In this document: positions 1 through 64,000 of the stretch, piece by piece | Layout: every line of letters begins with the position of its first letter | Numbering within the stretch: the stretch's first letter is position 1 | Assembly (NCBI RefSeq): GCF_024170465.1 | Contig: NZ_JALJYF010000002.1 | Span: forward strand, 868,001 to 932,000 | DNA from: Natronospira proteinivora | GTDB lineage: Bacteria; Pseudomonadota; Gammaproteobacteria; Natronospirales; Natronospiraceae | Length of the DNA: 64,000 nucleotides | Direction of reading: 5' to 3' | Notes under the pieces: model-generated | Databases searched by the model: none | Told to the model about the DNA's origin: nothing | The model's input: only the letters and a program-made list of their open reading frames with translations | Made by a program: the position numbers and the translations under genes

Positions 1-87
1 TGTGGAAAACCCTCGCTTGTAATGCCATCCCAGAAATCAAACTTAAGCGACGCAGCGGGAGCGAGAGGCACGTTGAAGGATGACTAG
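1..87 (+). other. Possible 3' end of an upstream gene (unresolved)
   Basis: The first 87 bases stay open in frame 1 until a TAG at 85-87, giving a 28-residue tail with one Cys. Frame 3 is also open from base 3 to a TGA at 78-80. Either could be the end of a gene that starts off the left edge, or neither. In a class I lanthipeptide cluster the missing neighbour could be a precursor or LanC gene, but nothing in this short piece identifies one. Confidence 0.2.
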
Positions 88-107
88 AAGAAGGCATAGG
101 AAATTCA

Positions 108-3100
108 ATGGCACACCATCAGAACCTGCAGCCGGAAGAGTTTTTTGTTATTCGTACCCCCCGGTTACCTGTATCCGAACTGTCGCGCCTCCCAAAGGAT
201 CCTCGCGAGCAACAAATATTCATCGAAGAGTGGCTGAAGGAGCCAGGGGTGGCTGAAGCGATCTACATTGCCAGTCCTTCATTGATGGCTAGGTTAGATC
301 AGTGGCGGGCCAAGCCGACCGGGAAACAAGGCCGAAAGATTACGGAAAGCCTTGTCAAGTATTTCATTCGCATGACAACCAGGTCTACACCTTTTGGATT
401 GTTTGCTGGAATTCAATTGGGGAATGTCAGTGACCAGACTCGCCTAACCATAGACCCTGGTCGTGTCGGTCGTCGTCATACACGCTTGGACATGTACTAC
501 CTCGCAGGTGTACGGGATGGATTGAGCAAGGATGAGGAAAGCAAGTACAGCGTCCCATACAGGCCCAACCCAACATTGCATCAGGTTCACGACGCATTAC
601 ACTATATCGAACCCTACCGGGGAAATGGAGGACGACAGTACCGCCTGAGTTCCGCTGCGGCCGAACCCCATTTGCTTGCCCTGCTGGGCAAGGCCCGGGC
701 CGGCCTTAGCCAATCAGACTTGATTGATGCATTCCGTGCTGAATACCCGGAAGCCGAGCGGCATGAAGTGGACGAGTTCATCAATGAATTGATCAACGAA
801 TCTCTGCTTCTACCCCATATTCCCTTGCCCTTGACCGGTAATTCTCCAGACCAGGCTTTCCTCCAGTCGCTGGATCGGCTCTCTGAGCAGGCCACGGCTG
901 GTCCCATCCGAAAGGCGATTAAGCAGTTAAATAAGATTGATCAGGAGTTTGGTGTCGAACCACTTCGTTATCAAGCCGTCAAGGAGACCCTCGAGGCACT
1001 ACCCCACGAGGTTTCTGAAAATAAACTCTTCCAGGTCGATCTCTATCGCGAGCTTAAAGATTGCCAGCTGGATCGAGACCTGGCATCGAAAGTAGCAACT
1101 GTGATGACTCTGCTTGCTCAGCTTGGCCAAGAGCCGACAAACGAACTGGAGGAGTTTGTAAATCGTTTCAAGGCCCGATTTGAAGGGCAGATGATTCCAT
1201 TATCCCAGGTACTGAATGAGGAAGTTGGGATACCCGTGAGTACCGAAGGTGGCTATCAAAGCCAATTGTTGGCGGGCGTCCAATTGCCGAAGAAAGGACG
1301 GAATACCGTTTCATCTGCCACCACCTCCCCTTTGCAGGCCGAAATCATGCGGCGCCTCAGCTTGCCGGAAAATCATGGTATGGATGCAATCCATATTCCC
1401 CTTAAAGCACTGAAAAAAATGGCCGAAAAGCGAAAAGGGAATGAACCAGCTAGACTACCCGTGTCGTTTGCTGCATCCCTCAGCTTGTACAGGAAACGCC
1501 AAAGCGGACAGGCCATTGCCCATCTTAAAGGTGGCTATGGGCCGTCGGCCGCGAATCTGTTAGGGCGGTTCTGCCATTTAGATGAGCGATTGACACAGCG
1601 CGTCCGCGAACACCTGGAAAAGGAAGAAGCCCATTCGCCGGATGCAATATTTGCCGAGGTCGTCCATATGCCCGATGGGCGTCCCGGCAACGTCATTGCC
1701 CGCCCCATATTAAGGCCATATGAAATCGCCTTTCTAGGGGATTCCGGTGTGCCCGAGGAGAAACAGATCGGAATCGATGACCTTTATGTCTTCGTGGAAG
1801 ATGGAATCGTCAAGCTCTGGTCCAAGCGACATCACCGCCAGGTCGTGCCACGGCTCTCATCGGCACATAATTACAGCAGTAGAAGCCTGGGCATTTATAA
1901 GTTTCTTTGTATGTTACAAAATCAATCAGGGAAGGTCCCGGGATTTACACTTCCCGAGTCTCTGCGACAGAGCAGTTTCGTGCCGCGGATACTGCTCGGG
2001 GATGTGATTGTCAGCGAGAAGCGTTGGCTCATCCCAAGGCACGAGATCGAGGCATTGTTGGATGGCGGAAACTTGAACCAGTCGAAGTTAGACCGCCTTA
2101 AAGCTCAGTATAGCCTTAATCTGCGTGTCAGCTTTGCCCGTGCAGATAACATTCTGGTCCTCGACCTGAATAATGTAAAATTGCTTGAGATTCTGCTTTC
2201 TGAAACCAAGGGCTTGGACTACGTTCAGCTTCAGGAGTTTCTTCCGGGTGTTTATGCCTCACATGTCGAAGAGCTGGGCAATCAGTCCACTCGCCAATAT
2301 AGTAATGAAATCATTTTGCCCGTCTTCAATCCCGCTGGACCGGTTGAAACAACACGCACAAATTATAATGAAGAAGAACTTCAGAAGAGCGCTCGGAGGC
2401 GATTCGCACCCGGGTCTCATTGGATGAGCTTAAAATTGTATGGTGCTAAAACTAGTATTGAGAATACATTGGTTTCCGTGATAGGCCCGTTTCTTAACGA
2501 AGCAAAAGCCGAAGGCTGGTTCGAAAAATGGTTCTTCATTCGGTATGGAGATCCAGATTGGCATATTCGCTTGAGATTCTTTGGCGACCCGACTTTACTT
2601 TACGGCAAGCTACTGCCAAGTCTTGAGCGCCGCCTTTCTGACCATATTCAGGCTGGTCTTGTGCATCATCTTGAGCTGTTTACTTATGATCGTGAAACTG
2701 AGCGTTATGGTGGCAGCGATGCCATCAATGTTGCTGAAAGCCTATTTATGCACGATAGTAAGTTTGTCTTAAATGCACTTTCTATCGTTCACAAGTATGG
2801 CGAAGAGGCTCGGTGGCGCCTCGCGCTTATGGGTGCCGACACATTGATGGGCTGCTTCCATTATGATCTCGATCGGAAGTTCGCCCTGGTTGACCGCTTG
2901 AGGACAAGCTTCGGCCAGGAATTCGAGGAAACTAAAGCCTTGCGAACACAATTGGGAGATCGATACCGCAAGTTCCGCGAGACAATCGACTCCGATTTTA
3001 ACGCTCTCGTGGGGGCAGTCTTTGCCAAATCGGAATTGCATCAAGCTTGCCGTCAATTTTCCCACCAACTGGAAGATGCTGTACGCGAATACAAGAAACT

Positions 3101-3293
3101 GGATGTAGATAGAAAGCTTGTCTGCAGTATCGATGCTGTTTTGAGCTCACTACTGCATATGCTTTTCAATCGTTTGTTTAAATCTGACGGGCGAGCGCAG
3201 GAGCTTGTTTGTTACGACCTGCTCCGCCGCCACTATTTGGCGGAGAAAGCAAAAGATCGAATGAAGGCCACGGCTGAAACGCGCCGCGCATAA
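108..3293 (+). CDS. Class I lanthipeptide dehydratase (LanB), full length
   Basis: 1061 aa, the usual size of a full-length LanB. The N-terminal part opens with the family-typical FVIRTPRLP segment and continues as the glutamylation region. The last ~270 residues form the thiopeptide-type elimination domain, with a run containing SHWMSLKLYG and then FIRYGDPDWHIRLRFFG. In this family Ser/Thr of a precursor peptide are glutamylated from Glu-tRNA and glutamate is then eliminated to give Dha/Dhb. The ATG at 108 follows AGGA at 98-101. An HlyD adaptor and a C39 ABC exporter follow on the same strand. Base composition is low for the window: 24 of 60 bases are G+C at 2161-2220, against 38 of 60 at 12301-12360 in prpC. 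No LanC or precursor is visible, so the product is unknown. Confidence 0.92.
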   Translation: MAHHQNLQPEEFFVIRTPRLPVSELSRLPKDPREQQIFIEEWLKEPGVAEAIYIASPSLMARLDQWRAKPTGKQGRKITESLVKYFIRMTTRSTPFGLFAGIQLGNVSDQTRLTIDPGRVGRRHTRLDMYYLAGVRDGLSKDEESKYSVPYRPNPTLHQVHDALHYIEPYRGNGGRQYRLSSAAAEPHLLALLGKARAGLSQSDLIDAFRAEYPEAERHEVDEFINELINESLLLPHIPLPLTGNSPDQAFLQSLDRLSEQATAGPIRKAIKQLNKIDQEFGVEPLRYQAVKETLEALPHEVSENKLFQVDLYRELKDCQLDRDLASKVATVMTLLAQLGQEPTNELEEFVNRFKARFEGQMIPLSQVLNEEVGIPVSTEGGYQSQLLAGVQLPKKGRNTVSSATTSPLQAEIMRRLSLPENHGMDAIHIPLKALKKMAEKRKGNEPARLPVSFAASLSLYRKRQSGQAIAHLKGGYGPSAANLLGRFCHLDERLTQRVREHLEKEEAHSPDAIFAEVVHMPDGRPGNVIARPILRPYEIAFLGDSGVPEEKQIGIDDLYVFVEDGIVKLWSKRHHRQVVPRLSSAHNYSSRSLGIYKFLCMLQNQSGKVPGFTLPESLRQSSFVPRILLGDVIVSEKRWLIPRHEIEALLDGGNLNQSKLDRLKAQYSLNLRVSFARADNILVLDLNNVKLLEILLSETKGLDYVQLQEFLPGVYASHVEELGNQSTRQYSNEIILPVFNPAGPVETTRTNYNEEELQKSARRRFAPGSHWMSLKLYGAKTSIENTLVSVIGPFLNEAKAEGWFEKWFFIRYGDPDWHIRLRFFGDPTLLYGKLLPSLERRLSDHIQAGLVHHLELFTYDRETERYGGSDAINVAESLFMHDSKFVLNALSIVHKYGEEARWRLALMGADTLMGCFHYDLDRKFALVDRLRTSFGQEFEETKALRTQLGDRYRKFRETIDSDFNALVGAVFAKSELHQACRQFSHQLEDAVREYKKLDVDRKLVCSIDAVLSSLLHMLFNRLFKSDGRAQELVCYDLLRRHYLAEKAKDRMKATAETRRA

Positions 3294-3378
3294 TCTCCAT
3301 TGTCCATTCCAGGGCTCACCGTTTCGAAGTCGGATGACGATGCTCACCCTCTCCCTGCTTTATAGTTGAGGCAACATA

Positions 3379-4623
3379 ATGAAGCCCCTTTTCCGGAAAG
3401 AAGTCTATAAGCAGCGAGACCAGAAGCTACAAGGGGAAATCCGAGTAGCACGTCCTCCCAGTTTCGTGTGGTTGACATGGTTGATTACCGGTTTTGTGCT
3501 CTTGTCTGCGATTTTTTTGTTCACGGGAGATTACGCCCGGAAGGAAGGCGTTCAAGGCCTTATTGAACCTGATGCCGGTGTACTCGAGATAAGACCTGAT
3601 GTCCAGGGTTATGTTCAAGAAGTTCTAGTAGAAGAAGGTGAACGTGTGGAAAAGGGTCAGGCATTGCTCCGGATTAGTGGCGAGCGATTTTTGGCAGCGG
3701 AAGGGGCAATTAACCAAGCGTTGACGCTTGCACTTGAGTACCGGATTGATCGAATTGAGAATCGGATTAAGAACGAAAACCGTCGCCATGAGCTACATCT
3801 TGATGCTCTCAAAAATCAGATTGAAAGCACCCGCCAACAGTTGGAGCGATCTGAAGAACAAATCGCACTGCTCTCCAGCCGAGTGGAGATGAATCAGTCC
3901 CTATTGGATCATATGGAAAGCCTGAAGGCTCAAGGTCATGAATCAGAGGTAGAGGTCATCCAGCAGCGTGATGCCGTACTGGCTTTGTCTCAGGAGCACC
4001 AAAATGCACTTTTGAATCGTATAAACCTGGAGGAGAGTCTAAGCCAATTGCGCTTCGAAAGGGCTCAGGCGCCGATTCAGCATCAGACCGAGTTGGATAA
4101 TCTGAACCTTCAAAAGGAAGAAAGCCGCCGAGAGCTCCTACAGATGCGGCATGAACGTGAGGCAGAAGTTCGCGCACCCGAGGCCGGTCGAGTCAGTGGC
4201 ATGATTGCAGTCGATGGGCAACCGGTAGACCCTGGAGGAACCCTTCTGCATATATTGCCGGAAGATTCCCGATTACAGGCGGTACTTCATGTGCCTTCCC
4301 GGTCAATTGGAATGATCCAGGCTGGTCAGTCGGTACGATTGCGATACGATGCATTTCCTTACCAACGTTTTGGGGTTTACGAAGGGATCATCACGGAGGT
4401 CGGCACCACTGCCTATATCCAGGGGGAGGGTCCGGCTAGCGAGAGCGCTGATGGCGCAAGCTACCGTGTTGTTGTTGCGCTTGATCATCAGGAAATCCCG
4501 GCTTATGGCCAGAGCTTCCCACTTCGGCCTGGTATGCGCCTTGAAGCGGATATCGTTACCGAGAACCGTACCCTGATCCGCTGGCTTTTTGATCCGATCT
4601 TCAGCGTGCAAAGGACATTGTGA
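3379..4623 (+). CDS. HlyD/CvaA-type membrane fusion protein for peptide secretion
   Basis: 414 aa periplasmic adaptor of a type I secretion system. It starts with a short cytoplasmic stretch (FRKEVYKQRDQKLQGEI, like colicin V CvaA) and has one membrane segment at about residues 33-52. A biotinyl-lipoyl-like half, a long Leu/Glu/Gln-rich coiled coil (about 115-255), the second lipoyl half and a C-terminal beta domain follow. GAGG at 3368-3371 sits 7 bases before the ATG. The stop TGA overlaps the ATG of the ABC gene by one base, so the two are probably translationally coupled. It would bridge the inner-membrane exporter to a TolC-like outer-membrane channel, which is not in this window. Confidence 0.9.
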   Translation: MKPLFRKEVYKQRDQKLQGEIRVARPPSFVWLTWLITGFVLLSAIFLFTGDYARKEGVQGLIEPDAGVLEIRPDVQGYVQEVLVEEGERVEKGQALLRISGERFLAAEGAINQALTLALEYRIDRIENRIKNENRRHELHLDALKNQIESTRQQLERSEEQIALLSSRVEMNQSLLDHMESLKAQGHESEVEVIQQRDAVLALSQEHQNALLNRINLEESLSQLRFERAQAPIQHQTELDNLNLQKEESRRELLQMRHEREAEVRAPEAGRVSGMIAVDGQPVDPGGTLLHILPEDSRLQAVLHVPSRSIGMIQAGQSVRLRYDAFPYQRFGVYEGIITEVGTTAYIQGEGPASESADGASYRVVVALDHQEIPAYGQSFPLRPGMRLEADIVTENRTLIRWLFDPIFSVQRTL

Positions 4624-6731
4624 TGAGCGACTTGGCTGCCAGACTTCGCCTCTGGGATCGAAGAGAACTGCCGCTCATCCAGCAATCAGAAGCGGCTGAA
4701 TGTGGCATTGCCTGCCTCGGCATGATTGCAGGCTATTTCGGATATCGGGTCGGGCTTTCAGATCTGCGCCAAAAGTTCTCCATCTCCATGGAAGGGTGCA
4801 CGCTCCTGGACCTGATGAATTTTGCCGAGAAGCTGGCGCTCGCATCTCGGCCCCTAAGGGTCGAACTGGACGACCTGAAGGCATTCAAGGTCCCGGTCAT
4901 TCTGCATTGGGACTTGAATCACTTTGTGGTTCTTAAAGGGATAAAAGGGAAGAAATACATCATTCACGACCCGGCGCAAGGGATTCGTTATCTCAGCCAT
5001 GACGAGGTCTCTTCGCATTTTACCGGGGTGGTTCTTGAGCTCTTACCAACAAAAGAATTCCAGCAGAAAGATGAGCGCCAGCCTCTCCGCTTATCCGACT
5101 TCTGGTCCAGAATTATTGGTCTGAAGCGGTCCCTTGGTCTGTTATTCCTTCTTTCTTTATTACTTCAAGTGTTTGTTTTGGCAGCGCCCTACTACCAGCA
5201 ACTGGTGGTCGACGATGTCCTGATGTCCGCAGACCTCAATATGTTGCTGGTATTGGCAATCGGTTTTGCCATGCTGCTTCTTTTCGAGGTCGCGACGAAT
5301 GCCTTGCGTGGCATCGTCTTGCTGCATTTTGGTAGCCTTATGAGTATTCAGATGACGGCGAATCTCTTCCATCATCTGGTCCGCCTGCCGGTTACCTATT
5401 TCGAAAAGCGTCATATGGGTGACATCATCACCCGCTTTGGATCTCTTCAGCATGTCAAAGATATGCTCACTGAGGGGATCATTGAGGCCCTGCTTGATGG
5501 GGTTATGATTATGGGGGTCCTGATCCTCCTCTATGTGTATAGCCCCCTATTGGCTACGGTGGTTGTCGCGACCGGCATGCTCTATGCGCTGATTCGCCTG
5601 ATGATGTACCGCTCTCTCAGGGAGGCTTCCAAGCAGGAGATCATTGCTCGGGCCGAGGAAAACAGCAACTTCATGGAAACGGTCCGCGGCATGCAGACCA
5701 TCAAGTTGTTTGGCGCTGAGGCAAAGCGAGAAGGCATTTGGCAGAACTACTTTGTTACATCGGTCAACCGAAAGATCAAGGTAGGTATCTTTGATATCTC
5801 ATTCCAGAACATTAACCGCCTTTTGTTCGGATTGGAAAATATTATTGTTATTTACCTAGCAGCCCATTTAGTTCTAGCTGGCAACTTCAGCGTGGGCATG
5901 CTGTTTGCCTTTGTAGCCTACAAACGGCAGTTCATGGATAAAGCCTCTCGGCTTGTGGAGAAGCTAATTGAATTCAAGATGCTGAATCTCCACTTCGAAC
6001 GTCTCAGCGATGTGACCTTGACCGAGAAGGAGGAGACTCAACCGGACCACGCGCGTGTTGTCGACATCAACGGTGACTTGAAGCTGGATAATGTGTCTTT
6101 TTCATACAGTGATAGTGGTCCCAAGGTGATCGAAAATCTTAGTCTAGAGGTCGGGGCGGGAGAATCACTTGCTTTGGTCGGACCATCCGGTTGTGGCAAG
6201 ACCACCGCCATGAAGGTGATGCTTGGCCTTTTCGTTCCCCAGAAAGGCGAGGTATTGGTAGACGGTATCCCCTTGGAACGCATCGGCCTTGGGCCCTATA
6301 GAAGGCAGATTGCTGCGGTTATGCAGGATGATCAGCTTCTCTCAGGCTCCATCAGTGAAAACATCGCTTTTTTCGAACCCAATATTGAACAACAAAGAGT
6401 GCAGGAATGCGCCGAAATGGCTGCGATCCATGAGGACATCAGCAATATGCCCATGGGGTACAATAGCTTGATTGGTGATATGGGCTCCTCCTTATCAGGT
6501 GGACAGAAGCAGCGCGTGCTATTGGCCAGGGCGCTTTACAAGCAACCGCGCATATTGTTTCTTGATGAAGCGACCAGCCATCTGGATACGGATATGGAAA
6601 AAAAGATTAGCGCTAATATCCGAAACCTTGATATTACGCGAGTTATCATTGCCCACCGACCGGAAACGATCCAAACAGCAGACAGGGTGGTCGATTTAGC
6701 GGAAGCCCAGCGGCAATCGAATGATGATTAA
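4623..6731 (+). CDS. C39 peptidase-containing ABC exporter (bacteriocin/lanthipeptide processing and export)
   Basis: 702 aa counted from the ATG at 4623; AAGGA at 4611-4615 fits it better than the in-frame GTG at 4620. An N-terminal C39 protease domain carries the expected catalytic set: Gln21, Cys27 (in AECGIACL), His100 and Asp116 (HDPAQG). Six membrane helices (about 165-430) and a nucleotide-binding domain follow, with Walker A GPSGCGKTT, signature LSGGQKQR and Walker B ILFLDEAT. The family removes double-glycine-type leaders during export, so the cognate precursor probably has such a leader (inference). It is coupled to the HlyD gene and serves the LanB product. All active-site residues are intact. 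Confidence 0.92.
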   Translation: MSDLAARLRLWDRRELPLIQQSEAAECGIACLGMIAGYFGYRVGLSDLRQKFSISMEGCTLLDLMNFAEKLALASRPLRVELDDLKAFKVPVILHWDLNHFVVLKGIKGKKYIIHDPAQGIRYLSHDEVSSHFTGVVLELLPTKEFQQKDERQPLRLSDFWSRIIGLKRSLGLLFLLSLLLQVFVLAAPYYQQLVVDDVLMSADLNMLLVLAIGFAMLLLFEVATNALRGIVLLHFGSLMSIQMTANLFHHLVRLPVTYFEKRHMGDIITRFGSLQHVKDMLTEGIIEALLDGVMIMGVLILLYVYSPLLATVVVATGMLYALIRLMMYRSLREASKQEIIARAEENSNFMETVRGMQTIKLFGAEAKREGIWQNYFVTSVNRKIKVGIFDISFQNINRLLFGLENIIVIYLAAHLVLAGNFSVGMLFAFVAYKRQFMDKASRLVEKLIEFKMLNLHFERLSDVTLTEKEETQPDHARVVDINGDLKLDNVSFSYSDSGPKVIENLSLEVGAGESLALVGPSGCGKTTAMKVMLGLFVPQKGEVLVDGIPLERIGLGPYRRQIAAVMQDDQLLSGSISENIAFFEPNIEQQRVQECAEMAAIHEDISNMPMGYNSLIGDMGSSLSGGQKQRVLLARALYKQPRILFLDEATSHLDTDMEKKISANIRNLDITRVIIAHRPETIQTADRVVDLAEAQRQSNDD

Positions 6732-6823
6732 GTTGTAAGATCGGAAATATCTGCTGTGGGGTAGATGGATCGTCCGCTTCATCTTTGCCTGATCCAACCT
6801 TAGGGTAGAATGCTCCATATAAA

Positions 6824-6872
6824 GGAGGACCGCGGAGAAGTATTTATTCCTCTATGCGTCTCCGGGTCCTCC
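6824..6872. terminator. Imperfect hairpin after the exporter gene
   Basis: The left arm 6824-6838 (GGAGGACCGCGGAGA) pairs with 6859-6872 (TCTCCGGGTCCTCC), one base bulged, around a 20-base loop. There is no clear U-run after it, so it may be an mRNA-stabilising or factor-dependent end of the lanthipeptide operon rather than a classical intrinsic terminator. The rest of the 213-base gap shows no convincing gene. Confidence 0.45.
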
Positions 6873-6944
6873 ATGGTGGGGCCGCATGAAATCGCTAGGC
6901 TTTGTTCCTGGGCCGTTTAGCGTTTTAGTGTTTGGCCGACTGAC

Positions 6945-9041
6945 TTAGTTTTCTTCGGATTCCAGTTCGACGGTGTCTACATCCACCTGGAGGGTTTCCA
7001 GGGTGTCGGCCACATCCTCGGGCATATCGTCTTGGTAACGGCCGCCCAGGTGTTCGGCCAGGAAGCGTTCCACGTCGGCGTACATGGCCAGGCGGTTGAG
7101 CCGTCGGGCAAAGCCGTGGCCCTCGTCCTCGGCGACCAGATACTCCACCGGCCGATCCAGCTCCCGCATGGCCACCACGATCTGGTCGGATTCATGCTGA
7201 ACCACCCGGGGATCGTTGGCCCCCTGGATCACCATCAGCGGCGCCCGGATCTCCTCGGCGGAGAACAGCGGCGATTGAGCCTTCAAACGCTCCCGGTCGG
7301 CCCCGTCGTCTGGATCCCCCACCCGCTGTTCAAAGATCTGGCGGATGGGTCCCCAGTAAGGCGGAATGGATTCCAGCAGAGTGATGATGTTGGACGGCCC
7401 CACAATGGACACCCCGGCGGCATATAGATCCGGGGTGAAGGCCAGGCCGGCCAGGGTGGCGTAGCCGCCGTAAGAGCCGCCCATGATGCCGATCCGATCG
7501 GGGTCGGCAATGCCCTGCTCGATGAGATAATTCACCCCGTCGGTGATGTCATGCTGCATGGCACCGGTGCCCCATTCCTCGTTGCCGGCGTTGAGAAAGG
7601 CCTTGCCGAAGCCGGAGGAGCCCCGGAAGTTGGGCTGAAAGACCGCATAGCCCCGGTTGGCCAGGAACTGGGCGCTGGCATCATAGCCCCAACTATCCCG
7701 GGCCCAGGGCCCGCCGTGGGGATTGACCACCAGGGGCAGATTCTCCGCTGGCACGCCCTTGGGCAGGGTCAGATAGCCGGGGATCTCCAGCCCGTCCCGG
7801 GCCTCGTAGCGGATTGGCTTCATCTCCGCTAAGTGCTCCACCGGCAGATTGGGGCGCGGCCGGTAAAGCAGTTCCACCTCGCCGGATTCCCGGTCATAGA
7901 CATAGGTGGCCCCGGGATCGGTGTCCGAGGTGAGGCTCACCAATTGCAGGTGGCGGTCCTCGGTGGTGGAACCGAAGTAGATATCGCCATCCCCTTCCAG
8001 GGCCTCGCGCACCCGTTCATAATCCCGCTCAAAGGCCTCGTCGCGGGGATAAACCCGCAGGCGATCGCCCACATAATAGGTGGCCAACAGTTCATGGCTT
8101 TGGGGGTCGAACTCCGCGCCGCCGAAGTCCACTTCTTCTTCCGGGTCGCCGTCTACCTGTTGCTCTTCGCCGGTTTCCGGGTTGAACAGCACAAGCTCGG
8201 TGAGATCCCGATCACCGGCATTGCTGATCATATAGACCCGCTCGCCATCAGGATGGAAGCGAATGGGCGAGCATTCCTCGTCGATGGTGCAGGTATACAC
8301 CGGCTCTTCGGACAGCTCACCGTCGTCGATGCGCAGGATTTCCCAGCCCCCTTCCGGCTTCTGCCGGGTGGCCAGTCGCAGCTCACCGTCCAGATCGGCA
8401 GTGAAACTCGCCACACCGTCGTCATTCTCGAACACCAGTTGACGCTCGGCGGTATCCAGGTCCACCCAATAGACATCATGCAGGCGGGGGTCGCGATCAT
8501 TGATCGCAACCAGGATGCTTTCCGGCTGATTGCGCGGCCGGCTGACCACCCGGGCCTGGATGTCGTCATAGGGGGTGAGATTGACCGGGGCCGGCACCCG
8601 CTCCCCTTCGGCTACGTCGTCGTCCGGCGCCACCCGATAGAGGCGGAAGTTCTCATCCCCGCCGGTGTCCTGCATGAACACCACATAGCGGGCATCCCGG
8701 CTCCACCAGTGGGAGCGCACCGGGCGGTCCCGGTCGTCGGTCAAGGGCCGGGCATCCTCGAAGTCCTCGCCCCGGCGTTTGACCCAGACGTTCATCACCC
8801 CGTCCAGGGGCTGGATGAAAGACACCCATTCCCCGTCCGGTGACAGTTGCCCGCCGCTGATTTCCGGATCATCAAAGAAAACCGCCCGATCAATGATGGG
8901 CGGCAGACCCTGTTCATCGGCTGATTCCACGTCTGTCTCCCGATCCGTGCTGTCTTCGTCCTGGGGTGAACAAGCCATTAGCCCCAGTCCGAACAGAAAA
9001 CTCACCGCCAGCAAGCTGGCCTTATTGATGGTTCTTTCCAT
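6945..9041 (-). CDS. Exported S9 (prolyl oligopeptidase family) peptidase, lipoprotein
   Basis: 698 aa. An N-terminal signal sequence ends in a lipobox (LMAC, Cys24), so it is predicted to be lipid-anchored outside the inner membrane; a very acidic stretch follows (residues 26-45). Residues 50-400 have the repeated [16 protein letters not shown] pattern of a TolB/DPP-like beta-propeller. The C-terminal alpha/beta-hydrolase domain has Ser523 in GGSYGGY, Asp610 in GANDPRV and His642 in DEGHGF, the S9 triad. It probably cleaves oligopeptides in the periplasm. It is transcribed divergently from the YhdH-type gene. A second, cytoplasmic-looking S9 enzyme is encoded at 46.4-48.3 kb. Confidence 0.9.
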
Positions 9042-9149
9042 CGTTGCCCCCCAACAATTGTTCCAGTGGTTTTATCCAGGGCCGTCAAAGCCCGGCCCGA
9101 ACATGGCAGAATAGGCGGAAATCTTGGGAATGCAAAGGGAGAACGCAGC

Positions 9150-10142
9150 ATGAGCGACTCATTTCGCGCTTATCGCATCCATGACCGGGATGGAGACATC
9201 AGTGCCGGTTTTGAAACTCTGACCCTGGCGGACCTGCACGAGGGGGAGGTGGTGATTGGCGCCGAATATTCCAGCGTCAATTTCAAGGATGCCCTGGCGG
9301 CCACCGGTAAGGGCAAGATTTTGCGCACCTCCCCCTGCAATGGTGGGATCGACGTGGCCGGAACGGTGGAATCCAGCCAGGATGACCGCTTCTCCCCGGG
9401 CCAGAAGGTCCTGGTGACCGGATGCGGTCTGGGTGAGGCCCATGACGGAGGCTATGCCGAGAAGGTCCGGGTCCCTGCCGACTGGATCGTGCCGGTGCCC
9501 GAGGGCATGAATGCTCGTCAGGCCATGGCCATCGGCACCGCCGGATTCACCGCCGCCCTGGCCATCCATCGCATGGAACATAACGGCCAGGCGCCGGATC
9601 AAGGCAAGGTGCTGGTGACTGGCGCCACCGGCGGCGTCGGCAGCTTCGCCATCAATATGCTGGCAGGCTTGGGCTATGAGGTGAGCGCACTGACCGGCAA
9701 GGCCAGCGAGGCGGATTACCTGAAGGAACTGGGGGCGAGCGAAGTCCTGCTGCGGGATGAGACCGATTTCGGCAAGCGGCCCATGGAAAAAAGCCAATGG
9801 GCCGGCGCGGTGGACAATGTGGGGGGCGAGGCCCTGACCTGGTTGACCCGTACCGTGAGCTGGTGGGGCAATATCGCCAGCATCGGCAATGCCGCCAGCC
9901 CCAAGCTGGAGACCACCGTCTTTCCCTTCATCCTGCGCGGCATCAATCTGCTGGGGATCAACTCCATGGCCACCCCCATGCCCCTGCGCCACCAGGTCTG
10001 GGACCGTATCGGCAGCGATTTGAAACCCTCAAAACTGGATCTCATCACCAGCCAGGAAGTGGCCTTTGATGAGCTGCCGCCCGTCTTCGAGCAAATGATC
10101 GAGGGCAAGATCCGCGGCCGTACCGTTGTGCGTATCGCCTGA
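9150..10142 (+). CDS. YhdH/YhfP-family NADPH-dependent reductase (acrylyl-CoA reductase AcuI-like)
   Basis: 330 aa medium-chain dehydrogenase/reductase. The N-terminal GroES-like part contains SSVNFKDALA and ends before the Rossmann motif GATGGVGSFA. The C-terminal part has the family's GINLLGINS stretch. Members reduce acrylyl-CoA or quinone-like enones with NADPH. Acrylyl-CoA reduction would yield propionyl-CoA, which fits the methylcitrate genes 1 kb downstream; this link is inference. The frame is open from 9066, but AAGGGAG just upstream of the ATG at 9150 and the family N-terminus (MSDSFRAY) favour 9150. The gene ends near a shared terminator facing the cold-shock gene. Confidence 0.85.
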   Translation: MSDSFRAYRIHDRDGDISAGFETLTLADLHEGEVVIGAEYSSVNFKDALAATGKGKILRTSPCNGGIDVAGTVESSQDDRFSPGQKVLVTGCGLGEAHDGGYAEKVRVPADWIVPVPEGMNARQAMAIGTAGFTAALAIHRMEHNGQAPDQGKVLVTGATGGVGSFAINMLAGLGYEVSALTGKASEADYLKELGASEVLLRDETDFGKRPMEKSQWAGAVDNVGGEALTWLTRTVSWWGNIASIGNAASPKLETTVFPFILRGINLLGINSMATPMPLRHQVWDRIGSDLKPSKLDLITSQEVAFDELPPVFEQMIEGKIRGRTVVRIA

Positions 10143-10170
10143 GGATTTGCTTGGCAAAATATTAGAAGCG

Positions 10171-10342
10171 GACACGAAGGTCACGAAGAAAGGCAGAAGG
10201 ACACGAAGGAAAACTGAGTGGTTTGCGGGGGGACCCGCCGTAGGAGCGGCTTTAGCCGCGATCCCACCATCGGATACCCCAATCGCGGCTAAAGCCGCTC
10301 CTACGGTTTACCCGGACATTTCCTTCGTGTCCTTCGTGTTCG
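10171..10342. repeat. Two-shell nested inverted repeat (ACGAAGG arms around a perfect REP palindrome)
   Basis: The outer shell is a short-period ACGAAGG-type repeat at 10171-10210, answered by its reverse complement at 10321-10342. Inside is a perfect 24-base inverted repeat, 10239-10262 against 10282-10305, with a 19-base spacer; its head reads GTAGGAGCGGCTTTAGCCG. The element fills the gap after the YhdH-type gene and has no coding potential. The same two units recur elsewhere in the window. Confidence 0.85.
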
Positions 10343-10371
10343 ATTTTGAGTTTTTCTGGACCCCAAAAAAG

Positions 10372-10398
10372 AAAAAGCCCCGCATAAGCGGGGCTTTT
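10372..10398. terminator. Bidirectional intrinsic terminator between convergent genes
   Basis: An 11-base-pair stem with an ATAA loop (10384-10387) has A-rich sequence on the left and TTTT on the right (10395-10398), so it can end transcription from both sides: the YhdH-type gene on plus and the cold-shock gene on minus, whose stop is 43 bases away. Confidence 0.85.
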
Positions 10399-10440
10399 CC
10401 GTACCGAATTCAGTGCCGCGCGGGCGACTGAGTCGATACT

Positions 10441-10644
10441 TCAGAGCGCGGACACGTCCACGGCCTGGAGACCCTTGGGGCCTTCTTTCGACTCAAACTG
10501 AACGCGCTGGCCTTCGGCCAGGGTCTTGAAGCCGTCACCGGAGATGCCGGAGAAATGGACGAAAACGTCCTTACCACCGTCTTCCGGAGCGATGAAGCCA
10601 AAACCCTTGGATTCGTTGAACCACTTAACAGTACCGGTTTGCAT
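10441..10644 (-). CDS. Cold-shock domain protein (CspA family)
   Basis: 67 aa single cold-shock domain with both RNA-binding motifs: KGFGFI (RNP1) and DVFVHF (RNP2). It begins with [16 protein letters not shown], typical of CspA/CspD-type RNA chaperones that melt mRNA structure. A plausible promoter lies far upstream (10871-10899), giving a leader of about 220 bases, as is common for cold-regulated csp genes. The start ATG follows AAAGG in the leader. Which csp paralogue this is cannot be told from sequence alone. Confidence 0.95.
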
Positions 10645-10870
10645 GTTACTTACTACCTTTAACTACTTGATTTGAGCGAGCCCGAGTCTCTTTGAGACCC
10701 TGATGACTCAGTTAATGCTGTTCTTGACAATCCGGTCCTGTGGGGCAGTTTCGGCCTCGGGGCGACTTGATCCCGTCGGTCGGACAATCCTGCAGGGGGC
10801 AATCGATCAGAGGGGAAAACCTAAGGTGGGATTCTTCTCTTACGAACAACTCACTGCGACAGCAAGAGTG

Positions 10871-10899
10871 TTTGTACGCACTTTTTTTCGATAAGGCAA
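10871..10899 (-). promoter_or_regulatory. Candidate sigma-70 promoter for the cold-shock gene, with a long leader
   Basis: Read on the minus strand: TTGCCT (10894-10899), a 17-base spacer, and TACAAA (10871-10876); each hexamer matches the consensus at 4 of 6 positions. The predicted start near 10864 would give a roughly 220-base untranslated leader. I see no other gene in 10645-11065. Confidence 0.5.
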
Positions 10900-10926
10900 G
10901 CCTTTTCGCAAATTATTTTTACGTCC

Positions 10927-10964
10927 GGGCCCTCAGCGGCCCACCCTTAGCCGGCTGAGGGCCC
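10927..10964. repeat. 11-bp perfect inverted repeat in the csp-prpB gap
   Basis: GGGCCCTCAGC at 10927-10937 is matched by GCTGAGGGCCC at 10954-10964, with 16 bases between. It lies between the divergent csp promoter and the prpB leader, so it could be an operator or a structural insulator; no U-run follows on either strand. The prpB leader also has a small hairpin, AGGGGT/ACCCCT, at 11022-11037, and a TAGAAT at 11003-11008 that could be a -10 box without a clear -35. Confidence 0.45.
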
Positions 10965-11065
10965 CAGCAGTGGGGCAAATAGCGCCGCCGTCGCCTATCA
11001 GGTAGAATCTGCCGCCCCAACAGGGGTGTTTACCCCTCCCAGAACTGAATTCGAACGAGGTCCGC

Positions 11066-11941
11066 ATGAGCCAAGTCTCCGCTGGCGCCCGCTTCTGGCA
11101 GGCCCTGGATGCCGAGCGTCCACTGCAGGTGGCGGGTACCATCAACGCCTATTCCGCCCTGCTGGCCGAGCAGGCCGGCTTCCGTGCCATTTATCTATCT
11201 GGTGCCGGGGTGGCTAACGCCTCCTACGGCCTGCCCGATCTGGGCATGACCAGCCTGAATGATGTCTGCGAGGATATTCGCCGCATCACCGCGGCCACCG
11301 AGCTGCCGCTGCTGGTGGACGCCGACACCGGCTTCGGCCAGGCCTTCAATATCCAGCGCACAGTGCGTGAAATGACCCGCGCCGGCGCCGCCGGCCTGCA
11401 TCTGGAAGACCAGGTGGCCGCCAAGCGTTGCGGGCACCGGCCTGGCAAGGCTCTGGTCCCCAAGCAGGAGATGGTGGATCGCATCCGCGCCGGTGTGGAC
11501 GGTCGCCAGGATGAGCAGTTCGTGATCATGGCGCGTACCGACGCACATGCGGTGGAGGGCCAGCAGGCCGCCATCGACCGGGCCTGTGCCTATGTGGAGG
11601 CCGGTGCGGACATGATCTTCGCCGAGGCCCTGCAGACGCTGGACGAATACCGCCAGTTCATCGATGCGGTGGGCGTGCCGGTGTTGGCCAACATCACCGA
11701 ATTCGGCAAAACGCCGCTGTTTACCACCGAGGAACTGGGTGATGCCGGGGTCCGCATGGCCCTGTATCCCCTGTCTGCCTTCCGGGCCATGAGCCGGGCC
11801 GCGCTGGATGTCTATCAGACCCTGCGCAAGGAAGGTACGCAGAAAAACGTGATCGATCGCATGCAGACCCGGGAAGAACTGTATGAGGTGCTCGGCTACC
11901 ACGAGTACGAACAGACCCTGGACAAGCTTTTCAAGCAATAA
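11066..11941 (+). CDS. prpB: 2-methylisocitrate lyase
   Basis: 291 aa member of the isocitrate lyase/PEP mutase superfamily. It has DADTGFG (metal-binding region) and the catalytic KRCGH at residues 120-124 with Cys122. It splits 2-methylisocitrate into pyruvate and succinate in the methylcitrate cycle for propionyl-CoA. It is first of the prpB-prpC-prpD set on the plus strand; GAGG precedes the ATG. No prpR regulator is next to it, and the gap to prpC holds a REP-like inverted repeat. KRCGH and the PrpC/PrpD neighbours support PrpB over plain isocitrate lyase. Confidence 0.95.
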
Positions 11942-11950
11942 ACCGCTGAA

Positions 11951-12020
11951 TGTGGGAGGGGCATTGCTGTCCCGAATGGGCTTGAACAAGGCCGGTCGCG
12001 GCAGGAAAGCCGCTCCCACG
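11951..12020. repeat. REP-like inverted repeat between prpB and prpC
   Basis: A GTGGGAGGGGCATTGCTG-type unit at 11951-11977 faces a reverse-oriented GTGGGAGCGGCTTTCCTG-type unit at 11995-12020. The two arms pair imperfectly at their outer ends. The right unit recurs near-identically at 35579-35603. It could form an mRNA hairpin that uncouples PrpB and PrpC levels (inference). Confidence 0.75.
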
Positions 12021-12041
12021 GTTTAGAAACCTAGGAGAAGG

Positions 12042-13172
12042 ATGATGGCTGAGAAAAAGATGGGCGCCGGCCTTAGAGGCATGGTCGCCGGTGAAACCGC
12101 GCTTTGTACCGTGGGCAAGGAAGGCACTGGCCTGACCTATCGTGGCTACGATATTGAAGAGTTGGCGGAAAAGGCCCGCTTCGAAGAAGTGGCTTATCTG
12201 CTGCTCCACGGCAAGTTGCCCACCAAGGCCGAGCTGGATGCCTATATTGCCAAGATCAAGAAAGGCCGTGGTCTGCCCCAGGCACTGAAAGACGCGCTGG
12301 AGCGGATTCCCGCCGAAGCCCATCCCATGGATGTGATGCGTACCGGCGCTTCCATGCTGGGCAACCTGGAAACCGAGGCCGAGGACTTCTCCGATCAGGA
12401 TGATGCGGCGGACCGTCTGCTGGCGGCCTTCCCCTCCATCATCTGCTACTGGTATCAGTTCAGCCACCACGGCAAGCGGATCGAGACCGAAACCGATGAT
12501 GAGTCCATCGGCGCGCATTTCCTGCATCTGCTGCATGGCAAGGCCCCCAATGAACTGCATGCCCGGGTGATGAATGTCTCCCTGATCCTGTATGCCGAGC
12601 ATGAGTTTAATGCCTCCACCTTCACCGCCCGGGTCTGCGCCTCCACCCTGTCGGATATGCATTCCTGCATCACCGGTGCCATCGGTTCCCTGCGTGGCCC
12701 GCTCCACGGCGGTGCCAATGAAAAGGCCATGGCCTTGATCGAGCAGTTCTCCAGTGCGGAAGATGCCACCAAGGGCATCCACGGCATGCTGGAGCGCAAG
12801 GAAAAGATCATGGGCTTCGGTCACGCGGTCTACACCGAGCGTGACCCGCGCAATGCCATTATCAAGAACTGGTCGAAGAAGCTGGCCGAGGAAGTGGGCG
12901 ATACTGCCCTGTATCCCATTTCCGAAGCGGTTGAGAGCGTGATGTGGAACGAGAAGAAGCTGTTTGCCAATGCCGACTTCTTCCATGCCTCGGCCTACAA
13001 CTTCATGGGCATCCCCACCAAGCTGTTCACGCCCATCTTCGTGATGTCGCGTCTGACCGGCTGGGCCGCTCACGTGAAGGAACAGCGGGCCAAGAACCGC
13101 ATTATCCGTCCGAATGCGGAATACGTCGGGCCCGAGCTTCAGAGCTACGTGCCCATCGAGGAGCGTTCGTAA
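12042..13172 (+). CDS. prpC: 2-methylcitrate synthase
   Basis: 376 aa citrate synthase fold. It has HSCITGAIGSLRGPLHGGAN and FGHAVYTERDPR, which carry the two catalytic His regions, and a C-terminal RPNAEYVGP stretch typical of the short methylcitrate-synthase branch. It condenses propionyl-CoA with oxaloacetate. It lies between prpB and prpD. AGGAG at 12033-12037 is followed by two adjacent ATGs (12042 and 12045), and the second has the better spacing. Dual citrate/methylcitrate activity is common in the family and cannot be excluded. Confidence 0.93.
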   Translation: MMAEKKMGAGLRGMVAGETALCTVGKEGTGLTYRGYDIEELAEKARFEEVAYLLLHGKLPTKAELDAYIAKIKKGRGLPQALKDALERIPAEAHPMDVMRTGASMLGNLETEAEDFSDQDDAADRLLAAFPSIICYWYQFSHHGKRIETETDDESIGAHFLHLLHGKAPNELHARVMNVSLILYAEHEFNASTFTARVCASTLSDMHSCITGAIGSLRGPLHGGANEKAMALIEQFSSAEDATKGIHGMLERKEKIMGFGHAVYTERDPRNAIIKNWSKKLAEEVGDTALYPISEAVESVMWNEKKLFANADFFHASAYNFMGIPTKLFTPIFVMSRLTGWAAHVKEQRAKNRIIRPNAEYVGPELQSYVPIEERS

Positions 13173-13175
13173 AGG

Positions 13176-13211
13176 GTCGGGCCAAGGGCCTTGGTCGGCC
13201 CTTGGCCCGAC
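13176..13211. terminator. Perfect 15-bp hairpin directly after prpC
   Basis: 13176-13190 and 13197-13211 are exact reverse complements (GTCGGGCCAAGGGCC and its complement) around a 6-base loop, starting 4 bases after the prpC stop. There is no U-tract, so it may protect or attenuate the transcript rather than end it, with prpD downstream receiving less message. Confidence 0.6.
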
Positions 13212-13366
13212 AGCTGCAAGCCACAAGCTGCAAGCTACAAGCAGATCGTGCCAGCGTAAGGCTATACGCTTTTAGCCAACCAAGAGAGTGCCCGAAGTCT
13301 CTATAGGCACCACTGCCTGTCATTAGGAAAGACAGCTTGTAGCTTGCAGCTTGTGGCTTGAAGCTG
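13211..13366. repeat. CAAGCTGCAAGC-type 32-base inverted repeat between prpC and prpD
   Basis: 13211-13242 and 13335-13366 are reverse complements with one mismatch in 32. Each arm is a chain of short AAGCTGCAAGCC-like units. The ~90 bases between the arms show no gene. Another AAGC-rich repeat of this kind lies at the end of glmU. Confidence 0.85.
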
Positions 13367-13436
13367 GCGGCTCGAAGCCGCCCAAACCAAATAAAGAACC
13401 CAACCTTCAGAACAGAGAAAACCCAGGAGAACCCCC

Positions 13437-14879
13437 ATGTCCGATATCCGTTCCGCCAAGCGGCCCGATCCCGATGACGTTCTGGTCGCGATTACCGATT
13501 ACGTCTGTGATTACGAGGATTTCAGCAAGGAATCCTTAAGCACCGCCCGTTATTGCCTGATGGACTCCTTGGCCTGCTCCATGCTGGCTATGGAATACCC
13601 GGCCTGCACCAAGATGTTGGGCCCGGTGGTTCCCGGCGCCGACATGAAAGGCGGGGCGCGGGTGCCCGGCACTTCTTATGAGCTGGACCCGGTGATGGCC
13701 GCCTTCAACATCGGCGCCCAGGTCCGCTGGCTGGATTTCAACGACACTTGGCTGGCCGCCGAGTGGGGCCATCCCTCCGATAACCTGGGCGCCATCCTGG
13801 CCGTGGCCGACTACGAGTCCCGCCGCCGCCTGGCCGATGGCAAGGACGCGCTCAAGATCCGCGATGTCCTGGAGGCCATGATCAAGGCCCATGAAATCCA
13901 GGGCGTGCTGGCGCTGGAAAACAGCTTTAACCGGGTGGGTCTGGACCATGTGCTGCTGGTTCGTCTGGCCTCCACCGCCGTGGCCACCCGCATGTTCGGT
14001 GGTAGCCGCGAGGACGTGCTCAACGCCGTCTCCAACGCCTGGATCGACGGCGGTGCCCTGCGCACCTATCGCCATGCCCCCAACACCGGCTCCCGCAAGA
14101 GCTGGGCCGCCGGGGATGCCTCCGCCCGGGGCGTGCGCCTGGCGCTGATCGCCCTGACCGGTGAGATGGGCTATCCCTCCGCCCTGTCCGCCCCCAAGTG
14201 GGGTTTCCAGGACGTGCTGTTCAAGGGTGAGGACATCAAGCTGCCCCAGTCCTTCGGCCATTACGTGATGGAGAACGTGCTGTTCAAGATCTCCTTCCCG
14301 GCCGAATTCCACGCCCAGACTGCGGTGGAATGCGCCATGCAGCTGCATGACCAGGTCAAGGACCGTCTCGACGAGATCGAGCGGGTGGAGATTGAGACCC
14401 AGGAGCCGGGTGTGCGCATCATCGACAAGACCGGCCCCCTGGACAACCCGGCCGACCGGGATCACTGCATCCAGTACATGGTGGCCATCCCGCTGATGTT
14501 CGGCCGTCTCACCGCCGAAGACTATGAAGACAGCGTGGCTCTGGACGATCGCATCGACACCCTGCGGGACAAGATGACCGTCAAGGAAAACGAGGTCTTC
14601 ACCAAGGACTACTACGATGCCGACAAGCGGGCCATCCCCAATGCCATCAAGGTGGTGTTCAAGGACGGTTCCGAGACCGAGCGGGTCCAGGTGGATTACC
14701 CCATCGGTCATCGCCGCCGCCGCGAGGAAGGCATTCCGGTGCTGCTGCAGAAGTTCGACGATGCCCTGACCCGCATCCTCTCCCCCCGCAAGTCCCGGGA
14801 GATCATCGAGCTCTGCGAAGACCACGGCAGCCTGGACGACACCCCCGTCCACGAGTTCATGAAACTCTTCGCTAAATAA
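13437..14879 (+). CDS. prpD: 2-methylcitrate dehydratase
   Basis: 480 aa MmgE/PrpD family. It has the conserved DFNDTW region, [20 protein letters not shown] around residue 215-235, and the family C-terminal domain. It dehydrates 2-methylcitrate to 2-methyl-cis-aconitate. CAGGAGA precedes the ATG. There is no acnD/prpF pair here, so the organism uses the PrpD route, with hydration by an aconitase elsewhere (inference). A strong terminator follows. Confidence 0.94.
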
Positions 14880-14906
14880 GCGGACCCAGGGTTTTGCGTT
14901 GAATTC

Positions 14907-14939
14907 AGGCCCCCGGGGAGCTCGGGGGCCTGTTTTTTT
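14907..14939 (+). terminator. Intrinsic terminator after prpD
   Basis: A 9-bp GC-rich stem (14907-14915 with 14923-14931), a 7-base loop and a run of seven T at 14933-14939. It closes the prp block and separates it from rsmG. Confidence 0.9.
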
Positions 14940-15084
14940 ACACGAAGAACACGAAGGGCACGAAGGGAATGATAATGTGCAGCTCGTGGTCATCCTCGGG
15001 GTAATGCAGCTAGCGCAATGGAATAGTAGACGCTAGCATCCATCTCGCGTGACATATTGCGCCTTTCTTCGTGTCCTTCGTGTA
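14939..15084. repeat. ACGAAGG-type inverted repeat upstream of rsmG
   Basis: Short-period repeat at 14939-14969 (units like ACGAAGAAC, ACGAAGGGC) is answered by its complement at 15064-15084. A small GCTAGCG/CGCTAGC pair (15009-15015, 15031-15037) lies inside. The right arm ends only 13 bases before the rsmG ATG, so the translation start region of rsmG is made of repeat sequence. Confidence 0.8.
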
Positions 15085-15097
15085 ATCCTTGAAAACC

Positions 15098-15751
15098 ATG
15101 ACCACTGAAAAATTGCCAAAAAAACTGCCCCAGCGTCTGGACGACGGTTTGGAGGCGATGGATATAGGGCTGGATGCCGAGGCGAAGGAGCGGCTGGTGG
15201 CTTTGCTGGGCCTGCTGGGAAAGTGGAACAGGGCCTACAACCTCACCGCCGTGCGCGATCCCATGGAAATGGTGCCCCGGCACTTGCTGGATTCGCTCAG
15301 CCTGCTGCCGGATCTAGGCGGTAAGACCGTGCTGGATGTGGGTACCGGTGCGGGGTTTCCGGGCCTGCCTCTGGCCATTGCGCGGCCGGAGATGGAATTC
15401 ATTCTGCTGGATTCGGCCCTCAAGCGGGTCCGCTTCGTGCGCCAGGCCGCGCTGGAGCTGGGTTTGCAGAATGTGGCGGTGGTCCAGTCCCGGATTGAGG
15501 ACTACCGTCCGGAACGGGCCTTTGATACCGTGACTTGTCGGGCCTTCTCGTCACTTGGAGAGTTTGTCGTCGCCGCCGGGGCGCGGGTGGCGCCGGAAGG
15601 CCGTCTGGTGGCCATGAAGGGGCGCTATCCGGCCGAGGAACTGGCGGGTTGTCCGCCCGGCTGGCAGTTGAAGGCGGCCCGCCCGGTCTCCATACCGGGA
15701 CTGGATGCCGAACGCCACCAGATCATTATGTGCCGTACAAGGCAGAATTGA
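15098..15751 (+). CDS. rsmG: 16S rRNA (guanine527-N7)-methyltransferase
   Basis: 217 aa from the ATG at 15098; an in-frame TTG at 15089 would add three residues, and no Shine-Dalgarno sequence is visible for either. The S-adenosylmethionine motif is DVGTGAGFPGLPLAI, preceded by NLTAVRD and HLLDSL, all diagnostic of GidB/RsmG. It methylates G527 of 16S rRNA. It begins the conserved rsmG-parA-parB-atp order; its usual upstream partner mnmG is missing and prpD sits there instead. The spacing to parA is 9 bases. Confidence 0.93.
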   Translation: MTTEKLPKKLPQRLDDGLEAMDIGLDAEAKERLVALLGLLGKWNRAYNLTAVRDPMEMVPRHLLDSLSLLPDLGGKTVLDVGTGAGFPGLPLAIARPEMEFILLDSALKRVRFVRQAALELGLQNVAVVQSRIEDYRPERAFDTVTCRAFSSLGEFVVAAGARVAPEGRLVAMKGRYPAEELAGCPPGWQLKAARPVSIPGLDAERHQIIMCRTRQN

Positions 15752-15760
15752 GGGGTTTTC

Positions 15761-16552
15761 ATGGCCAATATCATCGCCGTCGCCAACCAGAAAGGTGGGG
15801 TGGGCAAGACTACCACCTGCATCAACCTGGCCGCGTCGCTCGCCGCGACCCGGCGCAGGGTGCTGATGGTGGATATGGATCCCCAGGGCAACGCCACCAT
15901 GGGTGCCGGGGTGGAAAAGAACCAGTTAAGCCGCTCGGCCTATGACGTGATTCTCGGCGAATGCAGCGCCCGGGATGCCATCCAGAGCCTGACGGACAGT
16001 GGCATGCATGTGCTGCCCGCCAATGGCGATCTGACCGCCGCCGAGGTCAAGCTGATGCGGGCCTTCGGCCGGGAATCCAAGCTGCGCAAGGCCCTGGAAC
16101 CGGTGATGGTGGACTACGATTACATCCTCATCGATTGCCCGCCCTCGCTCAATATGCTGACCGTCAACGCCCTGGCGGCCGCCCACGGGGTGCTGATCCC
16201 CATGCAGTGCGAGTACTACGCCCTGGAGGGTTTGTCGGCCCTGCTCAACACCGTCGAGCAGATCCGGGAAGCGGTCAATCCCGAGCTCAAGATTGCCGGC
16301 CTGCTGCGGACCATGTTCGATCCCCGGAACAATCTGGCCAATGAAGTCAGCGCCCAGCTCATTCAGCACTTCGAGGACAAGGTCTATCGCACCATGATTC
16401 CGCGCAATGTGCGCCTGGCCGAGGCGCCCAGCTACGGTGTGCCGGCCTTGCTGCATGACAAGAACTCCCGGGGTGCCCTGGCCTACCTGGCCCTGGCCGG
16501 CGAGATGCTGCGCCGCGAGGAAAAGGCCCGCGCCGCCCAGGCCGCCGGCTGA
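15761..16552 (+). CDS. parA: Chromosome-partitioning ATPase ParA (Soj)
   Basis: 263 aa. It has the deviant Walker A KGGVGKTTT (signature and catalytic lysines Lys11 and Lys16), a Walker A' region at DMDPQGNAT and a Walker B at IDCPPSLNMLT. It acts with ParB to segregate the origin region and is normally encoded close to oriC. It is in line after rsmG. In contrast to the usual tight parA-parB spacing, 613 bases of nested repeats separate it from parB. Confidence 0.95.
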   Translation: MANIIAVANQKGGVGKTTTCINLAASLAATRRRVLMVDMDPQGNATMGAGVEKNQLSRSAYDVILGECSARDAIQSLTDSGMHVLPANGDLTAAEVKLMRAFGRESKLRKALEPVMVDYDYILIDCPPSLNMLTVNALAAAHGVLIPMQCEYYALEGLSALLNTVEQIREAVNPELKIAGLLRTMFDPRNNLANEVSAQLIQHFEDKVYRTMIPRNVRLAEAPSYGVPALLHDKNSRGALAYLALAGEMLRREEKARAAQAAG

Positions 16553-16607
16553 CAAGCCGCGTCCCGCAGAGGCGCTGCGTGGGGCACTTTAGCGCGCTGG
16601 ATGAGGT

Positions 16608-17001
16608 GACGCAGAGAACACAGAGAATCCGCAGAGGAACACGGAGGTTTTAAGATTGTTGGCCTGTAAAGCAGTTGATGACTGCCCGGTATTTAGCGAG
16701 ATTGGATTTTTAACACGGAGATTACGGAGGGCCACGGAGATCACGGAGAAAAAACAAATGGGTACAAATTGCTGTGGGAGGGGCATTACTGCCCCGACTT
16801 TCCAGTGAATAGCCAAGGGTCATGCCAGTCGGGCCTGGAAAGGCCCTCCCACAAAAACACCCTCCGTGATCTCCGTGCCCCTCCGTGGCCTCCGTGTCCA
16901 AAGCAATGCCAGATCAATGACCGGAACGGTCTGGATGCCTCAAGCACCAAGCTCAATCATTTCTCTGTGTGCCTCTGCGGATTCTCTGTGCCCTCTGCGT
17001 C
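16608..17001. repeat. Three-shell nested inverted-repeat composite between parA and parB
   Basis: The outer shell is 16608-16637 against 16972-17001 (28 of 30 paired; units like CGCAGAGAACACAGAG). The middle shell is 16714-16748 against 16862-16896 (units like ACGGAGATCACGGAG). The inner shell is 16774-16798 (GTGGGAGGGGCATTACTG type) against 16828-16852. The three repeat families are nested concentrically around about 16810. It fills most of the 613-base gap; no gene is seen in it, and 17002-17165 holds only the parB leader. Confidence 0.9.
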
Positions 17002-17165
17002 CCATTAGCCAAAGCTCAGGCCCGCTACAGACGCTCCGAGACGGCGCAGCGTCATGAACCGCCGATTCCAGCAACGCTCCGCGTCTTGGCGGGAGGTGAA
17101 CATTTGGGGGCGGGCCTGCGCTATAATCCGCCCCATTCCGTTGACTCAGTGATTTCAGGATAACC

Positions 17166-18044
17166 ATGGCAGCCAAGAAACGCGGTCTGGGCCGGGGGCT
17201 AGATGCCCTGCTGGCCGGCTCCACCGAAGACAGTCCCGAGCAAGCCGTCGAAAAAGGCGAGGCCTCCCTGCGGGATCTGCCGGTGGATCTGATTGAGCCC
17301 GGTCGCTATCAGCCGCGGACCGGCATGGATCCCGAGGCGCTGAACGAGTTGGCCGATTCCATCCGTTCCCAGGGTGTGGTGCAGCCGGTGGTGGTGCGGG
17401 CCCTCAGTGAAGGCCGATATGAATTGATTGCCGGCGAACGGCGCTGGCGGGCGGCCCAGAAGGCCGGCCTGCACGAGATTCCGGCCGTCATCCGCAAGGT
17501 CCCGGATCAGGCCGCCATCGCCATGGCCCTGATCGAGAATATCCAGCGGGAGAATCTCTCCGCCCTGGAAGAGGCCAAGGCCCTGGCCCGCCTGATTGAA
17601 GAGTTCGAGCTTTCACAGCAAGCCGCCGCCGAAGCCGTCGGACGGTCGCGCACCTCGGTCACCAACCTGCTGCGCCTACTGGACCTGGAGCCCGATGTCC
17701 GGGATCTGGTGGAGGGCCGTAAGCTGGAGATGGGCCATGCCCGGGCCCTGCTGGCCATCAAGGGCCATGATCAAGTGGCTCTGGCCAATCATGTGGCCGC
17801 CCGAGGCCTCTCGGTGCGTGAAACCGAGAAGCTGGTCCGCCGTCGCCTGAGCGAGTCCAAGGACGGACCCGCCAAGCCGGATCGGCGCCGCAAGGACCCG
17901 GACCTTGAACGCCTGGAGCAGGACCTGACCGATCGTCTGGGCGCTCGGGTGGCCCTGGAACAGGGCCGGGGTGGCAAAGGCAAGCTCGTGATTCGCTACA
18001 CCAGCCTGGACGAGCTGGACGGAATTCTGGAGAGGATTCAATAG
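17166..18044 (+). CDS. parB: Chromosome-partitioning protein ParB (Spo0J)
   Basis: 292 aa. The CTPase/ParB N-terminal domain has the GRYQPR, GERRWRAA and ALIENIQRENLSALEEA motifs. A helix-turn-helix follows (QQAAAEAVGRSRTSVTNLLRLL, about 155-178), with a C-terminal dimerisation region rich in Leu. It binds parS and loads the partition complex. I saw no full parS consensus in this window, so the sites probably lie outside it. Confidence 0.95.
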   Translation: MAAKKRGLGRGLDALLAGSTEDSPEQAVEKGEASLRDLPVDLIEPGRYQPRTGMDPEALNELADSIRSQGVVQPVVVRALSEGRYELIAGERRWRAAQKAGLHEIPAVIRKVPDQAAIAMALIENIQRENLSALEEAKALARLIEEFELSQQAAAEAVGRSRTSVTNLLRLLDLEPDVRDLVEGRKLEMGHARALLAIKGHDQVALANHVAARGLSVRETEKLVRRRLSESKDGPAKPDRRRKDPDLERLEQDLTDRLGARVALEQGRGGKGKLVIRYTSLDELDGILERIQ

Positions 18045-18229
18045 GACCGGATTCTATGACCGCATAGCTAAAGTTTTCTTGACACGCGGATACGCCTAGC
18101 TAGGCTGTGAACATTCCTTTAAGGTTGTGCGTATATCTGGCCGGGTTTTGTTTTACGCAAAGCGCTTGTTTCTACGGCCTGCATGGATCAACTTGGCGGG
18201 TTGGTTTTATCGCAATGGAGAGCTTGTTT

Positions 18230-18448
18230 ATGGAATTTTCAGTCGCGCTGACGCTCTACCAAAGCTGGATAGCTCTGGCTATACCGCTCGCCGTTTATCT
18301 TTCTTGGAAAAAAGCGCCGTCGCCGATAGCTGCTGGTGTGTGTTCAAGTCTTGCAATATTTGTTTTCCCTCCACTTGGTTTGATCCTTCTGTTTTGGCTT
18401 GCCATGTCGAGCAAACGCTCTAGTACTCAGAATAAGGAAGCGGCTTAG
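18230..18448 (+). CDS. Small hypothetical membrane protein between parB and atpI
   Basis: 72 aa from the ATG at 18230, which has GGAG nine bases upstream; the frame is open from 18107. There are two hydrophobic stretches, residues about 8-22 (YQSWIALAIPLAVYL) and 34-57 (SSLAIFVFPPLGLILLFWLA), separated by a lysine-containing turn, with a polar basic tail. I do not recognise a family. Composition is lower in G+C than the neighbours (28 of 60 at 18301-18360). It interrupts the conserved parB-atpI junction, so it may be an insertion. TTGACA at 18078-18083 could be part of its promoter. Confidence 0.5.
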   Translation: MEFSVALTLYQSWIALAIPLAVYLSWKKAPSPIAAGVCSSLAIFVFPPLGLILLFWLAMSSKRSSTQNKEAA

Positions 18449-18594
18449 TCAATTGATCGGCGGGGCTCAATGGGATGTGCTCCACGGCATTCAATATGAA
18501 TAGTCAACTGGCCTTTTAAGTTGATGCGTTATCTTGGCTATTGATTTGAAGTCTTCGCTGGATCCTTCTCCCAGGACTGACTGCCGGGCAAATG

Positions 18595-18660
18595 TTAGAT
18601 ATATCTAATATGCCTGCCTCGAGCATGGGCTTGAGCCCATGGGAGTAGGTGATGTAGAAT
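18595..18660 (+). promoter_or_regulatory. Candidate atp operon promoter with two palindromes
   Basis: TTGAGC (18631-18636), an 18-base spacer and TAGAAT (18655-18660) form a plausible sigma-70 promoter 166 bases before atpI. A perfect 14-base AT-rich palindrome, TTAGATATATCTAA (18595-18608), and a CATGGGCT-TG-AGCCCATG dyad (18624-18641) overlapping the -35 box are candidate operators. The rest of 18449-18825 shows nothing else. Confidence 0.5.
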
Positions 18661-18825
18661 TGCGCGCCTCGAATCCGAGGGGATGCCGATTCCGTCTGAC
18701 TCGGCATCCGGCAACCACCCAGGGGTCTGGTTTCATCGACGCGAAAATGCGGTTTCCGGGGACTTCGGCCTCAGGATGAATTCCGTGTTTCCCGCATCCT
18801 TGCACGCTGTTTGGCGGAGGTATTC

Positions 18826-19227
18826 ATGTCGGCTGAATCACGCTGGCGTTTGGCCTTCCGCGTTGTCGTGGTGCAAGCGGGCCTGACTGTAGCCGTGGCT
18901 GCCCTGTGGTGGTTCTGGGGTGGAAGTGCCCTGGCGGCCCTGGCCGGCGGTGGCGTGGTTACCTTGATGAGCCTGTACGGTGCGGTGCGCGCCTTCAGTG
19001 TGGATGCGGCGGCGGACCCGGAAGGGTTTTTGCGCCGGCTCTACCGGGCGGAGTTCATGAAGCTGCTCATGACGGTCCTGTTCTTTCTGCTGGCGGCCCG
19101 TTACGCCAGCGAGCACATGGCCGAGATCGTGACGGCCTTTGCCGTTGCGCTGACGGGGTTCTGGCTGGGCCTTTGGCCCGTGGCTTCCGGCAGGGTTTCA
19201 GGCTCTGCCCGGATCAATAACCAGTAA
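18826..19227 (+). CDS. atpI: F0F1 ATP synthase subunit I
   Basis: 133 aa with four predicted membrane helices (around 13-33, 35-55, 76-95 and 101-121). AtpI is an assembly helper, and possibly a magnesium or ring-assembly factor, encoded first in many atp operons. The ATG at 18826 follows GGAGG at 18815-18819; the TTG at 18811 in the same frame is less likely. It has low sequence conservation, so the call rests mainly on position, size and hydrophobicity. Confidence 0.85.
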   Translation: MSAESRWRLAFRVVVVQAGLTVAVAALWWFWGGSALAALAGGGVVTLMSLYGAVRAFSVDAAADPEGFLRRLYRAEFMKLLMTVLFFLLAARYASEHMAEIVTAFAVALTGFWLGLWPVASGRVSGSARINNQ

Positions 19228-19240
19228 AAGGGTTTGATAG

Positions 19241-20035
<795 letters not shown>

Positions 20036-20097
20036 TCTGATTCATGGGGTGGCATGCCGCAATTCGGGTGGGTCGCCTACTTAAGCTTTTAACTTAG

Positions 20098-20412
<315 letters not shown>

Positions 20413-20421
20413 AGAGGTGTC

Positions 20422-20436
20422 GGGCGCCTGGCGCCC
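20422..20436 (+). other. Short GC hairpin between atpE and atpF
   Basis: GGGCGC and GCGCCC with a CTG loop, 10 bases after the atpE stop; no U-run follows. It is probably an mRNA stabiliser or translational spacer inside the operon, where about ten c subunits are needed per b pair. Confidence 0.5.
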
Positions 20437-20486
20437 AATCCTTTAGATCGCCGTTTTGGGAACCGTAGTTAACGAGGGTTCGCGCC

Positions 20487-20957
20487 GTGGAACCAAATGT
20501 GACGATATTGATCCAGATGGTCAGCTTCGGTCTGCTGGTCTGGCTCACGCTCAAGTTTGTCTGGCCGCCGATGATCGAAGCCATGCGCGAGCGTCGGGAG
20601 AAGATCGCCGAAGGCCTGGCCGCTGCCGAGAAAGGCAATCAGCAGCTGGAGGAAGCCTCCGCCGAGACCGACCGCGTCATTCGCGAGGCTCGTGAGCAGG
20701 CCTCCGACATCATTGCTCAGGCCAACCGCCGGAGCACTGAAATGATCGAGGAAGCCAAGGCCGATGCCCGCCGTGAAGGCGAGCGTCTGCTGGAAAACGC
20801 CCGCAGCCAGATCGACCAGGATGTGGCCCGGGCCCGAGCCGAGCTTCGCCAGGAGTTGGCCGATCTGACCGCCCTGGGGGCGAGCCAGATTCTCGGCCGC
20901 GAGGTGGATGCCAAGGCCCACGGCGAGATGCTGGACCGACTCGCCAATCAGCTCTAA
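20487..20957 (+). CDS. atpF: F0F1 ATP synthase subunit b
   Basis: 156 aa: one N-terminal membrane helix (about 4-24, ending WPPMIEAM as in the family), then a long charged coiled coil that forms the peripheral stalk. It starts with GTG at 20487, with GAGGG eight bases upstream; no better ATG precedes the membrane helix. Confidence 0.95.
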
Positions 20958-20970
20958 GGAGCGATAGCCA

Positions 20971-21513
20971 ATGGCCCAATCGAGCAATTACAGCACCGTG
21001 GCCCGGCCCTATGCCCAGGCTGCCTTTGAAGTGGCCCAAGAAGCCGATCGCCTGGCGGAATGGGGTGAGCTGCTGGACGCTCTGGCCGCCCTGAGTCAGG
21101 ATTCGGCCTCCGCGGCCTTGATTCAGCACCCCGCCATCGTGCCGGCCGATTTGGCCGACGCGCTGGTGGACGCTCTGGCGGGTGTGGACGAAGCCGGTGC
21201 CAATTTCATCCGTCTGCTGGCCGAGCGCCGGCGTCTGATGGTGGCCGGCGCCATTGCCAGTCAGTTTGCCGAGCTAAGGGCCGAAGCGGAAGGCCGCATG
21301 ACCGTTGAAGTGTATACGGCCCGCAAGCTGGATGAGCCCTCAGCTGACAAGCTGCGCAAAGCCCTCGGCGAGCGGCTTGGCCGCAAGATTGAACTTGAAG
21401 TGATCGATGACGAGACATTGCTCGGCGGCGTGGTGCTGCGGGCAGGGGATCTGGTTATCGACGGTTCCGTGAAAGGCCAGCTGGATCGGCTCGCCGCGGC
21501 GATGAGTCACTAA
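20971..21513 (+). CDS. atpH: F0F1 ATP synthase subunit delta
   Basis: 180 aa OSCP/delta subunit. The N-terminal YSTVARPYAQAAFEVA helix is diagnostic, and the C-terminal DETLLGGVVLRAGDLVIDGSVKGQL ends the family pattern. It joins the peripheral stalk to the top of F1. The order atpF-atpH-atpA is standard, with a 13-base gap from atpF. Confidence 0.95.
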   Translation: MAQSSNYSTVARPYAQAAFEVAQEADRLAEWGELLDALAALSQDSASAALIQHPAIVPADLADALVDALAGVDEAGANFIRLLAERRRLMVAGAIASQFAELRAEAEGRMTVEVYTARKLDEPSADKLRKALGERLGRKIELEVIDDETLLGGVVLRAGDLVIDGSVKGQLDRLAAAMSH

Positions 21514-21532
21514 TTTACTGTAGGACAGGACC

Positions 21533-23068
21533 ATGCAAGTCAACCCAACCGAAATCAGTGATCTGATCAAAAAGCGCATCAAGAACTTCGATGCCGACGC
21601 GGAAGTCCGCAATGTGGGCACCGTGGTCAAGGTGACCGATGGCATCGTCACCATTCACGGCCTGGGTGACGCCCAGTACGGCGAAATGCTGGAGTTTCCC
21701 AACGAAACCTTCGGCATGGCCCTGAACCTTGAGCGTGACTCGGTGGGCGCCGTGGTTCTGGGTGAATACAAGCACATCTCCGAGGGTGACACCGTCAAGT
21801 GCACCGGCCGCATTCTGGAAGTGCCGGTGGGCGAGGCCATGTTGGGCCGCGTGGTGGATTCCCTGGGCCGTCCCATTGACGGCAAGGGCGAGATCAAGGC
21901 CGAAGGCACTTCCGCCATTGAGAAAGTGGCGCCGGGCGTGATTACCCGTCAGTCCGTGGACCAGCCGGTGCAGACCGGTCTCAAGTCCATCGACTCCATG
22001 GTGCCCATTGGCCGGGGTCAGCGTGAACTGATCATTGGTGACCGCCAGACCGGTAAGACGGCTGTTGCGGTGGATGCCATCATCAACCAGAAGGGCACCG
22101 GGGTTAAGTGCATCTACGTGGCCATCGGTCAGAAGGCCTCTTCCATTGCCACCGTGGTGCGCAAGCTGGAAGAGCACGGTGCCCTGGAGCACACCATTGT
22201 GGTGGCGGCCACCGCGTCGGAAACCGCGGCCCTGCAGTACATTGCCCCCTATGCCGGTTGTTCCATGGGCGAGTACTTCCGGGACAAGGGCGAGGACGCG
22301 CTGATCGTGTATGACGATCTCACCAAGCAGGCCTGGGCCTATCGCCAGGTCTCGCTGCTGCTGCGTCGTCCCCCGGGCCGTGAAGCTTATCCCGGTGACA
22401 TCTTCTACCTCCATTCCCGGCTGCTGGAACGGGCTGCCCGGATCAACGAGGACGAAGTGGAACGGCGCACCGACGGCAAGGTGAAAGGCAAGACCGGTTC
22501 CCTGACCGCTCTGCCCATCATTGAAACCCAGGCCGGCGACGTCTCCGCCTTCGTGCCCACCAATGTGATTTCCATCACCGACGGGCAGATCTTTTTGGAG
22601 ACCGACCTGTTCAACGCGGGTATCCGCCCGGCCATCAACGCCGGCATCTCGGTTTCCCGTGTGGGCGGTTCGGCCCAGACCAAGATCATTAAGAAGCTGG
22701 GCGGCGGTATCCGTATCGCCCTGGCCCAGTACCGTGAGCTGGCGGCCTTCGCCCAGTTTGCCTCCGACCTGGACGAAGCCACCCGCAAGCAGCTGGAGCG
22801 GGGCAAGCGGGTCATGGAGCTGATGAAGCAGCAGCAGTACACGCCGCTTTCCATCGCGGAAATGGCCGTGTCCCTGTATGCCGCCAATGAAGGCTATCTG
22901 GATGACGTGGAGGTGGAAAAGGTCGTGGACTTCGAAACCGGTCTGCGCTCCCATCTCAAGGCCAGTCACAAGGATCTGTTCGACAAGATCAATGAAAGCG
23001 GTGCATACAACGACGAGATCGTTGACGGCATGAAGACATGCATCACCGAGTTCAAGCAGTCCTTCTAA
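21533..23068 (+). CDS. atpA: F0F1 ATP synthase subunit alpha
   Basis: 511 aa non-catalytic nucleotide-binding subunit of F1. Walker A is GDRQTGKT at residues 169-176; the [16 protein letters not shown] region and the Pro-rich [25 protein letters not shown] signature are present. Start AGGACAGGACC-ATG at 21533. An apparent long frame on the opposite strand is a codon-bias shadow. Confidence 0.98.
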
Positions 23069-23109
23069 GCAGGGTCTGCCGGACAGACCGCAGATAACGG
23101 GCAACGCTT

Positions 23110-23973
23110 ATGTCAGGCGCTAAGGAAATCCGGACTCAGATTAAGAGTATCGGGAACACGCAGAAGATCACCAAGGCCATGGAAATGGTCGCGGCCAGCA
23201 AGATGCGCCGCGCCCAGGATCGGATGGAGGCCTCCCGGCCCTATGCCAAAAGCATCCGGCGGGTGATCGGCCATCTGGCCAATGCCAATCCCGATTATCG
23301 CCATCCCTATCTGATTCCCCGGGATCCCAAGCGGGTCAATATTATGGTGATCTCCACCGACCGGGGTCTCTGCGGCGGCTTGAACGTCAACTTGTTCAAG
23401 TCGGTGCTGGGCGAAATCCGGGAATGGCGTGACAAGGGCGTCGAGGTGGAACTCACCTTGATCGGTGCCAAGGCATCGGCCTTCTTCAGCCGCCTGGGTT
23501 TGGACATTGTGGCCCAGACCAGTCACTTGGGGGATACCCCGCATCTCACCGATCTGATCGGCACGGTGCGCAGCACCCTGAATCGCTTTGATGAGAAGGA
23601 AGTGGATTTAATCCGCATTGCCCACAATGAGTTCATCAACACCATGACCCAGCAGCCGGAAGTCCAGCAGCTGTTGCCGGTGGAACCGTCCGATGACGAT
23701 GAACTGTTGGCGCATTGGGATTACATCTACGAGCCGAAGAGCCCGGAGACACTCCTGGAGCAGGTCTTGACCCGCTACGTGGAGTCCCAGGTCTATCAGG
23801 GCGTGGTGGAGAATGTGGCCTGCGAACAGGCGGCCCGGATGGTGGCCATGAAGGCGGCCACGGATAACGCTGGCGATATGATCGAAAGTCTCCAGCTGGA
23901 ATACAACAAGGCCCGTCAGGCGGCGATTACCCAGGAACTGGCAGAGATCGTCAGCGGCGCGGCCGCGGTTTGA
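23110..23973 (+). CDS. atpG: F0F1 ATP synthase subunit gamma
   Basis: 287 aa central rotor shaft. The N-terminal coiled coil starts with the family signature [21 protein letters not shown], the middle has DRGLCGGLN, and the C-terminal helix contains [16 protein letters not shown] and [12 protein letters not shown]. It is in order after atpA with a 41-base gap. Confidence 0.97.
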
Positions 23974-24040
23974 CCCTCGGGTCCGAGTTCTTTCGAGGCC
24001 CGACAGGAATCGATTTCAGAAACGTAATTCAGAGGATTAG

Positions 24041-25441
<1,401 letters not shown>

Positions 25442-25454
25442 GGAGCCCTGAGAC

Positions 25455-25880
25455 ATGTCCAAGACCATTCGCGTCCACATCGTCAGTGCCGAGTCGGAGA
25501 TCTGGTCCGGCGAGGCCAGCATGGTGTTCGCGTCGGCGGAACAGGGGGCCATGGGCATTGCGCCCCGCCACGCTCCCCTGCTCACCCGTCTGGAGCCGGG
25601 GGAAGTTCGGGTGCGCAAGCCTGACGGTGAAGAGCTCGAGTTTTATGTCAGTGGTGGCATTCTCGAGATTCAACCCCATCTGGTGAGCATCCTGGCCGAC
25701 ACGGCTGAACGGGCCGCCGACATTGATGAAGCCGCCGCCGTTGAAGCCAAGCGACAGGCCGAGGAGGCGATTGCCAATCGCAAGGGTGATGTGGATATCA
25801 GCCGGGCCCAGGCCGAGTTGGCCGAAGCCGCTGCCCGTCTGCGTTTGTTGCAAAAGCTCAAGCGTCAGAAATCAGGCTAG
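25455..25880 (+). CDS. atpC: F0F1 ATP synthase subunit epsilon
   Basis: 141 aa: N-terminal beta-sandwich (IRVHIVSAESEIWSGEASMV, then GAMGIAPRHAPLLT) and a C-terminal helical hairpin rich in Ala/Glu/Arg. It couples gamma to the c-ring and inhibits ATP hydrolysis. It is the last gene of the operon, with a terminator 35 bases after it. Confidence 0.96.
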   Translation: MSKTIRVHIVSAESEIWSGEASMVFASAEQGAMGIAPRHAPLLTRLEPGEVRVRKPDGEELEFYVSGGILEIQPHLVSILADTAERAADIDEAAAVEAKRQAEEAIANRKGDVDISRAQAELAEAAARLRLLQKLKRQKSG

Positions 25881-25915
25881 GCCGACCTCGATCCCTATCT
25901 GATTGATCGTTTTAG

Positions 25916-25948
25916 CGCAGACAGTTCCCCGGAGCTGTCTGCGTTTTT
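25916..25948 (+). terminator. Intrinsic terminator of the atp operon
   Basis: CGCAGACAG (25916-25924) pairs with CTGTCTGCG (25935-25943), and TTTTT follows at 25944-25948. It lies between atpC and glmU. Confidence 0.9.
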
Positions 25949-26041
25949 GTATCCGGGGCGGATTCCATGGCCCCGATGTGTCAGAATTCCCTTGCCGGCT
26001 CGGGCCGAGACCGTTCAGGGAAAGGAGAATGGGATAGAGTG

Positions 26042-27445
26042 ATGAGCATGAAAAGCGCCGTCGTGATCCTTGCCGCTGGCCGCGGCAAGCGGATGAACTC
26101 CCGCCAGCCCAAGGTCCTCCAACCCCTGGGCGGGGAAGCCATGCTTGCCCATGTGCTGGCAGGGGCTGCCCCGCTTGCGGCCGGAAAAACCGTGGTGGTC
26201 ATCGGCCATGGTGCCGATGCCGTCCGTTCGGCTTTTGCGGATCAGGATCTGGCCTGGGCTGAGCAGAGCGAGCAGCTGGGCACTGGGCACGCAGTGGTCC
26301 AGGCCTTGCCTCATATTCCCGATGACCACGTGGTGCTGGTGCTCTACGGCGATGTGCCCCTGGTCACATCCCAAACCCAGCAGGCCCTGGTGGAGGCCGC
26401 CTGCGACTCGGTCGCGGTGTTGACGGCCGAGATGCAGGATCCCACCGGTTATGGCCGAATCCTTCGCGATACTCAGGACAATGTACGCGGTATCGTCGAG
26501 GACAAGGACGCCAGCCGCGAAGAGAAAGCCATTCGGGAAATCAATACCGGCTTGCTGGCGGCCCCTGCCGCCAAGCTGCGCGAGTGGCTCTCCCAGGTGG
26601 ATTGCAACAATGCCCAGGGTGAGTATTACCTCACCGACATCATTGCCATGGCCGCCGAGGCCGATTATCCGGTGCGCGGCATTGTCGCCAGCGACCCGGA
26701 AGAGATCCAGGGGGTCAATAACCGCGCCCAGCTGGCCCAGGCCGAAGCCATACTGCGCCGCCGCCGGGCACAGGCCATCATGGCACAAGGCGTGACCCTG
26801 GCCGACCCGGCCCGGATCGACATCCGCGGCCCGCTGGACTGCGGCCGGGATGTGTTCATCGATGCCAATACCGTTTTTGAAGGCCAAGTCACATTGGAAG
26901 ACGATGTTTATATCGGGCCCGGCTGTGTCATCCGAAACAGCCATCTTGGGCCCGGTGTGCGGGTGGATGCCCACAGCGTCATCGAAGAGGCAAATATTGG
27001 GGCGCAAGCCCGGATTGGTCCCTTCGCACGGCTCCGGCCCGGTTCCCGCCTGGCCGGAGGTACTCGGGTCGGGAATTTTGTCGAGATCAAAAACGTCCGG
27101 CTCGGGGAAGGCTCCAAGATCAATCATTTGGCCTATGTCGGGGATGCGGACGTGGGCAGGAACGTGAATATCGGTGCCGGGACCATCACCTGCAATTACG
27201 ATGGTGCCAATAAGCACCAGACCGTGATCGGTGATGGTGCTTTCATCGGTTCCGATAGCCAATTGGTGGCGCCGGTCATCATCGGCGAAAACGCCACCAT
27301 CGGGGCCGGCTCCACCATCAGCAAGGATGCCCCGGCCGGTGAGCTGACCCTGTCGCGGGCCCGTCAGAAGACCCTGGCTGGCTGGAAGCGGCCGACAAAA
27401 GCCAGCTCCAAGCCTCAAGCCTCAAGCGCCAAGCCCAAACCATAA
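26042..27445 (+). CDS. glmU: Bifunctional N-acetylglucosamine-1-phosphate uridyltransferase / glucosamine-1-phosphate acetyltransferase
   Basis: 467 aa. The N-terminal pyrophosphorylase domain has LAAGRGKRMNS and the PKVLQPL lysine; the C-terminal left-handed beta-helix of hexapeptide repeats contains the acetyltransferase KHQTVIGDGAFIGSD region. It makes UDP-GlcNAc for peptidoglycan and LPS. Starts at GTG 26039, ATG 26042 and ATG 26048 are all possible after AGGAG at 26023-26027. The last ~14 residues (Ser/Lys/Pro/Gln/Ala) are encoded by an AAGCCTCAAGC-type intergenic repeat that has run into the gene. Confidence 0.95.
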   Translation: MSMKSAVVILAAGRGKRMNSRQPKVLQPLGGEAMLAHVLAGAAPLAAGKTVVVIGHGADAVRSAFADQDLAWAEQSEQLGTGHAVVQALPHIPDDHVVLVLYGDVPLVTSQTQQALVEAACDSVAVLTAEMQDPTGYGRILRDTQDNVRGIVEDKDASREEKAIREINTGLLAAPAAKLREWLSQVDCNNAQGEYYLTDIIAMAAEADYPVRGIVASDPEEIQGVNNRAQLAQAEAILRRRRAQAIMAQGVTLADPARIDIRGPLDCGRDVFIDANTVFEGQVTLEDDVYIGPGCVIRNSHLGPGVRVDAHSVIEEANIGAQARIGPFARLRPGSRLAGGTRVGNFVEIKNVRLGEGSKINHLAYVGDADVGRNVNIGAGTITCNYDGANKHQTVIGDGAFIGSDSQLVAPVIIGENATIGAGSTISKDAPAGELTLSRARQKTLAGWKRPTKASSKPQASSAKPKP

Positions 27446-27480
27446 TCAGCCCAATACTTCGCTTGCGGCTTGCAGCTCTG
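27404..27480. repeat. AAGCCTCAAGC-type repeat overlapping the 3' end of glmU
   Basis: Units such as AAGCCTC and AAGCGCC at 27408-27435 sit inside the glmU reading frame. A complementary CTTGCGGCTTGCAGCTC lies at 27462-27478, after the stop. The element resembles the inverted repeat between prpC and prpD. Confidence 0.65.
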
Positions 27481-27555
27481 AATTCGAAATAGCCCTGGTA
27501 GTCTGGGCAGACTTGATGCTTAGATAAAGAACCTCAAGAGAGAGATCCCTTAATC

Positions 27556-29394
27556 ATGTGTGGAATTGTTGGTGCGGTTGCGGAACGGGATGTGGTACCC
27601 ATTCTCATGGAGGGGCTGCGCCGTCTGGAATACCGGGGCTATGATTCGGCCGGCCTGGTGACCCTGGGCGATGACGGCGAACTCCATCGTGCCCGGGAAG
27701 TGGGCAAGGTGGCATCACTGGAAGAGGCCCTGGGGGAACAGCCCATACACGGTCGTCTGGGTATCGCCCACACCCGCTGGGCCACCCATGGCGCACCCAG
27801 TGAGCGCAATGCTCATCCCCAGTTTTCGGGTCAGGACCTGGCACTGGTACACAACGGCATTATTGAGAATCACGGGCCCCTGAGAAAGGCCTTGAAGGAA
27901 GAAGACTACCGTTTCCTCTCCGAAACCGATACCGAGGTGGTGGCTCACCGTATCCACCAGCATAGGCTGGAGAGCCAGGACCTTTGCTCAGCAGTTCAGA
28001 CCGCCGTTGCCGAGCTGGATGGAGCCTATGCCCTGGCGGTGATGGATCGCAGGGACCCAGATTGTATTGTCACCGCTCGCCAGGGTTGTCCGGTGGTGAT
28101 CGGTATCGGGATCGGCGAGCACTTTGTCGCCTCCGATATCGCCGCCCTACTCCCGGTCACCCGCCGTTTCATCTTTCTTGAAGAAGGGGATGTGGCCGAG
28201 ATTCGCCGGGACCAAGTCCGGGTTTTTGACGCGCACGGCAATGCCGTGCAGCGCAAGGAAATTGAAAGCCAGTTGTCCGCTGATGCCGTGGAGCGGGGTG
28301 AGTACCGGCATTACATGCTCAAGGAAATCCACGAGCAACCCAATGCAGTGGCCGAAACCCTGGAAGAACGCCTGACTCGCGACCGTTTGCTGCCGGCGGT
28401 CTTCGGCCCTGATGCGGAAACACTCCTGCCGGCGGTGGAAGGGGTGCATATCATTGCCTGTGGCACAAGCTACCATGCCGGTCTGATTGCTCGTTACCAG
28501 ATTGAACAGATGGCCGGCATTCCCTGCAATGTGGAAATCGCCAGCGAGTATCGCTACCGGGAACCGGTGGTTCCAAAGAATTACCTCTTTGTCAGCATTT
28601 CCCAATCCGGGGAAACGGCGGATACTCTGGCTGCCCTGCGTCTGGCTGGAAAAAAGCCTTACCTGGCACGCCTGGCCATCTGCAATGTGCCTGAGAGTTC
28701 CCTGGTGCGGGAATCCGACCTGGTGCTAATGACCCGCGCTGGACCGGAAATCGGTGTTGCCTCCACCAAGGCTTTCACCACCCAGTTAAGCGCCCTGGCC
28801 CTGCTGGCCCTGGCCTTGGGCAAGGCGGGTAAGCGCCTGGACCAGGCGGCGGAAGCGGCGGCGGTGAAGGAACTGCGTGCCCTGCCGGCGGCCATTGAAG
28901 ACGCCCTGGGCCTCAATGATGAAATCGAGCATTTGGCCGAGCAGCTGGTGCACCGCCATCACGCCCTTTTCCTGGGGCGCGGCGCCCATTATCCAGTGGC
29001 CATGGAAGGGGCCTTGAAGCTCAAGGAAATCTCCTACATTCATGCCGAGGCCTATGCTGCCGGCGAGTTAAAGCATGGTCCCTTGGCATTGGTGGATGAG
29101 GACATGCCGATTATCGCCGTGGCCCCCAATGATGCCCTGCTGGAGAAGATTCGATCCAATCTGGAGGAGGTCCGTGCCCGGGGTGGCTCCTTGATCGTGT
29201 TTACGGACCCGGAGACCGGTTTCGAAGCCGATGCGCACAGCCAGGTCATTACCCTGCCCAAGGCCGGCGGCAAGCTAACCGCCCCGGCCCTGTTTACCAT
29301 CCCGCTTCAGCTACTGGCCTACCATGTGGCCGTCCATAAAGGCACCGATGTGGACAAGCCTCGCAACCTGGCCAAGTCCGTGACCGTGGAATAA
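27556..29394 (+). CDS. glmS: Glutamine-fructose-6-phosphate aminotransferase (isomerising)
   Basis: 612 aa. Cys2 is the N-terminal nucleophile of the class II glutamine amidotransferase domain (MCGIVGA), with [12 protein letters not shown] and HTRWATHG. Two SIS sugar-isomerase domains follow ([25 protein letters not shown]), and the C-terminus ends [13 protein letters not shown] as in the family. It makes glucosamine-6-phosphate, the step before GlmM and GlmU. The gene follows glmU after a 110-base gap. I see no glmS-ribozyme-like leader. Confidence 0.97.
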
Positions 29395-29419
29395 GCACGG
29401 CTCCGATCCGGAGACTGGC

Positions 29420-30196
29420 TTAGGGGCTGCTTAGATTGATCCCCACGGGAGCGTGATCCGAGGGGCGTTCGGCCTTGCGGGGTTCAATGTCGATCCAGCT
29501 GCCTTTCACCTGCTCCCTGAGTCCCTTGCTGGTGAGGGCCAGATCGATCCGCAGGCCCCGGTTGCGGCGAAAAGCGCGGGTGCGGAAGTCCCACCAGGAG
29601 AACTGCTCCGGTTCCTGATCAAAGAGGCGGAAGCTGTCTTCCAGCCCCAGGGCCAGAATCCGGTCCAGGGCTGCATGCTCCTGCTCGGAGAACAGGATCT
29701 TGCCGCGCCAGGCCTCGGGGTCATGCACATCGGCATCCGCCGGAGCGATGTTGAAGTCCCCCATCACCACCAGCTTTTCATGGCGGGCGGTTTCTTCCTT
29801 GAGCCATTCCGTCAGATGGGCCAGCCAGTCCAGCTTGTAGGCGAATTTTTCGCTGCCCACGGCCTGGCCGTTGGGGACATAGAGATTGATCACACGCAGA
29901 TCACCATAGGTGGCTGCCAGGACCCGGCGCTGGGGATCCTCGAAACCGGGAATATCGGTCACCACATCCCGGCCCGGCTCCCGGCTGATCAGGGCTACAC
30001 CGTTATAGGTCCGCTGGCCGTTGATGATGCTGTGATAACCCAGTGCCTCATAGGTGGCCGCCGGGAAGACATCATCCGGCACCTTGGTTTCCTGCAGCCC
30101 CACCACGGAAGGCTCGTGTTCCTTGATCCAGTCATGGACCTGCTGTTCTCGAACACGGATGGAATTTACATTCCAGGATACGATCGATCCCGTCAC
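29420..30196 (-). CDS. xthA: Exodeoxyribonuclease III
   Basis: 258 aa AP endonuclease/3'-5' exonuclease. Motifs run in order: SWNVNSIR, LQETK with the metal-binding Glu36, NLYVPNG, GDFNIAP, LRIDLALTS and SDHAPVGI with the catalytic His. It repairs abasic sites in base-excision repair. The start overlaps the stop of the SH3 gene by four bases, so it is the last gene of the opdA-SH3-xthA unit; it converges on glmS. Confidence 0.95.
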   Translation of the reverse strand: MTGSIVSWNVNSIRVREQQVHDWIKEHEPSVVGLQETKVPDDVFPAATYEALGYHSIINGQRTYNGVALISREPGRDVVTDIPGFEDPQRRVLAATYGDLRVINLYVPNGQAVGSEKFAYKLDWLAHLTEWLKEETARHEKLVVMGDFNIAPADADVHDPEAWRGKILFSEQEHAALDRILALGLEDSFRLFDQEPEQFSWWDFRTRAFRRNRGLRIDLALTSKGLREQVKGSWIDIEPRKAERPSDHAPVGINLSSP

Positions 30197-30969
30197 AGGC
30201 TGAGTCCTCCAAAACGTTGTCGAATTTTCTTTTCACGCCAGAGATAACCCACCAGCCCCCCCAGCAGGCCCACCATCAACAGGACAAGGCCGGTGATGCC
30301 CAGCTCAACGGGGCCCATTCTATCTCCCAGCTGCCCAGTCTCTTCCGGACGATGTGTTTCACTGGCCGGAGATGCCTCTGCTTCGTCAACGCCGGCCACC
30401 GTCGTATCCAGATGCTCCGGCAGATCCAGAGTGGTGCGAGTATCCAGTATCACTAGACTGTCCGAATCCTGACTATCGTCCAGGGCCTGTTGGAGCTCAT
30501 CGATGCGTTGATGCAGTACGGCCTGTTCGGCTTCGCCTTGATCCAGCGACGCTCTAAGCTCATCTCTTTCCGCGCTGAGCTGATCCCTTGTCTGCCGCAA
30601 GCTCGACAGTTCTTCGGCTTGATTGCTAACCGTGTCGGCCAGTTCATCCCTTTCGCTTTCCACCTCGCTGATACGCACACGGGCTGGTGGTGATTCCACA
30701 AGAAAGTCTTCATTAACCCAGCCGCGGGTGCCATCTTCGGTTTCTACCTCCGCAAAGCCGTCTTCCACTGGACCGAGTCGCAACAGGCGATCACCGCTGT
30801 TTAGCAAGGTCAGTCTATCGCTGTCACTGTCCGGCTCCGGATACAGGCTCAGGAATAATTGATCATTGACCCAGGCCGCTTCTGTGTCTTCTTCCGCCAC
30901 CTGGGCGCCCAGAGGCAAGGCCAGCATCAGACTCAGAAGCAGTGCAGAGACATGAGTGACTGTGCGCAT
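30193..30969 (-). CDS. TIGR04211-type SH3 and membrane-anchor protein (YgiM-like)
   Basis: 258 aa. A signal peptide (about 1-22) is followed by a bacterial SH3 domain (about 30-90, ending GTRGWVNEDFL). A coiled coil of Glu/Arg/Leu heptads (about 100-170), an acidic linker, and a C-terminal membrane helix (about 225-245) with the basic tail WREKKIRQRF complete it. It is the same domain order as E. coli YgiM; the function is not established. The start overlaps the opdA stop by one base and the stop overlaps the xthA start by four. Asp/Glu content in the exported part is high. Confidence 0.85.
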   Translation of the reverse strand: MRTVTHVSALLLSLMLALPLGAQVAEEDTEAAWVNDQLFLSLYPEPDSDSDRLTLLNSGDRLLRLGPVEDGFAEVETEDGTRGWVNEDFLVESPPARVRISEVESERDELADTVSNQAEELSSLRQTRDQLSAERDELRASLDQGEAEQAVLHQRIDELQQALDDSQDSDSLVILDTRTTLDLPEHLDTTVAGVDEAEASPASETHRPEETGQLGDRMGPVELGITGLVLLMVGLLGGLVGYLWREKKIRQRFGGLSL

Positions 30970-33017
30970 CAGGCCGCCTCGCTAATGCCGTGGTGACGAA
31001 GGAAAGCCGACAGCTCCGGTTCCCGGCCCCGGAATTGTCGAAAAACGACCGCGGCCGGTTGGCTGCCGCCGAGCCCCAGGACAGTGTCACGAAAGCGCCG
31101 TCCCGTTTCACGATCAAACAGGCCCTGTTCTTCGAAGGCGGAGAAGGCATCTGAGGACAAGACCTCGGCCCAGAGATAGCTGTAATATCCTGCCGCATAA
31201 CCGCCACCGAAGATGTGGGCAAAGCTGTGGGCGAAACGGTCGTAATCGGCCACCGGCACCACCGAGATGGACTGACGGACCTCGCCAAGCAGGTCCTGTA
31301 TGAAGCCGCTGCCTTGACCATCGTATTCCCGATGTAATCGCAGATCGAAGGTGGCGAACTCCAGCTGACGGAGCAATTTCATGGCCGATTGAAAATTGCG
31401 CGCCGAGAGCATGGCCTGGTGCAGCGCTTCCGGCATTGGCTCATCGCTCTCGTAATGCGCCGCAATCCGATCCATACCCGCCCGGGGCCAGGCGAAGTGC
31501 TCCTGAAACTGGCTCGGCAGCTCTACCGCATCCCACTCCACCCCATGTATGCCGGCCACATTGCTCACATCTACCTGGGTCAGCAGATGCTGAAGGCAGT
31601 GACCCAGCTCATGGAACAGGGTGATCACATCGTCATGGTTAAGCAGGCTTGGCTGATCGGCCGCCGGAGCCCCGAAATTACAGGTGAGATAAGCCACCGG
31701 CGTTTGCAAGTCCTTGCCCTGGCGCCGACGACTGATGCACTCATCCATCCAGGCGCCGCCCCGTTTGCCGTCCCGGGCATGGAGATCCAGATACAGGCGA
31801 CCAATCCCTTCACCGCTATCATCGTCTATGAGCTCATACAGGCGGACATCTTCATGCCAGGAGTCGAAATCGCTGAGGCTTTGAACGGAGAAGCCATAGA
31901 GTTCACCGGCAATGTCGAACATCCCCGATAGCACCCGCTCCAAGGGGAAATAGGGGCGCAACTGTTCATCGGAAATGGCATGGCAGGCCAGGCGCCGCTT
32001 CTCACTGGCCCAGGTGATATCCCAGGGAGCCAGTGACGCGATGCCCAGCGATTCCCGGGCATAGTCCTGAAGGGCTTCGAACTCCTTTTCTGCCGCCGGG
32101 CAGCTGCGGGCCTGGAGATCGGCCAGGAAGGCCGCCACCGCATCGCCACTGTCCGCCATCTTGGTGGCGAGGGACAGCTCGGCGAAATCCGGATAGCCCA
32201 GCAAATCCGCCGACTCCTGGCGCATGGCCAGAATCTCATTCATGATCGGGCCATTGTCGAAACGACCGGCATCGGGGCCCTGATCGGAGGCCCGGGTGGC
32301 GTGGGCCCGGTGTATTTCTTCCCGCAAGCTGCGATCATCGGCGTGCTGCATGATGGCCAGATAATCGGGGAAGGCCAGGGTGAACAGCCAGCCGTCCAGG
32401 CCTCCGGTCTCGGCCCGCCCGGCGGCCCGGGCCAGATCCGGTTCCGGGATGCCCTGGATTCGGGCCGGGTCGCTCACATGACACTGCCAGGCTTCGGTGG
32501 CGTCCAGAACATTCTGCTCAAAACGATTCTGGTGTTCGGAAAGCTTTTCCTGGAGCGTCCTGAAGCGGCTGCGCGCTGGTTCATCCAGGCCGACCCCGGC
32601 CAGTTTGAAATCGCGCAGCTTGTCCTCGACGGTCTTGCGTTGGGCGGTATTCAGACCCGCCCAGTTTGGGCCTCCGCGCAGCTGACACCAAGCCTCATAC
32701 AGGCCGCGATGCTGACCCATCTCGGCTTCATAGCGGCTGATCAGGGCCAGGCACTGCTCGAAGGCCGTGCGCACGGCATCATCATTGCGTACATTGTTGA
32801 GATGGGAGATGGGGGAGAATACACGGGCCAGACGGTCATCCACCTCCGCCAGGGGTTCGGCCAGACTGTCCCAGTCGAAGGGCCCCGACTGGTTTGCGAG
32901 TGCTTCAATCGCCTGACGGTTATCGGCCAGCACCGTCTCCACGGCCGGCACGAAATGGCTGGCCTCAAGTTGCCCGAAGGGTGGCAGATCAAAATCCTGC
33001 AATAATGGATTGCTCAT
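30969..33017 (-). CDS. prlC: Oligopeptidase A (M3 zinc metallopeptidase)
   Basis: 682 aa, normal length for PrlC/OpdA. The zinc-binding HELGH is at residues 469-473, and the third ligand region GIHGVEWDAVELPSQFQE follows. It has no signal peptide: cytosolic, degrading short peptides including cleaved signal peptides. The frame is open further upstream, but GGGAGGG just before the ATG at 33017 and the family start (MSNPLLQDFDLPPF) fix the start. It is first gene of a tightly coupled unit with the SH3 protein and xthA, divergent from the glutathione reductase gene. Confidence 0.93.
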   Translation of the reverse strand: MSNPLLQDFDLPPFGQLEASHFVPAVETVLADNRQAIEALANQSGPFDWDSLAEPLAEVDDRLARVFSPISHLNNVRNDDAVRTAFEQCLALISRYEAEMGQHRGLYEAWCQLRGGPNWAGLNTAQRKTVEDKLRDFKLAGVGLDEPARSRFRTLQEKLSEHQNRFEQNVLDATEAWQCHVSDPARIQGIPEPDLARAAGRAETGGLDGWLFTLAFPDYLAIMQHADDRSLREEIHRAHATRASDQGPDAGRFDNGPIMNEILAMRQESADLLGYPDFAELSLATKMADSGDAVAAFLADLQARSCPAAEKEFEALQDYARESLGIASLAPWDITWASEKRRLACHAISDEQLRPYFPLERVLSGMFDIAGELYGFSVQSLSDFDSWHEDVRLYELIDDDSGEGIGRLYLDLHARDGKRGGAWMDECISRRRQGKDLQTPVAYLTCNFGAPAADQPSLLNHDDVITLFHELGHCLQHLLTQVDVSNVAGIHGVEWDAVELPSQFQEHFAWPRAGMDRIAAHYESDEPMPEALHQAMLSARNFQSAMKLLRQLEFATFDLRLHREYDGQGSGFIQDLLGEVRQSISVVPVADYDRFAHSFAHIFGGGYAAGYYSYLWAEVLSSDAFSAFEEQGLFDRETGRRFRDTVLGLGGSQPAAVVFRQFRGREPELSAFLRHHGISEAA

Positions 33018-33178
33018 GGAAAACCCTCCCCCGGGCGGGTCGTAGAGAATGCGTAACTTATCACGGGCGGCGACGTCTTTCAGCTTGCCGGCAAGCCTGG
33101 CGCTGCCGTTCGGGTGGCTTGACAGCCACATTGTGAGACCGTCCAATGAGCAAGCCGTTTCATGGCATCGAGGAGATT

Positions 33179-34525
33179 ATGGCCGACTTTGACCTGATTG
33201 TGATTGGCGCCGGTAGCGGCGGCATGGCCACCGCCCGGCGGGCGGCTGAATATGGCCAGCGCGTGGCGGTGGTGGAATCAGCCCGGCTGGGGGGGACTTG
33301 TGTCAATGTGGGCTGCGTGCCCAAGAAGGTGATGTGGTATGCCGCCAGTCTGGCCCATGGCCTGGAAGAGGCCGCCGACTATGGTTTTGATCTTACCGTC
33401 CACGGTCACGATTGGGCTCGCCTGAAGGCCGGCCGCGATGCCTATGTAAAGCGCCTGAACGGGATTTACCAGCGCAATCTGGATAAAAGCCAGGTCCAGT
33501 TGATCCAGGGCCATGCCCGCTTTACCGATCCTCATACCGTAGAGGTGGCCGGTGAGCGTTATTCCGCCAAGCGCTTCCTGATTGCCGTGGGCGGTTATCC
33601 TGCCCGGCCTTCCATACCGGGTGGCGAGCTTGGTATTACCTCGGATGGCTTTTTTGAAATGGAGGCCCTGCCCAAACGGATTGCCGTGGTGGGCAGCGGT
33701 TACATCGCGGTGGAACTGGCCGGCATGCTCCAGTCCCTGGGCGCGAAGGTGAGTCTGGTAGTGCGTCGGGATGGCGTCTTGCGGGGCTTCGATGAGAGCC
33801 TGCGCCAGCGATTGATGCATCAGATGGCGGAGGACGGCATCAAACTGGTCACTGAATTTGTGCCCTGTGAGGCACAACAGGATGATGAAGGCTTCCATTT
33901 GTCAGCCGAGGATGGACGGGCCTTGGGGCCATTTGATGAATTGCTGTGGGCCATTGGCCGTCATCCCGCTACCGATGCGCTGGGCCTGGACACGACCGCT
34001 GTCAAACGGGATGAAAAGGGCTTTATCCTGGTGGATGACTGGCAGGCCACCGAGCAGGACCATATCTTCGCAGTGGGAGATGTCACTGGCCGCTGGCCTT
34101 TGACCCCGGTGGCCATCGCTGCGGGCCGTCGCCTGGCCGATCGTCTTTACGGGGGCCAAGCCGACCGCCGTCTGGATTACCACACCATCCCCACTGTGGT
34201 CTTTTCCCATCCCCCCATCGGCACCGTGGGCTTGACCGAGGCCGAAGCCCGGGCCGCCGAGGGCGCCGAGGCAGTGACCGTGTATGAGGGTGGCTTTGTG
34301 CCCATGTACTACGCTCTGGGTGAGCGCAAGCCCAAGGGCCTTTGCAAGCTGGTCTGTGTGGGCCCCGAAGAACGGGTGGTGGGTGCCCATGTAATTGGAA
34401 TGGGTGCAGACGAAATGATGCAGGGTTTTGCTGTTGCCGTGCGCATGGGCGCCACCAAGGCCGACTTCGACGACACCGTCGCCATCCATCCCACCACCGC
34501 CGAGGAGCTGGTTACGCTGCGCTAG
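33179..34525 (+). CDS. gor: Glutathione-disulfide reductase
   Basis: 448 aa FAD/NADPH disulfide reductase. It has FAD motif GAGSGGMA, redox pair Cys41/Cys46 in [18 protein letters not shown]-binding [11 protein letters not shown] followed by VVRRDGVLR with the Arg residues that favour NADPH, and the C-terminal His-Glu pair in AIHPTTAEE. It regenerates glutathione in the cytosol. The ATG at 33179 has GAGGAG just before it; the earlier ATG at 33146 has no such site. Trypanothione- or mycothione-type reductases are less likely given the overall match. Confidence 0.9.
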
Positions 34526-34546
34526 ATCTTCGATTTTTTAAAAGAG

Positions 34547-34710
34547 GACACGAAGGACACGAAGAAAAGCAGAAGGATACGAAGGGATAAACAGTTTTTC
34601 TCGGGTTTTTTCGGTTTATCTGAAAGCTTGATGTTGTTGTCAACGTTGGGCGACAAAAGGACCGTTTAAACACTTCGTGTCCCTTCTGCCTTTCTTCGTG
34701 CCCTTCGTGT
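34547..34710. repeat. ACGAAGG-type inverted repeat between gor and the gamma-carbonic anhydrase gene
   Basis: A 40-base arm at 34547-34586 is matched, with few differences, by its complement at 34671-34710. Units are ACGAAGGAC, ACGAAGAAA, GCAGAAGGA. The ~85-base T-rich loop region shows no gene. Confidence 0.85.
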
Positions 34711-34762
34711 AGGATTTTCCCAAAGCAAGACCTCACACCCAATCAGCTATACAGGAAATGCT

Positions 34763-35290
34763 ATGCCCATTCGTAACTACAAGGATTATCAGCCAAAGAT
34801 GGGTGATCGCGTCTACGTGGATGAAATGGCTTTGGTGATTGGCGAGGTGGACTTGGCCGATGATGTCTCCATCTGGCCCATGTGTGTGGTGCGCGGCGAT
34901 GTGAACTTCATCCGCATCGGTGCCCGCTCCAATATTCAGGATGCCACCGTGATTCACGTGACCCATGACGGGCCCTATACCCCCGATGGCGGCATTCCCA
35001 CCATCGTCGGTGAAGACGTCACCGTGGGCCATAAATGCCTGCTTCATGCCTGCACCATCGGCGACCGTTGCCTGATCGGCATGGGGGCGATTGTCATGGA
35101 TGGTGTGGAGGTAGGCGATGACGTGATCATCGGCGCCGGTTCCCTGGTTACCCCCGGCAAGAAGCTGGAATCCGGCTGGCTCTATCGCGATTCCCCCGCC
35201 CGCCCGGCCCGCGAACTCAGCGAGCAGGAGCTGGAACAGCTCAAATATTCTGCCGAACACTATGTCCGGCTCAAGGATCACTACCTATAA
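34763..35290 (+). CDS. Gamma-carbonic anhydrase family protein (YrdA/CaiE-like)
   Basis: 175 aa left-handed beta-helix of hexapeptide repeats. Candidate metal ligands are His65/His68 (VIHVTH), His90 and His95 (VGHKCLLHAC), spaced as in gamma-carbonic anhydrases. The C-terminal helix follows (ELSEQELEQLKYSAEHYVRLKDHYL region). Cytosolic; whether it hydrates CO2 or is a structural homologue cannot be told from sequence. Confidence 0.9.
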   Translation: MPIRNYKDYQPKMGDRVYVDEMALVIGEVDLADDVSIWPMCVVRGDVNFIRIGARSNIQDATVIHVTHDGPYTPDGGIPTIVGEDVTVGHKCLLHACTIGDRCLIGMGAIVMDGVEVGDDVIIGAGSLVTPGKKLESGWLYRDSPARPARELSEQELEQLKYSAEHYVRLKDHYL

Positions 35291-35379
35291 GCCTGGACAA
35301 GCCAGGGCAGCTTACGATTGGTAATGTGGCCCCCACAGCCGATATTGCTAGCAGCCGGCACCCAACATAGCGTATCCGT

Positions 35380-35605
35380 TGTGGGAGGGCCATTACTCGG
35401 CTCTTCCCTGAGCCTCGCCCCTTCGGGGCCTTCCGCGTTGCGGAAGTTCAAAAACGTTATTCGGCCCGTCCATGGGCCTCACCCTGCACTCACATGCAGG
35501 GCCTGGCACAAAGTGCCAGTTCAAATGCGTTCCTTACGCATTTGTCCATACGCTTTTGTCCTGGCCCGATGGGAGTTTGTCGCGGCAGGAAAGCCGCTCC
35601 CACAG
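35380..35605. repeat. REP-flanked chain of six perfect hairpins
   Basis: A GTGGGAGGGCCATTACT-type head (35381-35397) and a reverse GTGGGAGCGGCTTTCCTG-type unit (35579-35603) enclose six successive perfect stems: 35417-35429 (5 bp), 35431-35445 (6 bp), 35463-35478 (5 bp), 35482-35501 (7 bp), 35503-35519 (7 bp) and 35522-35544 (9 bp). Loops are 3-6 bases. It occupies the 342-base gap between the convergent carbonic anhydrase and aroE genes. Short open frames here are not convincing genes. Confidence 0.85.
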
Positions 35606-35632
35606 CGGATGGCTGCGACCGGTAAGTGAATA

Positions 35633-36436
35633 TCACCGTCTCAACAAGGCTGTGGTGTCTGGGCGGGTGTTGCGCCATAACTGGTAGGACTCCGCCGCTT
35701 GTTCCACCAACATACCCCAGCCATCGGCGATGTGGGCGCCGTAACGCAAGCCCTGATGGAGAAAGGGTGTGAGTGCGGGACTGTAGACCAGGTCGTAGCA
35801 AAGGGTGTCGGGCGCCAGCAGGCGGCGGGGAAATTCAAGGCTGTCGCCACTCAGGCCCGCGGCGGTGGTGTTGATGATCAGATCAAAGCTGTCCGTCGGC
35901 CATTCGCCTAGATCACCCGTGGTGATGGTGAGGTGGCCGGGGAAGTGTTCGGCCAGAGTTCTGGCGCGAGCCGGAGTGCGATTAGCAATGTGCAGTCGGC
36001 TGATGCCGGCATCCAACAAGGGGCCCAGGATGCCCCGGGCGGCACCTCCGGCGCCAATGACTAGGACATGGCGCTTTTCCAGGCGGACGGCCAGGTTCCC
36101 GGTAATGTCCCGGAGGAGGCCGGCACCGTCGGTATTGTCACCTAGCAGTCGCCTATCCTCTAGTCGTTTGAGGGTGTTGACCGCCGCCGCTCGCTCGGCT
36201 CTGGCGGTCAGTTTATCGGCCAGTTTGAAGGCACTTTCCTTGAAGGGGACAGTGACATTGGCACCCTTGCCGTCCTTCTCGAAGAAAGCTCGAACGGAAG
36301 CCTCAAAACCATCCGCCCCCGGATCAATTCGTTCATATTGAATAGCCTGACCGGTTTGTTCGGCAAACTGCTGATGGATTTCCGGGGAGCGGCTGTGGGC
36401 CACCGGATGACCGAAGACGGCGTAGCGGTCCGGCAT
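35633..36436 (-). CDS. aroE: Shikimate dehydrogenase (NADP+)
   Basis: 267 aa. The substrate site [10 protein letters not shown], catalytic lysine region [17 protein letters not shown] and the dinucleotide motif GAGGAARGI are all present. It reduces 3-dehydroshikimate in aromatic amino acid synthesis. The gene starts three bases after the hemB stop, so the two are co-transcribed. The enzyme looks complete. Confidence 0.95.
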
Positions 36437-36439
36437 GGT

Positions 36440-37531
<1,092 letters not shown>

Positions 37532-38266
37532 TCAATCATCCCAGCTCATGGTTTCCAGGTGCTGGCGCAAGGCGCCGGCGGTGCGAAAGCGTTTACGGAT
37601 CAGGCCGCGCTTGAGACCCAGGCAGATATCTTTCACCACTTTTGGCTGTTTGGCGTAGTACTTCTGCCCACCCAGGGCATCGTAGAAGATACGAATGATA
37701 TCGCGCACATCCTCCCGGATATGTTCGCCGGTGGGGCCCTTCCAGCGATAGAAATCAATCAGCTTCACTTCAAAGTGAATGCCCCGCCGGGCCACGATAA
37801 TGTTCTCCGAGTGCAGATCCCCATGGTAATCCTTCAGGGCGTGCACCTCCTCCAATCCGGCGGCCAGGGCATGCAGCAGGTGGAGGGCCTCGAATAGGGG
37901 CAGGCGCTTGCCGGGCCGGCGGCGGATGAATTCCTCCAGCACCTCCCCCTCCACGAACTCCGAGACCAGGAAGGGCACCTGGCGGCCATCGTGCTTGACG
38001 TGATCGTGGGTGAGATAGGCGATCAATATTCGGCAATGGCGCAGGCGATTGAGCTTGCGAGCGTGATAGCTCACCGCCCGATTACCCATGTTGCGCTCGG
38101 GGTAGAAGAATTTGGCGGCCCGCTCAATGCCGGTTGCCCGCTCCCGCACCTTGTAGACCTCGCCCTCCCAGCCCCGACCCAGGCGCTCCACCACTTCATA
38201 CTTTCCGGCCAGCCGGTCTCCGGGACGGAAGTCGAATCGGCGCACGCTCCGAGGCTGCGGTGCCAT
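37532..38266 (-). CDS. Protein kinase-like protein, atypical
   Basis: 244 aa from the ATG at 38266, preceded by GGGAGGG; the open frame is longer. A kinase fold is visible: Gly-rich loop ERLGRGWEGEVYKV, ATP-binding Lys52 (RAAKFF), catalytic loop HGDLHSEN (Asp150, Asn155) and a DFY in place of DFG at residues 171-173. No sensor or membrane segment is present. It could phosphorylate a protein or a small molecule. It is located just before hemB-aroE on the same strand, but a role there is not evident. Confidence 0.75.
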   Translation of the reverse strand: MAPQPRSVRRFDFRPGDRLAGKYEVVERLGRGWEGEVYKVRERATGIERAAKFFYPERNMGNRAVSYHARKLNRLRHCRILIAYLTHDHVKHDGRQVPFLVSEFVEGEVLEEFIRRRPGKRLPLFEALHLLHALAAGLEEVHALKDYHGDLHSENIIVARRGIHFEVKLIDFYRWKGPTGEHIREDVRDIIRIFYDALGGQKYYAKQPKVVKDICLGLKRGLIRKRFRTAGALRQHLETMSWDD

Positions 38267-38466
38267 AGGCCCTCCCATTTGCCTGTGCGCCTGTCTGGCT
38301 GCCAAGGCCACACCCCCTATGGCGGAGGAGGAAAACAGGCGTACAATAAGTCCATCGGGGCCTCCATTGAGGCCGAACAGGCCGGCTTGCTGCCAGCCAA
38401 TGGGCAAGAATGCAGCAGGCCGACGGGGTGGTCAATCGTGAGGATTGCCGAGGGAGAACAAAGCCC

Positions 38467-39048
38467 ATGCCCTGGATAGACACCATTGATGAAACCGAGG
38501 CCAGTGGCGATCTCAAAGACGCCTATGAGGCACTGGATGCCCAGCAGAAAAAGATCGCCAACATCCTCAAGGTGCACAGTCTGAATGCCGGGGCCATGGA
38601 GCGACAGATGTCGCTCTACACCCATCTCATGTTTGGCCGAAGCGGACTTTCCCGGGCGGACCGGGAAAGTATTGCCGTGGTGGTTTCCGCGGCCAATAAC
38701 TGTGGCTATTGCGTCAGCCACCATGCGGAGGCTCTGTCTCATTATGAGCAGGACAACTCCCTGTTGCGCCGCATGGTTTCCGACTTCCAGTTCCTGGACA
38801 TGCCGGACAAAAAGGCCCGCATGCTCAGTTATGCCTTGAAGCTCACTACCTCCCCCAGCCAGGTCTCCGATGAGGACATACAGGAGCTTAAGGATGTGGG
38901 CTATAGCGATCGGGATATCCTGGACATGAACCTCATTGCGGCCTATTTCAACTTCGTCAATCGCGTGGCCCTCGGTCTGGGTGTGGATTGCAGCGAGCCC
39001 GATGGCGGTGAAAGTGCCCGCGGCAAGGATGATCCCGAAACCTCATGA
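38467..39048 (+). CDS. AhpD-like peroxidase-related protein (carboxymuconolactone decarboxylase family)
   Basis: 193 aa. The AhpD redox signature is clear: NNCGYCVSHH, with a CxxC and a nearby His pair, preceded by LSRADRESIAVVVSAA. Proteins of this group are alkylhydroperoxidase-type, thiol-dependent peroxide reductases. The ATG at 38467 has GGGAG upstream; the frame extends to 38410. The stop codon overlaps the start of oxyR by four bases (ATGA), which links it to the peroxide response. Confidence 0.88.
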   Translation: MPWIDTIDETEASGDLKDAYEALDAQQKKIANILKVHSLNAGAMERQMSLYTHLMFGRSGLSRADRESIAVVVSAANNCGYCVSHHAEALSHYEQDNSLLRRMVSDFQFLDMPDKKARMLSYALKLTTSPSQVSDEDIQELKDVGYSDRDILDMNLIAAYFNFVNRVALGLGVDCSEPDGGESARGKDDPETS

Positions 39049-40025
39049 CCCTCACCCAACTTCGTTACATTGCTGCTTTGGCACGAGAGGGGCATTTCGG
39101 CCATGCGGCCGAGGCCTGCTTTGTCAGCCAACCTACCCTGAGTGTGTCGGTGCGCAAGCTGGAGGACGAGCTGGGCGTGTCTCTGTTCGAGCGCCAGTCC
39201 GCACGCGTGGTCCCCACCGATGTGGGCCGGCGGATCGTGGACCAGGCCGAGCGGGTTCTGTCGGAGGCCAATCGGGTCACGGAACTGGCCCGGGCCGGGC
39301 AAAACCAGCTGGTGGGGGAATTGCGGATTGGCGCCATCTTCACGGTGGGGCCTTACGTTCTGCCCCATGTGATTCCGGGCCTGCATGCCTCGGCGCCGGA
39401 CATGCCTCTGGTCATTGAGGAAAACTATACTCATGTGCTGGCGGACAAGCTCCGTCAGGGAAAACTGGATGTGATTCTCGTCAGCCCCCCTTTCAGTGAA
39501 CACGGCATCCATATCTGGCCGGTGTATGAAGAGGATTTCAGCATCCTGATCCCCAGTGAACATCGACTGGCTCAACAGCAGCGCATACCTGCTCGTGAGT
39601 TGGCAGAGGAAAACATGTTGTTGTTGGGGGATGGTCATTGTTTCCGGGATCAGGTCTTGTCCGCCTGTCCCGAGTGCCTGGGCAGTGAGGCCCGACAGCG
39701 GCCAGCCCGCACCACCGAAGGCTCCAGCCTGGAAACCATCCGCCACATGGTGGCCAGTGGCCTGGGGGTGACGGTGGTGCCCCAGACATCCCTGGGCCGC
39801 TGGCAGCGTTTTGGTGAGGATGGTGGCTTGCTGCAGGAGAAACCCTTTGCCGGCCGGGCCCCTAAACGCCAGATCGCCTTGGCCTGGCGGGAGACCTTCC
39901 CGCGGCCCCGGGCCGTGGAGGCCGTGCGTCAGGCCATCCTCGATGCTGATCTGAAGGGGATGCGGCCATTGGCTGATTCTCCTCCCATCGCCAGCGACAG
40001 CGGCAAGAAAGTTACCCTCGATTAA
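39045..40025 (+). CDS. oxyR: OxyR, LysR-type peroxide-sensing regulator
   Basis: 326 aa. The N-terminal LysR helix-turn-helix (about 1-60) is followed by a sensor domain with [17 protein letters not shown]: redox cysteines Cys199 and Cys208, the same numbers as in E. coli OxyR. Peroxide should form this disulfide and switch on target genes. It is translationally coupled to the AhpD-like gene upstream, so that gene is probably in its regulon (inference). The C-terminal tail is slightly longer than in E. coli. Confidence 0.94.
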
Positions 40026-40036
40026 GGAATTCAGCC

Positions 40037-40468
40037 ATGTCTGATGCCAACGGGACCATTCCCTTCCATTTGGCCTTCCCGGTGCGAGATATCGAAAGCA
40101 CTCGGCGTTTCTATGGCGAGATACTGGATTGCGCCATTGGCCGGGAAGCGGAACGCTGGATTGACTTCGATTTCTTCGGCCATCAGTTGAGTGCCCATGT
40201 GGCCGAGGAAAGGGGCGAGACCGCCCGCAATGAAGTGGACGGTGATGCGGTGCCGGTGCGTCATTTCGGCGCGGTGCTACCCTGGCCGCGCTGGGAAGCT
40301 TTGGCTGACAAGCTCCGCCAGCATGATGTGCCCTTCCTGATTGCCCCCCGCATCCGCTTTCAAGGCGAGCCCGGCGAACAGGGAACCTTCTTCATCAAGG
40401 ACCCCTCCGGCAACGCCCTGGAATTCAAATCCTTCCGCCACCCCGAGCGCCTGTTCAGTACCCAGTAG
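40037..40468 (+). CDS. VOC (glyoxalase/dioxygenase superfamily) protein
   Basis: 143 aa with the paired beta-alpha-beta-beta-beta modules of the vicinal oxygen chelate fold: [22 protein letters not shown] at the start and the closing [15 protein letters not shown]. Metal-ligand candidates are His11, His60 or a nearby residue, and Glu in NALEF. The substrate is unknown; members include glyoxalases, dioxygenases and resistance proteins. It is 11 bases after oxyR, so it may be co-transcribed. Confidence 0.85.
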
Positions 40469-40521
40469 ATGGCGTGTCTAAAGTCGAACACGAAGGAAAC
40501 AATGGCTGGCGGTTCCGTCCC

Positions 40522-40770
40522 CGTAGGAGCGGATTTATCCGCGATTGACTCTCGGGGTGTATAGAGGATCTGGTTTTTACACGGAGATAACGGAGAAGCA
40601 CGGAGGGACACGGAGAATAAAAAAGGGGGGGGCAAATCATTGTGGTAGCGGCGTCCGCCGCGATCATGCGCAAGGCCGCTGGTAATCGCGGCGGACGCCG
40701 CTACCACTCGCTCCCTTTTCATTTACTCCGTGCTTCTCCGTGTCCCTCCGTGATCTCCGTGTTAAAAACC
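40522..40770. repeat. Two-shell nested repeat (ACGGAG arms around a perfect REP palindrome) plus a solo REP
   Basis: The outer arms are 40572-40615 and 40726-40770; even the flanking GGTTTTTA tract is mirrored. Inside is a perfect 23-base inverted repeat, 40642-40664 and 40685-40707 (head GTGGTAGCGGCGTCCGCC). A single REP unit with the head GTAGGAGCGGATTTATCC stands outside at 40522-40544, next to a short ACGAAGG trace at 40489-40497. The element occupies the gap between the VOC gene and tamB; no gene is seen. Confidence 0.87.
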
Positions 40771-40792
40771 AAACCCAAATAGACCGAAGCTG

Positions 40793-43700
40793 TTACCCGC
40801 GTTCCAGGTTGTAGATGAAGTCGGCGCCGGAGCGGGGGCCGGTCTGGGCTTCCAGGAACCAGCGGCTGCTGATTTCGTAGCGCATGCGGAAGACGTTGGT
40901 GCCTTCAAACAGGCCGATGCCGTAGCTGATGAACAGGCGCGGTGAAATGTATTCGCCGAAGACCACACTGGTTTCTTCCGGCGTGTCACCGGCCTCGATG
41001 GTTACCGTATCCACCCCCAGGCGATCACCCAGTTGGCGCCCTACATAACCCCCGCCGGCAACCTGCAGGGCCAGCGCCGCCTCGCGAACCAGATTCATAT
41101 CGCCTTCACCGCCTTCGGTGAGCGAGCGGCCGGTCAGCAGGTAAGAGAGCTGTTCCGATTGTTGCATGGCCGGGTCGGAGAAGAGCTCCAGCTGAGGCTC
41201 ACGCAGGGTGCCGCGAATATTGACCCCGACTACCACATTTCGGGGACGGCGCACCGCCCGGATATCCAGTGCCGGATCGTTGATGGGGGTGTTGCTGAAA
41301 AACAGCCGACCCCGTTCAATCTCCAGTTGTTGACGCCAAGCCGTGTACTGGCCCTCCCTGACCTCCAACTCACCGGTGGCCCGGGTCAGGGCATTGGGTT
41401 CGTCTCGCACATTGAGTGCGCCGGTAATTCGACCGGTCAGTCCGAAGCCGTCAAATTCCACATCATCACCCAGGCTGGCACGAACCCGGCTGTGAATGGC
41501 CCAGCCCCCCAGTTCATCCTCGCTTTCCATCGGGCGGAGTTCGCTGATGATTACCTCATCCTGGGAAGGTTGAACCGCGGCCTGGAACTCTCCTGGCGTG
41601 ATCCGGGCGAAGGGCACATGCAGTTCACCGCCCACGTCCAGTCGGCGACCTGCCGAGGCGGTGATCTCCAAGGCCGGGTTGATCCGGACCCGGGCGTCAG
41701 GAATGCTCAGAATCAGGAAACGCTCCCCTTCCAGGCTGGCTTCGCCTACCCAGTCATCCTCGATCCGGTCCAGCTCGGCCCTGAATTGCAGGTCGCCACC
41801 CCCGGACTGGGCCGAGGCATCCAGGCGCAGTTGTTCCATGCTGCCGGTCAGGAAGACATCCACGGCCTCGGCGGTGATCCCCAGGTCCGGGAAGTTGAGC
41901 ACGGCATCCACCACCCGGACTTCACCACTGAAGTCCGGGTCGGCCAGGGTGCCGCCGATATCCACGCCCAGCGCCAACAGGCCCTCCGCCCGGCCAATCT
42001 CGGCCAGCAACAGGGGGAGCAGCCCCAATTGCGGGATTTCGGCATCCAGTCGGCCGTCCAGGGGGCCATCCAGGCCTTGCGGGAGTTGTGCCCGGCCGCG
42101 CAGAAAGCCACCTTCGCTGAGCGCCAGATCCATATCCGCCTGAGCCGATTCCGGTGTCCAGTGAAATTCGCTTCGTCCCCCGTCAATGGCCAGCAAGGTC
42201 ATGTCCTGACCATCCACCCGCTGGCTGATCAGGCCCGGGGTGAAATCAAGCTGGCCCTGGGCACGCAGGCCTTCTCCCCGGTCTTCCGCTTCGGCGGTAA
42301 GATTGATGCTGCCCTGAACATTGATTCCCGTTTCTTCCGGATCCACCAACATGGCCAGGGGGAAGCCTTCGCCCCGCACAGCAGCGGTCCAGTGACCTTC
42401 TTGATCCGTCTGTCCGGAAAGGCAGAGATCCCCCACCCCATCCACCGGGTCCAGACAGAGGCGGTCCAGCTCACCACCGGCTGCACTTAGGCTCAACGGC
42501 CGGGGTGAACGTTGTTGCCAGCGTCCGGCGACCGGATTATGCAGACGGGTATCCACCCACTCTCCCTGCCACTGCCAGTCATCCAGCCAGTCGGCATTGA
42601 GGCCGCCGGCAAAGCTCACCCCGAGGTTGAGAGTGGGGTGTTCGGCCTGAAGGCTCAGACGATGGTCACTTCTTTGTCCGTCGCCTCGGATCAGCAGGCG
42701 CGAAATGGTTTCCTCGTTGATGGAAAGCTCCTGCAGCTCCAGACGAATCTCGCTGTCGGCCTCCCAGCCTTCCTGCAGGTTCAGATCAAGCTTCATCGAG
42801 CCCAGTTGATAGTCCTCATAGGCTAGCTCATTGGCCTCCAGCGCCAGCCGCAAATCCAAAGATTCCAGGCTGCCCCGCACTTCACCGCTGGCCTGCAGGC
42901 GGCCCTGGGCCTCCAGGGGCAATTGACTGACGTCCGGTACCGCCACACTGAAGACCAGATTGCTGCTTGCCTGGCGCAGGTCCGTCGCCAAGCGGCCACT
43001 GGCGGTGACTTCATTGTCACCCAGTGAGGCCCGAACATCCCGCAGGGTGATGGTCTCCGATTGATAGTCCACGCCCCCTTGCGCGGATACCGCCTGGCCC
43101 ACCAGTTGGCCGTCCAGACTTTCCAGGTCCAGGCTGCCGGTCACCGCATCTTGCCAGCGCGCCTGAAGGTGCCCCGCCCCGCTCAGTTGGCCGGGCCAAT
43201 CTTCGTCCAGCAGGGCGGGATCCAGGGCCTGGAACTGGAAATCACCGGCCAGGAAGGGGTCGCTTTCCGACCAGTTGATATCACCCTGGAAATTCAAGGA
43301 CTGGCCATCCGACAGGGTCAGTGCAAGGGATTCAATGGCAGCCTCGTCCTGCTGGCCTGTCAGCCGGGTCTCGATTTGCCCTTCCACCGGCCGGGTCAAT
43401 GGTTCAGCGGCCTGATTCAGGCGGAATGCACTGTCCAGGGTCAGGCTGAAATCAGATTGCCGGCCCGCCAGCCGGGCCTGGCCGGCCTCCGATTCGTATT
43501 CGGCCTCATCCAGTGGCCAGCGTAGATTCGCCCATGCCAGATCCAACTGGACTTGGGGGTCTTCCGACAATATCTCGCGCGCCCAGCCTTCCATCTCCAG
43601 CCATTGATCATGTTGCTGGTGGTTGAGGAGCAGCTCCCGGATTCGCAGTTCTGTCAGTTCACTGTCGCCGCTGACATCGCTGTCAATGATCCAGTCTCCC

Positions 43701-44632
43701 CAGGGGGTGTCGCTGGCATCCAGTCGTCCTTGAAGGCGGGCCTGAGCCAGGTTACCGTCCAGGCGATAACGACCGGCCAACGCCCCCGCCGGGGCCTCAT
43801 CGAACCAGCGGGCCGGTTCAAAGTCCCGGAATTGGAGATTGAGCTGAACGCTTGGATCCGTCAGGGCCTGGCGAACACGGCCATCCAGATTGAGGGTCAA
43901 TGGGCCGCTGATGCTTTGCTCGATGTCTAGCGTGTCCGGGGTGCCGGACAGGGCCGTGTGACCCTGCATCTCGGGTAGATCCGGCCACCGAAGCTGCCAA
44001 TCGGCCTGCAGTTCCAGTGGCCAGTCATCGCGCATGTCCAATGACAAGGCGGCATCCAAGTCCAACCAGTCGGCCCGAGCCGTCACTTGCTCCAGGGATA
44101 GTTCCGTACGGGCCAGATGGCCCGAGGCGGACAGCTCAGCCAGCTGAATGGGCTCTGCCCCATCCGGCTGGAGCTGGATGCGGTTCACTGTCAGTGCCCG
44201 GACATTGACCCGCAGGGGCAGGCTGATTCGTTCGGGCAGTTCTATCGGCAGGGTTTCGGTATCAGCTTCCCCGGGCGGCAATGCCACCACCAGCCCATCG
44301 AAGACCACGTCATCCAATTGCAGGATGCCCATCAGCAGCAGGCCCAGCCGCCATTCAAGCTGCAGGGTGTCTGCCTGAACATCCAGCCCTTCCCCGTCAC
44401 GGAACCGCAACCCTTCCAGTTCCAGCGGCCCGGCCAGCTGACCGCTTACATTCCCCACGCTCAGTTCCCCCGGCACCTGTCCTTGGGCCTGGGACACCGC
44501 CCAGCGCAGCCCACTCTCGGTGTAAAAGAGCCAGAACAGGCCCAGGGCCAGAATCACCAGCAGACCCGAGCCGCTGATGGTCAGCCAGCCTCGCCAGCCA
44601 ATACGACCGCTTTTTGGGGTTGGCTCGCTCAT
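40793..44632 (-). CDS. tamB: Translocation and assembly module subunit TamB
   Basis: 1279 aa. One N-terminal inner-membrane helix (about 18-38) precedes a very long region of beta-strand repeats spanning the periplasm, typical of AsmA-like lipid-transfer proteins. The C-terminal DUF490 part contains LGVDTVTIEAG and ends GADFIYNLERG. With TamA it helps insert outer-membrane proteins and moves phospholipid between membranes. It starts directly after the tamA stop, with no gap. The sequence is strongly acidic. Confidence 0.93.
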   Translation of the reverse strand: MSEPTPKSGRIGWRGWLTISGSGLLVILALGLFWLFYTESGLRWAVSQAQGQVPGELSVGNVSGQLAGPLELEGLRFRDGEGLDVQADTLQLEWRLGLLLMGILQLDDVVFDGLVVALPPGEADTETLPIELPERISLPLRVNVRALTVNRIQLQPDGAEPIQLAELSASGHLARTELSLEQVTARADWLDLDAALSLDMRDDWPLELQADWQLRWPDLPEMQGHTALSGTPDTLDIEQSISGPLTLNLDGRVRQALTDPSVQLNLQFRDFEPARWFDEAPAGALAGRYRLDGNLAQARLQGRLDASDTPWGDWIIDSDVSGDSELTELRIRELLLNHQQHDQWLEMEGWAREILSEDPQVQLDLAWANLRWPLDEAEYESEAGQARLAGRQSDFSLTLDSAFRLNQAAEPLTRPVEGQIETRLTGQQDEAAIESLALTLSDGQSLNFQGDINWSESDPFLAGDFQFQALDPALLDEDWPGQLSGAGHLQARWQDAVTGSLDLESLDGQLVGQAVSAQGGVDYQSETITLRDVRASLGDNEVTASGRLATDLRQASSNLVFSVAVPDVSQLPLEAQGRLQASGEVRGSLESLDLRLALEANELAYEDYQLGSMKLDLNLQEGWEADSEIRLELQELSINEETISRLLIRGDGQRSDHRLSLQAEHPTLNLGVSFAGGLNADWLDDWQWQGEWVDTRLHNPVAGRWQQRSPRPLSLSAAGGELDRLCLDPVDGVGDLCLSGQTDQEGHWTAAVRGEGFPLAMLVDPEETGINVQGSINLTAEAEDRGEGLRAQGQLDFTPGLISQRVDGQDMTLLAIDGGRSEFHWTPESAQADMDLALSEGGFLRGRAQLPQGLDGPLDGRLDAEIPQLGLLPLLLAEIGRAEGLLALGVDIGGTLADPDFSGEVRVVDAVLNFPDLGITAEAVDVFLTGSMEQLRLDASAQSGGGDLQFRAELDRIEDDWVGEASLEGERFLILSIPDARVRINPALEITASAGRRLDVGGELHVPFARITPGEFQAAVQPSQDEVIISELRPMESEDELGGWAIHSRVRASLGDDVEFDGFGLTGRITGALNVRDEPNALTRATGELEVREGQYTAWRQQLEIERGRLFFSNTPINDPALDIRAVRRPRNVVVGVNIRGTLREPQLELFSDPAMQQSEQLSYLLTGRSLTEGGEGDMNLVREAALALQVAGGGYVGRQLGDRLGVDTVTIEAGDTPEETSVVFGEYISPRLFISYGIGLFEGTNVFRMRYEISSRWFLEAQTGPRSGADFIYNLERG

Positions 44633-46393
44633 TTACAAGTCCGGTCCCACACTTAGATGTAGACGATAGCCCCGGTCCGGGTCACTGATGGGGCGGGCAA
44701 TATCCACCCGGATCATGCCGATTGGCGAGGCGTAGCGCATGCCGATGCCGGCGGAGGTTTCCAGGGAGTCGGAAAAGGACATCATGGCGTTGCCGCTGTC
44801 CACGAAGGCGGCGGCATACCAGGGCCCGCTGATCTGACGATCCACCTCCAGGCTAGCCACCGCCAGGTAGCGGCCGCCAATCCGTCGCCCTTCCTCGTCC
44901 AGGGGGCTGAGTTCCTCATAGCCGAAACCCCGCACCGTCTGGTCACCGCCGGTAAAGAAGCGTTGTGACAGTGGCAGGTTCTCAAACCGTTCCGATCCCG
45001 TTCCACCCAATTCAAGGCGAGCCAACAGACGATGACGCTCCCCGAGAGGCTGGACCCGCTTGGCCCGCAGCGTTGTCTGAAAAAAGTTGAGATCGGAGAG
45101 CAGCTCTTCCCGGGCGCCGCGCACATCCAGTGACAGGCGCAGACCGCGACGTGGCAGTGTGGGGTCATTGGCCCGGGTGCGAGACCAGGTGATACCGGGA
45201 ACCACTACCTCCGAGCGGGACTGATCCTCCGGTCCGAAGATGGAGCGTTCCTGCTCGTAACGCAGGAAGGTGGTTTGTAGCCAGCCCCACTGCAGGGTAC
45301 TGCGGCCCACCCCGAGCTCCAGGCGGCGACTTTCGAAGTCGCCCCGGTCTTCACGGATGGCATTGGCGTCCCAGGTGAGGCGCTCGTTAACCGGTTCGGA
45401 CAGCGGCACCACATAACGCATCTCCACTGCCCGGCGGACATCGGAAATGTTGTAGCCCAGGGCACCTCGATGACCACGACGGTTGACGCGGCGGTTTTCC
45501 CAGCGAACCCCGTAGCGAGGGCCGGTATCCGTACCGTAACCGAGGCTGGCCCGGTAACGGTGCTTGGGGCTTGCATGGGCATCCACGTGGATGGGGATCT
45601 GACGATCGTCTTCTATCTGGTCCCGCTCTGGACGAACTTCTACATAATTATAATACTCACTGTCGGAAAGCCCGTATTGCAGCTGCAGTAGTTTATCTGC
45701 GTCGAAGGGCTCTCCCACGTCAAAGGGAACATAGCGCTGGACAAAGGCATCATCCATGATGTCTTGCTCAATGGTCACCGGACCGAAGTTGTAGCGGGGG
45801 CCGCTGTCCAGCACCAGTTGCACCCGGGCCGTCTGGGTGGGTGGATCAACGAACAGTCCGCGGCTGACCCAGCGTGCGTCCAGATAGCCCCGGCGATCGG
45901 CCAACTGCAGGAGGCGATTCTTGGCCTGTTCATAGTTTCGATGGTCCAGCGGTTGATTCTCCCGAATCGGCAGTTCGGCCAAGGTACGTAGAAATGCCCG
46001 GTCATCGGCCCCCTCGCCTTCCACCCGGGCATTCACTTCCACCACATGGATTTGCGGGCCTCGTTCCACCTGGTAAGTGGCCAGCCAGTTTTCCTCTTCT
46101 TCCCGATAGGTCAGTTCCGATTCCACTCGCACATCGTAGTAGCCGAAAGGTCTTAAGGCTTGGCGAATCTCATTGGGGGCCCGGGCGTGCAGGCGCCGCA
46201 GGCGGGGCTCGCCCATGCCTTCTTCCCGGTAGCGGGCCAGGGAGAGGGTGGCGATGATGTTCTCCCGGAGTTCATCGGCATCGTCCAGGCCCTGCAATTC
46301 AATCCATACCTCCCGGGCTTGAAGGGGCAGGCTCAGGGTCAGTAGCAACAAGCCCAGCAACAGCAGCCGAGGAGAGAAGGCGAGCGCTTTCAA
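44633..46393 (-). CDS. tamA: Translocation and assembly module subunit TamA (Omp85 family)
   Basis: 586 aa. After a signal peptide (about 1-26) come POTRA domains (about 28-270), then a 16-strand-type barrel with the Omp85 hallmarks: FFTGGDQTVRGF and a closing GMIRVDIARPI before the final strand. The start overlaps the preceding S9 peptidase gene by four bases. It acts in the outer membrane with TamB. The last residue is Leu rather than the usual aromatic one. Confidence 0.93.
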   Translation of the reverse strand: MKALAFSPRLLLLGLLLLTLSLPLQAREVWIELQGLDDADELRENIIATLSLARYREEGMGEPRLRRLHARAPNEIRQALRPFGYYDVRVESELTYREEEENWLATYQVERGPQIHVVEVNARVEGEGADDRAFLRTLAELPIRENQPLDHRNYEQAKNRLLQLADRRGYLDARWVSRGLFVDPPTQTARVQLVLDSGPRYNFGPVTIEQDIMDDAFVQRYVPFDVGEPFDADKLLQLQYGLSDSEYYNYVEVRPERDQIEDDRQIPIHVDAHASPKHRYRASLGYGTDTGPRYGVRWENRRVNRRGHRGALGYNISDVRRAVEMRYVVPLSEPVNERLTWDANAIREDRGDFESRRLELGVGRSTLQWGWLQTTFLRYEQERSIFGPEDQSRSEVVVPGITWSRTRANDPTLPRRGLRLSLDVRGAREELLSDLNFFQTTLRAKRVQPLGERHRLLARLELGGTGSERFENLPLSQRFFTGGDQTVRGFGYEELSPLDEEGRRIGGRYLAVASLEVDRQISGPWYAAAFVDSGNAMMSFSDSLETSAGIGMRYASPIGMIRVDIARPISDPDRGYRLHLSVGPDL

Positions 46394-48324
46394 AGGTTAT
46401 CCACCCTCAGGCTTGGGGCAGGGCCATGGGGTTGAAAGCCGAGCACCCTGCCGTAAAAGTCCAGTTCCATCTCCAGGGACGCACGAATATTCTGGGCCCG
46501 GCGAAAACCATGGCCTTCTCCCTCAAAGACCACATGGGCTACCGGTAATCCCTGTGCACGCAGGGCGTCGGCCATGGCCTGGGCCTGTTCCGGTGGCACC
46601 ACCTTGTCCTCGTCACCCTGGAAAAAAATCACCGGTACCTTGAGCCGGGATACATGATGGATGGGGGAGCGGGCCCGCCATTCCGCTTGCGTTTCCGGCC
46701 AGGGCCCCACCAGTTTCTGGGTATAGCGCGATTCAAATTTGTGGGTGGCGGCATCCAGTGCGGCCAGATCACCGATGCCGTAGTGACTGGCTCCGGCAGC
46801 AAAGACATCGGTGAAGGTCAGGGCGGCCAGCACGGTATAGCCCCCGGCACTGGAGCCGCTGATCAGACAGCGGGCCGGGTCCACCCGGTCTTGGGCCACC
46901 AGATGGCGAACTACCGCCTGGCAGTCTTCCACGTCCAGTTTGCCCCAGCCGCCATAAAGCCGATGACGGTAAGGGCGCCCGTAACCGGTACTGCCCCGGT
47001 AATTCACATCCACCACCGCAAAGCCGCGGCTGGTCCAGTACTGGATTCGGGGGTCATAGGCTGCATCGGTGGCCCCCGTGGGCCCGCCGTGGCATTTCAC
47101 CAGCAGCGGTGGACGCTCATTCGATGGGCCCTGATGGTCGGGATGGGTGGGAGGGTAAAAGAGAGCATGGGCCGTCTCATCCTCGCCGGTTGGGAAGTGG
47201 ATGGCCTCGGCTTGGCTGACCATGGCCCCCTGTTCAGGTGTCGCAGACGCGGTGGCAATGACCTCCACCGGCCCCCGCTCGGGATCGATTCGCACCACCG
47301 CCAGGGGATGATCGGGCCGGCCCGCCAGCATCACGGCCTGGCCGTGATCACAATGCAGGTGCTGAATACTGTTCCAGTCCTCATCCAGGGTCTTTGCCTG
47401 ACCCGCGCGAATCCGTTGCAGGGACCAAAAGCCCTGCGAGGATCGGGCCGCCAGGATGGTGTCATCGTCGACAAAGCCCCAGCTGCGCATATTGAATTGC
47501 CAATAGGGCAGGCCGAACTCGGCTGCTTCCCGGGTGATCACCTGAATGGCTTCCCCATCCCAGACATGCAGGTTCCACCAGCCATCGGCCCGGTCACTGA
47601 CAAAGTAAAGCCGGCCGTCGTCGTGCCATTCCGGCTGAAAGATGGCCTCGGCGTGCTGGCCTGCCACCATAGTTGGCTTCGTGACCGCGCCGGCTTCGTC
47701 GATGCCGGCAAGCATCAGCCGGGTCCGGTCCCAGGGCATGTCCGGATGATCCCATTCCAGCCAGGCCAGCTGCCGGCCGTCCTGGCTGGGCCGCGGTGCG
47801 GTATAAAAGTCGGCGCCCTGGGCCAGGACCTGGATCCGGCCGGAAAGGTCAATGGACACCAACTCGGCCCGGGGCTCCGGGGCCTGTTCCTCGACCACCT
47901 CGCGAACCGCCAGAACTCGCTGGTGGTGATCATCCCACTGCAGGTCGCCGAAGCGGCATTGGGGCATTACGCAGAGGCTTTGGATCTCGCGGCCCTGCTG
48001 GAGGTAAAGGCCCTGGTCGCTGTCCTCGACGAAAATACGTCGATCCCCGTCCAGCGCACACCAGGCGCCGCCCCCGTACTCCTGGGCCCGCGTCCGCACA
48101 CTGTAGCCACGCGGCGTCAGGGTCTCGACCGTACCGGCGCGCCAGCGACAAAGGGCGGTTCGGCCGCCTTCCTCGGGCCGACCTTCCAGCCAATAGATCC
48201 CTTCCGGGCGGCACAGGGGTTGGGCCAGGCGCTTGCCGCCCCGGGCGATCTGCTCGGCACTGAAGTCGGAAGGCCAGCTGCCGAAAGGGGTTGTCTGGAC
48301 ATCTTGTTCCCTTGACTCACTCAT
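46390..48324 (-). CDS. S9 (prolyl oligopeptidase family) peptidase, cytosolic type
   Basis: 644 aa without a signal peptide. The N-terminal half is a seven-bladed propeller-like region (for example LQWDDHHQRVLAV, AWLEWDHPDMPWD). The C-terminal hydrolase has Ser492 in GSSAGGY, Asp573 in GDEDKVV and His605 in GEGHGF. It resembles dipeptidyl aminopeptidase/acylaminoacyl peptidases. It overlaps the NRDE gene by four bases upstream and tamA by four downstream, an unusual placement for a peptidase. Confidence 0.9.
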   Translation of the reverse strand: MSESREQDVQTTPFGSWPSDFSAEQIARGGKRLAQPLCRPEGIYWLEGRPEEGGRTALCRWRAGTVETLTPRGYSVRTRAQEYGGGAWCALDGDRRIFVEDSDQGLYLQQGREIQSLCVMPQCRFGDLQWDDHHQRVLAVREVVEEQAPEPRAELVSIDLSGRIQVLAQGADFYTAPRPSQDGRQLAWLEWDHPDMPWDRTRLMLAGIDEAGAVTKPTMVAGQHAEAIFQPEWHDDGRLYFVSDRADGWWNLHVWDGEAIQVITREAAEFGLPYWQFNMRSWGFVDDDTILAARSSQGFWSLQRIRAGQAKTLDEDWNSIQHLHCDHGQAVMLAGRPDHPLAVVRIDPERGPVEVIATASATPEQGAMVSQAEAIHFPTGEDETAHALFYPPTHPDHQGPSNERPPLLVKCHGGPTGATDAAYDPRIQYWTSRGFAVVDVNYRGSTGYGRPYRHRLYGGWGKLDVEDCQAVVRHLVAQDRVDPARCLISGSSAGGYTVLAALTFTDVFAAGASHYGIGDLAALDAATHKFESRYTQKLVGPWPETQAEWRARSPIHHVSRLKVPVIFFQGDEDKVVPPEQAQAMADALRAQGLPVAHVVFEGEGHGFRRAQNIRASLEMELDFYGRVLGFQPHGPAPSLRVDNL

Positions 48325-49106
48325 TTTGATGCGTGCTCCCCGGTTTCCCAGGTGAATCGAAACGGGCTTTCACCTTGTATATGGCCCCCGGCATCGAAGC
48401 GTCGTTCCCGAAAATGTGCGATTCCATCTTCCCATAGCCAGGCAAGACTGGCGCAACGGGTGCCGTACTCGGTGCCGAGCACGAAGGGTGCGGACAAGCG
48501 GCGTTCCAGTTCCGGCGGCAGACCGGTGTCGGGCAGGTCCTGGGGCCGGGCCGGTTCCCTGTCATCCAGCAGGCGGTACAGGGATTCGGCCCCGACCCGG
48601 CCGGCGTTCAGCTGTCGTTCAAAGCGATGCCGCAAGCGCAGCAGCTTGGGCCAGGGGGAATCCAGAAGATGATTGCTCACTGCGTAGATCCCTGCCTCCA
48701 GAATACGGGGCCCGGCCGGATCGCGATTGCTCACATAGCCCAGGCGTTCGCCATCACTGAGCAGCAGATTGAAGCCTGCGTATTGATCGCCCTTAACTGC
48801 GACCTGCTCCAGGTAGCTGGACAGGTTGCTTCCACCGTCGAGAAAATCGGCGGTGAGTTCCCCCCGCGAGCGTTCACCCGGTGCAGCGTCTGCTTCCCGA
48901 ACATTGGTCACCGCCGCGAAGCGGCCCTGCCGTGACAGGCCCAGCCAGGTCCCGCCGGCCGTCCGGTCCCGGCCAGCCAGCAGATCGGGACGATCGGGCC
49001 AGAAGGCCGCCGCCTCGGTGGGCCGGGCATGGAATTCATCCCGGTTGCCAGCGGCCATCAGGCGTAATCGCGGATGTTGTTTCCAGGCAATCGCCAGCAG
49101 ACACAT
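48321..49106 (-). CDS. NRDE family protein (TANGO2-like, DUF833)
   Basis: 261 aa starting MCLLAIAW with an N-terminal Cys2 and the signature NRDEF (about residues 21-25). TAGGTWLGLSRQGRFAAVTN and a C-terminal TRCASLAWLWEDG stretch complete the family pattern. The fold is related to N-terminal nucleophile hydrolases; eukaryotic TANGO2 has been linked to haem and lipid homeostasis, but bacterial function is unclear. It is coupled on both sides by 1- and 4-base overlaps. Confidence 0.88.
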   Translation of the reverse strand: MCLLAIAWKQHPRLRLMAAGNRDEFHARPTEAAAFWPDRPDLLAGRDRTAGGTWLGLSRQGRFAAVTNVREADAAPGERSRGELTADFLDGGSNLSSYLEQVAVKGDQYAGFNLLLSDGERLGYVSNRDPAGPRILEAGIYAVSNHLLDSPWPKLLRLRHRFERQLNAGRVGAESLYRLLDDREPARPQDLPDTGLPPELERRLSAPFVLGTEYGTRCASLAWLWEDGIAHFRERRFDAGGHIQGESPFRFTWETGEHASK

Positions 49107-49660
49107 CAGAAATCGAATCGCAGCCCGATGCCGGCGGTGTTCGCCTCCAGACGAGCAATATGCTGGGCAAACAGATCCAGGCGGGTATTGCCGCCCACAT
49201 CCATTCCCAGGCCCAGGCGGACCATGGGTGCGGTGTCCTGGGTATCATTACCATCGGCGGCGGGCAGATCGAGACGCCAGCGTGCCACCCCCACGCCCAC
49301 ATTGGCGTGCAGAAAGCCGACGAACTCCCAGCCCAGCTCCGCCTGTGCCGTCCAGGCGGTGGCCGTGCTGCTTCGCTCCCCGACCACGGTGATTTCTTCA
49401 TCCACATCAGCCAGCAGTTCGGTATCGAAGCGACCCAGATCCATATACCCCCCCACGATGCTCACATGCGAGTTGACCCGATAGCCGAAGCGCAAACCAA
49501 AGCTGGTATCGCTATCGTCGATCTGGAAACTGCTTTCCTCGCTGTCCAAGTCAGAGTTCCCCAGCTCAAAAGCGGCATACCATTGGGGCTGGTCCCAGGC
49601 CTGTCCTACGGCCAGTCCCGGCAGGGCAAACAACAACAGAAAAGCACTCAGTCGACGCAT
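49106..49660 (-). CDS. Outer-membrane beta-barrel protein (OmpA-like/OmpW-like, small)
   Basis: 184 aa from the ATG at 49660. The signal peptide (MRRLSAFLLLFALPGLAVG) is followed by alternating amphipathic strands (WYAAFELGNSDL, SFGLRFGYRVNSHVSIVGGY and so on), ending in an aromatic residue (GIGLRFDF) as outer-membrane barrels do. It is about eight strands by length. The function is unknown. The frame runs on upstream to 49927, but that extension overlaps the acyltransferase gene. The stop overlaps the NRDE start by one base. Confidence 0.8.
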   Translation of the reverse strand: MRRLSAFLLLFALPGLAVGQAWDQPQWYAAFELGNSDLDSEESSFQIDDSDTSFGLRFGYRVNSHVSIVGGYMDLGRFDTELLADVDEEITVVGERSSTATAWTAQAELGWEFVGFLHANVGVGVARWRLDLPAADGNDTQDTAPMVRLGLGMDVGGNTRLDLFAQHIARLEANTAGIGLRFDF

Positions 49661-49706
49661 GATCGTTTCTCTTGTCAGGGGGCTGTCTGCATTGTAAAGC
49701 AAAGTT

Positions 49707-51176
49707 TCAGTTTTCTGATTGCCGCTTGTTGGAAGCCGCATTGCCGAAGGCCGTGTCTTGGGCCAGGGGATCCACCAGGTGGTGAATGGAATTGGCGTAA
49801 TAACGCAGTACCGGAATCTCTCCTTCCTGAATGCGATAGCCATCCTCATCGGCGCCCAGCAGTTTTCTGATAGTGAGCATGCGCAGACCCACTTCCACGG
49901 CATAGGCCGCATCCCGTCGTGGTACATAGGCGTCTACGCCATGGTCGTCCAGGGCCTGAATGAGTGCCTGATAACCGTGTTCCAGTTGTTCACGACGCCA
50001 GGCCTGCTCAGGGTCTTGCAGCATCAGCCAGCTGAGCACTGATACCGGCAATACCGGCATGGCCGCGGCAATTCGCCCCATCAGGCCATCCGCGAAGCGG
50101 CGGGTTTCCTCTATCCGTTCCCGCCGTGACAGCGCTCGAAAATCCAGTCTCTCCGCCCTACACCATGCTGACGCCGAGACCGGGCGGCCAAAGCCGGCGG
50201 CCGCATAGCCCAGGCGATACCATTGGCCTCGGGACCGTCGGCGCAAACTGCGGCCGAGAAACTTCAGACTGCCCCAGACCGCCGATATGGCAGACTTTCG
50301 TTCGACGCGTTTGCCGGCTTCCTGGATCAGGGTGCGATCCTCAATCACCCGATCATAATTGAGACAAACCGGCACGAAGACGATGTCCCGCGCACCCTGC
50401 GGGTCGAAATCGCGCAGCATGTAATCCAGCAAGCCGATGCGCGGTTCCCGGAAGGCCCCGTCCCGGCTCAGGCCGCCTTCCAGAAAGACCGCCTGTACCA
50501 CGCCCCCCTCGACGGCCATCTGCACATAGCGTTCCAGTACCCGACGGTAGAGTTCATTGTTCGAGCCCCGGCGGACGAAGTAGGCACCCATGGCCTTGAC
50601 GATCTGTTGCAAGGGCCAGACCCGGGCCCATTCCCCCACGGCATAGGAAAGGGCTGCCTGTTTCTGGGAGAGATAGGACACCAGCACATAGTCCATATTG
50701 GAGCGATGATTGATGACAAACACCACGCTGGCGTTGTCCGGGATCCCTTCCAGACCCCGGGCATTGTTCTTGCCCAGGCGGACCCGGTACAGGCGCTGGA
50801 CCATCCAGCGGGAAAAACGACGGCCCAGGTTGAAGTAGAAATAGGCGTTGAAGGCGGGGACAATCTCCCGGGCATAGCCCTCCACCCGTTCCAGGGTGGC
50901 ATCCCAGGGGGCGCCGGTGCGTTCACAGTGTTCTCGCACTTCGTTCAGTACTTTCGGGTCATAGACCAGGCGATCCACCAGGACCCGGCGTTTGGTCAGG
51001 GAGAAGGTGGGCAGGCGCAGCTTGAGCCGCTGGTTGAGGCGATCGATCAGCTGATTGACCCGGCGCCGGAAGAACCAGCGCACGCTGGGCAAGAGTAGGC
51101 GCTCCAGCAGCACCCACAGGGCCAGCAGGCCAATGGTCAACAGCAACCAGTAGGGAATTTCCACTGTATCGGTCAT
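49707..51176 (-). CDS. PlsB-like glycerol-3-phosphate / lysophospholipid acyltransferase
   Basis: 489 aa. It begins with a membrane helix (about 9-30). The acyltransferase motifs are NHRSNMDY with the catalytic His157 and Asp162, FLEGGLSRDG, and VPVCLNYDRV. These match the GPAT/PlsB pattern, but the protein is much shorter than the ~800-residue PlsB, so it may be a partial-length GPAT or a related acyltransferase acting on membrane lipids. It is 46 bases upstream of the barrel gene and may head the operon leading to tamB. Confidence 0.82.
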   Translation of the reverse strand: MTDTVEIPYWLLLTIGLLALWVLLERLLLPSVRWFFRRRVNQLIDRLNQRLKLRLPTFSLTKRRVLVDRLVYDPKVLNEVREHCERTGAPWDATLERVEGYAREIVPAFNAYFYFNLGRRFSRWMVQRLYRVRLGKNNARGLEGIPDNASVVFVINHRSNMDYVLVSYLSQKQAALSYAVGEWARVWPLQQIVKAMGAYFVRRGSNNELYRRVLERYVQMAVEGGVVQAVFLEGGLSRDGAFREPRIGLLDYMLRDFDPQGARDIVFVPVCLNYDRVIEDRTLIQEAGKRVERKSAISAVWGSLKFLGRSLRRRSRGQWYRLGYAAAGFGRPVSASAWCRAERLDFRALSRRERIEETRRFADGLMGRIAAAMPVLPVSVLSWLMLQDPEQAWRREQLEHGYQALIQALDDHGVDAYVPRRDAAYAVEVGLRMLTIRKLLGADEDGYRIQEGEIPVLRYYANSIHHLVDPLAQDTAFGNAASNKRQSEN

Positions 51177-51271
51177 GGCCCAATGATAGCCTTTTCGCCC
51201 TGCTCCCGGCTAAAAAAGGTGCTTCGATGAAATTGCTGAGGTAGATGGTCCCCAATTTTCAGGCTGCAGAC

Positions 51272-52186
51272 TTATGAGCCTTCTCTGGAGACCTCACCCC
51301 GTCGTTTCCAGCGCAGATAGCCCCGCAGGCTGAGGACCGTCAGGGCCAGCAGGATCAAGGCCATGCCGGTGCCTTCCAGGCCACTGGGGCGTTCGCCTAG
51401 CTGCAGCCAGGCGGCGGTGCTGCCGATCACCGGAATCACCAGGGCCGACAGGCCGGTGACCCCGGCCGGCAGGCGGCTGACGATATACAGCCAGAACAGC
51501 CAGGCCAGGGCATTGGCCGGAAGGATGTTGAACAACAGGGCACCGATATAGGCCGCGTTCCAGTCAATGGTCGGTTGTTCCACAAAAGGCAGCAGCAAGA
51601 TCAGGGGGATGACCCCCAGGGCCATCTGCCAGGCCGTGATGGGGATCAGCTCCCAGCGTGTCTCCATGGGGATTTTCTTCGCCACCACCACGCTGGCCCC
51701 CCAAGCGGCCCCGGCACCCACCGCCAAGAGGCTGCCCGGGGTGCGCAAATCCGGGTCCCAGGGGCCGATCAGCAACATCAGGCCGGTGAGCGCCAGGGTT
51801 ACCGCCAGCCACTGCCAATCCCGGACCCGTTCACCCAGTGCCAGGGCGGCAAAGCCCAATACCCAGAAAGGCATGGTGAAGGCCAATACGGCGGTCTTGC
51901 CCGCGCCTTCGCTTTCCAGTGCCAGGGTCACCAAGCCGGTGAAGCCGGTGGTCTGCAACAGACCCAGGGCCAGGACCCAGGCCATGGAACGGGGCATGAT
52001 GGGAATGCGAAAGGCGGCGGTGATGAGAAAGAGGCACACCATGCCGCCCAGGCTGCGCAGCACGGCGAAATCCAGCGCCCCGCTGTACTGCAGGGCGATT
52101 TTCATCACCACCCAGTTATAGCCCCAGACCACCACCAGCAAGACGAAGGCGGCCAGGGCACCCTTGTCGGCGAGGGTCCGGCTCAT
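51272..52186 (-). CDS. EamA (DMT superfamily) transporter
   Basis: 304 aa with ten predicted membrane helices in two EamA repeats; the first repeat starts LVVVWGYNWVVMKIAL and the second GAGAAWGASVVVAKKI. It is probably a metabolite or amino acid exporter; the substrate is unknown. It is the last of three membrane genes (MFS, small protein, EamA) with 12-13-base gaps. Confidence 0.88.
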   Translation of the reverse strand: MSRTLADKGALAAFVLLVVVWGYNWVVMKIALQYSGALDFAVLRSLGGMVCLFLITAAFRIPIMPRSMAWVLALGLLQTTGFTGLVTLALESEGAGKTAVLAFTMPFWVLGFAALALGERVRDWQWLAVTLALTGLMLLIGPWDPDLRTPGSLLAVGAGAAWGASVVVAKKIPMETRWELIPITAWQMALGVIPLILLLPFVEQPTIDWNAAYIGALLFNILPANALAWLFWLYIVSRLPAGVTGLSALVIPVIGSTAAWLQLGERPSGLEGTGMALILLALTVLSLRGYLRWKRRGEVSREGS

Positions 52187-52198
52187 GGGCGAGCCAAT

Positions 52199-52612
52199 CT
52201 ATTGCCGCTTGCGGCGAAGCTTGTGCCTCAGCCAATGACCGGCAAGCCCGCCTAGGCCACCCGCCAGCAAGCCGCTCAGCATCCAGCCAAGGACCAGGCC
52301 GGTACCCACATCCTCGCTTTGCAGGGCGCCGCGCAAAAAGATCAGCAGGAACAAAACGGCCAGACCGAGGCCGTGGAAGACGGCAATCCGCAATCGACCG
52401 GGATGCAGACTGAGGCCCGTGGCCAGCCCGCCCAGCAGCAACAGCGTGATGAAACTGATGGTGGACGCCAGCACATCGGCTTCGGTGCCCACGTACTCGG
52501 CCTGCAACCAGAAGGCCAATGTCAGGGTAAGCAGGGCGACCACCATGCCCACCGACAGGGCGATCAGGCTGCGAATGACCAACAAAAATGTCTCGAGGCG
52601 TTTTTCTTGCAT
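52199..52612 (-). CDS. Hypothetical four-helix membrane protein
   Basis: 137 aa with four hydrophobic segments (about 15-36, 47-66, 74-94 and 104-125) and a very basic C-terminus (HWLRHKLRRKRQ). I do not recognise a family. It lies between the MFS and EamA genes with 12-13-base spacings, so it is probably made with them; partner or regulator status is unproven. Confidence 0.65.
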   Translation of the reverse strand: MQEKRLETFLLVIRSLIALSVGMVVALLTLTLAFWLQAEYVGTEADVLASTISFITLLLLGGLATGLSLHPGRLRIAVFHGLGLAVLFLLIFLRGALQSEDVGTGLVLGWMLSGLLAGGLGGLAGHWLRHKLRRKRQ

Positions 52613-52625
52613 AGGATGTCCAGGG

Positions 52626-54023
52626 CTAGCTGTGGTGTGTGGGGCCGTTATCGGCCAATGGATTGTTGATCGCTTCCCGCTCGGCCTCTGCGGCTTCCGG
52701 CATATACCAGGCCGCCAAGGCGCCGGCCAGGCTGAGGGCGATGATGGTGAGCATCATGATCTCATGACCCAGGAACTGGGCAATCAGCCCCAGGGCACCC
52801 CCTGCCAGAACCAGCAGACCAATGCTGGTGTTGGAAAAGGCCACCCAGGTGGCCCGGTCCTGTGGTGGTGCGGCATCCACCAGCCAGGTCTTGCGGCCCA
52901 GTCGCACGCCCGCCTCCGCCAAGCCGATCAGGATAAAGACCAGGGCGTAGACCGGCGGAATCTGGAGGCTTTCCGGGAGTAGCGTGATCAGCAGGGCCAC
53001 CACCCCGGCGGCTGCGGCGATCAGGGCGCTCCAATACAGCACCTTGCGGGAAGAGGCATCGGAAAAACGTCCCCAGAAGGGGCTGCCCACCACCTGGGCC
53101 ACGCCCACCGCCACCACGAAGGTGCCCAGCCCTACCGCGCCACCGGCCACCACGCCCTGGCCGAACAGGACAAACAGAGGGGTGGCGATTTCCACCGTCA
53201 GCAGCAGGGCCCGGGCCAGCAGATAGCGGCGATAACCGCTCAATTGTTTCACCAGCCGCACCCCGACCCCGGCTTCCTCGAGGGCGTTGCGCCCGCCCGC
53301 GGTGGCGCCGGCTTCCTCGCGAATCAGAAAGAAGAACCCCGATGCCAGGAACCAGAGCAGGGCGCCGAAAAACACCAGCCCCAGATAGACCAGCATGTCG
53401 TCGCCGCGACCCACGTACTGATGGATCATGATGCCCGCGGCAATGGTCAGCGCCCCGCCGATGGCGGCCCGGTTGGCCAGTAATCGTCCCCGCCGGCCCT
53501 TGGGGATGGTCTTGCCCACCACATCCTGGAAGGCTACCGAGGCGGTGCCGCTGGCCATGGCATAGACTGCGAGTAGCCCAACGATGGTCCAGCCGGCCTG
53601 GGTGGGGGTTAAAAAAATGGCCGCCGCGATCATCAGCAGCAGGCAGGCCGACTGGGTCAGGCCGGAAAAGACCCAGAAGTACTTGCGCCGGGCCACCGAG
53701 CGGATGGCGCCGGCAATGGCCAGTTGGGGCAACAGGGAGCCGGCCTGCTTGATGGGCATGAGCAGGCCGATCAGGGCAGCGGGTGCGCCCAGGGCGGCCA
53801 TTAACCAGGGCAGCACCACATTGGGCCCGGCCACCTGCTCGGCCAGCTTGCTGGCCGAGCCATTGCCCACGTTCAGCAGGTAATTGCGGGGCAGATTGGT
53901 ACAGGCGGATTCCGGAATCGCTTCGCAGAGCCGGTCGGTCTGGTCATCGCCGCTCAGGACCGCATAGGTCCGATTGCTTAGCTGTTCGGGGTTCCGAATC
54001 TTGACCTTGGATGCTTCGCTCAC
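52626..54023 (-). CDS. MFS transporter
   Basis: 465 aa with about twelve membrane helices. The first ~60 residues are polar (RTYAVLSGDDQTDRLCEAIPESA), then GLLMPIKQAGSLLPQLAIAG begins the transmembrane part. KTIPKGRRGRLLANRAA and FSDASSRKVLYW are MFS loop-like basic segments. The substrate is unknown. The polar N-terminal extension is longer than usual. It is first of the three-gene set. Confidence 0.85.
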   Translation of the reverse strand: MSEASKVKIRNPEQLSNRTYAVLSGDDQTDRLCEAIPESACTNLPRNYLLNVGNGSASKLAEQVAGPNVVLPWLMAALGAPAALIGLLMPIKQAGSLLPQLAIAGAIRSVARRKYFWVFSGLTQSACLLLMIAAAIFLTPTQAGWTIVGLLAVYAMASGTASVAFQDVVGKTIPKGRRGRLLANRAAIGGALTIAAGIMIHQYVGRGDDMLVYLGLVFFGALLWFLASGFFFLIREEAGATAGGRNALEEAGVGVRLVKQLSGYRRYLLARALLLTVEIATPLFVLFGQGVVAGGAVGLGTFVVAVGVAQVVGSPFWGRFSDASSRKVLYWSALIAAAAGVVALLITLLPESLQIPPVYALVFILIGLAEAGVRLGRKTWLVDAAPPQDRATWVAFSNTSIGLLVLAGGALGLIAQFLGHEIMMLTIIALSLAGALAAWYMPEAAEAEREAINNPLADNGPTHHS

Positions 54024-54147
54024 GCGCGCTCTCCGGGGGCTGAAAGCGTGTCAGTTTATCAGACCCTTTAGCCTGGACTATGCCGGGAAGGGGGTGGCGC
54101 CCCCGTTACAAATCCCGGGCGGCTTCCATCGCCCGGCGGAGAGCGGG

Positions 54148-55029
54148 TCAGTCGGTACTTCGCCAGTCCTCAATGAGGTGTCGGGCAACGGAGCGGGTGT
54201 TGGGCAGCTGAATCGCTTCCTCGGCCAGTGCTTCGTTCAGCGCCGGGCGGGACCACCACTCGGCATCCGCCAGCTCCCCGTCCAGCCGCTGAATATCCGT
54301 GTTTCCGGCCTCGGCGGTGTAGGCGAGCATCAGGGAGCCGGGAAAGGGCCAGGGCTGGGAGGAAAAATAGCGGACGCTGTCGGGACGAATCCGGATGCCT
54401 GCTTCCTCGAACACTTCCCGGACCACGGTGGCTTCCGCCGACTCGCCCGGAGAGACAAAGCCCGCCAATACCGAACGCCGGGTGCGGGGCCAGTTGGGTT
54501 GGCGCCCCAGCAGGATGCGATCCCCCTGCACCACGCGCACGATCACGGCCGGGTCGGTGCGGGGAAAGTGGCGCTGGCCACATTCCGGGTTGCTGCAATA
54601 GCGGGCCAATCCCCCCGGTGAACGCCCGCTGGGGGCGCCACAACGGGTACAGAAAGTATGGCTGGCATGCCACTGGATCATGGCCTTGGCGCGGGCCAGC
54701 AGGGACCAGTCCGGGTCGCTCAACAAACCGGCCACCGAGCGAAGGTCTTCGAAATCCCCACCGGGAATACGTCGCTTGGGCTGAAAGCGATCCAGCTCAA
54801 CGGCGAAGAAATCCCGTCCCTGGGCGGAGTGAATCCAGACCGGTGAGCGGGCATGGGTGATAAGCTCGCCGGCCTCCTGGTAGCTTGGGGTCAGCGCCCG
54901 GGGTTGGTCCTTGGGCCAATGCAGGAAGACGCGATTCTCGCAGACCGGCAGGAGGTGGCAGTTACTGCCTCCCCAGCGGGCCTCCAGGGCCTCCCCCGAC
55001 AAGGGGGCCAGGTCTTCCCCGGGGCTCAT
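54148..55029 (-). CDS. nudC: NAD(H) pyrophosphatase / RNA decapping Nudix hydrolase NudC
   Basis: 293 aa from the ATG at 55029. A zinc ribbon is formed by Cys127, Cys130, Cys145 and Cys150. The Nudix box runs from Gly190 (GFVSPGES...REVFEEAG). The NudC-specific SQPWPFPGSLMLAY motif follows. It hydrolyses NADH and removes NAD caps from RNA. The start overlaps the stop of the lipoprotein gene by four bases (ATGA), which fixes it over the upstream ATG at 55068. Confidence 0.93.
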   Translation of the reverse strand: MSPGEDLAPLSGEALEARWGGSNCHLLPVCENRVFLHWPKDQPRALTPSYQEAGELITHARSPVWIHSAQGRDFFAVELDRFQPKRRIPGGDFEDLRSVAGLLSDPDWSLLARAKAMIQWHASHTFCTRCGAPSGRSPGGLARYCSNPECGQRHFPRTDPAVIVRVVQGDRILLGRQPNWPRTRRSVLAGFVSPGESAEATVVREVFEEAGIRIRPDSVRYFSSQPWPFPGSLMLAYTAEAGNTDIQRLDGELADAEWWSRPALNEALAEEAIQLPNTRSVARHLIEDWRSTD

Positions 55030-55499
55030 TCCGACCCCCGGGACCAATCGGCCCGGATCAGTCGCCATTCATCGTCGGCTTCCCGGTCAAAGGTCAGCTG
55101 CAGCTGCAGATTATTGGCATTGAGACCGGTCATGGATCGGGCGCGCTCGGCCGCGTCGCCAGCCAGGCCCAGCTGGACTTCGGCATGGGCCCGGTAAGCC
55201 GTGGCGACCTCAATGTGGCGAATCCGGGTGACCAGCTGGAGCGAGTCCTGTTGAAACAGATAGGCGCGCACCAGATTGCGCAGCTCGCTTTTGTCACGAC
55301 CTGCTTCGTCCCGATAGGCCTCCGAGACATGGCGCATCACTCGGCGGGTGGAGCCGGCCTCGGCGGCCTGCTCGGCGTCGACGATAAGCGCCCGGATGCG
55401 CTGCTCCGGATCGTCGGCGGCACCGCCGCAGCCAATGAGCAAGGCGGCCAGAAGCAATAACGGCAAGGCTGCCATGGTTTTACGGGCTGAGCTTTTCAT
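55026..55499 (-). CDS. Hypothetical lipoprotein
   Basis: 157 aa from the ATG at 55499 (MKSSARKTMAAL). The signal peptide ends in lipobox LIGC. The mature part is about 130 residues, mixed alpha/beta, starting with DPEQRIRALIVDAEQAAEAG and ending DEWRLIRADWSRG, which looks like an NTF2-type fold; this is by eye only. The longer frame from 55583 would bury the signal peptide. It is between the methyltransferase and nudC. Confidence 0.75.
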   Translation of the reverse strand: MKSSARKTMAALPLLLLAALLIGCGGAADDPEQRIRALIVDAEQAAEAGSTRRVMRHVSEAYRDEAGRDKSELRNLVRAYLFQQDSLQLVTRIRHIEVATAYRAHAEVQLGLAGDAAERARSMTGLNANNLQLQLTFDREADDEWRLIRADWSRGSE

Positions 55500-55548
55500 A
55501 AGGCCAGTATAAGCCCCCGTTGCTCGCCTCGTCCCCCAGGGCCGCCCA

Positions 55549-56214
55549 TCAAATCCTTCCGGGCTTTTGCGCGATCCAGACATCGCCCTGGTGAAAAACC
55601 GTTGTTAGATTCCAGTGCCGGGCAATCCAGTCAAAGCTGCGGCGTTGAAAGAAACAGATATGAGTCGGGTCCTGGCGGTAATGCCAGCGAGCGAAACGGG
55701 CGTCCTCACTAAGATGGCCGGTCATGATGGCCAAGTGGCCGCCCGCTTTCAGCATCCCCAGCAGCCGCGCCAGTTCCATACCGGGCTGGGCACAATGCTC
55801 CATGGTTTCGGTGCAGGTGATGAAATCATATTCGGCATTGAGCACCGAGGTATCCGGATGGAAGAAGGGGTCATACAGGGCCACGGAATGCCCCGCTTCC
55901 TCCAGCATCCGAGCCAGGGCCGGTCCGGGCCCGCAGCCGAAGTCCAGCCCCCGGGCGGCTTGCGGCAAACGCTCCCTCAAGGGGGCACTGACCCGGGTCA
56001 GAAAACGCCGGTAGCCCGGTTCGTCGGGGTGGTTCTCGTGCATCTCATAGACGGCGCGTTCTGCCGCTGCATCCAGATGATGACGGGCATCGCGCCAGCT
56101 CAGGTGGCAGTCCGGGCAGCGCCAATAGTGCCGTTGGCGCAGGAAGTCCAGGCAGAACAAGCGGGTTTCAGCCTGCCCGCAAAGTGGACAGGCGGGGATC
56201 TCTGGAATGGACAT
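55549..56214 (-). CDS. Class I SAM-dependent methyltransferase with N-terminal zinc-binding segment
   Basis: 221 aa from the ATG at 56214; a GTG at 56220 is also possible. The first 45 residues hold CPLCG and CPDC pairs, a likely zinc knuckle. The methyltransferase core has LDFGCGPGPAL (SAM loop), then YDFITCTETMEHC and GGHLAIMTGHL. The substrate is unknown. It is first of the group with the lipoprotein and nudC, and divergent from the aminotransferase. Confidence 0.8.
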   Translation of the reverse strand: MSIPEIPACPLCGQAETRLFCLDFLRQRHYWRCPDCHLSWRDARHHLDAAAERAVYEMHENHPDEPGYRRFLTRVSAPLRERLPQAARGLDFGCGPGPALARMLEEAGHSVALYDPFFHPDTSVLNAEYDFITCTETMEHCAQPGMELARLLGMLKAGGHLAIMTGHLSEDARFARWHYRQDPTHICFFQRRSFDWIARHWNLTTVFHQGDVWIAQKPGRI

Positions 56215-56303
56215 GGACACGGTGATTCCGTTATATTGATCGGTCTTTCGGCGATTGGCCGAACAATAGGGATTTTACAGCAACCGGGCGGATTCCGGGC
56301 GCT

Positions 56304-56351
56304 GAGCCAGCCACCCACTCGCGGGTTTCGAGAGCGGGGACGGGCTGGCTC
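56304..56351. repeat. 9-bp inverted repeat in the methyltransferase-aminotransferase gap
   Basis: GAGCCAGCC (56304-56312) and GGCTGGCTC (56343-56351) flank a smaller CTCG/CGAG pair. The gap (56215-56462) is a divergent promoter region, so an operator is possible; no factor can be named. Confidence 0.4.
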
Positions 56352-56462
56352 AAGTCGTTCGAGTTTTCCGTCCGGTGTTTGTTTTTGGGGTCTTGAACGC
56401 TGAGGCGGGCCGGCATTGGGCGGGCTTGTCGAAGGTTCTACAACGACAGAGAGGCCGGAGTC

Positions 56463-57968
56463 ATGACGGTACTCGAGCAACTGCAGGAAATTCGTCAGGT
56501 TGGGGGCGCTGTGCGCACCCCGGGTTTGTCCGATGAAATGATCAAGCACTTCGCCGAGCAGGATGCCCTGCTGGGCCAGGCCGTGGAAGAGGCCGTGACG
56601 GCCTTCCGCGCCCTGCAATCCCAGTACGGGGACATTCTGGCTCGTGATGAAGAGGCGGTGATCGACGCGATCCAGCATCGCTATGTCAACTTCTACCCGG
56701 AAGATGCCATCAACCCTTACGTGACCCTGGCAGCCCGCGGTCCCTGGATTGTGACCGCCAAGGGCGCCGTTCTGCATGACAACGGGGGTTACGGCATGCT
56801 GGGCATGGGCCATGGGCCCGAGAAGATTCTGGAGGCCATGAATCAGCCCCATGTGATGGCCAACATCATGACCGCCAACTTCAGCCAGCTGCGCCTGGTG
56901 GAAGCCCTGGACCGGGAGATTGGTCATGCCCGGGCCGGCAACAACCCCTTTGATCGATTCCTGTGCATGAACTCCGGCTCCGAGGCCGTGACGGTGGCCG
57001 CCCGCATCGCCGATGTGAACGCCAAGATCGCCACTGACCAGGGCGGCCCCCATGCCGGCAAGCCCATCCGCCGCATGGCCCTGTCGGGCGGCTTCCATGG
57101 CCGTACCGACCGCCCGGCCCAGTTTTCCGATTCCAGCCTCGGTGCCTATGCCAAGCACTTGGCCAGCTTCCGCGACCGGCAAAATGATCTGGTCACCGTG
57201 GAAGTGAACAATGTGGAAGACCTCAAGGCCAAGTTCGCCCAGGCCGAGGCCGATGGTGTGTTCATTGAAGGCCTGTTTATCGAGCCGGTGATGGGTGAGG
57301 GCAACCCGGGCATGGCCATCACCCCCGAGTTCTATCAGGCCGCCCGTGAACTCACCCGCGAACACGGCACCCTGTTGCTGGTGGACAGCATCCAGGCCGG
57401 CCTGCGGGCTACCGGCTGTCTTTCCATCGTCGATTACCCCGGCTTTGAAAAGCTGGACGGCCCCGACATGGAAAGCTATTCCAAGGCGCTTAATGCCGGC
57501 CAGTATCCCCTGTCCGTGCTGGCCATGAATGATCGGGCCGCCAGCCTTTACCGCAAGGGCATCTACGGCAACACCATGACCGCCAATCCCCGGGCCATGG
57601 ACGTAGGCACCGCCGTGCTGGAATCCATTACCGATGACATGCGCCAGAACATCCGCCGCCGTGGCGAAGAATGCCTGGAGAAGTTCAAGGCCTTGCAGAA
57701 AGAGATGGATGGCAAGATCACCAAGGTCCAGGGCACCGGTCTGCTCTTTTCCTGCGAGCTGCAGGCCAGCGAGTTCAAGTGCTACGGCGCCAACTCCACC
57801 GAAGAGTACATGCGGACCCGGGGCCTGGGTGTGATCCACGGGGGTGAGAACTCCCTGCGCTTCACCCCCCACTTCGCCATCACCTCCGAAGAAGTGGATC
57901 TGATGGTGGATGCCACCCATGACGCCCTGAAAAATGGCCCACGCAAGGAAATGCGTGAAACTGGTTGA
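56463..57968 (+). CDS. Class III PLP-dependent aminotransferase
   Basis: 501 aa. Features of fold-type I class III enzymes: NSGSEAVTVAARIA for the phosphate pocket, Asp308 in LLLVDSIQAG, and probable PLP lysine Lys341 in SYSKALNAGQYP. Ends in a C-terminal small domain with LRFTPHFAITSEEVD. The N-terminal ~90 residues are longer than in ornithine-type enzymes. The substrate (a diamine, amino acid or keto acid) cannot be assigned. A terminator follows. Confidence 0.88.
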   Translation: MTVLEQLQEIRQVGGAVRTPGLSDEMIKHFAEQDALLGQAVEEAVTAFRALQSQYGDILARDEEAVIDAIQHRYVNFYPEDAINPYVTLAARGPWIVTAKGAVLHDNGGYGMLGMGHGPEKILEAMNQPHVMANIMTANFSQLRLVEALDREIGHARAGNNPFDRFLCMNSGSEAVTVAARIADVNAKIATDQGGPHAGKPIRRMALSGGFHGRTDRPAQFSDSSLGAYAKHLASFRDRQNDLVTVEVNNVEDLKAKFAQAEADGVFIEGLFIEPVMGEGNPGMAITPEFYQAARELTREHGTLLLVDSIQAGLRATGCLSIVDYPGFEKLDGPDMESYSKALNAGQYPLSVLAMNDRAASLYRKGIYGNTMTANPRAMDVGTAVLESITDDMRQNIRRRGEECLEKFKALQKEMDGKITKVQGTGLLFSCELQASEFKCYGANSTEEYMRTRGLGVIHGGENSLRFTPHFAITSEEVDLMVDATHDALKNGPRKEMRETG

Positions 57969-58025
57969 GTTTTGAGTAGTCACAGTAATGACTTCCGTCG
58001 TGAACTTCACAACGGAAGCGTCCCG

Positions 58026-58060
58026 AAAAAGCCCCGACCAGCGGATGGTTGGGGCTTTTT
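58026..58060 (+). terminator. Intrinsic terminator after the aminotransferase gene
   Basis: A 15-base arm AAAAAGCCCCGACCA (58026-58040) pairs with TGGTTGGGGCTTTTT (58046-58060) with one G-T pair and a 5-base loop; the right arm supplies the T-run. It works on both strands. Confidence 0.88.
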
Positions 58061-58065
58061 CTTTG

Positions 58066-58380
58066 GGTCGCTGACCTGGGGCAAGGACGGTGTTTGGCGG
58101 TCCGTGGCGCGCCCTCGCTTGTGCTTCCCTCAAGCCGTAGCGCTGCTACGGCATTCGGTCCAGCACGGCGCGAGGACACACCACGGCCCACCAGCCATCC
58201 GCCCTTGCCCCAGGCCAGCGACCCCGGGCCGCTGCTATAGCAATGAGGTGTGGTATCCGAAGGGCTCTCGCTTGGGCTTCCTTCAAGACGTAGCGCTGCT
58301 ACGCCTTTCAGTCCAGCCCGGCACGAGAGCACGCCACAGCCCACCAGCCACTCGCAGCTACCCCAGGCCAGCGACCCCAA
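58066..58380. repeat. Long fold-back element with a second partial copy
   Basis: 58066-58117 and about 58168-58219 are imperfect reverse complements around a perfect dyad, CCGTAGCGCTGCTACGG (58135-58151). A second partial copy (about 58262-58380) repeats the centre (58289-58303) and the right arm, ending in the same CCCCAGGCCAGCGACCCC. The arms contain no convincing gene; the minus-strand frame that crosses both copies is a repeat product. It lies between the aminotransferase terminator and the M14 gene. Confidence 0.8.
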
Positions 58381-58407
58381 CTATTCCACGATGCCTGAGA
58401 AGAAGCT

Positions 58408-58453
58408 GTAGGAGTGGATTCATCCGCGACGAAAGCGGCGCTTAGCCGCTTTC
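58408..58453. repeat. Solo REP-like unit and hairpin upstream of the M14 gene
   Basis: GTAGGAGTGGATTCATCC with CGCGAC (58408-58430) belongs to the GTAGGAGCGG REP family. It is followed by a 9-bp stem, GAAAGCGGC/GCCGCTTTC (58431-58439 with 58445-58453). The remaining 58454-58620 is the M14 leader; I see nothing definite in it. Confidence 0.6.
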
Positions 58454-58620
58454 GATAAGCGCGGCTTGGGCATTCGGTCTACTGCGCTGTTTCCGTGGGG
58501 GTGGGGGAACCTCTTTGGGGGGCTTGGGTCAGCACAAGGGTGTGCACTGGCCTTCTCGCCAGTTCTGCTAATGTGGCTTCCCTTGATTGATCAAGCCTTC
58601 CAAGTAAAAGGAGTGATTGC

Positions 58621-61194
58621 ATGCGGTATCTGATGATCGTCCTGGCCCTGTTGAGCAGTCTGGGGATTCTAGCCCAGCCAGCTCAGAGCGATGACCTGGC
58701 CTTCAAGTCCGTGGTGGGCTACGAATTCGGCGAACGCATCGCCACCAGTTATGACGTCCGCCGCTACATGGAAACCCTGGAGCGGGAAACGGACCGGGTC
58801 ACACTGGTCCATCAGGGCGAGTCCTATGAGGGCCGTCCACTGATCGCCGCCATTATCACTTCACCGGATAACCATGCCCGCCTGGATGAGATCCAGGAAA
58901 CGGCCCAGCGCCTGGGCGATCCCCGGCTCGGCGACGCCGAGATTGATAACCAACCCGCTGTGCTCTGGCTGGGTGGCTCCATCCACGGTTTCGAGCTGTC
59001 CGGCACGGATGGTCTGACCAAGTTGATGGAGGAGCTGGCCACCAGCGATGCCGATGAGGTGCTGGACTGGCTGGACAATACCGTAGTCATCATCGACCCC
59101 ACCCTGAACCCGGATGGCCGTGATGCCTTCGCCATGTTCAATCACCAGCGCATTGGTAGCGAACCCAATCCTTCCCAGAAGGACTGGTCCAATGATTTCG
59201 ATGGCTGGGATGCCCTGGGTTTTCGCACCAGTCATTACTTCTTTGACATCAACCGGGATTGGTTCGCCCACACCCATCCCGAGACCCGCCAGCGCATGCC
59301 CCTGCTGCAGGAATGGCGGCCCCAGGTGGTGGTGGATGCCCATGAAATGGGTCATGACACCGAGTTCTATTTCGACCCGCCCACCGAGCCGCGTAATCCG
59401 GTCTTCCCGGATTTTGCCTGGGACTGGTTTGAACGCTTTGGGGCCGCCTACGCCGATGCCTTTGACGAGGCCGGCGTGGAGTACACCAAGCGCGATATCT
59501 TCAACTACTTCTATCCCGCCTACACCACGTCCTGGGGCAGTTATCAGGGGGCCGTGGGCATGCTCTACGAGCAGGGTTCCAGCCGGGGCCTGGCCATGGA
59601 GCGCTCCGACGGGGTGACCCGCACCCTCAAGGAAGCATTGGATCAGCAGTACCTGGCCGCCCGCGCGGCGGTGGATCTCTCGGCCCGGGAACGGATGGAC
59701 CTGCTCAGCGATTACCGCCAGGGCCATGAAGAGGCCATCAGCGATGGGGAAAGCGGCACCCGCCGTTACATCCTCACCTCCAATGCCGATCCGCAGATCC
59801 TGGCCGAGACCGTGGCCATGCTGCAGCGTAACGGTATCGAGGTGCTGCGTCTGGACGAGGACACCCGTCTGCGCGGGCTGAGCGATCGGGAAGGCAACCG
59901 GGTCGGCACCGAGACCCTGCCGGCGGGCAGTTTCGTGATCGAGGCCGCCCAACCCCGCAATCGCTTCATCCGCGCCCTGCTGGAGCCGGAGACCCCGGTG
60001 CCGGAGGATTTCCTGCCCGAGGCGCGGGAACGGGTGGAGCGGGGCGAGAACCCCCGCTTCTATGACATCACGGCCTGGTCCATCCCCTTGATGTTTGATC
60101 TGGAGGTCTTTGCCAGCACCAGCGGTGCCAGCTTGCCGGTCTCCGAGGTGGATGGCCGCCCCGCCGTGGGCGGTGACTTGCCGGACGCCAACTACGCCTG
60201 GTTGCTGGATGGCCGCCAGACCGCGGCCGTGGCCGCGGCCCATCATCTACGCAATGCCGGTTACCGGGTCTCAGTGAGCCCGCGGGCTTTCCGCCATGAT
60301 GGCCAGGCCTTCGCCACCGGCACCGTCATTGTCCGGGCCGGCAAGCAGCCAGAAGGGCTGCGGGACACCCTGGCCGAGCTGGTGTCGCGCTATGACCTAC
60401 AGGCCCACGGCGTGGACGGCGGCCGGACCGCGGGGGGCGATTTGCCGGCCCTGGGTGGTGCGGCCACCTTCTCCCTGGCCAAGAGCAATATCGCCCTGCT
60501 GGCCGAGCACCCCATGCACGCCTATTCCTTCGGCTGGGCCTGGCATACCCTGGATCAGGCCTATGACCTGGACACCACCGTCATGCGTCTGGAATCGGTG
60601 GCCGGTACCCGTCTGGAATCCTTCAGCACCCTGGTCATCGCCGATACCTTCTCCGCCCCGGCCCTGGCCGAGCGGCTGGGTGAGGACGGTATGGAACGGA
60701 TCAAGCGCTGGGTCCGGGACGGCGGCAATCTGGTGGTGATCGGTGATTCGGTGAACTTCGCCCGGGAGCATCTGGAGCTGATCGATCTCACCGACGCCTG
60801 GGAAGGCGAAGATGAGGATGAGGTGGTCCAACGCTTTACCGTGCCCGGTGCTTTCTTTGCCACCGAGATGGATGAGCGCCACTGGCTGGCCGGTGGCTTT
60901 GCCCAGGCACCGAAGGTGATGGTCAATTCCGGCCGGATCTTTCAGGCACCGGACAAGCCCGCCTCCCCCGCCCGCAATGCGGTGATTCGCTATGCCCAGG
61001 AGCTGGAAGGGCCGGTGGCCGGCCATGCCTGGGACGAGAGCGTGGAGCGTCTGCCGGGGGGTGTTTTTGCCTGGGAAGAGCAGGTTGGCAACGGCCGGGT
61101 GGTGGCCTTCCCCGAAGACATCAACTTCCGCGGCTACTGGCGCGCGGTGGACCGTCTCTTCCTCAACGCCGTGATTCTGGGCCCCAGCGCCTGA
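58621..61194 (+). CDS. Exported M14 family zinc carboxypeptidase
   Basis: 857 aa. The signal peptide (about 1-23, cleavage after AQPAQS) makes it periplasmic or secreted. The zinc ligands are His122 and Glu125 in GGSIHGFE and His241 in VVDAHEMGHD; NPDGRDAF and the NRDW region are M14 landmarks. The C-terminal ~450 residues form extra domains, including a glutamine amidotransferase-like fold region. It is probably a large carboxypeptidase for scavenging peptides; exact specificity is unknown. Confidence 0.88.
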   Translation: MRYLMIVLALLSSLGILAQPAQSDDLAFKSVVGYEFGERIATSYDVRRYMETLERETDRVTLVHQGESYEGRPLIAAIITSPDNHARLDEIQETAQRLGDPRLGDAEIDNQPAVLWLGGSIHGFELSGTDGLTKLMEELATSDADEVLDWLDNTVVIIDPTLNPDGRDAFAMFNHQRIGSEPNPSQKDWSNDFDGWDALGFRTSHYFFDINRDWFAHTHPETRQRMPLLQEWRPQVVVDAHEMGHDTEFYFDPPTEPRNPVFPDFAWDWFERFGAAYADAFDEAGVEYTKRDIFNYFYPAYTTSWGSYQGAVGMLYEQGSSRGLAMERSDGVTRTLKEALDQQYLAARAAVDLSARERMDLLSDYRQGHEEAISDGESGTRRYILTSNADPQILAETVAMLQRNGIEVLRLDEDTRLRGLSDREGNRVGTETLPAGSFVIEAAQPRNRFIRALLEPETPVPEDFLPEARERVERGENPRFYDITAWSIPLMFDLEVFASTSGASLPVSEVDGRPAVGGDLPDANYAWLLDGRQTAAVAAAHHLRNAGYRVSVSPRAFRHDGQAFATGTVIVRAGKQPEGLRDTLAELVSRYDLQAHGVDGGRTAGGDLPALGGAATFSLAKSNIALLAEHPMHAYSFGWAWHTLDQAYDLDTTVMRLESVAGTRLESFSTLVIADTFSAPALAERLGEDGMERIKRWVRDGGNLVVIGDSVNFAREHLELIDLTDAWEGEDEDEVVQRFTVPGAFFATEMDERHWLAGGFAQAPKVMVNSGRIFQAPDKPASPARNAVIRYAQELEGPVAGHAWDESVERLPGGVFAWEEQVGNGRVVAFPEDINFRGYWRAVDRLFLNAVILGPSA

Positions 61195-61224
61195 TCCACG
61201 ACAACACCTGAAAGCCAAAAAAGA

Positions 61225-61255
61225 GCCGCCCGTTTAACAGCGGGCGGCTTCTTTT
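61225..61255. terminator. Intrinsic terminator between convergent genes
   Basis: GCCGCCCG (61225-61232) pairs with CGGGCGGC (61241-61248), loop TTTAACAG, then TTCTTTT. A-rich sequence on the left also allows use by the minus-strand BsuPI gene. Confidence 0.85.
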
Positions 61256-61273
61256 GGGGCGAAAGCCTCGGCT

Positions 61274-61789
61274 CTATTCAGTGATTTCGAAAGGCTTGAG
61301 GGTGCTGCGAAGTGGGCTGGGTTCAAGGTCGTCGATCCCGTCTTCATCATCCGTTGCCGCCCAGGCCTGGATCTCGTATTCCCCAGCCGACAGGGCATTG
61401 CCCTGGTCATCGTCGAGACCGGACCAACTCATCTCGAAGCTCCGACGCTCACCTGCTTCGAAGGTCTCGGTGGTGACCGTGGGGGAAAAGCTTCTGTCAT
61501 CGGACCAGAGCCGAACCACCTCGCCGGCGTCATTGAGCACCAGGAAGTCACTGACTCGGGTACTGCCAAATTCCAGGGTCGCTTCGCTGTCAGAGCGATT
61601 ACGAATCAACAGCACAATGCTTACATTCTCGCCCGCACTTGCCGAGGTAATGGTTTGTCCATTCGCGTCACGGATTTCCATTTCGCTGACAAAATGCAGA
61701 GAACGGCTCGGCTCGTCGTCATCATCATCACAGCCCAGCAGAAACAGGGGCAGGCTAAGCAGGGCTGCCATCAATGCACGGTATTTCAT
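61274..61789 (-). CDS. BsuPI-domain (intracellular proteinase inhibitor-like) lipoprotein
   Basis: 171 aa. The signal peptide ends in lipobox LLGC, with an Asp-rich start of the mature protein (CDDDDDEPS). The rest is a beta-sandwich with NVSIVLLIRNRSDSEATLEF and AGEYEIQAWAATDDE, the BsuPI pattern. BsuPI is a serine-protease inhibitor in Bacillus; here the domain sits outside the inner membrane. It is convergent with the M14 gene, so a functional link is only a guess. Confidence 0.75.
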   Translation of the reverse strand: MKYRALMAALLSLPLFLLGCDDDDDEPSRSLHFVSEMEIRDANGQTITSASAGENVSIVLLIRNRSDSEATLEFGSTRVSDFLVLNDAGEVVRLWSDDRSFSPTVTTETFEAGERRSFEMSWSGLDDDQGNALSAGEYEIQAWAATDDEDGIDDLEPSPLRSTLKPFEITE

Positions 61790-61821
61790 GACACAATCCT
61801 CGCTGTTTCCAATAGTTAATG

Positions 61822-64000
61822 TCAGTCCGCCGTGGCGGGCCTGGGAATCGGCGATTCCCGGCGCAGCCGGCGAGTAATCGCTTCCGCCGGTTCGGGGCGA
61901 CTGAACAGAAAGCCCTGACCATACTGGCAGGCGTGGCGCCGAAGAAACTCGGCCTGTGTCCGAGTTTCGATGCCTTCGGCCACCACCGTTAAACCCAGTT
62001 TCCGGGCCATCTCCAGAATGCTTCGAACGATTTCCTGCTCCGCGGAGGATTGATCCAGCCTGGATAGAAAACTACGGTCGATCTTGATGGTATCAATGGG
62101 CAGTTCCCGGATATAGCTCAAAGAAGAATAGCCCACACCAAAATCATCCACGCTGATCTTGAAGCCTCTTCGGGAAAGGGATTGCAAGCGCCAGCGGGCC
62201 TGGTCCAGATTCTCCACCAGGGTGTTTTCGGTTAATTCCAGGCAAATTTGATCCGGCCGAAGTCCATGGCTTTTAAGACAATGCATGAGCCCTTCTTCAA
62301 AAGCGTGGTCCCTCAGCTGCAGAGGAGAGAGGTTTAGTGAGAGCCCCACTTGATTCAGTATCCCCTGCCTTTGCCATGCGACCGCCTGGACACAGGCCTG
62401 TTCGATAACCGAACGGGTTAATGCATCAATCAGGCCGAAGCTCTCAGCCACGCCGATGAAGGTGGACGGTGGTACCGGACCTAGCCGTTCATCATGCCAC
62501 CGCGCCAGCACCTCCAAATAGCAAATACGCTTGTTGGTCAGGGAGAGAATGGGTTGGAAATGAATCGACAGCTGGTCGTTCTCAATGGCATCGGCCAAAC
62601 GGTTACGCATTTCCCAGCGTTCCATTAGGCCTGGGCCTTCACTCTGCCCAAATAGGGCGAAGCGGTTCCCCCCACTTTCCCGGGCTTCGAACACGGCTGC
62701 TTCCGCCTGACGGACCAGATTGTCGCTACCGTTGGCAATATGGGGATAAAGGCTGCCTCCCACTGATGCCGTGAGGCGTACATCATGGCCTTCCACCTGC
62801 AGCGGTTCTCCAACCTGCTCGGCAATCTCTCGGGCCACGCCGGCCAGTAGGCTTTCCGCTGCACTCTGACCACCGGGCAATGGCAGCAGCATGCTGAACT
62901 CGTCGCTTTCCGTGCGCCCCAGCACCCGGCCGCCGATTTCCAATGTCTGAAGGCGGGCCACCAGAGCATGCAGCATGTTGTCGCTGAGGGCCTGCCCGTG
63001 GAGGTGCCGCAGACGGCGAAAACCGTCAATATCCACCACCAGCAAGCCCAGACCCTGACCATGCCTGGGGCCCCGGGTGCTGGCTACCCGTTCGCTGACC
63101 AGTTGGAAGAAACGATTGCGTCCGGGAAGTCCCGTGGTGGCATCGAATTCGGCTCGGTGTCGTGCGATTCGCTGGTGGGTCTCCGCCAGCAAGGAGGCCC
63201 GGTCCCTCTGACGGCGAAGATTGGAAAATTCCCATTGAATCGCCAGACCCAGGGACAAGCCCCCGGCCAGCAGGCCCAGTTTGAGCACATCAAAGCTGCT
63301 CAGGCCGGGGTTCGGCAACCAGCCCAGACGAAACAGGCCATTGACCATCAGGGCCAGCATGAGAAAGATAAAGCCCATCAACAGCGGGCCGGCGTTCTGT
63401 CTCCCTTGGCTGACGCCGGCGCCGGTGAGGAGTAGACCGCCGAAGGCAAACAGCAAGGCGCCCGCTTCACTCAGCAGCAAGGCCCGGTCTGGCATCAGGC
63501 CGGCCATGACCAGCAGGCCGCTTGCCAGGATCCCCGTTCCCCACAACACCACATCAATCCAGGGGGCACTCTCTGCATGACGGAAGAAATGGGCCAGGAA
63601 CAAGGTGCCGGCCGCGAAGGCCAGGGCCAGGCAGAAAAAGACGCCGTGCACCTGCCAGGCATGGGTGCCGATCCCCAGCCACTGAACATGCAGGTGTTCA
63701 CCCAGGAACAAGGATGCGGTGAAAAAACCGATATAAGCCGAGAAATGGAGCAGACCCAGACTGCGGATATTGCCAAGTAGCAGCAGCCCGTAGATCACCA
63801 ATGCCAGCAGGGTGCCGTAGACCAGGCCCTGAAGCAGGGTGTTCCGGGTTTGCTCCGCCACCAGCAGATCTGCCGGCCCGGTCTTGACGGGAAATGCCCC
63901 GAAAAAGGGCGATTCAGCGGTGACAAGCACGGGTCGGGTCGGGTCCAATGCTGTGGGGGCAATGAAAATGCTCTGGCGCTGACTCTGGGCTTCCGGCAAT
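61822..64000 (-). CDS. Membrane GGDEF/EAL cyclic-di-GMP protein (5' end beyond the window)
   Basis: About 726 residues are visible; the N-terminus runs off the right edge. After an extracytoplasmic piece come about seven membrane helices of the 7TMR-DISM type, then a GGDEF domain with a degenerate site (ESDEF in place of GGDEF), then an EAL domain. The EAL domain keeps the metal and catalytic residues: ELTE, DDFGVGYSS, IKIDRSF, AEGIET, QGFLFSRP; its EAL triad reads EVL. Probably a c-di-GMP phosphodiesterase with a regulatory GGDEF domain. Confidence 0.9.
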   Translation of the reverse strand, partial: LPEAQSQRQSIFIAPTALDPTRPVLVTAESPFFGAFPVKTGPADLLVAEQTRNTLLQGLVYGTLLALVIYGLLLLGNIRSLGLLHFSAYIGFFTASLFLGEHLHVQWLGIGTHAWQVHGVFFCLALAFAAGTLFLAHFFRHAESAPWIDVVLWGTGILASGLLVMAGLMPDRALLLSEAGALLFAFGGLLLTGAGVSQGRQNAGPLLMGFIFLMLALMVNGLFRLGWLPNPGLSSFDVLKLGLLAGGLSLGLAIQWEFSNLRRQRDRASLLAETHQRIARHRAEFDATTGLPGRNRFFQLVSERVASTRGPRHGQGLGLLVVDIDGFRRLRHLHGQALSDNMLHALVARLQTLEIGGRVLGRTESDEFSMLLPLPGGQSAAESLLAGVAREIAEQVGEPLQVEGHDVRLTASVGGSLYPHIANGSDNLVRQAEAAVFEARESGGNRFALFGQSEGPGLMERWEMRNRLADAIENDQLSIHFQPILSLTNKRICYLEVLARWHDERLGPVPPSTFIGVAESFGLIDALTRSVIEQACVQAVAWQRQGILNQVGLSLNLSPLQLRDHAFEEGLMHCLKSHGLRPDQICLELTENTLVENLDQARWRLQSLSRRGFKISVDDFGVGYSSLSYIRELPIDTIKIDRSFLSRLDQSSAEQEIVRSILEMARKLGLTVVAEGIETRTQAEFLRRHACQYGQGFLFSRPEPAEAITRRLRRESPIPRPATAD

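Follow-up and report, generated by a model that had tools for sequence, protein, structure and literature searches.

Hairpins between two converging genes

The window, a stretch of 64,000 nucleotides from Natronospira proteinivora, contains a dense row of hairpins between two converging genes, one for a hexapeptide-repeat protein and the other for shikimate dehydrogenase. A preliminary description had listed six successive perfect stems with loops of 3-6 bases within 128 bases; reading of the sequence recovered all six, in exactly 128 bases (35417-35544). Two stems were added to the list, a seventh at 35399-35403/35410-35414 and an eighth at 35449-35457/35550-35558, the latter split by an inner insertion and with one A.C mismatch, giving seven contiguous perfect stems and one split stem between the genes. 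The features of the locus are as follows.

34763-35290, forward strand: hexapeptide-repeat protein gene, converging neighbor (Pfam Hexapep, E 1e-17)
35381-35394, forward strand: left half of an interrupted REP, GTGGGAGGGCCATT
35395-35458, forward strand: outer element, part 1, with the ACTC start, H1, H2, H3, the 5' arm of H4 and the first loop base
35399-35414, forward strand: outer H1
35417-35429, forward strand: outer H2 (stem 35417-35421/35425-35429, 5 bp)
35430-35446, forward strand: outer H3 (stem 35430-35436/35440-35446, 7 bp)
35449-35457, forward strand: outer H4, 5' arm
35459-35545, forward strand: inner element, complete, 87 nt, with the ATTC start and final T
35463-35478, forward strand: inner H1 (stem 35463-35467/35474-35478, 5 bp)
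35482-35501, forward strand: inner H2 (stem 35482-35488/35495-35501, 7 bp)
35503-35519, forward strand: inner H3 (stem 35503-35509/35513-35519, 7 bp)
35522-35544, forward strand: inner H4 (stem 35522-35530/35536-35544, 9 bp)
35546-35559, forward strand: remainder of the outer element, with the rest of the H4 loop, the H4 3' arm (35550-35558) and the final T
35560-35569, forward strand: right half of the interrupted REP, CCTGGCCCGA
35580-35605, reverse strand: second REP, inverted, CTGTGGGAGCGGCTTTCCTGCCGCGA
35633-36436, reverse strand: shikimate dehydrogenase gene (aroE), converging neighbor (Pfam Shikimate_dh_N, E 3e-24)

The facing GTGGGAG-type units that had been described as bounding the row look like REPs. 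The left unit is continued beyond the hairpins, at 35560-35569, and in sequence comparison the rejoined halves, GTGGGAGGGCCATT^CCTGGCCCGA, match an intact REP, GTGGGAGGGCCATTCCTGGCCCGA, of which the genome holds 4 exact matches and 18 at up to three mismatches, as compared to none for the reversed control. The outer element is inserted at ATT^CCT, in the loop of this REP hairpin. The inverted unit has more than 20 similar stretches in the genome and forms a REPIN/BIME-like pair with the interrupted REP, and an outer inverted repeat is present at 35374-35397/35587-35610. Immediately to the left of the REP, an imperfect inverted repeat (75%; 35321-35344 and 35373-35396) is possibly a degraded REP.

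The outer H4 has the inner element in its loop, at GTT^CC. The rejoined outer H4, AAAAACGTTCCATACGCTTTTGT, matches that of an uninterrupted copy at C1:1230649 (AAAAGCGTTCCATACGCTTTTGT). With covariance models, the outer element was matched at G000:C2:903393-903458 (model R1) and 903393-903470 (model R2), and the inner element at G000:C2:903457-903546 with 90.5 bits (E 1e-17). The row is thus made up of three nested layers, an element copy within an element copy within a REP, and the earlier suggestion of a composite mobile element was right and can be given this precise form. As to its history, the REP hairpin loop (ATT^CC) took up a first copy, the H4 loop of which (GTT^CC) later took up a second.

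Folding of the region was well beyond chance (z about -6 to -7), in line with the earlier impression that the pattern is not accidental. An RNA fold of 35315-35630 gave -148 kcal/mol, as compared to -113 +/- 5.9 for shuffled sequences (z -5.9, 0 of 100 shuffles), and the DNA fold of 35395-35605 gave a z of -7.1 (0 of 200 shuffles).

A widespread four-hairpin element

A search of the genome with the region retrieved related stretches, and folding of these revealed a repeated plan of four hairpins: RYTC, H1 (loop NTCCNT), YC, a purine, H2, H3, TY, H4 (loop TCCNN) and T. Most copies measure 65-92 nt, lengths of 72 and 75 being the most frequent, and the ends, an RYTC start and a TTTGT end, are not inverted repeats of each other. 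At two loci in one genome (L041, L084; G002), insertion into a GTCGTT microsatellite gives the exact element ends, ATTC...TTTGT.

The covariance model R1, which was built on five aligned copies, gave 9 matches in the 2.9 Mb genome of N. proteinivora and identified copies in 39 of 95 relatives. With the covariance models, the element was recovered in 172 of 370 genomes of Gammaproteobacteria and in 77 of 397 genomes of Pseudomonadota, non-gamma families included. Among the hosts are Salmonella, Citrobacter, Klebsiella, Dickeya and Pectobacterium, as well as Dyella, Halomonas, Marinobacter, Alteromonas and Ectothiorhodospira, and plasmids also carry the element. In E. coli, 1208 of 5426 genomes have at least a partial match, of which 980 cover most of the query. 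A family in the same phylum and outside the Gammaproteobacteria (f203, G401-G529) has many copies per genome, and 81 copies were counted in a single enterobacterial genome of 4.9 Mb (G563:C2). Viral spread was considered and set aside, since a pattern search matched only 2 IMG/VR contigs; a Mu-like phage has one copy in its terminase gene.

In three genomes (G133, G046, G157) the copies are enclosed by longer repeated units, and part of the spread is passive, through duplication of the longer repeats. In G133 (L247-L253) and G046 (L254-L262), the element is part of repeats of about 110-330 bp that have spread as wholes. Recently amplified copies had been pursued as a route to the enzyme, which was abandoned because those in the three genomes ride in such repeats.

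Pairing is retained while the sequence changes

Whether the stems covary across copies, a check proposed along with the preliminary description, was examined in an alignment of 46 copies from many genera. Copies number in the hundreds, and pairing was retained while the sequence changed, the opposite of the refuting outcome named with that check (copies with the sequence but not the pairing, or no other copies): 93.9% of the cells were paired, 23 of 26 pairs were altered on both sides, and the covariation score was 0.529, as compared to 0.150 for shuffled alignments and at most 0.10 for slid structures.

Alignments fitted to a covariance model are biased toward the modeled structure, and a model-free control was therefore made with a left-end pattern in which the arms of H1 were left free. 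This pattern had more than 50 matches in 276 genomes, and the reversed pattern had none. The matches comprised 35 distinct strings with 20 arm sequences. The inner three H1 pairs were all Watson-Crick in 26 of the 35 strings, where about 0.5 were expected, and all four free positions in 19, with an expectation of 0.14.

Two additional pairs were identified outside the nested stems. Base 4 pairs with the purine before H2 (4-27; C-G 196, T-A 55; Watson-Crick in 251 of 260), and base 3 with the pyrimidine before H4 (3-87; A-T 174, G-C 26; Watson-Crick in 200 of 218). Their mutual information was 0.69 and 0.46, respectively, as compared to null maxima of 0.064 and 0.055. Through these pairs the 5' end is anchored at the base of H4, next to the 3' end.

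Wobble pairs were rare. Among 6258 pair cells there were 46 G-T pairs versus 106 A-C mismatches, and the share of G-U in minimum free energy folds was 4.2% for the elements, 7.1% for tRNAs and 11.8% for shuffled elements. Pairing has therefore been selected at the level of DNA, or in both strands. Taken together, the conserved pairing and the end-joining pairs point to selection on folded DNA.

Insertion between TT and C

The flanks of 266 distinct copies place the insertion at TT^C without target duplication. Since TT and C are covered by the model, they look more conserved than they are, but empty sites confirm the target. Empty REPs in the same genome provide unoccupied versions of the REP target. 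In E. coli, the ERIC between yehL and yehK is empty in an ST131 strain (GCGTT^CGTTCACC) and occupied in IHE3034, where two extra G precede the TT and the junction is not perfectly clean. Comparison of empty and filled sites shows no target duplication, and the element is polymorphic among E. coli strains.

The targets are of several kinds. Apart from REPs, they include the H4 loops of other copies (in the window and at L125 in a metagenome-assembled genome), hairpins resembling terminators (at L042 and at several loci of Dyella), a microsatellite of (GTCGTT)n (L041), partial tRNA 3' ends, and ERICs, with as many as three copies in a single one (L236). Hairpin loops are frequent and clear targets. 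As a strict target the hairpin loop was rejected: there are many clear cases, yet automated folding of rejoined sites placed a hairpin loop at 19% of the sites classified as "other" versus 13% of controls, which is only a small excess. Copies were seen in either orientation relative to genes, with no shared function seen among the neighboring genes.

The element was also identified as in-frame insertions, in genes for a Mutator transposase, an SNF2 helicase, a PglZ protein, a DUF6079 protein and a phage terminase. In the Mutator transposase, the motif GDGALGF is split at a TTC codon, and the profile matches of this protein, the DUF6079 protein and the SNF2 helicase break at or beside the element. 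A defense-like cluster of genes for PglZ, DUF6079 and SNF2 helicase proteins (L297; G147:C1:1266000-1284000) bears about 12 copies, most of them of 72 or 75 nt and within open frames. In the Mu-like phage PhiKM and in a prophage of E. coli JJ1886 (L240 / L235), the element directly follows the ATG of the terminase gene and adds 24 codons; the gene of the relative KP12 is 72 nt shorter there. The RefSeq start of the terminase gene has been placed downstream of the element.

Copies near tRNA genes, in ERICs and in Rfam families

Many copies are located near tRNA genes: 63 of 120 genome hits were within 300 bp of a tRNA, as compared to 7% of control positions, and so were 21 of 146 pattern hits, as compared to 2.3% of control positions. 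The tRNAs for Ser, Arg and Gln dominate. Here, the targets are partial tRNA 3' ends downstream of intact tRNAs, and the element, in antisense orientation, separates bases 57 and 58 of the T loop. Some of these copies are organized in tandem arrays with a period of about 163-217 bp that consists of the tRNA end, sometimes a terminator, and the element.

In N. proteinivora itself (C1:1551 kb; L032/L035), partial 3' ends follow the genes for tRNA-Arg(acg) and tRNA-Ser(gct), with the element at the T-loop position, and the terminator of tRNA-Arg(acg) has also been partly copied. Elements adjoin the same two tRNAs in another family (L077, L079). At three further loci (L070, L071, L069), the units downstream of tRNAs hold an inverted copy of the T arm (CGAACC..GGTTCG), giving a larger palindrome in each.

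The Rfam family RtT (RF00391) aligns to tRNA-linked copies. Four of these scored 31-36, below the gathering score of 45, and the window gave no match. Conversely, model R2 identified four divergent copies in 1.8 kb of the tyrV/tyrT locus of E. coli K-12 (E 2e-7 to 1e-5). Each 178-bp unit of the tyrT repeats has a divergent four-hairpin element inside a partial tRNA 3' end (GGATT^...^CGAACC), at the position also used by the other tRNA-linked copies, whereas RtT has been defined as a single, locus-specific RNA with another consensus structure. In the literature searched, we found no connection between RtT and a mobile family, or between RtT and the inserts in ERICs or REPs. A second Rfam family, AaHKsRNA22 (RF02902), aligns in full length and with all hairpins to the reverse strand of many copies; the window scored 30.9 and other copies 28-36, below the cut-off of 39.8. 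Its consensus, H4-GAAC-H3-H2-GAG-H1-GAGUA, corresponds to the reverse strand of the element, although it is annotated as a small RNA of Aggregatibacter. With sub-threshold matches only, Rfam was rejected as the answer for the window; it later emerged that these entries are other names for the family.

All intergenic E. coli copies that were examined lie within an ERIC (IRU). ERICs and their long variants in E. coli and other enterobacteria hold 1-3 copies at fixed places, whereas the ERIC itself is a separate palindrome of 127 bp with TA duplications that serves only as a target. Wilson and Sharp reportedly described, in 2006, ERICs with inserts of about 70 bp. The classical tyrT/rtT repeats of E. 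coli, AaHKsRNA22 and the ERIC inserts all contain this family.

Comparison with known mobile elements

The existence of the family, its conserved fold and insertion at TT^C were observed directly, and mobility in evolution is well supported. The elements in the window are probably two copies of a mobile DNA element that is conserved in structure, non-autonomous, and inserted between TT and C without target-site duplication.

We compared this element to known systems. REPs and REPINs, which are associated with REP-associated transposases, are likewise non-autonomous hairpin DNA with short tag bases beside the hairpins. However, they are defined by one GTAG/CGTC-type tag and a single hairpin, whereas the element has four hairpins, an RYTC start, no GTAG tag and another size, and the REP is here the target. 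Nor does it have the terminal inverted repeats and target-site duplication of ERICs and classical MITEs, or the GTTRRRY core of integron attC sites at the crossover, as judged from flank and end logos. Rickettsia palindromic elements are also short hairpin elements with in-frame insertions in protein genes, as observed here; by description they are set apart as single long palindromes of the Rickettsiales with another structure. We know of no TT^C site for those elements.

Miniature elements derived from IS200/IS605 (PATEs) have end hairpins, no target duplication and end bases that pair 5' of the hairpins. Correspondingly, the element has H1 near its 5' end and H4 near its 3' end, and no duplication. 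The differences are that no known IS ends match, that no gene-bearing relative was found among the loci tested and that the RY lies inside the element. The nearest parallel in mechanism is IS200/IS605, in which DNA-DNA pairing with bases located 5' of the end palindromes determines where cleavage occurs (PMC8266576). In the present element, covariation links bases 3 and 4 to the bases preceding H4 and H2, respectively, but all of these are part of the element and not of the target.

How the element may move

The element probably acts as folded single-stranded DNA. Its first two bases would pair just 5' of H4 and of H2 and close a junction, so that the two ends meet and can be cut and joined by a transposase provided in trans. 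Duplication of host repeats (ERICs and others, tRNA-end arrays) would then amplify the copies passively. The best model for the movement, tentative as it is, would be an HUH-type enzyme with base-paired selection of the ends, as in IS200/IS605. No gene-bearing, autonomous version was found among 23 loci with the left-end pattern; all were short, with one ending at a contig edge. Y1/HUH transposase genes (PF01797) were present in 26 of the 39 genomes that have the element and in 25 of the 56 that lack it (p 0.04, uncorrected for genome size). This co-occurrence is weak and several many-copy genomes have no such gene, on which grounds a Y1 transposase was rejected as an obligatory partner. There was no general strand bias, with 53 copies in the leading and 41 in the lagging sense; one genome was skewed (G563:C2), with 18 of 20 non-clustered listed copies in the leading-strand sense and 2 not.

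That another class of recombinase moves the element, either a tyrosine recombinase acting on folded single strands, as for integrons, or a bridge-RNA IS110-type enzyme, is unlikely, even though it agrees with the lack of target duplication, the fixed orientation at TT^C and the REP targets. Some IS110-type enzymes target REPs. ISPpu9 of P. putida is inserted in REPs (PMC8450116). However, the integron core is absent from the element ends, where base -3 is A, G or T in about one third each, and IS110 is not known to require four conserved DNA hairpins.

Two further explanations are each less probable. In the first, the copies are a functional RNA, such as a small RNA or a processing signal for mRNA or tRNA 3' ends, that has spread by duplication, with mobility incidental. 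The coverage of four copies at the tyrV/tyrT locus by RtT, the matches of many copies to AaHKsRNA22 slightly under its cut-off and the proximity to tRNAs fit this explanation. It is contradicted by G-U pairs being fewer than A-C mismatches. Copies also occur within genes, within ERICs and REPs and in a microsatellite, facing either way relative to genes, and no function shared by the neighboring genes was seen. The same scarcity of G-T pairs and the many unrelated contexts speak against a structured RNA, as had been suggested for the row, being the conserved function, even though some copies are part of known RNAs (rtT). In the second, nothing is dedicated to movement today, and old insertions are carried by ERICs, tRNA ends and other repeats. 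This would account for the copies within longer repeated units in three genomes and within ERICs in E. coli, but unrelated sites share TT^C, copies are nested, insertions are found in genes and phages, and close relatives show precise empty sites.

It is most improbable that a role as terminator or transcription barrier maintains the hairpins, as the location between converging genes and the very stable fold had suggested, since most members of the family have other locations, some of them within reading frames, and family membership already explains the stems; a barrier may arise here as a side effect, which leaves the rest of the family unexplained. Neither a structured RNA nor a transcription barrier is needed for the row.

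Implications

No description of the element family was found in the literature searched, which is weak evidence as subscription papers were outside its scope. As far as the searches reach, the unified family is new, while the general kind, non-autonomous miniature mobile DNA, is already known. With somewhat less than even confidence, we propose an unrecognized class of structure-defined mobile DNA across much of the Gammaproteobacteria and other Pseudomonadota. It would move as a folded single strand with a four-way junction, by means of an enzyme yet to be found, and enter hairpin loops at TT^C. The tyrT/rtT repeats, the inserts in ERICs, a small RNA of Rfam, the arrays of tRNA ends and the peptides inserted in frame would all derive from it.

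Features that have been filed separately, namely the tyrT repeats of E. coli, the inserts in ERICs, an "sRNA" of Aggregatibacter, rows of hairpins beside tRNAs and odd inserted peptides, are united by the finding in a single family of elements that is sharply defined by structure and in which base pairing is under selection in DNA rather than RNA. For annotation, the model is of use in flagging genes that carry in-frame insertions. Repeats of E. coli that have long been held to be unrelated contain the element, and with precise empty and filled sites at hand, what moves such elements becomes testable in this species.
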